Program-made: the position numbers and the translations under genes | DNA from: a virus | Reading direction: 5' to 3' (one strand) | Virus record (IMG/VR): IMGVR_UViG_3300022200_001239 | Location: 1-28,807 of that record | DNA: 28,807 nt | Shown: positions 1 to 28,807 of the stretch, piece after piece | How the letters are laid out: each line of letters starts with the position of its first letter | Position numbering within the stretch: position 1 is the first letter of the stretch | The notes under the pieces: generated by a model | What the model was told of the DNA's origin: nothing | Seen by the model: only the letters and a program-made list of their open reading frames with translations | Databases searched by the model: none

Positions 1-137
1 GATTGGGTAATAATGCGGATGAGTTAATGACTGCTTCGCAGTTATTTGACAACATCGTAATACGCCCGATGCAAGAAACCATTCTTGACGGCTTGGACAA
101 GATCCTGGCTTACAACGACATCTCTTTGAATCTATAT
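1..137. repeat. Left copy of terminal redundancy (circle junction)
   Basis: Bases 1-137 match 28671-28807 with an offset of 28670. The two copies differ only at position 2 (A against G) and position 11 (T against C); 12-137 are identical. Both differences fall on third codon positions of the portal gene and are synonymous. The simplest reading is an assembly of a circular or circularly permuted molecule whose ends were not trimmed. Confidence 0.95.
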
Positions 138-857
138 TTCAAGACCCTTCAGCCCATTGAGTTCACCAATGCCACGATAACGGACAAGCAAACGATTGAA
201 GAAGAAACAGGCGTTAAGATGTCAAGCCAAGCTCCTACTTTTAGCAAGGAGGAGGAAAGTGCTTGGATTGAAGAACTGCGGGGAAAGGGAGAGGTCATTG
301 ATTTAAACGAATGGGAACTCATCTCCGATGAGGTAGTCAATGACCCAGACAATGAGGATTCCCACCTCTCCAAGCAATACAATTTTGGCGTTGAGGATTA
401 CTCCGATGCGGAAGGCGAAAGCCGATTTGATAGCGGTCTTTACAAAATACGTTATGCCTATACCCGCAATTTGAGTGCTAACTCTCGTAGCTTTTGTCGA
501 GAGATGGTAAGTGCTGCTAATGATGGGGTTGTATTCCGCAAGGAGGATATTGATATGATGTCTTTCTCTGGTGTCAATGGACAGTTCGCCCCTAAAGGGC
601 GTAACGTCTATTCCATTTGGAAGTGGAAGGGAGGCGCATACTGCCATCACGCCTGGAGGCGTTTGGTATATTTCCGTAAGAGAAATAACAAAGGAGAATT
701 TTTGCCAGATGCTGGTTTAGCAAATGACAAAGTAGTAAGTACAGAAGCTGCTATCAAAGCAGGAGTACCGAGCAAGAAGCTAAATCCAAGTGCTTGGGAT
801 GAAGCACAAACCCGACCAATTGACACACCTAATAGAGGCTCATTAAAGAATAAATAA
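1..857 (+). CDS. Portal protein, C-terminal half (gene continues from the window's end)
   Basis: This is the C-terminal 284 or so residues of the portal protein, the dodecameric ring at the capsid vertex through which DNA is packaged and ejected. The reading frame is open at the window edge; the TTG at 3 is an internal Leu codon, not a start. Joined through the 137-base terminal repeat to the frame starting at 27752 it stays in phase and gives a 591-residue protein, a plausible portal length. The segment just inside the repeat (LGNNADELMTASQLF) and the preceding GIKDQSG are what I expect of portals from Bacteroidota phages. The last 80 or so residues are polar and probably flexible. Stop TAA overlaps the next ATG by one base. 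The identification rests on family resemblance and context. Confidence 0.8.
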   Translation, partial: LGNNADELMTASQLFDNIVIRPMQETILDGLDKILAYNDISLNLYFKTLQPIEFTNATITDKQTIEEETGVKMSSQAPTFSKEEESAWIEELRGKGEVIDLNEWELISDEVVNDPDNEDSHLSKQYNFGVEDYSDAEGESRFDSGLYKIRYAYTRNLSANSRSFCREMVSAANDGVVFRKEDIDMMSFSGVNGQFAPKGRNVYSIWKWKGGAYCHHAWRRLVYFRKRNNKGEFLPDAGLANDKVVSTEAAIKAGVPSKKLNPSAWDEAQTRPIDTPNRGSLKNK

Positions 858-1357
858 TGGCAACGGCACTATTCATAACACGACAGGATATCGTTCGCAA
901 CACGGCTCTTGGGGGCAATGTAGATACGGACAAGTTCATCCAATTCATTAAGATCGCCCAGGAGATACACGTTCAAAACTACTTGGGAAGTAAGCTCTAC
1001 GATAAAATTTCGGCAGACATCATTGCCGGAACACTATCTGGCAACTACTTGACATTGGTTAACACCTACGTCCAACCCCTTTTGATTCATTTCGCAATGA
1101 TGGAATATTTGCCGTTTGCAGCCTATACCATCGGCAACGGAGGGGTATACAAACACCAGAGCGAGAACTCTGCGAGTGTGGACAAGACAGAAGTTGACTT
1201 CTTGATTGAGAAGGAGCGTAAGATTGCGGAGTTCTACGTCCGCAGATTTGTCGATTATATGACCTACAACCAATCATTGTTCCCAGAGTACTACGCCAAT
1301 GTCAATGACGATATGTACCCCGATCAAGATGTTCAATATAGCGGATGGGTATTATGA
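857..1357 (+). CDS. Putative head-tail connector (DUF6712-like)
   Basis: A 166-residue protein directly after the portal, starting at an ATG that overlaps the portal stop (TAATG). It is mainly helical, with a Tyr-rich acidic C-terminus, and resembles the helical adaptor proteins that dock under the portal and are often annotated DUF6712 in Bacteroidota phages. Position after the portal supports a connector role. I see no catalytic motif. The family assignment is from memory of the pattern, not from a search, and a different virion role is possible. Its stop overlaps the next small ORF by four bases (ATGA), which suggests coupled translation. Confidence 0.5.
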   Translation: MATALFITRQDIVRNTALGGNVDTDKFIQFIKIAQEIHVQNYLGSKLYDKISADIIAGTLSGNYLTLVNTYVQPLLIHFAMMEYLPFAAYTIGNGGVYKHQSENSASVDKTEVDFLIEKERKIAEFYVRRFVDYMTYNQSLFPEYYANVNDDMYPDQDVQYSGWVL

Positions 1358-1449
1358 GCAAGAAGCGAAACTACGAACCCAAGAAGGTCAACGTACTAAA
1401 GCTAAAAAGTTATTTAATTAAGAAAGGCAACGATGGCAAACGCAATTAA
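1354..1449 (+). CDS. Small basic protein, 31 residues
   Basis: A 31-codon ORF that begins at an ATGA junction with the connector gene and ends inside the start of the next gene (1433). It is very Lys/Arg/Asn-rich, with a short hydrophobic SYLI stretch. ATGA coupling is the normal junction in this genome, which favours real translation, but the length is too short for confidence. The DNA in its 3' half contains a GTTATTTAATTAAG motif (1409-1422) that recurs before other genes, so part of this ORF may simply be leader sequence for the 1433 gene. Confidence 0.35.
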   Translation: MSKKRNYEPKKVNVLKLKSYLIKKGNDGKRN

Positions 1450-1651
1450 TTGGGGGGAGATATACTGCTCCACCTATTTCGGAGACGAGGACTACAACAC
1501 CCGCACTTTAGGGGGTGATGGTGTTCCCGCTTGTTTTGATAATGCGTTTACCTATGCGGAGGCTTTTGCTATTCGCGTTGCAGCTGATGGCGGAACGCTG
1601 GAAGGCTTTGTTTGTTTGGAGAATGCGATTGACGCTTTAAACTATAATTGA
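1433..1651 (+). CDS. Hypothetical virion-region protein, 72 residues
   Basis: A small acidic protein (72 aa) rich in aromatic residues and Gly, with three Cys residues, between the connector and the tail fibre gene. No signal peptide or membrane segment is visible. Short proteins with an N-terminal NWGEIYCST-like stretch occur next to fibre genes in related phages as far as I recall, so a minor tail or fibre-associated role is a guess. Start ATG 1433 lies ten bases after the recurring GTTATTTAA motif; the stop is two bases before the ATG of the fibre gene. Confidence 0.6.
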   Translation: MANAINWGEIYCSTYFGDEDYNTRTLGGDGVPACFDNAFTYAEAFAIRVAADGGTLEGFVCLENAIDALNYN

Positions 1652-1653
1652 TT

Positions 1654-3474
1654 ATGAGTTCATTTTTTGACGATGCCTCTTTGGTAATGATTCCTTCGGG
1701 ATACAAGGACGGCAAGGTCTATTCAGTAAAACCAACAAGCGGAGCTGGTGATTTAACCTTCACCCGTAACAGTAACGCCACAAGGGTAGATGCCAACGGG
1801 TTGGTGGAGAAGGTGCGTACAAATAGCCTCTTGCAGAGTAATACTTTTGATACTACTTGGGCTATAACAAGAAACGAACTCACTCCAAACGCTATAACTG
1901 CTCCAGACGGAACACCTACGGCATACAAAACTGCTGCCAATGCTAATATTGTAGCTAATTCATCACGGATATATCAAAACATTTCAGTTAGTGGTGTAAA
2001 CACTATTTCTATTTATGCTAAAGCGGGAGAGATTACCGAAATGCTTTTGTATGCAATAGGGGCTAACGATGGTGCTTATTTTGATATTTCCAATGGTTCT
2101 TTTGTTAGTTATTATCTTGGAAGTACCGCTATTGATTATGACATTATTGATTTAGGCAATGGGTGGCATAGGTATTCTTTAACATTTAATACGGGAATTA
2201 CACGCTACGAAATCTACCTATCAAAAAGTGGAAATTATGTTTCAGATTACACACTTGGCGAAGGTTTTTATATTTGGCACTCACAAGCAGAGCAAGGGTT
2301 AGTAGCTACGGACTACATTGAAACCACTACAACGGCAATGAGTGAGTTTGCGGGTGTTACCGCCTCAAGCGTTGCGGATGTTCCCCGCCTTGACTATTCG
2401 GGGGATTGCCCTTCGTTGTTGCTTGAGCCTCAAAGGACAAATTCTTGTGCATTTAGTGAGTTCATAGGTTCTTACTTTTTCTACGCCAATGCAAGCGCTA
2501 CGAATAACGCAACAACTTCACCCGAAGGCGTAACGAACGCAGCAAGTATTATCCCCGATGCAACAAACTACATTCATCAAATAGCATCCTCAAACATTAC
2601 GGCAAGTGGTTCATTTACTTTATCCGCTTTTGTAAAAGCGGGAGAATTAAACAAGGTGGCGATTCGTGAAAATTATGCAACGGGAGCATATGCTTCGTTT
2701 GATTTATCTACGGGAACAAAGATTGAAGATAATGTCAGCGGTGATGCATTTATTGAGTCGTATGCCAACGGTTGGTATCGCATAGGCGTAACCTATACAT
2801 ATAGCGGAAACATTCGCTTGGGTATCAATTTACTTTCTAATTCCTATACAACGGGCAATCCATCAAGCGGTGCAACTTATTGGAGTAGCAACGGAACGGA
2901 CAAATTGTATGTATATGGTTTGCAATGCGAATTAGGAGCGACATACCAAACATCCTACATCCCCACCTACGGTACTACGGTAACTCGCTTGGCTGACTCT
3001 TGTAGCAAGACGGGTATATCTTCCTTAATTGGGCAGACGGAGGGGACTATTTACACGGAGGTGAATTTCAGCAAACTAACGGGTACTGTTCCGCGTGAGT
3101 GGTTTATTATTTCGAACGCCACCACTTCGGCTACTTCGGATTGGATAACTGTTTCAACAAGTGGAGCTGGTACGAACTTACTTCGGGCTCGTATTGCACA
3201 ATCGGGAACAATAAAATACGACAAACAATACTCACTCCCCTCCGCTGGAGTTTACAAAATGGCACTTGCTTATAAATCGGGAGATTGTGAATTGTATGTG
3301 AATGGTTCAGCTGTCGGAACTGTTGCTACCAATTCGGCTTTTACGCTGTCAATGGATAGAATTATTACATCTTTTACCAGCGGTACTTTTGAATTAGGCG
3401 ATGGCCTAAATCAAGCTCTCCTATTTACGACCCGCCTTTCCAACGCTGACCTTGCAAACTTGACTGCATTATGA
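1654..3474 (+). CDS. Tail fibre / receptor-binding protein with duplicated beta domains and LamG-like C-terminus
   Basis: A 606-residue protein (start ATG 1654, two bases after the previous stop; an in-frame TTG at 1648 is the alternative). Residues about 56-224 and 262-444 are two copies of one domain. Each opens with an RTNS / RTNSC segment, then an xISIYAKAGE / TLSAFVKAGE strand, an AYFDIS / ASFDLS strand, an NGWHRYSLTF / NGWYRIGVTY strand, and closes with an aromatic strand followed by a YIxTxxT segment. Such units look like carbohydrate-binding jelly rolls. Residues about 464-606 resemble a concanavalin/LamG-like fold (WFIISN, CELYVNG, LLFTTRLSNADL). Ser/Thr-rich, no signal peptide. Likely the distal fibre that recognises the host surface; binding specificity cannot be read. 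Confidence 0.65.
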   Translation: MSSFFDDASLVMIPSGYKDGKVYSVKPTSGAGDLTFTRNSNATRVDANGLVEKVRTNSLLQSNTFDTTWAITRNELTPNAITAPDGTPTAYKTAANANIVANSSRIYQNISVSGVNTISIYAKAGEITEMLLYAIGANDGAYFDISNGSFVSYYLGSTAIDYDIIDLGNGWHRYSLTFNTGITRYEIYLSKSGNYVSDYTLGEGFYIWHSQAEQGLVATDYIETTTTAMSEFAGVTASSVADVPRLDYSGDCPSLLLEPQRTNSCAFSEFIGSYFFYANASATNNATTSPEGVTNAASIIPDATNYIHQIASSNITASGSFTLSAFVKAGELNKVAIRENYATGAYASFDLSTGTKIEDNVSGDAFIESYANGWYRIGVTYTYSGNIRLGINLLSNSYTTGNPSSGATYWSSNGTDKLYVYGLQCELGATYQTSYIPTYGTTVTRLADSCSKTGISSLIGQTEGTIYTEVNFSKLTGTVPREWFIISNATTSATSDWITVSTSGAGTNLLRARIAQSGTIKYDKQYSLPSAGVYKMALAYKSGDCELYVNGSAVGTVATNSAFTLSMDRIITSFTSGTFELGDGLNQALLFTTRLSNADLANLTAL

Positions 3475-3836
3475 GATTCTTAAAATACGAGTTTAAAAAC
3501 CCAACGGCTTGGGAGACGGCAAAGGCCGAGATTGAAATCACCGATTCGGAGGGCAACGTATACTACGACCCCTCAAAGGTGGTAGCCGTACACTATATCG
3601 GCAACCTATGCGATAAATGGGGCGAGGATGCTGAAGGCAACCCCGTCTGTGAGATCCTAAACCCCAATATCTGCGTGGATGTTATTTGGACAAACGACCA
3701 GCTTCCATCTTGGGAGGCTTCTATTGTATGGGTTAAGCCTTGTGGCGTTCACATCTTCGCTGGATGGGAGGCTGCTTATACGGCTGAATACTGCGCTCTT
3801 TACCCCGACTATTGCAATCCTCCCGTTGAGCTTTGA
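3471..3836 (+). CDS. Hypothetical protein downstream of the fibre, 121 residues
   Basis: A 121-residue acidic protein starting at an ATGA junction with the fibre gene. It has six Cys residues and many Trp residues, no membrane segment, and several short beta-like stretches. Its position directly after the fibre, with overlapping codons, suggests a fibre tip or fibre-assembly partner, but nothing in the sequence proves that. The stop codon overlaps the TTG start of the next gene. Confidence 0.55.
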   Translation: MRFLKYEFKNPTAWETAKAEIEITDSEGNVYYDPSKVVAVHYIGNLCDKWGEDAEGNPVCEILNPNICVDVIWTNDQLPSWEASIVWVKPCGVHIFAGWEAAYTAEYCALYPDYCNPPVEL

Positions 3837-4207
3837 AAAGAGTAAAACATCTGAAAAAAGTTTGGCTATATTACGATAGCCAACCTACTGAAATTACCCT
3901 TGCCTTGTGCTTGGGTGTTTTAGTATTCCCCGTAACCTACTTGGAGTTGGGCTTTAGACCCGTTCTTCAATTTATGAGTTTGTTTGCTGGGATTTTTCAG
4001 TTGTATTGCGTAGGAGGTAACGACCCCAAGTGTAGGGAGATTGCTTCAGTTTGGACTCTTGGTTGCTTTTTGACTGTTTTGCTTCAGTATGCCTATTGCG
4101 GTTATTTGATGAAATCACCTACTCATTGGGGGTGGGCGGTGTTGGCAATATCAAGTTTTGGCACATTGCGCAGAATTAAAATGGAACGACTGACTCGTGG
4201 AAAATAA
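3833..4207 (+). CDS. Multi-spanning membrane protein at the head of the lysis cassette
   Basis: A 124-residue membrane protein with a basic N-terminus and about four hydrophobic segments (residues roughly 21-40, 44-61, 71-92 and 97-110), ending in a basic tail. The start is TTG 3833, forming a four-base TTGA overlap with the previous stop; no earlier ATG exists in frame. Its place before the coiled-coil membrane protein, the holin candidate and the endolysin suggests a lysis or membrane-modifying role. It could be an additional holin or antiholin, but the family is not recognised. Confidence 0.5.
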   Translation: MKRVKHLKKVWLYYDSQPTEITLALCLGVLVFPVTYLELGFRPVLQFMSLFAGIFQLYCVGGNDPKCREIASVWTLGCFLTVLLQYAYCGYLMKSPTHWGWAVLAISSFGTLRRIKMERLTRGK

Positions 4208-4484
4208 TTTAGTAACAATAATCCTTGCCATTGTTGGCGTTCTCGGAGGGGCGGGTGCTTGGCAGTTTTACGCAAAGAAAATAGAATTGAAATACCAAGC
4301 CAACAAAGAGGACAATAAGGAGCAGAACTTGTTTCGAGATCAAATCCTTCAAGAACTTGAAAGGGTAAAGACCGAGTTGGCTAACGCCAATTCTCAAGTT
4401 TTATCTCTTACGGCAGAGGTATCTACCTTGCGGGAGCGAGTGCGGAATTTGGAAATTGAGAACGATAGGCTGAAATCACGATGA
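4197..4484 (+). CDS. Membrane-anchored coiled-coil protein
   Basis: A 95-residue protein with an N-terminal membrane segment (residues about 5-22, rich in Ile/Val/Gly) followed by a long charged helix with Leu/Val heptads (about 45-93), so a short anchor plus coiled coil. The start is GTG 4197, overlapping the previous gene by 11 bases. This topology is that of an inner-membrane spanin (Rz-like), although small proteins of this type in Bacteroidota phages usually have no assigned role. Its stop overlaps the holin candidate's ATG (ATGA). Confidence 0.55.
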   Translation: MENNLVTIILAIVGVLGGAGAWQFYAKKIELKYQANKEDNKEQNLFRDQILQELERVKTELANANSQVLSLTAEVSTLRERVRNLEIENDRLKSR

Positions 4485-4699
4485 AAGATTGGTTTAAAAA
4501 ATTAGTTGGCGTGGGGGATGATGTATCCTCCAAGCGTGTTATTGGGGTGCTTGGTGCTTTGGTTTTGATGGGAACGATGATAGCCAATTCCTTTTCACCC
4601 CAAGAAATTGCTCCCAGCAAGGAGCTTGTAGAGGCCGTTGAATACCTAACCATCGCAATGTTCTTTGGAACTGCGATTGAGAAATTTGCAAAAAAGTAA
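4481..4699 (+). CDS. Putative holin
   Basis: A 72-residue protein with two predicted membrane helices (about residues 20-37 and 50-66) separated by a short polar loop containing Pro, a basic amphipathic N-terminus and a Lys-rich C-terminus. This is the usual layout of a class II holin: both tails cytoplasmic, with a hairpin that opens the membrane and releases the endolysin. It lies one small gene upstream of the M15 endolysin, which has no export signal and therefore needs a holin. ATGA junction before, TAATG junction after. Confidence 0.6.
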   Translation: MKDWFKKLVGVGDDVSSKRVIGVLGALVLMGTMIANSFSPQEIAPSKELVEAVEYLTIAMFFGTAIEKFAKK

Positions 4700-4827
4700 T
4701 GGCAAAGACACAAACCGTTACCTCCTATGTGAGCAATAGCAAGAAACGAAGAAAACACTCCAAGCAAGAAAGCTCCAACAAGAAAAGCAAAAGCTACAAG
4801 AAACCCTACAAGGGGCAAGGCCGATGA
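4699..4827 (+). CDS. Small Lys-rich protein, 42 residues
   Basis: A 42-residue ORF between the holin candidate and the endolysin, coupled on both sides (TAATG before, ATGA after). About a third of its residues are Lys or Arg, interspersed with Ser/Tyr/Gln and no acidic residue apart from one Glu. Strongly basic microproteins occur in the same place in related phages as far as I recall. It may bind nucleic acid or the negatively charged membrane surface. No function is assigned. Confidence 0.5.
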   Translation: MAKTQTVTSYVSNSKKRRKHSKQESSNKKSKSYKKPYKGQGR

Positions 4828-5246
4828 CAAAGAACTTCACTTTAGCGGAACTGACAAAAACGAATACGGGGCTTCCTAACGCACTTCCCGACCATTTGAA
4901 GGAAAACCTACAAGCCCTTGCAGATAATGTCTTACAACCCGCAAGAGATGCTTTAGGAGCGATTCAAGTAACAAGTGGCTATCGCTCACCCGAAGTCAAT
5001 GTCAAGATTGGAGGTTCAAAGACCTCCCAGCATTGCTTGGCTCAAGCTGCTGACCTAAAGTTCAAGGGAGGTAATGACGTTCTTTTTAATTGGATTAAGG
5101 ACAATACCGACTTTGACCAACTGATTTGGGAGTTTGGCACGGATGATGCTCCAAGCTGGGTTCACGTTTCCTATTCCCCAAGACACCGCAAACAAATACT
5201 CAAAGCAAAAAAAATAAATGGACGAACCAAATACCTCCCCTTTTGA
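4824..5246 (+). CDS. Endolysin, peptidase M15-type (zinc D-Ala-D-Ala carboxypeptidase-like)
   Basis: A 140-residue peptidoglycan peptidase of the M15 family that cleaves peptide cross-links during lysis. The N-terminus (NFTLAELTKT) and VTSGYRSPEVN are typical of the M15_3 group. Likely zinc ligands are H70 in SQH, D77 in AADL and H114 in WVHVS. The usual S-x-H-x-x-G-x-A-x-D motif has Ala where Gly is normal. There is no signal peptide, so release depends on a holin. The length is that of a single catalytic domain without a cell-wall-binding module. It starts at an ATGA junction; its stop is overlapped by the spanin ATG (TGATG). Confidence 0.85.
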   Translation: MTKNFTLAELTKTNTGLPNALPDHLKENLQALADNVLQPARDALGAIQVTSGYRSPEVNVKIGGSKTSQHCLAQAADLKFKGGNDVLFNWIKDNTDFDQLIWEFGTDDAPSWVHVSYSPRHRKQILKAKKINGRTKYLPF

Positions 5247-5331
5247 TGATTGGCTCAATGACTTGGAAGAAATTCCCGTTAACCCGACTTGCTCTATTGA
5301 TAATCCCGAGTGCGATTCTTGCGGTAGTTAG
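5218..5331 (+). CDS. Possible nested small Cys protein overlapping endolysin and spanin
   Basis: A 37-codon ORF in a third frame that starts inside the endolysin's 3' end and runs under the spanin's signal-peptide coding region. It encodes an acidic peptide rich in Asp/Glu/Pro/Asn ending in a Cys cluster (C-x6-C-x2-C-G-S). The composition looks protein-like rather than like a random frame shadow, and I have a weak recollection of similar endings in related phages. It is unproven; the overlap alone could produce it. Confidence 0.35.
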   Translation: MDEPNTSPFDDWLNDLEEIPVNPTCSIDNPECDSCGS

Positions 5332-5683
5332 TGGATGCGGTGGTGCGAAAAGTATCCAACAGAGTGTAGTTGTAAGGGATACGGTGATTGTAACAAAGGA
5401 GCGAGTCCTTCACGACACGCTGACAATCCGAAAGGACACGATTCTGTTCCAAGATCGCGTAAAGGTAGAGGTTAAGTATTTACCTGGAGAGAAAATGATA
5501 GTTGAGGCAGAATGCCCCTCCGATACGGTGAAGGTTCAAACCATCAAGATTGTGAACCAACCCATCATCGAGAAGAAAAGAAAACTTACTTGGGAAGGGT
5601 TGCTTGGATGGACGATTGCCATCCTCTGTATCTTGGTTATCCTACGACAACTCATCCAACAATTAATCAAAAAGCTGTTTTAA
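5246..5683 (+). CDS. Putative unimolecular spanin (lipoprotein with C-terminal membrane helix)
   Basis: A 145-residue protein with a basic start, a hydrophobic stretch and a lipobox (V-S-G-C, Cys31), so probably an outer-membrane lipoprotein. The middle part is rich in alternating Val/Thr/Asp/Lys, as in extended beta strands. A basic KKRK stretch precedes a C-terminal membrane helix (about W116-L133). A lipidated N-terminus and an inner-membrane C-terminus in one chain is the layout of u-spanins such as T1 gp11, which fuse the two membranes in the last step of lysis. The start is ATG 5246 (TGATG with the endolysin); ATG 5258 is also possible and keeps the whole signal peptide. Confidence 0.65.
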   Translation: MIGSMTWKKFPLTRLALLIIPSAILAVVSGCGGAKSIQQSVVVRDTVIVTKERVLHDTLTIRKDTILFQDRVKVEVKYLPGEKMIVEAECPSDTVKVQTIKIVNQPIIEKKRKLTWEGLLGWTIAILCILVILRQLIQQLIKKLF

Positions 5684-5779
5684 GGTGCTTTTCGTGCGTT
5701 TTAAGCCACTTAATATAGCCGAGTGGTATGTGCGTATAGGTCAATGGGAGAAAGCCTCTTAAATCAAAGATTCCTGGAA

Positions 5780-5813
5780 AGAGGCCAAAAAGCCTCTGGG
5801 TGAATTTTTTTTT
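5780..5813 (+). terminator. Probable terminator after the lysis cassette
   Basis: AGAGGC (5780-5785) can pair with GCCTCT (5792-5797) across a CAAAAA loop. The hairpin is followed after seven bases by a run of nine T (5805-5813). The gap between stem and T-run is longer than ideal. An upstream GCCTCTT (5754-5760) can pair with the same AAGAGGC arm, giving a competing structure. Confidence 0.45.
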
Positions 5814-5854
5814 AAAATTATTTGGTGGATAGTACTTTGTTTCATATTTTTTAC

Positions 5855-5891
5855 AACTTAACTTGAGTTATATAACTTAACTTAACTTAAC
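5855..5891. repeat. AACTT pentamer array around a palindrome
   Basis: AACTT occurs twice in tandem (5855-5864) and three times in tandem (5874-5888, then AAC). Between and over these lies AGTTATATAACT (5866-5877), a perfect 12-base palindrome, extendable to 18 bases (5863-5880) with one mismatched pair. A further ACTTAACT lies at 5934-5941. Iterated short units plus a palindrome suggest protein-binding sites (operator or origin iterons). Confidence 0.6.
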
Positions 5892-5913
5892 TACCCCCCC
5901 TTATAGGGGGGTA
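5892..5913 (+). other. G/C hairpin next to the repeat array
   Basis: TACCCCCC (5892-5899) pairs with GGGGGGTA (5906-5913) around a six-base loop (CTTATA), giving an eight-base-pair stem. No T-run follows, so it is a poor intrinsic terminator. It could be a cruciform, a protein site or a leader hairpin. Confidence 0.5.
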
Positions 5914-5941
5914 TAGTATTAGTTAGTATATTTACTTAACT

Positions 5942-6109
5942 ATGACTAAAGAAGAAAAGAGAAAGCATTGGGATCGTATCGAGCGAGGCGAGATACCAGA
6001 TGACTACCAAAACCCCTTCCTTTCCCATTTTGGGTTTATGGACTACCCATTGGATCATCACCAAGAGAAAACAAGAGAACGACTAAAAAAAAGATATGGC
6101 TGTGAATAA
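5942..6109 (+). CDS. Small hypothetical protein, 55 residues (first early gene)
   Basis: A 55-residue highly charged protein that starts right after the control region. The N-terminal half is basic and acidic in alternation (KEEKRKHWDRIERGE), followed by an aromatic, His-rich middle and a Lys/Arg-rich end. No known motif. As the first ORF after the repeat array it is likely expressed early; host-takeover proteins are often of this size, but this is only position-based inference. Confidence 0.55.
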   Translation: MTKEEKRKHWDRIERGEIPDDYQNPFLSHFGFMDYPLDHHQEKTRERLKKRYGCE

Positions 6110-6203
6110 TCACGAGGGTTGGCATTTTATTTATTGGGATGAAAACCCTAACTTTACCAACGATGACACCAAAGTACTACATAGGCAAACACAAAGGCAT
6201 TGA
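6096..6203 (+). CDS. Possible small ORF, 35 residues
   Basis: An ATG-started ORF that overlaps the 3' end of the 55-residue gene by 14 bases and the 5' end of the next gene in another frame. The peptide is Trp/His/Asn-rich with no known motif. Its start position fits the overlapping style of this genome, but if the next gene starts at 6139 the overlap would be long. Weakly supported. Confidence 0.25.
   Translation: MAVNNHEGWHFIYWDENPNFTNDDTKVLHRQTQRH
6101..6109 (-). other. DnaA-box-like nonamer
   Basis: TGTGAATAA on the + strand is TTATTCACA on the - strand and fits the TTATNCACA DnaA-box consensus. It lies about 200 bases after the AACTT array. About one such match is expected by chance in a genome of this size, so only the location and the presence of a DnaA-like gene make it notable. 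Confidence 0.25.
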
Positions 6204-6471
6204 AGCCTTTGACGTTGTATTGGACTTCCAGGAGGACAACTACAACCTTGGCACGGCAATAACCTATCTACTCCGTGCCGGAAAGAAACCAAACAATCCA
6301 ATGGCTCAAGATATCCGAAAGGCTATCGCCCATTTGGAAAAAGAACTTGAACATCAAACCCGCAAATCCGCAAATCACCTTGAGTACTTCGAACACCATA
6401 CCTCATCCGCAAAACTCAAAGACGATGGAATGGCATTACTATACCAACAAATCAACAAAGAGAAAGATTGA
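6139..6471 (+). CDS. DUF3310-like protein
   Basis: A 110-residue protein matching the DUF3310 pattern found in many phages: a YYIGKHKGIEAFDVV segment (residues 13-27), then NLGTAITYLLRAGKK (36-50), then DIRKAIAHLEKEL (58-70). The family is sometimes annotated as a nucleotide kinase-like protein, but its activity is not established. The C-terminal 40 residues are polar and overlap the next gene. ATG 6163 (residue 9), just before the conserved part, is an alternative start. Confidence 0.7.
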   Translation: MKTLTLPTMTPKYYIGKHKGIEAFDVVLDFQEDNYNLGTAITYLLRAGKKPNNPMAQDIRKAIAHLEKELEHQTRKSANHLEYFEHHTSSAKLKDDGMALLYQQINKEKD

Positions 6472-6622
6472 CAACCTCCTCCAAGAGGCTGCTGGGTTGT
6501 TCGCCAATTGCGAACCAACCTACGAGGCTCGTCAACAAGCTCTAAAGCAAGAGCAAGAGCTTCTCAAACAAATCTATGACCTTGATCCCCACTTCGCAGA
6601 GCGATGCGGTTATAAGCGTTGA
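6425..6622 (+). CDS. Small helical protein, 65 residues
   Basis: A 65-residue protein read from ATG 6425 in a frame different from the DUF3310-like gene, whose last 47 bases it overlaps. It is almost entirely helical, with Gln/Glu/Lys-rich segments (ARQQALKQEQELLKQ) and two Cys. The frame is open farther upstream, but that upstream part is a low-complexity shadow of the DUF3310 gene, so I take the internal ATG. It overlaps the resolvase gene by 47 bases. Function unknown. Confidence 0.5.
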   Translation: MEWHYYTNKSTKRKIDNLLQEAAGLFANCEPTYEARQQALKQEQELLKQIYDLDPHFAERCGYKR

Positions 6623-6959
6623 GGTAGGCAAAGTACCTTCCCTCAACTCCTTCTACGCATCCAAGCATTGGATAGTGCGTAAGAAGGCAAAGGATAAATT
6701 CAAGGAGGAGATTCTGGATCAACTCAACCAATACGACAAGGTTGCCTTCAAATGCATTTCCGTCAAGGCACTTGTCAACTACCGCTACGATTTAGACAAT
6801 TCTATTATGTGCATCAAGTTCGCCCTTGATGCTTTCAAGGAATGGGGAGGCATCCCCGATGACACCAAAGCCTATGTCTGCAAGGTCACTATCGAAGATG
6901 ACAGTACCTTGCCAAAGGACACCTCAAAAGTTTTTTTCATCCCACGCTTGGAATGTTGA
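6576..6959 (+). CDS. rusA: RusA-like Holliday junction resolvase
   Basis: A 127-residue endonuclease of the RusA family, which cuts four-way DNA junctions and so prepares branched phage DNA for packaging. Early residues PSLNSFYASKHW (21-32) fit the family's N-terminal strand-helix. The acidic core is visible: Y-D-L-D-N (D72, D74, N75), K81, D85 and the D-D pair at 95-96, the spacing expected for the metal-binding carboxylates. The length is normal for the family. ATG 6576 is chosen; the first 12 residues precede the conserved domain and a later start cannot be excluded. It is followed by a promoter-like element. Confidence 0.75.
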   Translation: MTLIPTSQSDAVISVEVGKVPSLNSFYASKHWIVRKKAKDKFKEEILDQLNQYDKVAFKCISVKALVNYRYDLDNSIMCIKFALDAFKEWGGIPDDTKAYVCKVTIEDDSTLPKDTSKVFFIPRLEC

Positions 6960-6979
6960 AAAAGTTTTCCATATATTTG
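6948..6979 (+). promoter_or_regulatory. Bacteroidota-type promoter candidate
   Basis: TTG at 6948-6950 and TATATTTG (TAnnTTTG) at 6972-6979 are separated by 21 bases, within the range described for Bacteroidota housekeeping promoters. It sits at the end of the resolvase gene, 11 bases before the next ATG. The surrounding block (GTTGAAAAAGTTTT before, AAACCAA after) recurs at 11199-11240. Confidence 0.5.
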
Positions 6980-6989
6980 GGCAAACCAA

Positions 6990-7196
6990 ATGGAAAACCA
7001 AATGATTACAAGAACACAACTCGATTACTGTCCACAAGGTTATCAAGATTTGATAGCCTTCCAGAACGCCAGAATTAAGGCGTTAGAGGACAAAGTGAAA
7101 ATGCAGAGCTATATGCTTGAGCATTTGACAACCGACCCTGTGATAAAGGCAGAGGCTGAAACAATGGATTGGATTAACGAAAGGTTATTCCGATGA
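6990..7196 (+). CDS. Small coiled-coil protein, 68 residues
   Basis: A 68-residue protein with a central helical stretch of heptad character (FQNARIKALEDKVKMQSYML) and no other motif. It follows a promoter-like element directly and couples to the next small gene by ATGA. A second in-frame ATG lies at codon 5. Function unknown; small coiled-coil proteins in this position may be adaptors for the replication proteins encoded downstream, but that is a guess. Confidence 0.6.
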   Translation: MENQMITRTQLDYCPQGYQDLIAFQNARIKALEDKVKMQSYMLEHLTTDPVIKAEAETMDWINERLFR

Positions 7197-7327
7197 ACGA
7201 CAAAGCTTATATCCAATGGCTTGAGGAGCGCGTTGTGCGCCTTGAGTTAGAACTTGCAGAGAGCAAGAAACGAGAATTCATCAATTTACAAATCAATCAA
7301 TACAATCAACAATGGCAAAAATCGTAA
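7193..7327 (+). CDS. Small coiled-coil protein, 44 residues
   Basis: A 44-codon ORF starting at an ATGA junction and overlapping the next gene's start by 16 bases. The first two thirds form an amphipathic helix (YIQWLEERVVRLELELAESK); the last third is Gln/Asn-rich. It resembles its upstream neighbour in style and may act with it. No family recognised. Confidence 0.5.
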   Translation: MNDKAYIQWLEERVVRLELELAESKKREFINLQINQYNQQWQKS

Positions 7328-7725
7328 GCATCAACCCCACCGGACAATGGCAAGACCTCCACAAAATGGAAGTAACATTCGATGACGGACAATCTGGAAC
7401 GGCATTCTCCAAGACACCATCTCCCTGGTATAGCGTAGGAGATGAGGTAGAGTATTCCCTCAACGCAAAAGGCTCTGTGAAGATCAGCAAAGGCACAGGG
7501 GGATATACCCCCAAGCCTTCCTACGGTGGAGGAGGCAACACATCCAAAGATGAGCAAATCGCCAAGAGCGTAGTTTTCAAAGGAGCTATTGACTTGGCCT
7601 GTGCTGGTAAGATTAACGTATCGGACATCACCTCGTTTGTCGAGAAGTACACCCCCGTGCTTACAGGCGCAACACAACAAGGAGCAACACACGCTCAACA
7701 CTTCCCCCAAGAACAACCTTTCTAA
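7312..7725 (+). CDS. Putative single-stranded DNA-binding protein
   Basis: A 137-residue protein with three visible parts: an N-terminal beta-rich domain (residues about 1-60: KIVSINPTGQW, MEVTFDDGQSG, VGDEVEYSL), a Gly/Ser/Lys/Pro linker with Tyr (about 61-78), and a C-terminal helical segment ending in Q-E-Q-P-F. A small beta barrel, flexible linker and final Pro-Phe resemble single-stranded DNA-binding proteins, whose tip (D-D-I-P-F) recruits partners. The tail here lacks the usual Asp run. It lies just before the RecA-fold ATPase and ends at a strong terminator. The assignment is a structural analogy. Confidence 0.45.
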   Translation: MAKIVSINPTGQWQDLHKMEVTFDDGQSGTAFSKTPSPWYSVGDEVEYSLNAKGSVKISKGTGGYTPKPSYGGGGNTSKDEQIAKSVVFKGAIDLACAGKINVSDITSFVEKYTPVLTGATQQGATHAQHFPQEQPF

Positions 7726-7731
7726 CCTAAC

Positions 7732-7755
7732 ACCCCTCTCCGGAGGGGTTTTTTT
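7732..7755 (+). terminator. Rho-independent terminator
   Basis: ACCCCTC pairs with GAGGGGT around TCCG (7732-7749) and runs straight into seven T (7749-7755). This is a textbook terminator seven bases after the SSB-like gene; it should lower transcription into the ATPase gene. Confidence 0.85.
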
Positions 7756-7770
7756 ATTACCTTTCGGCAA

Positions 7771-8703
7771 ATGCTGAACCACCCCCTCATTGCTAAAACG
7801 GGAGACATTATGTCCTACTTGGAGAAGGCTCGGAAGAATCAACTTCCAGAATCCTCCAAGTTTGGGCATCCCGCTATTGATGACTACCTACGCTTCAAGA
7901 AGGGAAACCTCATTGTCGTTACAGGCCACGCCAACGTAGGCAAGACCCACACCATTTTGTTTTTAATGCTAAAGCATACCATAAGCAACGGAACAAAATG
8001 GTTGGTGTATTCAAGCGAAAACGATGTGCGAAGCATCGTGCGTAAGCTCATCGAGTTTCTGGAGGGGAAGCAAATTCAATACATCGAAGAAGTAAGATTC
8101 TACCGCCAATTGGATTTCATCAATGGACACTTTCAGTTCATCGACAACGAAAAGCTGTTTGACGTTTTTGAACTTCTGGAGGTAGCGGAGCAGATGTATG
8201 ACGAATGGCAGTTCGATGGAATGTTCATTGATCCGTACAATTCGCTTACCATCAACCAAAAGAAATTGGGTAAGGTATCCACTCACGAGTATCACTATGA
8301 GGCTACCAGCCACCTTCGCGTGTTTTGTAAGAAGCTATCCTCAATGGTAATAGTTAACACTCATCCGGCAACGGAAGCCCTCCGTAGGCTACACACAGGA
8401 AGCCATCCATACAAGGGGCATCCAATGCCCCCAATGGCAAGTGATGTCGAGGGAGGGGGTAAGTTCGTAAACCGAGCAGATGAATTCATAGTCATACACC
8501 GTTATACCCAACACGAAACGGATTGGATATTTACGGATGTCCACGTCCGAAAGGTGAAGGAATTAGAAACGGGAGGCCGTCCTACGGCTTTAGAGCAACC
8601 CATCCGTTTAGAGTCGATGAAATTCAATGTCGGTTTTATCATAAATTTGGAGAGCATCATCCCTCATAAACCCATCACAAAACAGACCGATGTTCCCTTC
8701 TGA
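7771..8703 (+). CDS. RecA-fold ATPase, DnaB/Twinkle-like helicase domain
   Basis: A 310-residue P-loop ATPase. Walker A is GHANVGKT (52-59), preceded by the NLIVVT strand. Next come LVYSSEND (78-85), a Walker B strand DGMFIDP (149-155) and VNTHPA (195-200), which fits the sensor His/Gln position of DnaB-type helicases. The C-terminal third has the usual mixed strands with an NRADEFIVIHR segment. There is no primase or DnaB N-terminal domain, so it is a bare motor domain. It could unwind phage DNA or load a host helicase. The last residues T-D-V-P-F resemble an SSB tip. It is preceded by a terminator, so it may be expressed less than the SSB-like gene. Confidence 0.7.
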   Translation: MLNHPLIAKTGDIMSYLEKARKNQLPESSKFGHPAIDDYLRFKKGNLIVVTGHANVGKTHTILFLMLKHTISNGTKWLVYSSENDVRSIVRKLIEFLEGKQIQYIEEVRFYRQLDFINGHFQFIDNEKLFDVFELLEVAEQMYDEWQFDGMFIDPYNSLTINQKKLGKVSTHEYHYEATSHLRVFCKKLSSMVIVNTHPATEALRRLHTGSHPYKGHPMPPMASDVEGGGKFVNRADEFIVIHRYTQHETDWIFTDVHVRKVKELETGGRPTALEQPIRLESMKFNVGFIINLESIIPHKPITKQTDVPF

Positions 8704-9010
8704 CCCAACCTTCAACGAGCTACACATCCGCGAGAAGCAGATGCTTCTTGGCGCACACCTCATTTGGCTAAACGACTTGGCTAACCTTCAAGATACCGTA
8801 GATGACCAGAACGAGGTGATTAACAAGCTGATTGATCTGGTGGAGGTGGATAGGGTGATGAACTACTTCATTGACTACGAGCGTAGCGTAAACAGATTTC
8901 TCAATGAGGCGCGTTTGGAGAACGCCAAGCTGAAGTACGAAAACCAAGATATGAAGCAAACCATAGACAACCTTCAAAAAGCACTTGACAATGCAGCATC
9001 AAATCTGTAA
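8690..9010 (+). CDS. Helical coiled-coil protein, 106 residues
   Basis: A 106-residue acidic protein, nearly all helix, with coiled-coil segments at about 35-55 and 75-103 (ENAKLKYENQDMKQTIDNL). It overlaps the ATPase gene by 14 bases and the next gene by 20. No membrane segment or catalytic motif. Tight coupling to the ATPase suggests it may be a partner or loader subunit, an inference from position only. Confidence 0.55.
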   Translation: MFPSDPTFNELHIREKQMLLGAHLIWLNDLANLQDTVDDQNEVINKLIDLVEVDRVMNYFIDYERSVNRFLNEARLENAKLKYENQDMKQTIDNLQKALDNAASNL

Positions 9011-9260
9011 AAACTTCCAACCAGGAGAACACCTCCGCAGTAATGCTGGAGAGGTGTTTGAGGTAGTTGCAAGGGAAACCTTTTTTTGCAAGGGTTGTGA
9101 ATGCAAATTTCCTTATTTTTGTAATGAGATGAAGGAGCGTACCACGCTCACCATACGCAGTCAAAGAGGCGAATGGGAAATGTCACTCAACACACTAAAC
9201 GAAAAGTACAACGCTGGAGCTATCCAGGAGGAAACAAAGATTCGTACCAAATGGAAATAA
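8991..9260 (+). CDS. Small putative zinc-binding protein, 89 residues
   Basis: An 89-residue protein from ATG 8991 (an in-frame TTG two codons earlier is less likely). A Cys cluster C-x2-C-x-C-x5-C near residues 33-44 follows a GEVFEVVARETFFC strand, suggesting a zinc-binding or SH3-like knuckle. The C-terminal half is charged. It overlaps the DnaA-like gene by ten bases. A TTG/TATTTTTG promoter-like pair lies inside its coding region. Function unknown. Confidence 0.5.
   Translation: MQHQICKNFQPGEHLRSNAGEVFEVVARETFFCKGCECKFPYFCNEMKERTTLTIRSQRGEWEMSLNTLNEKYNAGAIQEETKIRTKWK
9095..9121 (+). promoter_or_regulatory. Possible internal Bacteroidota-type promoter
   Basis: TTG (9095-9097) and TATTTTTG (9114-9121) are 16 bases apart, about one base shorter than the usual range. 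It lies within the Cys-cluster gene, 130 bases before the DnaA-like gene, which it could serve. Coding sequence rich in T could create this by chance. Confidence 0.3.
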
Positions 9261-9667
9261 AAGAACTCATAGCCGCCAAAGAGCTATTCTTCCGCAACAA
9301 TAAGATATTGGATGACAACTCCCGCAAACGCCCTATCGTTTACGCACGGACGGCTTTCTCTGTTGCATTCAAAAAGATGGGCTGCGTTCAAATCGCAAGA
9401 GTGCTTGGACGTGACCACTCCTCTGTGGTTCACTATATGAAAAGCCACAAGACGTTAATCCAATACAAGGACTATCGAGAGCTTTATGAAAAAGCCCTTG
9501 AGTTCCGCAAGGCGTTTCTGGAAAACGATGAGTTGCCTATGATGTCACACCAAGACCTCATTAAAGTCATCCAAGACCTTCGTCAAGAATTAAGAGAAGA
9601 AAAAGAAAAAACCGACAGGTTGTATATTTACAAGCAACAGATGGAGAATATAAAGCTAATGCTATGA
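9251..9667 (+). CDS. DnaA domain IV-like DNA-binding protein
   Basis: A 138-residue protein carrying the DNA-binding fold of the replication initiator DnaA without its ATPase. Residues about 25-66 hold the typical helices, with ARTAFSVAFKKMG, then IARVLGRDHSSVVHYMK (49-64), a close match to the DnaA signature (GRDHTTVLHA type) that contacts DnaA boxes. The C-terminal 45 residues form a charged coiled coil (LRQELREEKEKTDRL), probably for self-association. ATG 9251 is chosen because the upstream part of the open frame is the shadow of the previous gene. It may bind the phage origin or compete with host DnaA. ATGA junction to the next gene. Confidence 0.75.
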   Translation: MEIKELIAAKELFFRNNKILDDNSRKRPIVYARTAFSVAFKKMGCVQIARVLGRDHSSVVHYMKSHKTLIQYKDYRELYEKALEFRKAFLENDELPMMSHQDLIKVIQDLRQELREEKEKTDRLYIYKQQMENIKLML

Positions 9668-9807
9668 CCTTTAGAATAAGCCCCCTTGTTGGCCTAATGT
9701 TTGGAATCAATTGGCTTGATTGGGGCGAGAACGGCTACGAGGAACTCGGCTACCGCTACGAACTCCAGATTGCAGTCGGTTTCTTTATCATCCAAGTTAT
9801 ATCATAA
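9664..9807 (+). CDS. Small hydrophobic protein, 47 residues
   Basis: A 47-codon ORF linked by ATGA to the DnaA-like gene and by TAATG to the sigma-like gene. Its two hydrophobic stretches (about 5-18 and 36-47) flank an acidic aromatic middle (DWGENGYEELGYRYE). It may be a small membrane protein. The coupling on both sides argues for real translation; the function is unknown. Confidence 0.5.
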   Translation: MTFRISPLVGLMFGINWLDWGENGYEELGYRYELQIAVGFFIIQVIS

Positions 9808-10334
9808 TGCTTGAGGCTCTCGCAGAAAAACACAAGGATTGGCTTAAAATGCTAAAATCCTTCGGCTGCGAGAGAAACCTTGCGGAGGACATCGTGCAAG
9901 AGATGTACCTACGCCTTCACAAATACGTTGAAGATCCCGAACGCATAATGTACGGGGAGGAGGTCAACACCTACTTCGTCTACATCACCCTTCGTAATAT
10001 GTACGCAACCATCCAACGGATGAAGCGCAAGGTGACTTTCGTAAGCATAGAGGAGCTTCCGGAGGAGCTTATATACGAAGAACCCAACATCGAATCACTT
10101 GAGGAATTTGACAATCTCATTGACAATATCTGGGGTAATGTGGAAGATTGGCATTGGTACGACAAGAAGCTATTTGAAATATATCACAACTCCCCAATGA
10201 GCATCCGTAGCATTGCGGAGGAAACCAAAATATCAGCACGTTCTATTTTTAACACTCTCAAGAATGGCAAAGAAAGAATCCAACTCGACTGCGAAGAAGC
10301 CTACCAATCGTGGAAGGAAGCCCAAAAAGGCTGA
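9807..10334 (+). CDS. Sigma-70 family-like transcription factor
   Basis: A 175-residue protein with the two-domain layout of small sigma factors. Residues 20-40 (GCERNLAEDIVQEMYLRLH) match the region 2.1-2.2 helix that binds RNA polymerase; 55-75 (YFVYITLRNMYATIQRMKRK) fits regions 2.3-2.4, which melt and read the -10. After an acidic linker (80-120), residues 131-158 (SIRSIAEETKISARSIFNTL) form a region 4 helix-turn-helix. It probably redirects host polymerase to phage promoters; which ones cannot be told. ATG 9807 overlaps the previous stop. Its last 71 bases are also read, in another frame, as the start of the next gene. Confidence 0.7.
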   Translation: MLEALAEKHKDWLKMLKSFGCERNLAEDIVQEMYLRLHKYVEDPERIMYGEEVNTYFVYITLRNMYATIQRMKRKVTFVSIEELPEELIYEEPNIESLEEFDNLIDNIWGNVEDWHWYDKKLFEIYHNSPMSIRSIAEETKISARSIFNTLKNGKERIQLDCEEAYQSWKEAQKG

Positions 10335-10686
10335 AGGGTTAGGCGATACCATCGAGCAGATAACCACCGCCACAGGCATCAAGGCTGCGGTGGATTGGTT
10401 TGTCGAAAAGACAGGCATCGATTGTGGGTGCGAAGCGCGTAAGGAGAAACTCAACAAGATGTTCCGCTACCGCAAACCCAACTGTATGGTCAAGGACGAG
10501 TATGATTTCTTTGCTGACTATCGCAAGAGGCGAACCGCCACACTAAACGTCAAAGACCAAGAGGTGCTTCTTAAAATGTACAACCGCATCTTCAACACCA
10601 ACGAGCAGCCTTCAAGCTGCGGATCTTGTTGGAAGGAGCGAATAAACCACCTGGATGCAGTATTCAGTACCTACGAAGGAGAGTGA
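10264..10686 (+). CDS. Conserved phage protein with Cys pairs, 140 residues
   Basis: A 140-residue protein. The Lys/Arg/Ser-rich N-terminus (residues 1-23) is followed by a GLGDTIEQITTATGIK helix region (25-40), a CGC pair (54-56) with ARKEKLNKMF, C74, and a C-x2-C-W pair (119-123). The pattern is one I associate with proteins of unknown function in Bacteroidota phages; the Cys residues may bind zinc and the basic end DNA. ATG 10264 lies inside the sigma-like gene, giving a 71-base overlap. A longer frame from 10213 is less likely. It overlaps the next gene by 32 bases. Confidence 0.6.
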   Translation: MAKKESNSTAKKPTNRGRKPKKAEGLGDTIEQITTATGIKAAVDWFVEKTGIDCGCEARKEKLNKMFRYRKPNCMVKDEYDFFADYRKRRTATLNVKDQEVLLKMYNRIFNTNEQPSSCGSCWKERINHLDAVFSTYEGE

Positions 10687-11056
10687 GCTTTTTGAGTTCG
10701 TCAAGGCGAACTTCCTAAAGGACTTGGCAATGAGCGAGGAGAAATACTCGCGCTACGATTGCTACTCTTTGATGTATGGTATGGATATAGAACTCAAGTG
10801 CCGAAGGGCGCACTACGATGATTTAATCATCCAGAGAGACAAGCACGATGCCCTCTTGGAGCGTAGCCTTAAATTCGGAACAAGAGCCGTCTACATCAAC
10901 TCCACCCCCATAGGCGTATGGGCATTCTACATCAATCGCATCAGCATACGCTGGGAGGAACGACTCCTCCCGCGCAACACCGACTTCGGAGATAGAAGCG
11001 ACATCCCAAAGATGGTTGGTTATTTAAATATCAACGATGGAATTAAATTGATGTAA
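10655..11056 (+). CDS. Hypothetical protein with possible PD-(D/E)XK nuclease core
   Basis: A 133-residue protein of unrecognised family. Residues 35-63 (D35, then D44-I-E46-L-K48, followed by a helix HYDDLIIQRDKHDAL) have the D...E-x-K spacing and following helix seen in small PD-(D/E)XK nucleases and resolvases. The later YINSTPIGVWAF (80-91) strand pair also fits such a fold. This is a motif reading without structural proof; a non-nuclease role is possible. Start ATG 10655 overlaps the previous gene by 32 bases. Confidence 0.45.
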   Translation: MQYSVPTKESELFEFVKANFLKDLAMSEEKYSRYDCYSLMYGMDIELKCRRAHYDDLIIQRDKHDALLERSLKFGTRAVYINSTPIGVWAFYINRISIRWEERLLPRNTDFGDRSDIPKMVGYLNINDGIKLM

Positions 11057-11057
11057 T

Positions 11058-11192
11058 ATGCCTATCCCAGAACCTACCCCCGCAGAAACGCAAGTTGACT
11101 TTATGGCTCGTTGTATGCACGAGATGAAGGGCGAGTTTCCCGACAAGGAACAACGACTTGCCGTCTGCTACGCCTCCTGGCGAGGGGAGTAA
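11058..11192 (+). CDS. Small protein with RCM...QR-AVC-W motif, 44 residues
   Basis: A 44-residue ORF one base after the previous gene. Its core F-M-x-R-C-M-x-E-M-K (residues 15-24), then F-P-D-K-x-Q-R-x-A-V-C-Y-x-S-W (27-41) matches a short motif that I know from segments of larger phage proteins, such as those linked to head proteases. Here it stands alone. The two Cys and flanking residues may form a small fold. The function is unknown. Confidence 0.5.
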   Translation: MPIPEPTPAETQVDFMARCMHEMKGEFPDKEQRLAVCYASWRGE

Positions 11193-11198
11193 AAAAGT

Positions 11199-11228
11199 TT
11201 GCTATTTGTTGAAAAGTTTATATATTTG
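11199..11228 (+). promoter_or_regulatory. Bacteroidota-type promoter candidate (second copy)
   Basis: TTG at 11199-11201 and TATATTTG at 11221-11228 are 19 bases apart. It is in the gap after the 44-residue gene, 23 bases before the next ATG. The block TTGAAAAGTTT...TATATTTG...AAACCAA closely repeats the element at 6948-6990, which strengthens both. Confidence 0.6.
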
Positions 11229-11251
11229 AATAAACCAACAACAAATAACAA

Positions 11252-11368
11252 ATGAAAAAACCAACTTCACTTGATGACTACAAGGCTTATGCTTTTGGTA
11301 TCACTTGGGTAATTCTTACCCTCCTCGCTCCATTCGCAATCCTTAAAGCCTTTACCTATGTGTTCTGA
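11252..11368 (+). CDS. Small membrane protein, 38 residues
   Basis: A 38-residue ORF placed just after a promoter-like element. A polar, basic N-terminus (about 12 residues) is followed by one membrane helix (about 14-34, GITWVILTLLAPFAI). It overlaps the next small ORF by 11 bases. Single-span phage peptides with their own promoter can act on host membrane proteins or on superinfection, but nothing here identifies a target. Confidence 0.5.
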   Translation: MKKPTSLDDYKAYAFGITWVILTLLAPFAILKAFTYVF

Positions 11369-11489
11369 ATTTGGAGCAATCGACCCTTATGATGCACCCG
11401 ATAGGTGCGACTACTGCTATGCAGTATTGAACTATCACGGCATCTGCAATGACTGCGACTACGAGGACTATAACGACCTTGACCGATGA
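11358..11489 (+). CDS. Small acidic zinc-ribbon-like protein, 43 residues
   Basis: A 43-residue acidic ORF with two Cys pairs, C-D-Y-C (17-20) and C-N-D-C (30-33), nine residues apart, a spacing suited to one zinc knuckle. The rest is Asp/Tyr-rich. It overlaps the membrane peptide gene and joins the nuclease gene by ATGA. Probably a zinc-binding microprotein; partner unknown. Confidence 0.55.
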   Translation: MCSEFGAIDPYDAPDRCDYCYAVLNYHGICNDCDYEDYNDLDR

Positions 11490-12253
11490 TTGAATTGTTA
11501 AACGGAGAGATGTGGCAGCAAGAGGCTATCCTTGAAAAAATGAAGGATGACAACTTCTACTACGGGCATCTTGGAAAGTATGCCCTCTCATCCTCTGCTT
11601 GTAAGCAGATACTCGACTCCCCCAAGCAATACCATTACATCACCAAGTATGGTCAGCAAGAAACGGATTCCTTAAACATCGGAAGGCTTGTCCACCTAAT
11701 GGCATTAGAGCCTCACCGTATGGAGGAGATAAACGTAGTGGAGGTACAATCAAGAGTCACCAAAGCCTTTAAGGATGCTCCATCTGGTTCTATCACCCGC
11801 AAGGAGTACAATGAGGCATCGCGTATAGCGGATGCCCTCTTGCGTAACAGCAGGGCTTTATCTTTCTTCGAGGGTTGTGAGTTTGAAGTACCCGCCATTG
11901 GATCAATAGGGGATTTACCATTCCGCGCTAAAGCGGATATGTATGACCCAGACCAGAAATTCATCTGTGACCTAAAGACCACCGCAGACCTTAAGGGCTT
12001 CAAGGTGTCGGCACAGAAATACTCCTATGACCTCCAGGCGGCTATCTATTGCAGGTTGTTTGACGTAAGCCCGGAGAGGTTTATTTTCATCGTCATCGAC
12101 AAGGGTTCTCTGGATGTGGGTATTTATACCATCAAGCCATCGTTTGTAGAACGAGGCGCAAAGAAGCTGCAAGAGGCGATTTCCCTATACAAGCAATTCT
12201 TCATAGAAGGAGAGGACTTGGACTCATACACCATAATCGGAGAGCTGGAATGA
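11486..12253 (+). CDS. PD-(D/E)XK exonuclease (DUF3799-like)
   Basis: A 255-residue nuclease of the DUF3799 / RecE-like exonuclease 8 group, which resects DNA ends in phage recombination. Visible landmarks are LSSSACKQIL (34-43), G-R-L-V-H-L-M-A-L-E-P with H70, the metal-binding core D151 in KADMYD and D162-L-K164-T-T, and the Y-D-L-Q-A-A motif (Q184) typical of Cas4/RecB-type nucleases. The length is normal for the family. No annealing partner (RecT, Erf) is recognised nearby, although the SSB-like protein could cooperate. ATGA junctions on both sides. Confidence 0.75.
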   Translation: MIELLNGEMWQQEAILEKMKDDNFYYGHLGKYALSSSACKQILDSPKQYHYITKYGQQETDSLNIGRLVHLMALEPHRMEEINVVEVQSRVTKAFKDAPSGSITRKEYNEASRIADALLRNSRALSFFEGCEFEVPAIGSIGDLPFRAKADMYDPDQKFICDLKTTADLKGFKVSAQKYSYDLQAAIYCRLFDVSPERFIFIVIDKGSLDVGIYTIKPSFVERGAKKLQEAISLYKQFFIEGEDLDSYTIIGELE

Positions 12254-12375
12254 AAGATCAATTTATGAGGCTTGCTCTTGCCCGTTTACGCAAGGACTAT
12301 CCATTCTACCCACAGAGAATAGCCATAGCTGCGAATATGTACCGCAGATGGCTTGACCGTAAAATAGCACAATAA
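12250..12375 (+). CDS. Small basic helical protein, 41 residues
   Basis: A 41-residue ORF coupled by ATGA to the nuclease. It is a basic helix-rich peptide (LALARLRKDYPFY, then AANMYRRWLDRK) with no acidic cluster, so nucleic acid or polymerase binding is conceivable. It is followed by a leader with a long-range inverted repeat. Function unknown. Confidence 0.45.
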   Translation: MKDQFMRLALARLRKDYPFYPQRIAIAANMYRRWLDRKIAQ

Positions 12376-12380
12376 GGAGA

Positions 12381-12427
12381 GGGGAGGGTATTTAGTGTTC
12401 AGTTGTTTGGTTTTCACCGCCCTCCCC
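12381..12427 (+). other. Inverted repeat in the leader of the cytosine methyltransferase-like gene
   Basis: GGGGAGGG (12381-12388) is complementary to CCCTCCCC (12420-12427) across a 31-base loop, in the 74-base gap before the 12450 gene. No T-run follows, so it is not a classical terminator; it may shape the mRNA leader. Confidence 0.4.
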
Positions 12428-12449
12428 AAACCTTTAACATCAAAGAGAA

Positions 12450-13070
12450 ATGAAAGTATTGGAATTATTTGCTGGTAGTCGTTCAATAGGCAAAGCCGCT
12501 GAAGAACTTGGGATGCAAGTATTCTCATCGGATTTAACTCCATTCGATGGAATTGAATATGCCGTAGATATTCGTGAATTTGACGTAAACAAATTACCAT
12601 TTGCGCCCGATGTTATTTGGGCATCACCCCCTTGCACTTCGTTTTCGGTGGCAAGTATTGGTAAAAATTGGAATAAGAATGGTAACTCAATAACACCAAA
12701 AACAGATGGAGCTATTATTGGTCAAGAGCTTGTTTTACGCACAATTGAGTTAATTGAGCAAATAAAACCGACATATTGGTTTATTGAAAATCCAAGAGGT
12801 ATGTTGAGGAAAATGCCATTTATGCAATCGCTTCCTATTCGGAATACGGTAACATATTGTCAATATGGCGATCAAAGAATGAAACCAACTGACATTTGGA
12901 CTAATTGCGAAAAATGGAAACCAATCCCAGCTTGTAAAAATGGTATGCCTTGCCATATATCAGCCCCACGAGGTAGCCGAACGGGAACACAAGGATTAAA
13001 CGGAAGCTATGAAAGAAGCAAGATTCCGCACGAATTATGTCTTGAAATTTTGAAATCAACACAAAAATGA
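12450..13070 (+). CDS. DNA cytosine-C5 methyltransferase-like protein, compact
   Basis: A 206-residue Rossmann-fold protein with methyltransferase signatures: motif I LELFAGSRSIG (4-14), an acidic residue after strand 2 (SSD28), DVIWASPPCTSFS (54-66) carrying the Pro-Cys pair (C62) of motif IV, and FIENP (111-115) as motif VI. It is far shorter than typical Dcm-type enzymes, and no clear target-recognition domain or motif IX-X is visible. It may modify phage DNA against restriction, or be a reduced relative. Its DNA looks more A/T-rich than the flanking genes, which suggests acquisition. Confidence 0.65.
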   Translation: MKVLELFAGSRSIGKAAEELGMQVFSSDLTPFDGIEYAVDIREFDVNKLPFAPDVIWASPPCTSFSVASIGKNWNKNGNSITPKTDGAIIGQELVLRTIELIEQIKPTYWFIENPRGMLRKMPFMQSLPIRNTVTYCQYGDQRMKPTDIWTNCEKWKPIPACKNGMPCHISAPRGSRTGTQGLNGSYERSKIPHELCLEILKSTQK

Positions 13071-13222
13071 GCTACGTTGTTATCTATGACAGATTCCTTG
13101 ATGATGCCACCTGGCTACTTAACGCTCGTAGGACATTTAAAGAAAAAAGAGATGCGCTGATCTTCGCAAGAGATTGCCAGAGTTCAGCCTATACCATTAA
13201 CGTCAAAATGTATGAGCTATGA
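13067..13222 (+). CDS. Small hypothetical protein, 51 residues
   Basis: A 51-residue ORF with ATGA junctions to both neighbours. It has a beta-like start (SYVVIYDRF), a helix (TFKEKRDALIFARDC) and a final strand (AYTINVKMYEL), suggesting a small folded alpha-beta domain. No known family. It lies between the methyltransferase-like gene and the DUF3820-like gene in the more A/T-rich patch. Confidence 0.5.
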   Translation: MSYVVIYDRFLDDATWLLNARRTFKEKRDALIFARDCQSSAYTINVKMYEL

Positions 13223-13482
13223 GTAAGAAAAACAAAATGTCAACCTATGGATCAAGAACCAGAATGAATCAAAATAGGTCTTCGTTCTTTCAAAACTTCA
13301 TAGCCCCACAACGTTTTGCAACCCCATTTAGATTGCTTGACCACATAATGCTTGTAGGAAAACACAAGGGAAAGAAACTAAACGATTTAGAAAAATCCTA
13401 TATCCAATGGATGCACGATAATATGGATATGGGTGGTACACATAGAGCAGTAATCAAAGAAGTATTAAAATCAAAGAAATGA
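13219..13482 (+). CDS. DUF3820-like small protein
   Basis: An 87-residue protein with a basic, Ser/Asn-rich N-terminus and a C-terminal part, VGKHKGKKLNDLEKSYIQWM (46-65), that fits the DUF3820 pattern (GKxKGKxL...Y..W). Proteins with this fold occur in exonuclease and phage contexts and may bind nucleic acid; no activity is established. It is coupled by ATGA on both sides. Confidence 0.55.
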   Translation: MSKKNKMSTYGSRTRMNQNRSSFFQNFIAPQRFATPFRLLDHIMLVGKHKGKKLNDLEKSYIQWMHDNMDMGGTHRAVIKEVLKSKK

Positions 13483-13631
13483 CTATTGAAACCTTTAAGT
13501 ACATAGGTAGCGTTCATCTGCTACCTCACCTATCCATCACCTACGACTCTCACCTCTGTGATGGATGCATCAGCATCGGATGGCTATGGTGGGGTATTAG
13601 CTTTGTAAGCAAGAACGAATTGGATTTATGA
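13479..13631 (+). CDS. Small hypothetical protein, 50 residues
   Basis: A 50-residue ORF with ATGA junctions to both neighbours. It contains a C-D-G-C pair (27-30) followed by a Trp-rich hydrophobic stretch (ISIGWLWWGISFV), perhaps a small beta domain or a membrane-associated segment. No family recognised. Confidence 0.5.
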   Translation: MTIETFKYIGSVHLLPHLSITYDSHLCDGCISIGWLWWGISFVSKNELDL

Positions 13632-13882
13632 AGAAGCATACCAAAGTATATTTGCAAGGGATGGGGTATGATACCACCGATTGGATACCTTGCGAGGTGT
13701 GCAACAAACAAGCGGTAGACATCCATCATATAGAAGCCAGAGGGATGGGAGGAAGTAACGAGCGAGATACGATTGAAAACCTAATGGCTCTATGTCGGGA
13801 TTGCCACGTCCGCTACGGAGATATAAAACACCACAAGGAGTGGTTGCAAGAAATCCATCAAAGAAAGTTATTTAAAAGATGA
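13628..13882 (+). CDS. HNH endonuclease
   Basis: An 84-residue HNH nuclease with a zinc-finger frame: C22-E-V-C25, the D-I-H33-H34-I motif, the conserved Asn in ENLMALC (N51), and C56-R-D-C59-H60. Stand-alone HNH proteins of this size beside terminase genes often assist DNA cleavage at packaging, and this one sits two genes before the small terminase. A restriction-like or homing role is less likely given the coupling. It overlaps the ParB-methyltransferase start (ATGA), whose ATG follows a GTTATTTAA motif. Confidence 0.8.
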   Translation: MKKHTKVYLQGMGYDTTDWIPCEVCNKQAVDIHHIEARGMGGSNERDTIENLMALCRDCHVRYGDIKHHKEWLQEIHQRKLFKR

Positions 13883-15351
13883 AAGTAGACATCAAAAAGG
13901 TTATACCTAACCCCAGCAACCCCCGCATCATCAAGGATGATAAATTCAAGAAGCTGGTAAACTCCATTAAGGAGTTCCCCCAGATGTTAGAACTGCGCCC
14001 TATTGTAGTGGATAGCAATATGGTAGTGCTGGGTGGTAATATGCGCCTCAAGGCTTGTCAAGCTGCTGGACTGCAAGAGGTGGATATCCTAATTGCCGAC
14101 CAACTAACGGAGGAACAGAAAGCCGAGTTTATCATCAAGGACAATGTAGGCTTCGGTGAATGGGATTGGGATCTCCTGGCAAATGAATGGGATGTGGAGG
14201 CGTTGACGGAATGGGGATTGGAATTGCCTTTTGACAATACGCCCGTATTGGAAGCAGAGGAGGATGACTACGAAATGCCGAGCGAGATACAAACCAATAT
14301 CGTACTTGGTGATTTAATAGAGATAGGCCAACACCGACTGCTCTGTGGGGATTCTACCGATAGCGACCAAGTTTCTCGGCTGATGAATGGGGAGAAGGCA
14401 GACGTTGCTCACAACGACCCACCATACGGAATGAAGAAGGAGAACGATGGCGTTCTGAATGACAACCTCAACTACGATGACTTGCTTGAGTTTAACAGGC
14501 AATGGATTCCGGTTCAGTTTATGAACCTAAAAGAGAACGGCTCTTGGTATTGTTGGGGAATTGATGAGCCTTTGATGGACATATATAGCAACATCTTAAA
14601 GCCATACGCAAAAGAAGGAAAGCTATCATTTAGAAACCTTCTAACGTGGGATAAGGGTAGCGGTCAAAGTCAGAACTCCGAAACAACACGAAGCTTCGCA
14701 ACGGCAGACGAAAAATGCCTGTTTGTTATGCTTGGTGTTCAGGGATTCAATAATAATAAAGACAACTATTTTGAAGGCTTTGAGGCGATTCGTGAATATC
14801 TACTGACTCAACGAAACAGGATGGGGTGGTCTTCTTCTGACATTGTTGAAATAACAGGCAAGACATCAGCCACGCACTATTTCAGCAAAAGTCAATGGCA
14901 TTTCCCCACCCGTGAGCATTACGATGCAATCCGAGCTGCTGCAAAAGGTTCAGCGTTTAATAAAGATTACGATGTGCTTAAAGCTGATTACGATGTGCTT
15001 AAAGCTGATTATTATAAAACACGTGCATACTTCAACAACACGCACGATAATATGAACAACGTGTGGCACTTCCCACGTCATAGGAGGGATGGAAGTGAAG
15101 GCGGTCACGCAACACCAAAGCCAATCCCACTTTGTGAGCGAGTCATAAAAAGTAGCTGCCCTGATGGTGGCCTTGTGATGGATTCGTTTCTCGGTTCGGG
15201 TTCTACAATGGTAGCCGCCCATCAACTTAACCGCAAGTGTTATGGTATGGAACTTGACCCCAAGTACTGCCAAGTGATTGTAGACCGAATGCAGAAACTT
15301 GACTCAACGCTTGAAATCAAAATAAACGGTAAGCCGTATGGACAAAACTGA
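13879..15351 (+). CDS. ParB-like domain fused to an adenine/cytosine-N4 DNA methyltransferase
   Basis: A 490-residue fusion. Residues about 1-90 form a ParB/Srx-like domain (VIPNPSNPR, RPIVVDSNMVVLGGNMRLKACQ). From 140 it is an amino-methyltransferase: motif IV D-P-P-Y (180-183) comes first and the SAM-binding F-L-G-S-G-S-T (437-443), with ELDPKYC, comes near the end, the beta-class order. The region between holds target recognition, with two tandem D-Y-D-V-L-K-A heptapeptides (about 363-376) encoded by a 21-base direct repeat. It likely methylates phage DNA against restriction; the ParB part may bind nucleotide or DNA. It overlaps the small terminase start by 14 bases. Confidence 0.8.
   Translation: MKVDIKKVIPNPSNPRIIKDDKFKKLVNSIKEFPQMLELRPIVVDSNMVVLGGNMRLKACQAAGLQEVDILIADQLTEEQKAEFIIKDNVGFGEWDWDLLANEWDVEALTEWGLELPFDNTPVLEAEEDDYEMPSEIQTNIVLGDLIEIGQHRLLCGDSTDSDQVSRLMNGEKADVAHNDPPYGMKKENDGVLNDNLNYDDLLEFNRQWIPVQFMNLKENGSWYCWGIDEPLMDIYSNILKPYAKEGKLSFRNLLTWDKGSGQSQNSETTRSFATADEKCLFVMLGVQGFNNNKDNYFEGFEAIREYLLTQRNRMGWSSSDIVEITGKTSATHYFSKSQWHFPTREHYDAIRAAAKGSAFNKDYDVLKADYDVLKADYYKTRAYFNNTHDNMNNVWHFPRHRRDGSEGGHATPKPIPLCERVIKSSCPDGGLVMDSFLGSGSTMVAAHQLNRKCYGMELDPKYCQVIVDRMQKLDSTLEIKINGKPYGQN
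14965..15006 (+). repeat. 21-base tandem repeat within the methyltransferase gene
   Basis: Two exact copies of a 21-base unit beginning GATTACGATG (14965-14985 and 14986-15006) are followed by a partial third start. They keep the frame and encode two identical heptapeptides. The repeat lies about 330 bases before the small terminase gene. Confidence 0.9.
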
Positions 15352-15685
15352 ACAACATAAAAAGGCAATGCTTGATGCTCTGGAGAAATCTTTGGGTGTT
15401 GTAACTGCCGCTTGTAAGGCGGTAGGCATTGGGCGTACTACGCACTACCTATGGATGCAAGAGGATGCGGAATACAAAAAGGCCGTAGAGGACTTAAACG
15501 ATGTCGCTATTGACTTTGCAGAAAGCCAACTGCATAAGCAAATTAAAGACGGGAATTCCACCGCCACCATCTTCTACCTAAAGACAAAGGGTAAGAAACG
15601 AGGCTATGTAGAACGCCAAGAGATAGAGGCAACGGGAGGTAAGATGTTCCAAATAGAGATTCTTGGCGAAGATTCAAACCAATAA
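15338..15685 (+). CDS. terS: Terminase small subunit
   Basis: A 115-residue protein with the usual small-terminase layout: an N-terminal helix-turn-helix (residues about 8-38, LEKSLGVVTAACKAVGIG then TTHYLWM), a helical oligomerisation region (DVAIDFAESQLHKQIKDG, about 55-72), and TATIFYLKTKGKKRGY near the C-terminus, a segment common in this family. It recognises phage DNA for packaging and hands it to the large subunit. It overlaps both neighbours. Confidence 0.8.
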   Translation: MDKTEQHKKAMLDALEKSLGVVTAACKAVGIGRTTHYLWMQEDAEYKKAVEDLNDVAIDFAESQLHKQIKDGNSTATIFYLKTKGKKRGYVERQEIEATGGKMFQIEILGEDSNQ

Positions 15686-16817
15686 GGTATTCGGACACCT
15701 ACTACGCTCGGATAAAAAAATCATCGTAGAGCAAGGTGGTACTCGTAGTGGTAAGACCTACAATATCTTGCTATGGATCATTTTTAAGTATACCGAGCAA
15801 GAGACGAACAAAACAATAACCATCTGCCGTAAGTCCTTCCCTTCCCTCCGAGCATCTGTAATGAGGGATTTCTTTGATATACTACGAACCCACGACCTTT
15901 ACATAGAGGAACACCATAACAAGTCCAACCACGAATACTACCTCAACGGAAACCTAATTGAATTCATATCCCTTGACCAGCCACAAAAAATAAGGGGAAG
16001 AAAACGAGATCTTCTGTATATTAACGAGGCTAACGAGCTTTTTTACGAGGATTGGCAACAACTTATATTCCGTACAGAGGGGCGCATCATCCTTGACTAC
16101 AACCCTTCGGATTCCTTTCATTGGATTTACGATAGGGTAATTCCCCGTGATGACTGCGACTTTTTCCAGACCACCTACAAGGACAATAAGTTCCTTGATC
16201 AAAGTATCAAGGATGAGATTGAACGCCTCAAGGATACCGATGAGGACTATTGGCGTATCTATGGCTTGGGTGAGCGCGGTATGTCCCGTGCCACCATCTT
16301 CCAATTCCAAATAGCGGATGCCCCAAAGGGCAACCTCGTATCGATGGGGCTTGACTTCGGATTCACCAACGACCCCACCTCTTTGGTCAAGGTGTTCAAG
16401 GATGGTGATGACCTATACATCCAGGAGCTACTCTATCACACCAACCTCACCAACCAAGACATCAGCGACAAGTTCCACCAACTTGGCCTTACTCGCTATG
16501 ATGAGATCTGGGCGGATAGCGCAGAGCCAAAGAGCATTGAGGAACTGCATAGGATGGGGTGGAACATCAAGCCCACCGCAAAGGGGGCTGACTCCGTAAT
16601 GGCTGGGATAGACATCCTCAAACGCCACCGTATTCACGTTGTAAAGGACTCACTCAACGCCATCAAGGAATTCCAGAACTACAAATGGCAAGAGGATAAA
16701 AACGGCAACCTCCTCAATCGTCCTATCGATGCGTTCAACCACGCTATCGATGCAACGAGGTATGCTACCTTTAACAGGCTATCCCGACCCAACTACGGGC
16801 GGTATGCCATACGCTAA
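15663..16817 (+). CDS. terL: Terminase large subunit (packaging ATPase/nuclease)
   Basis: A 384-residue motor that pumps DNA into the procapsid and cuts it. Walker A is GGTRSGKT (25-32); Walker B is DLLYINEANE (116-125) with Asn before the catalytic Glu122, a variation seen in this group. The nuclease acidic residues are visible in GLDFGF, IWADSAEP and FNHAIDATRY. The length is somewhat short but complete. The start is TTG 15663, overlapping the small subunit by 23 bases; no ATG precedes Walker A, so TTG or another non-ATG codon must be used. Confidence 0.9.
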   Translation: MAKIQTNKVFGHLLRSDKKIIVEQGGTRSGKTYNILLWIIFKYTEQETNKTITICRKSFPSLRASVMRDFFDILRTHDLYIEEHHNKSNHEYYLNGNLIEFISLDQPQKIRGRKRDLLYINEANELFYEDWQQLIFRTEGRIILDYNPSDSFHWIYDRVIPRDDCDFFQTTYKDNKFLDQSIKDEIERLKDTDEDYWRIYGLGERGMSRATIFQFQIADAPKGNLVSMGLDFGFTNDPTSLVKVFKDGDDLYIQELLYHTNLTNQDISDKFHQLGLTRYDEIWADSAEPKSIEELHRMGWNIKPTAKGADSVMAGIDILKRHRIHVVKDSLNAIKEFQNYKWQEDKNGNLLNRPIDAFNHAIDATRYATFNRLSRPNYGRYAIR

Positions 16818-16840
16818 CCCAAAAAAGTTATTTAAGTAGG

Positions 16841-17530
16841 ATGAACATCATAGTACCCAACCGCCTTGATGAGCTAACGCTTGGTCAGTATCAACGCTTC
16901 CAGAAGCTGGAAGGCGATGAGGACTTCTTGGGGCGCAAGATGGTTGAGATTTTCTGCGACATCAAAATGGATGTCATCAAGAAAATGAAAATGGCTTCCA
17001 TCACGAAAATCAACGAAGCCCTTCTCAAGGCGTTCTCCACCCGACCAGAATTTAAGATGCGATTCAAAATGGACGGAGTGGAATATGGATTCATCCCCAA
17101 CCTTGAGGAGATAACATTCGGAGAGCTACACGATATTGAAACCACCATCAGCGATTGGCAGAAGATGAATGAAACGATGGCGGTTCTATACCGCCCTATC
17201 GTGCAAAAGATGGGCAAGAGGTATCGCATCAAGGACTACGATGCGGATGCTCTACAAGCCGAGCTAATGCGTAAGATGCCATTGGACATAGTGATGGGTG
17301 CGGTTGTTTTTTTTTGCGCTTTAGGGATGGATTTATCAAAAACTTTCCTGACATATTTGGAGAAGGAGATACAGAGCAACTCACAAGCGAATCGCAATTC
17401 TCCCACCGTTGGGGCTGGTTTCCCTTATTCTATACACTTGCTCAAGGCGATGCTACCCGATTTGATGATGTATCCAGGCTTAACGCAGCCTTCGCCCTCA
17501 CCTACCTCACCTTCGAAAAAGACAAAATAG
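16841..17530 (+). CDS. Tail assembly chaperone, unshifted product
   Basis: A 229-residue protein, the zero-frame product of a gene that seems to be read in two frames. The conserved-looking part (residues about 1-155: PNRLDELTLGQYQRFQ, then PNLEEITFGELHDIE) leads to a T9 run at 17307-17315. The remaining zero-frame tail ends Ser/Pro/Lys-rich, as expected of non-conserved read-through. Tail chaperones coat the tape measure during tail assembly. Its ATG follows a GTTATTTAAGTAGG motif without a gap. The role is inferred from the frameshift pattern and the tail context. Confidence 0.65.
   Translation: MNIIVPNRLDELTLGQYQRFQKLEGDEDFLGRKMVEIFCDIKMDVIKKMKMASITKINEALLKAFSTRPEFKMRFKMDGVEYGFIPNLEEITFGELHDIETTISDWQKMNETMAVLYRPIVQKMGKRYRIKDYDADALQAELMRKMPLDIVMGAVVFFCALGMDLSKTFLTYLEKEIQSNSQANRNSPTVGAGFPYSIHLLKAMLPDLMMYPGLTQPSPSPTSPSKKTK
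17307..17315 (+). promoter_or_regulatory. Probable -1 ribosomal frameshift site (T-run)
   Basis: Nine T in a row are read in zero frame as GTT-TTT-TTT-TGC, containing the heptamer T-TTT-TTT. On a -1 slip both tRNAs re-pair perfectly. The -1 frame is then open to 17571. I see no obvious stimulatory hairpin. Transcriptional slippage at T9 could have the same effect. Confidence 0.65.
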
Positions 17531-17571
17531 AAACCGAAAACAAGATTCTAAAAAATAGCATAAGACGATGA
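17314..17571 (+). CDS. C-terminal part of the frameshifted tail chaperone (-1 frame)
   Basis: An 85-codon -1 frame that has no ATG and begins at the slippery run. It encodes a protein-like sequence with WGWFPLFYTLAQGDATRFDD and LTYLTFEKDKIE, segments I associate with tail chaperone extensions in Bacteroidota phages. With a slip at 17308-17314 the fusion would be about 243 residues. Its stop forms an ATGA junction with the next gene, placing it in the normal coupled gene chain, which the zero-frame stop at 17530 does not. This is the strongest evidence that it is translated. Confidence 0.65.
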   Translation: MRFRDGFIKNFPDIFGEGDTEQLTSESQFSHRWGWFPLFYTLAQGDATRFDDVSRLNAAFALTYLTFEKDKIETENKILKNSIRR

Positions 17572-18035
17572 GAAATTTCTATCTGGTATTGGAGAAGATT
17601 AAAGAGGTGCTTGAGGCACACTCCCAAGTCAACGTAGTCACCTACGGGGATATTTTTGACGTAGACCTCAACAAGCAAAGCATCTTCCCCCTCTCCCACA
17701 TAATGGTCAACTCTGCCACCATTGCGGGGCAGGTGATCCGCTTCAACATATCGGTGGTTGCTTTGGATGTGGTAGATGAAACCAAAGAGGATGTAAGAGA
17801 CCAACAAGAGCCGTTCTACGGCACGAACAACCTACAAGACATACTCAACACCCAACTTGCAGTTTGCAACGCGGTAGTGAAGGCTTTGGAAAAAGGGAAT
17901 CTACACTTCGACAAGTATCAGTTGGAAGGCACTCCCCAATGCCTACCCTTCCAAGATCGCTTTGAAAACCTCTTGGCGGGATGGAACTGCACCTTTGATG
18001 TGGTTACTGCCAACACCGAAATTTCTACTTGCTGA
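17568..18035 (+). CDS. Putative tail completion / tail terminator protein
   Basis: A 155-residue protein after the tail chaperone gene. A helical start (LVLEKIKEVLEAH) is followed by strands (VNVVTYGDIF, VIRFNISVVALD) and a helical middle (LAVCNAVVKALEKG), a pattern that fits the small alpha-beta proteins that cap tails or close the neck. No catalytic motif. The neighbour on the 3' side is a gp10-like neck protein, which supports a neck or tail-end role. The assignment rests on position and fold impression. Confidence 0.5.
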   Translation: MRNFYLVLEKIKEVLEAHSQVNVVTYGDIFDVDLNKQSIFPLSHIMVNSATIAGQVIRFNISVVALDVVDETKEDVRDQQEPFYGTNNLQDILNTQLAVCNAVVKALEKGNLHFDKYQLEGTPQCLPFQDRFENLLAGWNCTFDVVTANTEISTC

Positions 18036-18583
18036 TGATTTGGGAGAATACAAACGCCTACCTTGAGGCTTTCGCTCAAAGGGTATTGCAACAAGCGCAG
18101 TTAGAGCTTGGGGCATATCGTACCGTTGACGGCAAGAAGCGAAGAACCGACTCATCTGGAAGATTGAGGGAATCCCTTCCCGGCTCGTATAGCCTAAAGA
18201 CGATGGAGAACTCAATCGGGCTAAAGTTCTTTGAGAACAACGATGCTTGGAACACATACGGAAAATATGTAGACCAAGGGAGGAAGCCCGGCAAGGGCGT
18301 ACCCCCCGATGCCTTGAAGGCGTGGATACGCCAGAAGCCTATCAAGTTAAGGGATTTAAAAACGGGCAAGTTTGTCAAGGCAACAGATGCAAAGGTTGAC
18401 TCATTGGCATTTCTCATCAACCGCAAGATCAAACAAAAAGGCATTGCCCCCACCTACTTTTTCCAAACGCCATTCCGGATAGCCTTTGAGCAACTCCCAA
18501 GACAAATCCTTGAGCCATTTGAATTGGATGCCGTTGACTTTTTACGATACACTTTAGACAACTCTATTAAAGAAATCAAATGA
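18035..18583 (+). CDS. HK97 gp10-like neck/tail protein
   Basis: A 182-residue protein from ATG 18035 (TGATG overlap; an in-frame TTG two codons upstream is less likely). A basic region (GKKRRTDSSGRLRESL) is followed by TYGKYVDQGRKPGKGVPPDALKAWI, the Y-G-x-Y-V-x-x-G...P...L..WI arrangement typical of the HK97 gp10 neck family. C-terminal helices (about 120-170) complete it. It likely joins head and tail. ATGA junction to the next gene. Confidence 0.6.
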   Translation: MIWENTNAYLEAFAQRVLQQAQLELGAYRTVDGKKRRTDSSGRLRESLPGSYSLKTMENSIGLKFFENNDAWNTYGKYVDQGRKPGKGVPPDALKAWIRQKPIKLRDLKTGKFVKATDAKVDSLAFLINRKIKQKGIAPTYFFQTPFRIAFEQLPRQILEPFELDAVDFLRYTLDNSIKEIK

Positions 18584-19794
18584 GTACCCCCTCTATTAGC
18601 CGACCCACCTCTTTGAAGATGGCACGAAGCCCGATATTCTTCACGGGAAAGAATGATGCCCTTACAAATGATTCGCTTGACTCGATGACTCTTGACGTGA
18701 AAATTTGGAACGGAACTACCGTTCCTTCAAGCGCAAACTACTCGTTGAGCAAAAGCTACTCCATTAATGAGGTGATTAACTTCGAGATTGCTGACCTTAT
18801 TCGGGGTGAGTTCCTTCACGACTTTGGCATTTACGATGCTATCTTTTTTGAGCAAAGCCCAATAGGGGAAGCCCTATGGGTGAATGGTACGGGATCTTGG
18901 ACATACTCCGACAATGGTACTGCCCCAACTACCGCCCCCTGGGAAACGGGAACAACCAATAAATTCCTCTCAACGCAAGGCTGGGCAGATAAAATGAACC
19001 CCACCAACCCTGCAATTACGGCTGCGATTCTTGCCGTAGGCCGAGACCGACAAGTGCTATCTTCAAACTATGAAAGCCTTGCTATCTACAATAGCGTGGC
19101 TAATGACTTGGGGTCTATTGAGATTGTATGGAACAACGGAGATTCGGATACCTTATACGATACGGACGGAACGTCATATCTTCCTCCAAGTTCTGGAAGC
19201 GGAGATACGCAAGACCTTGTAATCTATGCAGGGGTAGGTGCTGCGAATCTTGAAAACAACGCAGGACTCGATAGCCTCATCAAGCCAAGTTCACATAGCG
19301 ATGGGGATTGGTACGATGTAGTTTTGAAGGACACGGGAGGTACGGAGATTGAGCGAGTGAGATATTATCTGGTATGCGAACCCAAGTACACGCCTTACCA
19401 AGTAGCCTTTGTGAACCGTTATGGGGTTGCCGACTTCATCACTTTCTTTAAGGTAAGTACCGAGCAAGGAAATTTCACGGCTGACCAATACAGACGTAGC
19501 ATCTACCAAGACGGGTTCACCGCGCCCTCTTTGCAAGAGGCGCAATATCAATCCTTCAACGTCAATAGCAAGAACACCATCACGATGAATACGGGATGGG
19601 TAGATGAGGACTATGCCGATGTGATAGAGGACATTCTTATGAGTGAAACAACGGCTATCTTGATTGACGGAAGCTGGGTTGCAGCACAACCCCAACGTGG
19701 TAGCATCGACTACCAAAAAGCAGTCAACCAAAAGGTCATCAACTACACCCTAACCTTTGACATTGCGTTTAACGAGAGAAGCCTCATCCGATGA
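18580..19794 (+). CDS. Tail structural protein, 404 residues
   Basis: A 404-residue beta-rich protein without signal or membrane segments. The N-terminus has strand-turn-strand segments (ARSPIFFTGKN, LDVKIWNG), a Ser/Gly/Asp-rich middle (about 185-215), and a later AFVNRYGVADFITFFKVS segment typical of tail proteins in Bacteroidota phages as far as I recall. Position between the neck protein and another large tail protein suggests a baseplate or tail-tip component. ATGA junctions on both sides. Confidence 0.5.
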   Translation: MSTPSISRPTSLKMARSPIFFTGKNDALTNDSLDSMTLDVKIWNGTTVPSSANYSLSKSYSINEVINFEIADLIRGEFLHDFGIYDAIFFEQSPIGEALWVNGTGSWTYSDNGTAPTTAPWETGTTNKFLSTQGWADKMNPTNPAITAAILAVGRDRQVLSSNYESLAIYNSVANDLGSIEIVWNNGDSDTLYDTDGTSYLPPSSGSGDTQDLVIYAGVGAANLENNAGLDSLIKPSSHSDGDWYDVVLKDTGGTEIERVRYYLVCEPKYTPYQVAFVNRYGVADFITFFKVSTEQGNFTADQYRRSIYQDGFTAPSLQEAQYQSFNVNSKNTITMNTGWVDEDYADVIEDILMSETTAILIDGSWVAAQPQRGSIDYQKAVNQKVINYTLTFDIAFNERSLIR

Positions 19795-21992
19795 ACCAAG
19801 TAGACATCTACGTTGGTGACTACCGTCTTGACCTTTTCCAGGATGAGGACATCACCATCAACCTCAACATCCAAAACGTACAGGACATCTCGAAGGTCTT
19901 TACTGACTTCACCCAATCGTTTACAGTACCCGCAAGTGGGTACAACAACGAGGTGCTTGGTCAGTATTACCGAACGGATGTGGAATCCTCACGCATCACC
20001 ACCAGCCGAACCATTAGCGGTCAAACGCTTTTCAATGGATACAACGCAAGGGTACTTACTGCGGGGGGTGTTGTGGAAGCTGGGGCTTGTTGCATCAGCG
20101 CATTGGATGCACTTGGAGGCTCTTATGCCTCCACGTCAACGGCTAACTCATTTGACTTCCGTTTACGCCCTTCAGCAAGAATCGAAATAAACTCACTCCC
20201 ATTTCGCACGGGGGTGGTACAATTAGAGTCGGTACAACTGAAAGGCACAGAGCCATACGCTTATACGCTTTCGTTCTATGGGGATTTAGTAAACCTAACA
20301 GACCTATTCGGGGAGGACTACCTCTACGACTTGGATTTAAGTGCGTATGACCACACCTACGATGGTGCTACCATCCAATCGGGGTTCGACCAGAATGCTC
20401 TATTTAGCGGAGATGTGTTTTACCCATTGATGAGTCCGGTGCGGAATTGGGTGTATAACGTATCAAGTTCAAGCGACCCACGCCACGAGGATGATATTCA
20501 GTTTGTCACAGGACACGCAGGACACCATCACGGAATCAAGTACTATGAGGTCAAACCAGCCATCAAGGTGACAAAACTCCTTGAAGCTATTGAGGCAAAG
20601 TACGGGATCACCTTCGGAGGTACTTTCATCACCTCCTCCCCATTTGATCAATTGTATCTCTGGGCGCATCGCTTCGAGGGATACCTCTACGATGCGAGTA
20701 CGACTATTGATTGGCAACTTGTCAATATGAATCGCAACACGGGTAGTGGTAGCCAATTTAATCTCACTACGGATACCTGGACGGTAGAAACAACCGTTGA
20801 GTACCAATTGAGGGTTCAAGTGCTTAACTCCTCCTCAAACTACGAACTTGGCTTGTTCCAGAACGGAGTGCTTGTAGGTACGGCTCGTGAGGATGCCAAC
20901 GCAGGAACGAATACCACATTCTTTGATGGTTATATCTTCAACGATGGGGATGAGATACAATTAAAGATACGCCCTCAAATAGCCACCAATATGACCTACC
21001 AGGTCACGGACTATACAGCATACGACATCAACCCCTCAACGGGGTTGCCCGTTACGCAACAATTTGAAGTAGACCAAAGCCTTTCTGCTTCCTATTCGTT
21101 CCAACTTGTGATGAGTACGTTGATGCCAGAGATTAAGGTTGCGGACTTCCTTGCTGGGATCGTCAAGATGCATAACCTTGTCATCTTACCCACCTCCTCA
21201 ACGAATTTCAACCTCTATACCCTTGAGGATTATTACGCATCTGGAACGGAAACGGATTTCCAGAAGTACCTCAACATCGAGGATATGGAGGTCAAAAGAC
21301 CTCCCCTGTATCGTAGGATACAATTCAACTACCAATCCACCGAGCAGATTCTTGGCTTTGAATACAAGAACACCAATGTGGTAGGCTATGGGGATTTGAA
21401 TCAAGATTTCGCCTTTGAGGGTGAGGAGTACCGCGTTGAACTTCCGTTTGAATGTCCTTTGTTTGAGAGGTTAACGGATATTGATGCGGGTACGCTTACG
21501 AATATATTGGTGTACAAATCTCAAACGAGAGAGCCAGATACGAGCGCAGAGAACCGATTCCAGAAGTATCTCGGTGCGCCCATTCTTATTTACGGAGAGT
21601 TTGGACTTGACATTAGTGCCAATCCTATCTCGTTTGTAGATGAGACCGACACAGAAACCCAAGTCAATGAGGTATGGTATGCCAACACCTCAAGCACCTT
21701 TGGAGGTGCGGGTACTGCCAAGACCTTGACCTTCGGATCGGATGTTGACCCTTACTATTTGACATCCATCGGCTCATCCCTCTACTCGGAGTATTATAGC
21801 GACTACCTAACGGACTTATACAATAGCAAGAAGCGAATCATCAACGTGAGCGCACAACTGCCGTTAGGAGCGATAATAAACCTATCCTTGAACGATTTGC
21901 TCATCTTCAACAATGTGAAGTACAAAATCAATTCGGCAACCATCAGCCTCGCCTCCGGCAAGGCGCAACTTGAATTACTCAACGAGGTATGA
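19791..21992 (+). CDS. Large tail / baseplate protein, 733 residues
   Basis: A 733-residue structural protein. The N-terminus VDIYVGDYRLDLFQDEDI and the following DISKVFTDFTQSFTVPAS segment (about 33-50) occur in baseplate or hub proteins of Bacteroidota siphoviruses as far as I recall. The middle holds His-rich (HAGHHHG) and beta-rich segments. The C-terminus (AIINLSLNDLLIFNNVKYKI) looks like a small beta module. It lies upstream of the tape measure, so it probably belongs to the tail tip complex. The exact role is unknown. Confidence 0.5.
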   Translation: MNQVDIYVGDYRLDLFQDEDITINLNIQNVQDISKVFTDFTQSFTVPASGYNNEVLGQYYRTDVESSRITTSRTISGQTLFNGYNARVLTAGGVVEAGACCISALDALGGSYASTSTANSFDFRLRPSARIEINSLPFRTGVVQLESVQLKGTEPYAYTLSFYGDLVNLTDLFGEDYLYDLDLSAYDHTYDGATIQSGFDQNALFSGDVFYPLMSPVRNWVYNVSSSSDPRHEDDIQFVTGHAGHHHGIKYYEVKPAIKVTKLLEAIEAKYGITFGGTFITSSPFDQLYLWAHRFEGYLYDASTTIDWQLVNMNRNTGSGSQFNLTTDTWTVETTVEYQLRVQVLNSSSNYELGLFQNGVLVGTAREDANAGTNTTFFDGYIFNDGDEIQLKIRPQIATNMTYQVTDYTAYDINPSTGLPVTQQFEVDQSLSASYSFQLVMSTLMPEIKVADFLAGIVKMHNLVILPTSSTNFNLYTLEDYYASGTETDFQKYLNIEDMEVKRPPLYRRIQFNYQSTEQILGFEYKNTNVVGYGDLNQDFAFEGEEYRVELPFECPLFERLTDIDAGTLTNILVYKSQTREPDTSAENRFQKYLGAPILIYGEFGLDISANPISFVDETDTETQVNEVWYANTSSTFGGAGTAKTLTFGSDVDPYYLTSIGSSLYSEYYSDYLTDLYNSKKRIINVSAQLPLGAIINLSLNDLLIFNNVKYKINSATISLASGKAQLELLNEV

Positions 21993-22147
21993 CAAAGGGA
22001 TTAGTTAGTTATTTAATTGAGGTACTCCAAGCCGATGCACACATCGGCATCTCGGAGAACGTAGAAATTGCAAAGGGAAAATATCATCTTCCAACCAATT
22101 GGAAGGAAGCTAAAAAAGTAATACGCAGACAATGGCTGAAACGGTAG
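21989..22147 (+). CDS. Small basic protein, 52 residues, between tail genes
   Basis: A 52-codon ORF linked by ATGA to the previous gene and overlapping the tape measure start by 16 bases. Its amphipathic start (KGLVSYLIEVLQ) is followed by a basic C-terminus (NWKEAKKVIRRQWLKR). It fills an otherwise empty 139-base gap, which with the coupling argues for a real gene. Its DNA includes GTTATTTAATTGAG at 22008-22021. Function unknown. Confidence 0.55.
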   Translation: MTKGLVSYLIEVLQADAHIGISENVEIAKGKYHLPTNWKEAKKVIRRQWLKR

Positions 22148-24033
22148 AAGTAGAAATTAAAGTCAAATCCAATATTGACAAAGAGACCGAGAAGGTAACG
22201 GAAGGTATTGGTAAAATTCAAGACAAGGCGGATAGTGCTGGAGAAAGTTTTACCACCCTTGGCGAAGCCGGGAAGGGTGGACTTGACATTATTGATGAAG
22301 CCTTTGGAGGGATAGGATCAAGAATCGTAAAGGTTGTACAAGGTGTTAAACAGCTTGGTGCTGGTCTTATTTCATCTTTCAAGGCAGGTATTCAAGGAGC
22401 AAAAGGTCTAAAGACCGCCATTGCTGCAACGGGGATTGGTCTTTTGGTAGCTGCCGTTGCTACGATTGCAACTTATTGGGATGATATCGTAGGATCTACA
22501 AAAGATGAGGTGAGTGCGATTGATGAAGCTATTCAATCTGCTGCGAGAATGAGGGAGGAGCAACAAGCTATTTTAAACATCCTACTCAATAGCGATAACA
22601 TTCTTCGTGAGCAAGGTAAAACGGAGAAAGAGATATTAGAACTCAAAAAGGCTCAAACGGAGGAAACCATCAAGGCATACGAGGCAGAGGTTGCGATATT
22701 AAAAGTAAAGGCCGAACAGCAAAAAGAAGAAGAAGCTGCTTTGAGAGAGGCTTATGAACAATTTGTTAGAGTAGGTGGCTCTCTTGGTGGGGGTGGGAAA
22801 GTTACTGAATCGGGATTTCAAAAATTTGCCGAAGCAGAAGGTTACTCTTTTGAAGCCGCTAAACAACTTGCAGAAACAGAAGCAGCTTTAAATGCATTAA
22901 GGAACACAGCAGCAGGATATCGATTGAGTGAGCAAGAAGCCGATAAAAAGGCAGCAGAAGATGCTGCTAAAACCCGAAAGGACAATTATGAGAAGGCTCA
23001 ATCTGATTTAGAGAGACACAACCAAACACTCAAAAAGCTACAAGATGATGCTCTAAATACACGAATGAGCAGAATTGAAGCGGAGGAAAAAGATGATTTA
23101 GTAAGGGAGAACTTGAGGTTTGCAAATGAGGGTAAGCGTTTAACTGCCCAACGTGCTGATGAAATCAAAGAAGCAAAAGGCAATCGTGAACTCATTAGTG
23201 CTATCAATGCGAAGTACGATGAATTGGCTTTAACAGCTCAACAAACCCACAACAACAATATAGCTTCTATCAATGAAGCAAGGGAGCAAGAGGCGTTAAC
23301 AAGAACTCAAAGAGCAGAGGACTTAAAACTTGAATTTATGCAAGAGGGGCAAGAGAAAGAACTTGCAGCTCTTGACATCAAGTATGAACGCCTAATGGCT
23401 GCGGAGGTAGGGAATGCAGAAGCATTAATCGCTCTGGAAAAGCTAAAAGCGGGAGAGATTGCAGCCGTACAAAAGAAAGCTGATGATGCTGAAATAGCGC
23501 GTATCCAAGCTTTGAATGACTTCAAGATTCAAGCAGCCCTTGATACAATCAATGTATTCAAGGACTTCAATGCATTATTTGACAAGGATAACGAGGAGGC
23601 AGCAAGAAAGGCATTTCTACGAGAAAAAGCCTTGAACCTTGCCGAGACGGTCATCACAACCTACACCGCAGCGCAGAAGGCATATACCTCTCAATTAAAC
23701 CCACTTGACCCAACGTCTTTAGTACGCGCACAGGTAGCTGCGGGTATCACTCTTGCGGGAGGCTTGGCGAGAGCAGCAGCTATTGCAAAGCAGAAGTTTG
23801 AACCAAGCGGAGGTAGCACAAGTGTGCCTTCCGCTATACCTTCCCAATCAGTACCAAACGCTCAAGCCATTACTCCCCAATTTAATATTGTGGGTACATC
23901 TGGAACGAACCAATTGGCGCAGAGCATCGGAAGCCAATTTGACCGACCTTTACGAGCCTATGTCGTAGGAGGCGATGTAACCACCTCACAAGAACTTGAA
24001 CGCAAAAGAATCAAAATAGCAACATTCGGATGA
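22132..24033 (+). CDS. Tape measure protein
   Basis: A 633-residue tape measure, which sets tail length and is ejected with the DNA. The N-terminal 90 residues are amphipathic and Gly-rich; residues 95-116 form one hydrophobic helix (AIAATGIGLLVAAVATIATY); the bulk (about 130-520) is Lys/Glu/Ala-rich coiled coil; and the end is Gln/Pro/Ser-rich with a basic stretch. With about 1.5 angstroms per residue the tail would be near 95 nm. It is followed by the head protease rather than by tail tip genes, which is unusual. Confidence 0.8.
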   Translation: MAETVEVEIKVKSNIDKETEKVTEGIGKIQDKADSAGESFTTLGEAGKGGLDIIDEAFGGIGSRIVKVVQGVKQLGAGLISSFKAGIQGAKGLKTAIAATGIGLLVAAVATIATYWDDIVGSTKDEVSAIDEAIQSAARMREEQQAILNILLNSDNILREQGKTEKEILELKKAQTEETIKAYEAEVAILKVKAEQQKEEEAALREAYEQFVRVGGSLGGGGKVTESGFQKFAEAEGYSFEAAKQLAETEAALNALRNTAAGYRLSEQEADKKAAEDAAKTRKDNYEKAQSDLERHNQTLKKLQDDALNTRMSRIEAEEKDDLVRENLRFANEGKRLTAQRADEIKEAKGNRELISAINAKYDELALTAQQTHNNNIASINEAREQEALTRTQRAEDLKLEFMQEGQEKELAALDIKYERLMAAEVGNAEALIALEKLKAGEIAAVQKKADDAEIARIQALNDFKIQAALDTINVFKDFNALFDKDNEEAARKAFLREKALNLAETVITTYTAAQKAYTSQLNPLDPTSLVRAQVAAGITLAGGLARAAAIAKQKFEPSGGSTSVPSAIPSQSVPNAQAITPQFNIVGTSGTNQLAQSIGSQFDRPLRAYVVGGDVTTSQELERKRIKIATFG

Positions 24034-24962
24034 AACTAATCGAACTAATCATTGACGAGAACGAATTCTTCTCCGGGATCAATGCCATCTCTTTGGTAGA
24101 ATATCCAGCCATTGAGGAGGACTTCATCGCCCTCAATAGTCAAAAAGTACAATTCGCTACCCAAAATGCCGAGAAGCGCATCCTAATGGGTGCGGCTCTT
24201 GTTCCCAATAAACCCATCTACCGCAAGGATGGCGAGGAGGAATTTTACGTCTACTTCACCAAAGACACTATCCGCAAGGCGAGTGAGATGTTTTTCCAGA
24301 AGGGAAACCAAAACAACTCCACCCTTGAACACGAGGATAGCATCGATGGGATGAGCGTGGTAGAAAGCTGGATCATTGAGGATGAGGAGAAAGACAAGAG
24401 CCGTATGTACGGCCTTGAACTTCCCGTTGGTACTTGGATGGTATCGATGAAGGTCAACAACCCCGATATCTGGGATAACTACGTCAAGACAAACAAGGTC
24501 AAGGGATTCTCTATTGAGGGCTACTTTGCCGACAAGGTGAATATGAGCCGTAACCCACTTGCCGAAATTGAGGAGCAAGAGGCGGCACTCATCCTATCCT
24601 CCATCGTTGGAATCATCAAGCGCGATGGTAGAAAGAAAAGCGGTAAGCGTTTGGAGATGGAGTCGTATAGCGACTACCCAGATGCCGTAAGAAACAATGC
24701 CAAACGAGGCATTGAACTCAACGAGAAGAACGGCAACAAGTGCGCTACCGATGTGGGCAAGATAAGAGCGCAGCAATTGTCACAGAAAAAACCTATCAGC
24801 TTGGAAACGATTACTCGGATGTACTCCTATCTCTCAAGGGCGGAGGAGTATTACAACGAGTCCGACTCATCTGCCTGTGGCACTATCTCCTACCTTCTGT
24901 GGGGAGGTAAAGCGGGTAAGCGTTGGGCAGAATCTAAACTCAAAGAACTCGGCAAACTATGA
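24030..24962 (+). CDS. Head maturation protease (XkdF-like) with C-terminal helical domain
   Basis: A 310-residue protein. The N-terminal part (residues about 1-185) fits the XkdF-like serine protease domain: VEYPAIEEDF (23-32), then NSTLEHED with H101, and VKGFSIEGYF with Ser161 as likely nucleophile. It should process scaffold and capsid during head maturation. A separate C-terminal domain (about 215-310: YPDAVRNNAKRGIELNEKNG, RAQQLSQKKPIS, then LLWGGKAGKRWAESKL) is a small helical domain often seen in phage proteases of this type. Its ATG overlaps the tape measure stop (ATGA). Confidence 0.75.
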   Translation: MKLIELIIDENEFFSGINAISLVEYPAIEEDFIALNSQKVQFATQNAEKRILMGAALVPNKPIYRKDGEEEFYVYFTKDTIRKASEMFFQKGNQNNSTLEHEDSIDGMSVVESWIIEDEEKDKSRMYGLELPVGTWMVSMKVNNPDIWDNYVKTNKVKGFSIEGYFADKVNMSRNPLAEIEEQEAALILSSIVGIIKRDGRKKSGKRLEMESYSDYPDAVRNNAKRGIELNEKNGNKCATDVGKIRAQQLSQKKPISLETITRMYSYLSRAEEYYNESDSSACGTISYLLWGGKAGKRWAESKLKELGKL

Positions 24963-25102
24963 GACCACCTAAAGTAAACAACGCAGCACCCAAAGGCTCA
25001 AAGCGTGGGTGCTTGTGCAAGGACAAAAATACCTATTCCCGTAAGTGTTGTGACGGTAGCCTATGGGCGCAAGGGATAGGCAATGTAACCTTGCCATCCT
25101 AA
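24959..25102 (+). CDS. Conserved Cys-rich microprotein, 47 residues
   Basis: A 47-residue ORF coupled by ATGA to the protease. The core R-G-C-L-C-K-D...Y-S-R-K-C-C-D-G-S-L-W-A-Q-G-I-G (about 16-41) has four Cys in two pairs, a small motif that I know from short proteins in Bacteroidota phages and prophages. It may bind metal or stabilise a small fold by disulfides. Its function is unknown; its location in the head module suggests a structural or maturation role. Confidence 0.6.
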   Translation: MRPPKVNNAAPKGSKRGCLCKDKNTYSRKCCDGSLWAQGIGNVTLPS

Positions 25103-25154
25103 AAATGTAACAAAACAACCACCCATAGTCATTTATTTAGAAGCAATTCAAATT

Positions 25155-25772
25155 ATGAAGGCACAAAACGTATTGAACAAAATCTTGACCGAACTCGCAT
25201 CAATCCGCAAGGTAGAGTTTGCTCAAATGAACCTTGAGAACGGTACAGTTCTGGAGGCTGAAGCGTTTGAGCCAGAGAACGAGGTATTCGTTATTTCTGG
25301 TGAAGATCGCGTACCCGCACCTGTCGGGGAACACAAATTGGAAGATGGTAAAATTCTCGTTATTGTCGAGGAAGGAATCATCTCCGAAATCAAGGAGGTT
25401 GAAGCTCCCGAAGTTGAGGAAGTAGAGATGCAATCCGAGGAAGCCGTTGCGGTTGCCGAGGAGGTTGCTTCTGAAGTAGCTGATGAGGCTGCTGATGCAA
25501 TCAGCGAAGAAGTATCTGCTGCCATTGAGGTTGCAGTTGCTGAAGCACTCGTTCCTGTTGTGGAGGAAGTTGCTGCCGAGATGAAGAAGCTCCGCGAGGA
25601 ATTGGCATCTGCCAAGACCGAGATGGCTGCTATGGAGAAGAAGTTCTCCTCTCAATCTGCTGCTCGTCCTATCAAGCACAACCCTGCAAAACCCGAATCT
25701 AAACAAGCAATGTTCTCATCCAAGCGTCAACCCAATACGCTTGACCGAGTATTAGCAAAATTGAACAACTAA
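25155..25772 (+). CDS. Putative scaffold protein
   Basis: A 205-residue acidic protein just before the major capsid gene. Residues about 25-80 form a beta-rich domain (EVFVISGEDR, GKILVIVEEGIISEI); 84-140 are almost all Glu/Ala/Val (EEVASEVADEAADAIS); a coiled coil (about 140-160) and a basic tail follow. Long acidic helices with a basic end before the capsid gene are the classical scaffold pattern. The protease two genes upstream could remove it. The start is ATG 25155 after a 52-base non-coding leader. Confidence 0.6.
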   Translation: MKAQNVLNKILTELASIRKVEFAQMNLENGTVLEAEAFEPENEVFVISGEDRVPAPVGEHKLEDGKILVIVEEGIISEIKEVEAPEVEEVEMQSEEAVAVAEEVASEVADEAADAISEEVSAAIEVAVAEALVPVVEEVAAEMKKLREELASAKTEMAAMEKKFSSQSAARPIKHNPAKPESKQAMFSSKRQPNTLDRVLAKLNN

Positions 25773-25790
25773 TTTTTTTTATTTTTTAAA

Positions 25791-26717
25791 ATGGCTACGA
25801 CCACTTCTATCACGACTTCATACGCTGGGCAGTTTGCCGCAAAGTATGTATCTGCTGCCCTTTTGAGCGCAGACACGTTGGACAAAGGACTCGTTGAGAT
25901 CCTTCCTAACGTAAACTTCAAGACAACCTTGCAGAAGGTTGCTACTGATGACATCGTTAAAGATGCCACTTGTGACTTTACACCTACCTCTACGCTGACC
26001 TTGACTGACCGCGTATTGGAGGTTGAGCCTTTCCAGGTTAACCTTCAGCTTTGTAAGAAGGACTACTACGATTCTTGGATTGGTTCTCAAATGGGCTACT
26101 CTGCTTACGATAGCATCCCCGCTTCTTTCAGCGACTTCTTGATCGGTCACGTTGCCGCCAAGACCGCCCAGAAGATCGAGCAAAACATCTGGCAAGGCGT
26201 TAACGCTACTGCTGGTGAGTTCGATGGTTTCACTACTTTGATGGCTGCTGATGCAGACGTTGTAGACGTAGTAGGTACTACCGTTGACGCTTCTAACGTA
26301 ATCACTGAATTGGGCAAGGTTGTTGATGCTATCCCTTCAGCACTTTACGGCAAAGAAGACCTCACGATATACGTCAGCCAAGGCACAGCCAAGGCGTATG
26401 TCCGCGCTTTGGGTGGCTTCGGTACTTCTGGCTTGGGTGCTAACGGTGTTGACAACAAAGGCACTATGTGGTACGGTCAAGGCGATTTGTACTTTGATGG
26501 TATCCGCGTTGCTATGGTTAACGGTATGCCTGCCAACAAGATGGTTGCTGCTCAATCTTCTAACTTGTTCTTCGGTACAGGTCTTGAGTCTGACCGCAAC
26601 GAGGTTAAGGTATTGGATATGGGTGACTTGGACGGCAGCAATAATATTCGCGTTATCTTGCGTTTCCTTTCTGGTGTGAACTATGGCATCGGGGCGGACT
26701 GCGTACTCTACAGTTAA
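25791..26717 (+). CDS. Major capsid protein
   Basis: A 308-residue protein, the expected size of a capsid subunit that is HK97-like in fold. Features: a short polar N-terminus, LEVEPFQVNLQLCKKDYYDSW (about 77-97), a Gly-rich domain (GTSGLGANGVDNKG), FFGTGLESDRNEVKVLDM and a final beta strand. Position after scaffold and protease, a rich Ala/Gly/Thr composition and favoured codons (GTT, GCT, AAG, TTG, GGT) all suit a very abundant virion protein. The ATG follows a T-rich ATTTTTTAAA leader; a terminator follows. Confidence 0.8.
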   Translation: MATTTSITTSYAGQFAAKYVSAALLSADTLDKGLVEILPNVNFKTTLQKVATDDIVKDATCDFTPTSTLTLTDRVLEVEPFQVNLQLCKKDYYDSWIGSQMGYSAYDSIPASFSDFLIGHVAAKTAQKIEQNIWQGVNATAGEFDGFTTLMAADADVVDVVGTTVDASNVITELGKVVDAIPSALYGKEDLTIYVSQGTAKAYVRALGGFGTSGLGANGVDNKGTMWYGQGDLYFDGIRVAMVNGMPANKMVAAQSSNLFFGTGLESDRNEVKVLDMGDLDGSNNIRVILRFLSGVNYGIGADCVLYS

Positions 26718-26740
26718 TTTATCGTAATTGATTTAACCTC

Positions 26741-26776
26741 AAGGGGGTGAGGGTTCTGCCCCGCCCCCTTTTTTAT
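26741..26776 (+). terminator. Rho-independent terminator after the capsid gene
   Basis: AAGGGGG (26741-26747) pairs with CCCCCTT (26764-26770), the stem continues with mostly paired bases, and a T-run follows (26769-26774). It lies 24 bases after the capsid stop and just before the tail tube gene. Confidence 0.8.
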
Positions 26777-26787
26777 TTTAAAACACT

Positions 26788-27336
26788 ATGGCTTGTAATT
26801 TAACCGCAGGACGTGCAATCCCTTGTAAGGACGTAGTTGGTGGCATCAAAGCTGCTTACTTCGTTAACTACGGAGATTTAGGCACACTCACCTTGACAAA
26901 TGACGAGGTGACAGATATGAGTGGAACATTCTCTGCTTATAAATATGAACTTAAGGGTGCTTCCAACTTGGAGCAATCCTTCAACTCAAGCCGTGAAAAC
27001 GGCACTACCTTCTTCGAGCAGACGTTGACTTTGCAGTTCACCAAGCTTTCAAAGGAGGATAACAAGGAGTTGAAGCTGATGGCCTATGGTCGCCCTCACG
27101 TTGTAGTCCAGGACTACAATGACAATTGCTTCTTGATGGGAGCTGATCACGGAGCAGAGGTTACGGGTGGCACTATTGTTACCGGAACTGCTATGGGTGA
27201 TTTGTCTGGATATACCTTAACTTTGACGGCACAGGAAATTCTTCCCGCAAACTTCATCGCAAGTCCTACGGCTGCTGACCCATTCGCTGGAATGGCATCT
27301 GCTACGGCTACGATTGTTGAGGGTACGAACTCCTAA
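26788..27336 (+). CDS. Major tail tube protein
   Basis: A 182-residue protein that begins MACNLTAGRAIPCKDVVGG, the start typical of tail tube proteins in Bacteroidota phages as far as I recall. Its beta-rich middle (TTFFEQTLTLQFTKL), a GADHGAEV segment and a YTLTLTAQEILPANF end suit a tube subunit. Preferred codons and terminators on both sides mark it as highly expressed. The leader ATTTTAAAACACT before its ATG resembles that of the capsid gene. Confidence 0.75.
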   Translation: MACNLTAGRAIPCKDVVGGIKAAYFVNYGDLGTLTLTNDEVTDMSGTFSAYKYELKGASNLEQSFNSSRENGTTFFEQTLTLQFTKLSKEDNKELKLMAYGRPHVVVQDYNDNCFLMGADHGAEVTGGTIVTGTAMGDLSGYTLTLTAQEILPANFIASPTAADPFAGMASATATIVEGTNS

Positions 27337-27359
27337 CATTTCTTTCATTTGGTAGGGAG

Positions 27360-27384
27360 AGGGGGCATTAGCCCCCTTTCTTTT
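27360..27384 (+). terminator. Rho-independent terminator after the tail tube gene
   Basis: AGGGGGC (27360-27366) pairs with GCCCCCT (27371-27377) around ATTA, followed by TTCTTTT. A compact, strong hairpin. Confidence 0.85.
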
Positions 27385-27419
27385 GGAATAAACTTTTGCG
27401 TTTTGGTTATTTAATTGAG

Positions 27420-27755
27420 ATGCATATACTACAAGAATCGGAATCCACTCAATCTATTATCATCGTACCACGCTCCTATCCTGGTAGCGTGACCTTGCAA
27501 TTGATAGATGAGTCGACAAACACAACGGCTACGCCCTCCGTTAGCGTGTCCTCTGCGGATGGTTTTATGACCATCTCTGGCACTTTCTCCGTAAAGAATG
27601 GGCGGTTCTATGGTTTAAAGGTTTTGGATGGCTCTACGCTCATTTATCGAGATAGGGTTTTTGTTACCGCACAAACTAACTTTGACAAGTATACGGTCAA
27701 TCAAGGGGCGTATATTGAGGAAAATTCCTATGACAATGAATTCGTGATTATATGA
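27420..27755 (+). CDS. Hypothetical virion protein, 111 residues
   Basis: A 111-residue beta-rich protein, from ATG 27420 (the upstream open frame from TTG 27396 is leader containing GTTATTTAATTGAG, which directly abuts this ATG). Strands SIIIVPRSYPG, VTLQLIDES, FMTISGTFSV, FYGLKVLDGS and RDRVFVTAQ suggest a small Ig-like or jelly-roll fold; it could be a head decoration or connector protein. It lies between the tail tube and the portal. Its stop overlaps the portal ATG (ATGA). Confidence 0.5.
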   Translation: MHILQESESTQSIIIVPRSYPGSVTLQLIDESTNTTATPSVSVSSADGFMTISGTFSVKNGRFYGLKVLDGSTLIYRDRVFVTAQTNFDKYTVNQGAYIEENSYDNEFVII

Positions 27756-28807
27756 GCAAGTTCCATTTTGTAAACCTATCGAGCTACACCTCTCCAGAGA
27801 TTAAGGAAGTGAGCAACCGCGATTGGGTAGAGTATGGGGATAGCAATGACTACTTCCAATACCTTATTGACCGCTTCCAGGGTAGCCCTACCAACAACGC
27901 TATCATCAACGGCATTTCCGAGTTGATCTATGGCAAGGGATTGGATGCTACGGATTCAGCGCGTAAGCCAGAGGCGTATGCCCAAATGAAGTCGCTTTTC
28001 AGCAAGGACTGTATGCGTAACGCAGCTTCCGACTTTAAGATGCTCGGACAATGCGCTTTTCAAGTCATATACTCCCAAGACCACTCAATGGTCACAGAAG
28101 TCTACCATATGCCCGTTGAGAGCCTACGAGCCGAGAAGTGCAACGAGGAAGGCGAGATTGAGGCTTACTACTACGCGAAGGATTGGAATGAGGTAAAGAA
28201 CAACAAGGAAACACCTCAACGCATTCCCGCTTTTGGTTTCTCAAACGAGGGTATTGAGATTCTATATGTCAAGCCCTACCGCGCGGGATTCTATTACTAT
28301 GCCCCTGTGGACTATCAAGGAGGTTTACAATATGCCGAACTTGAAGAAGAAATGGCAAACTTCCATTTGAATCAAATCAAAAATGGGCTTCAGCCGTCTA
28401 TGTTGCTGAACTTCAACAACGGAGTTCCAACGGAGGAGGAGCGTTACATCATCGAAAACAAGGTAGCGGAGAAGTTCTCTGGAACTTCCAACGCTGGTAA
28501 GTTCATCCTTGCCTTCAACGATAACAAAGAGTTAGCGGCTACCATTGAACCTGTGCAAATCAATGATGCGCATCAGCAGTACGCGTTCTTGGCAGATGAG
28601 TCAATGCGTAAACTGATGGTTGCTCACCGCGTAACATCTCCGATGCTCTTGGGTATTAAAGACCAAAGCGGGTTGGGTAACAATGCGGATGAGTTAATGA
28701 CTGCTTCGCAGTTATTTGACAACATCGTAATACGCCCGATGCAAGAAACCATTCTTGACGGCTTGGACAAGATCCTGGCTTACAACGACATCTCTTTGAA
28801 TCTATAT
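27752..28807 (+). CDS. Portal protein, N-terminal part (gene continues at the window's start)
   Basis: The 5' part of the portal gene, from ATG 27752 (ATGA junction) to the window end, 352 codons without a stop. It encodes MSKFHFVNLSSYTSPE, then RDWVEYGDSNDYFQYLIDRF, AIINGISELIYGKG and later RVTSPMLLGIKDQSGLG, all in keeping with portals of Bacteroidota siphoviruses. Through the terminal repeat it continues in frame at position 3, for a 591-residue protein (last 284 at 1-857). The portal forms the DNA entry channel and binds terminase. Confidence 0.8.
   Translation, partial: MSKFHFVNLSSYTSPEIKEVSNRDWVEYGDSNDYFQYLIDRFQGSPTNNAIINGISELIYGKGLDATDSARKPEAYAQMKSLFSKDCMRNAASDFKMLGQCAFQVIYSQDHSMVTEVYHMPVESLRAEKCNEEGEIEAYYYAKDWNEVKNNKETPQRIPAFGFSNEGIEILYVKPYRAGFYYYAPVDYQGGLQYAELEEEMANFHLNQIKNGLQPSMLLNFNNGVPTEEERYIIENKVAEKFSGTSNAGKFILAFNDNKELAATIEPVQINDAHQQYAFLADESMRKLMVAHRVTSPMLLGIKDQSGLGNNADELMTASQLFDNIVIRPMQETILDGLDKILAYNDISLNLY
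28671..28807. repeat. Right copy of terminal redundancy (circle junction)
   Basis: The last 137 bases repeat 1-137 with two synonymous differences (28672 G against 2 A; 28681 C against 11 T). Confidence 0.95.

Follow-up and report, generated by a model that had tools for sequence, protein, structure and literature searches.

The question raised by this locus is whether a run of nine T residues inside the gene starting at position 16841 of the window (the whole stretch of DNA analysed, 28,807 nucleotides of a 28.8-kb virus record of IMG/VR) is a programmed site of −1 frame change and, if so, what changes the frame and what the resulting proteins may do. The first-pass annotation had claimed a T-TTT-TTT heptamer in the right phase and an open −1 frame ending exactly at an ATGA junction, and both features were found as described. 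The run is read in the 0 frame as GTT TTT TTT TGC, which places U_UUU_UUU in the X_XXY_YYZ phase of the gene, and the −1 frame entered there is open up to the TGA at 17569–17571, which overlaps by two bases the ATG (17568–17570) of the next gene (Table 1). The unshifted product has 229 amino acids; the shifted one would have 158 + 85 = 243, with V-F-F-L-R-F-R as the junction residues. Two X_XXY_YYZ heptamers occur in phase in the gene, the second one, TTTCCCT at 17419, being unconvincing. The T9 run alone proves nothing, because runs of eight or more T or A are not rare by chance in the window (7 found versus 5.5 expected); the test is its conservation. Another T9 run is present at 5805–5813, outside the genes studied.

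Table 1. Features of the frameshift locus and its surroundings (positions in the window)
Feature	Position	Strand	Evidence or remark
Terminase large subunit (terL), directly upstream	15663..16817	+	Pfam Terminase_3 2.6e-25
Shared N-terminal domain of both predicted products, 158 aa, 0 frame	16841..17314	+	AF2 pLDDT about 90 over residues 1–150
T9 run	17307..17315	+	Sequence; kept in relatives
Slippery heptamer U_UUU_UUU	17308..17314	+	In-phase heptamer in 295/295 relatives with a −1 junction
Predicted −1 frame tail, 85 aa (L-R-F-R-D...), W-rich helical domain	17314..17571	+	Base 17314 read twice
0-frame tail of the unshifted product, 71 aa past the slip, stop at 17528–17530	17315..17530	+	Stop avoidance and synonymous constraint; first ~165 nt dual-coding
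ATGA junction, stop of the −1 frame over the start codon of the next gene	17568..17571	+	Sequence
Next gene, 155 aa, directly downstream	17568..18035	+	phrog_30964
Tape-measure protein gene, 4.6 kb downstream, non-adjacent	22132..24033	+	phrog_24676 2.1e-9

Relatives were collected from IMG/VR. Counted query by query, its scans recovered 12 and 41 loci at first and later at least 595, 587, 574 and 502, the best 80 being kept for the large ones. Searches with a single sequence recovered close relatives only, and alignment (profile) searches were needed for the rest. The loci matching each domain in IMG/VR are at least about 590. A scan of bacterial genomes added two MAG contigs, and a scan of cultured phages found homologues only in the Nonlabens phages P12024S and P12024L. 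Profile searches run per domain located both domains in 297 distinct loci. Most of them (251) carry T9 in the phase of the window, 26 carry T10 in three phases and 4 carry T9 in phase 0, the −1 relation being preserved in all of these last 30. Fourteen loci without the T-run read [GTA/ATA/GCA] AAT TTT, i.e., A_AAU_UUU (AAATTTT), and in these the codon differs (GTA, ATA or GCA) but always has A as its third base. Another locus (L331) has a partial match to the N domain and no heptamer that could be assigned. Altogether, 295 of the 297 loci show the −1 relation; comparison of homologues was the check proposed for a conserved frame change. Every one of these 295 distinct junctions, taken from IMG/VR contigs, MAG contigs and P12024S, has an in-phase X_XXY_YYZ heptamer, and 281 of them have a T-run of 9–10. 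A chance T-run was rejected as an explanation: the run itself is common by chance, its conservation is not.

It had also been suggested that homologues encoding both parts in a single frame, with a T-run one base different, would unmask a sequencing indel, and one such case was found among the 297 loci: L206 (on the same contig as L311) has T10 and both parts in one frame (478–1239). Its relatives L312–L323, 93–96% identical to it, retain the shifted T9, and L206 may be genuine or may come from an error of assembly. Apart from this in-frame fusion, the interpretation that the true gene is T10 (or T7) in a single frame, and T9 a sequencing or assembly indel, has against it that 295 distinct relatives and two genomes of cultured phages show T9 again, or a heptamer equivalent to it. 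Moreover, the selection for an open 0 frame past the site, described below, makes no sense under an indel. Such an artefact was rejected, its probability being negligible. On the basis of these comparisons, a deeply conserved, programmed −1 frame change can be considered well supported.

The −1 tail behaves in the relatives as a coding region under purifying selection, with a fixed length (237–279 nt), a conserved junction and conserved residues. It ends at ATGA in 223 and at TAATG in 37 of 291 relatives. The AF2 model of the −1 form, built on the natural fusion of L206, displays helical tail segments with lower confidence. The alignment used for modelling (A6) has the first three −1 residues slightly misplaced, and two larger alignments mixing N and C fragments (A4 and A7) were misaligned by MAFFT and left out of modelling.

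The 0 frame does not end soon after the slip site either. Its extension averages 194 nt, versus the 45 nt expected from synonymous resampling of the −1 frame. In 144 sequence clusters, whose counts share ancestry and are not independent events, the first 141 nt contained 7 stops in the 0 frame versus 265 ± 11 expected, and the third frame, used as control, contained 673 versus 676 expected. In the N domain, the two alternative frames likewise had stop counts near expectation. Avoidance of 0-frame stops was strong up to 165 nt (21 seen versus about 371 expected), weaker at 165–195 nt and gone after 195 nt (305 seen versus 289 expected). An early stop occurs only in P12024S and L213, the end of the 0 frame ranging from 141 to 264 nt in the other clusters. 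Synonymous differences amounted to 12.9% in the overlap versus 40.7% in the N domain (pairs with 18% amino-acid divergence each), and the constraint was greatest over the first 25 codons. Past the 0-frame stop, the ratio of synonymous to amino-acid change was again like that of the N domain (0.215/0.108 versus 0.407/0.181), as estimated from a small post-stop sample. The change of synonymous rate at the 0-frame stop is not a clean one, and the argument relies on stop avoidance and on how synonymous change compares with amino-acid change.

Since the 0 frame avoids stops and synonymous change is suppressed, it can be said, as far as sequence comparison goes, that the 0 frame is selected for ~55 codons and that two conserved C-terminal tails are encoded in overlapping frames. 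The hexamer TTTAGG, at 17320–17325 in the window, shows strong conservation of its DNA there and in relatives; it encodes Phe-Arg in the −1 frame and Leu-Gly in the 0 frame, and its conservation comes probably from dual coding. An open 0-frame tail that merely keeps ribosomes moving, for reasons of polarity or mRNA stability and with no functional peptide, would agree with the variable end of this frame and with the AF2 model of the unshifted product, where a confident N domain is followed by a helix that enters the 0-frame tail and extends to residue 183, and then by low-confidence prediction. Nevertheless, the residues of the 0-frame tail form a recurrent pattern across relatives, and neither this pattern nor the synonymous constraint peaking at the first codons is expected from stop avoidance alone, so that this interpretation seems unlikely.

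The explanation that we favour as a whole, a ribosomal −1 slip giving two products that form a chaperone pair, is given a probability of about 0.74. Ribosomes translating the 16841 gene would slip back one base at U_UUU_UUU with some frequency. Those that do not slip would make the 229-amino-acid protein, composed of the 158 shared residues and the 0-frame tail. Those that slip would make the 243-amino-acid protein, in which the same 158 residues are followed by the 85-residue −1 tail ending on the start codon of the next gene. Both proteins would be made during infection and, if they act jointly as a tail-assembly chaperone pair similar to G and GT, their ratio would be set by the slip frequency.

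Whereas the site, its phase, its conservation and the selection acting on both tails can be read directly from the sequences, a mainly ribosomal shift is the favoured interpretation of them. Ribosomal slippage is preferred to transcript slippage because the natural swap to A_AAU_UUU removes any homopolymer. In a FastTree phylogeny of 98 rows, with local support only, the site type changes 12 times overall, and the AAATTTT clade (10 rows) accounts for one change with support of 100, being placed within the T-run family, next to the clade of the window. The alternative is transcript slippage, already pointed out in the first-pass annotation as something that the long T-run could cause: the RNA polymerase would stutter at T9 and insert an extra U, and ribosomes decoding normally would pass from one frame to the other on the share of the mRNA that has U10. 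The run measures 9 or 10 in all T-run relatives, across three phases and in spite of the 12 changes of site type, and never 7–8; none of the 281 sequences goes below 9, although a heptamer requires only 7. Transcript slippage has been reported on T-runs with n > 8 (PMC3711429, which cites mxiE). Likewise, T_TTT_TTC, in which position 8 of the run is C and both proteins are unchanged, never replaces the full run; this absence fits transcript slippage, but a weaker slippery codon explains it as well. The length floor argues for some contribution of the polymerase, though flanking amino acids can also be its cause, T1 and T9 being explicable by V/L/I/F and Leu codons. On the other hand, the same −1 relation without a long homopolymer in the nested AAATTTT clade, and the constant presence of an in-phase X_XXY_YYZ, which transcript slippage does not need, oppose the polymerase as the main agent. 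That proposal stays as a live rival with a minority share of the probability, and slippage of the ribosome at a bare slippery site is the most likely mechanism of what looks like a real, conserved and programmed frame change. No downstream RNA structure was detected (mean folding z about 0 in 36 clusters), and a stimulatory structure is optional at the frameshifts of tailed phages (PMC5009743). A broader and rather doubtful idea is that a bare homopolymer slip site chooses between two separately evolved C-terminal domains within the same ~165 nt, with a floor of 9 arising from polymerase and ribosome slippage together, and that this is widespread in phages of Bacteroidota.

Concerning the function, the first-pass annotation had assigned the locus to the G/GT-type tail chaperones; the −1 shift agrees with this, while the 0 frame, which runs on under selection, departs from the lambda layout, and a chaperone remains plausible. 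At the sequence level, the gene does specify two products with a common N-terminus through a frame change. However, it is placed after terL rather than just upstream of the tape-measure gene. The order is conserved, with terL preceding the gene in 122 of 130 clusters and a homologue of the 17568 gene directly downstream in all 131 clusters with enough flank. The profile phrog_166, which matches P2 gpE too, matches 11 of 50 family members (best 1.8e-4), and a BFVD fold search retrieved members of the family, P12024S among the matches, and a single entry annotated as a tail assembly chaperone, with prob 0.99 but E 0.025. The link through phrog_166 was not confirmed by profile–profile comparison (hhalign), which gave no match with P2 gpE or Mu gp41. 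A fold search of PDB gave no match, and Pfam and NCBIfam gave no chaperone match for the frameshift gene. All considered, a tail-chaperone role is likely, somewhat above even odds. A frameshifted head-neck or connector protein, whose isoforms would be structural or sit at the head–tail joint, is possible but less probable: in its favour are the lack of strong chaperone homology and a location with terL on one side and conserved downstream genes on the other, 4.6 kb away from the tape-measure gene. Against it count the phrog_166 and fold matches, weak as they are, the lack of any other chaperone-sized candidate beside the tape-measure gene, and the fact that tail chaperones are classically marked by −1 shifting at a low level (PMC5009743).

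A distant fold match (E 5e-4) came from Flavobacterium phage 6H; the gene whose length agrees with it, gp10, has T_TTT_TTC, but its −1 frame stops at once and it was not counted. In 6H (L475, 9400–10927), gp10, probably the fold match R9VW65 (191 amino acids), ends near Cys-Phe-Phe-Tyr, and a −1-frame ORF occurs after the stop. As to the window itself, its positions 1–137 and 28671–28807 match over 137 bp with 2 mismatches, and a portal gene spans the join, as in circularly permuted or terminally redundant phage contigs.

The literature searched for this frameshift in Bacteroidota phages yielded no description of it. Current resources split the family into separate unknown families, phrog_32199 for the shared domain and phrog_38404 for some −1 tails; recognising the fusion would correct annotation widely. 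What is new here, judging from the comparisons made, is that the unshifted frame is also selected and that, among the relatives, which are phages of Bacteroidota and retain the site by the hundreds, most keep both overlapping back ends readable. For the frameshift of a tailed phage, a dual-coding overlap as long as ~55 codons is a constraint out of the ordinary, and the natural change from T9 to A_AAU_UUU inside one family makes the choice between ribosome and polymerase directly testable.

Compared with known systems, the locus resembles lambda G/GT in having one gene for two proteins with a common N-terminus, a −1 shift near the 3′ end and an adjacent next gene, here too without a clear RNA stimulator. 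In lambda, low-level −1 shifting sets a 30:1 chaperone ratio (PMC5009743), and HK97-like chaperone sites give 6–7% shift in reporters (PMC3711429). It differs from lambda in that the window gene follows terL and not the major tail gene, and in that the annotated T frame of lambda overlaps only the last ~18 nt of G, so that its 0 frame adds few residues, versus the ~55 selected codons of the family studied here. The distance from slip to stop averages 26 nt in the SEA-PHAGES chaperones (PMC10885494). P2 E/E+E′ shares a U-rich heptamer of the same kind (T_TTT_TTG) and the weak common profile phrog_166, but its 0 frame stops some 20 nt beyond the site, its gene abuts the tape-measure gene T and there is no profile–profile match. 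Shigella mxiE has a T-run of the length reported for slippage (n > 8, PMC3711429), whereas the window family keeps the X_XXY_YYZ phase and one of its clades lost the run. The true homologues are those of the Nonlabens phages P12024S and P12024L (Inhavirus), with T9 in the same phase, a −1 tail and a gene placed after terL; P12024S differs by a shorter 0-frame tail, with the stop 75 nt past the slip, and the records of both phages present the two parts as separate hypothetical genes (38 and 39 in P12024S).
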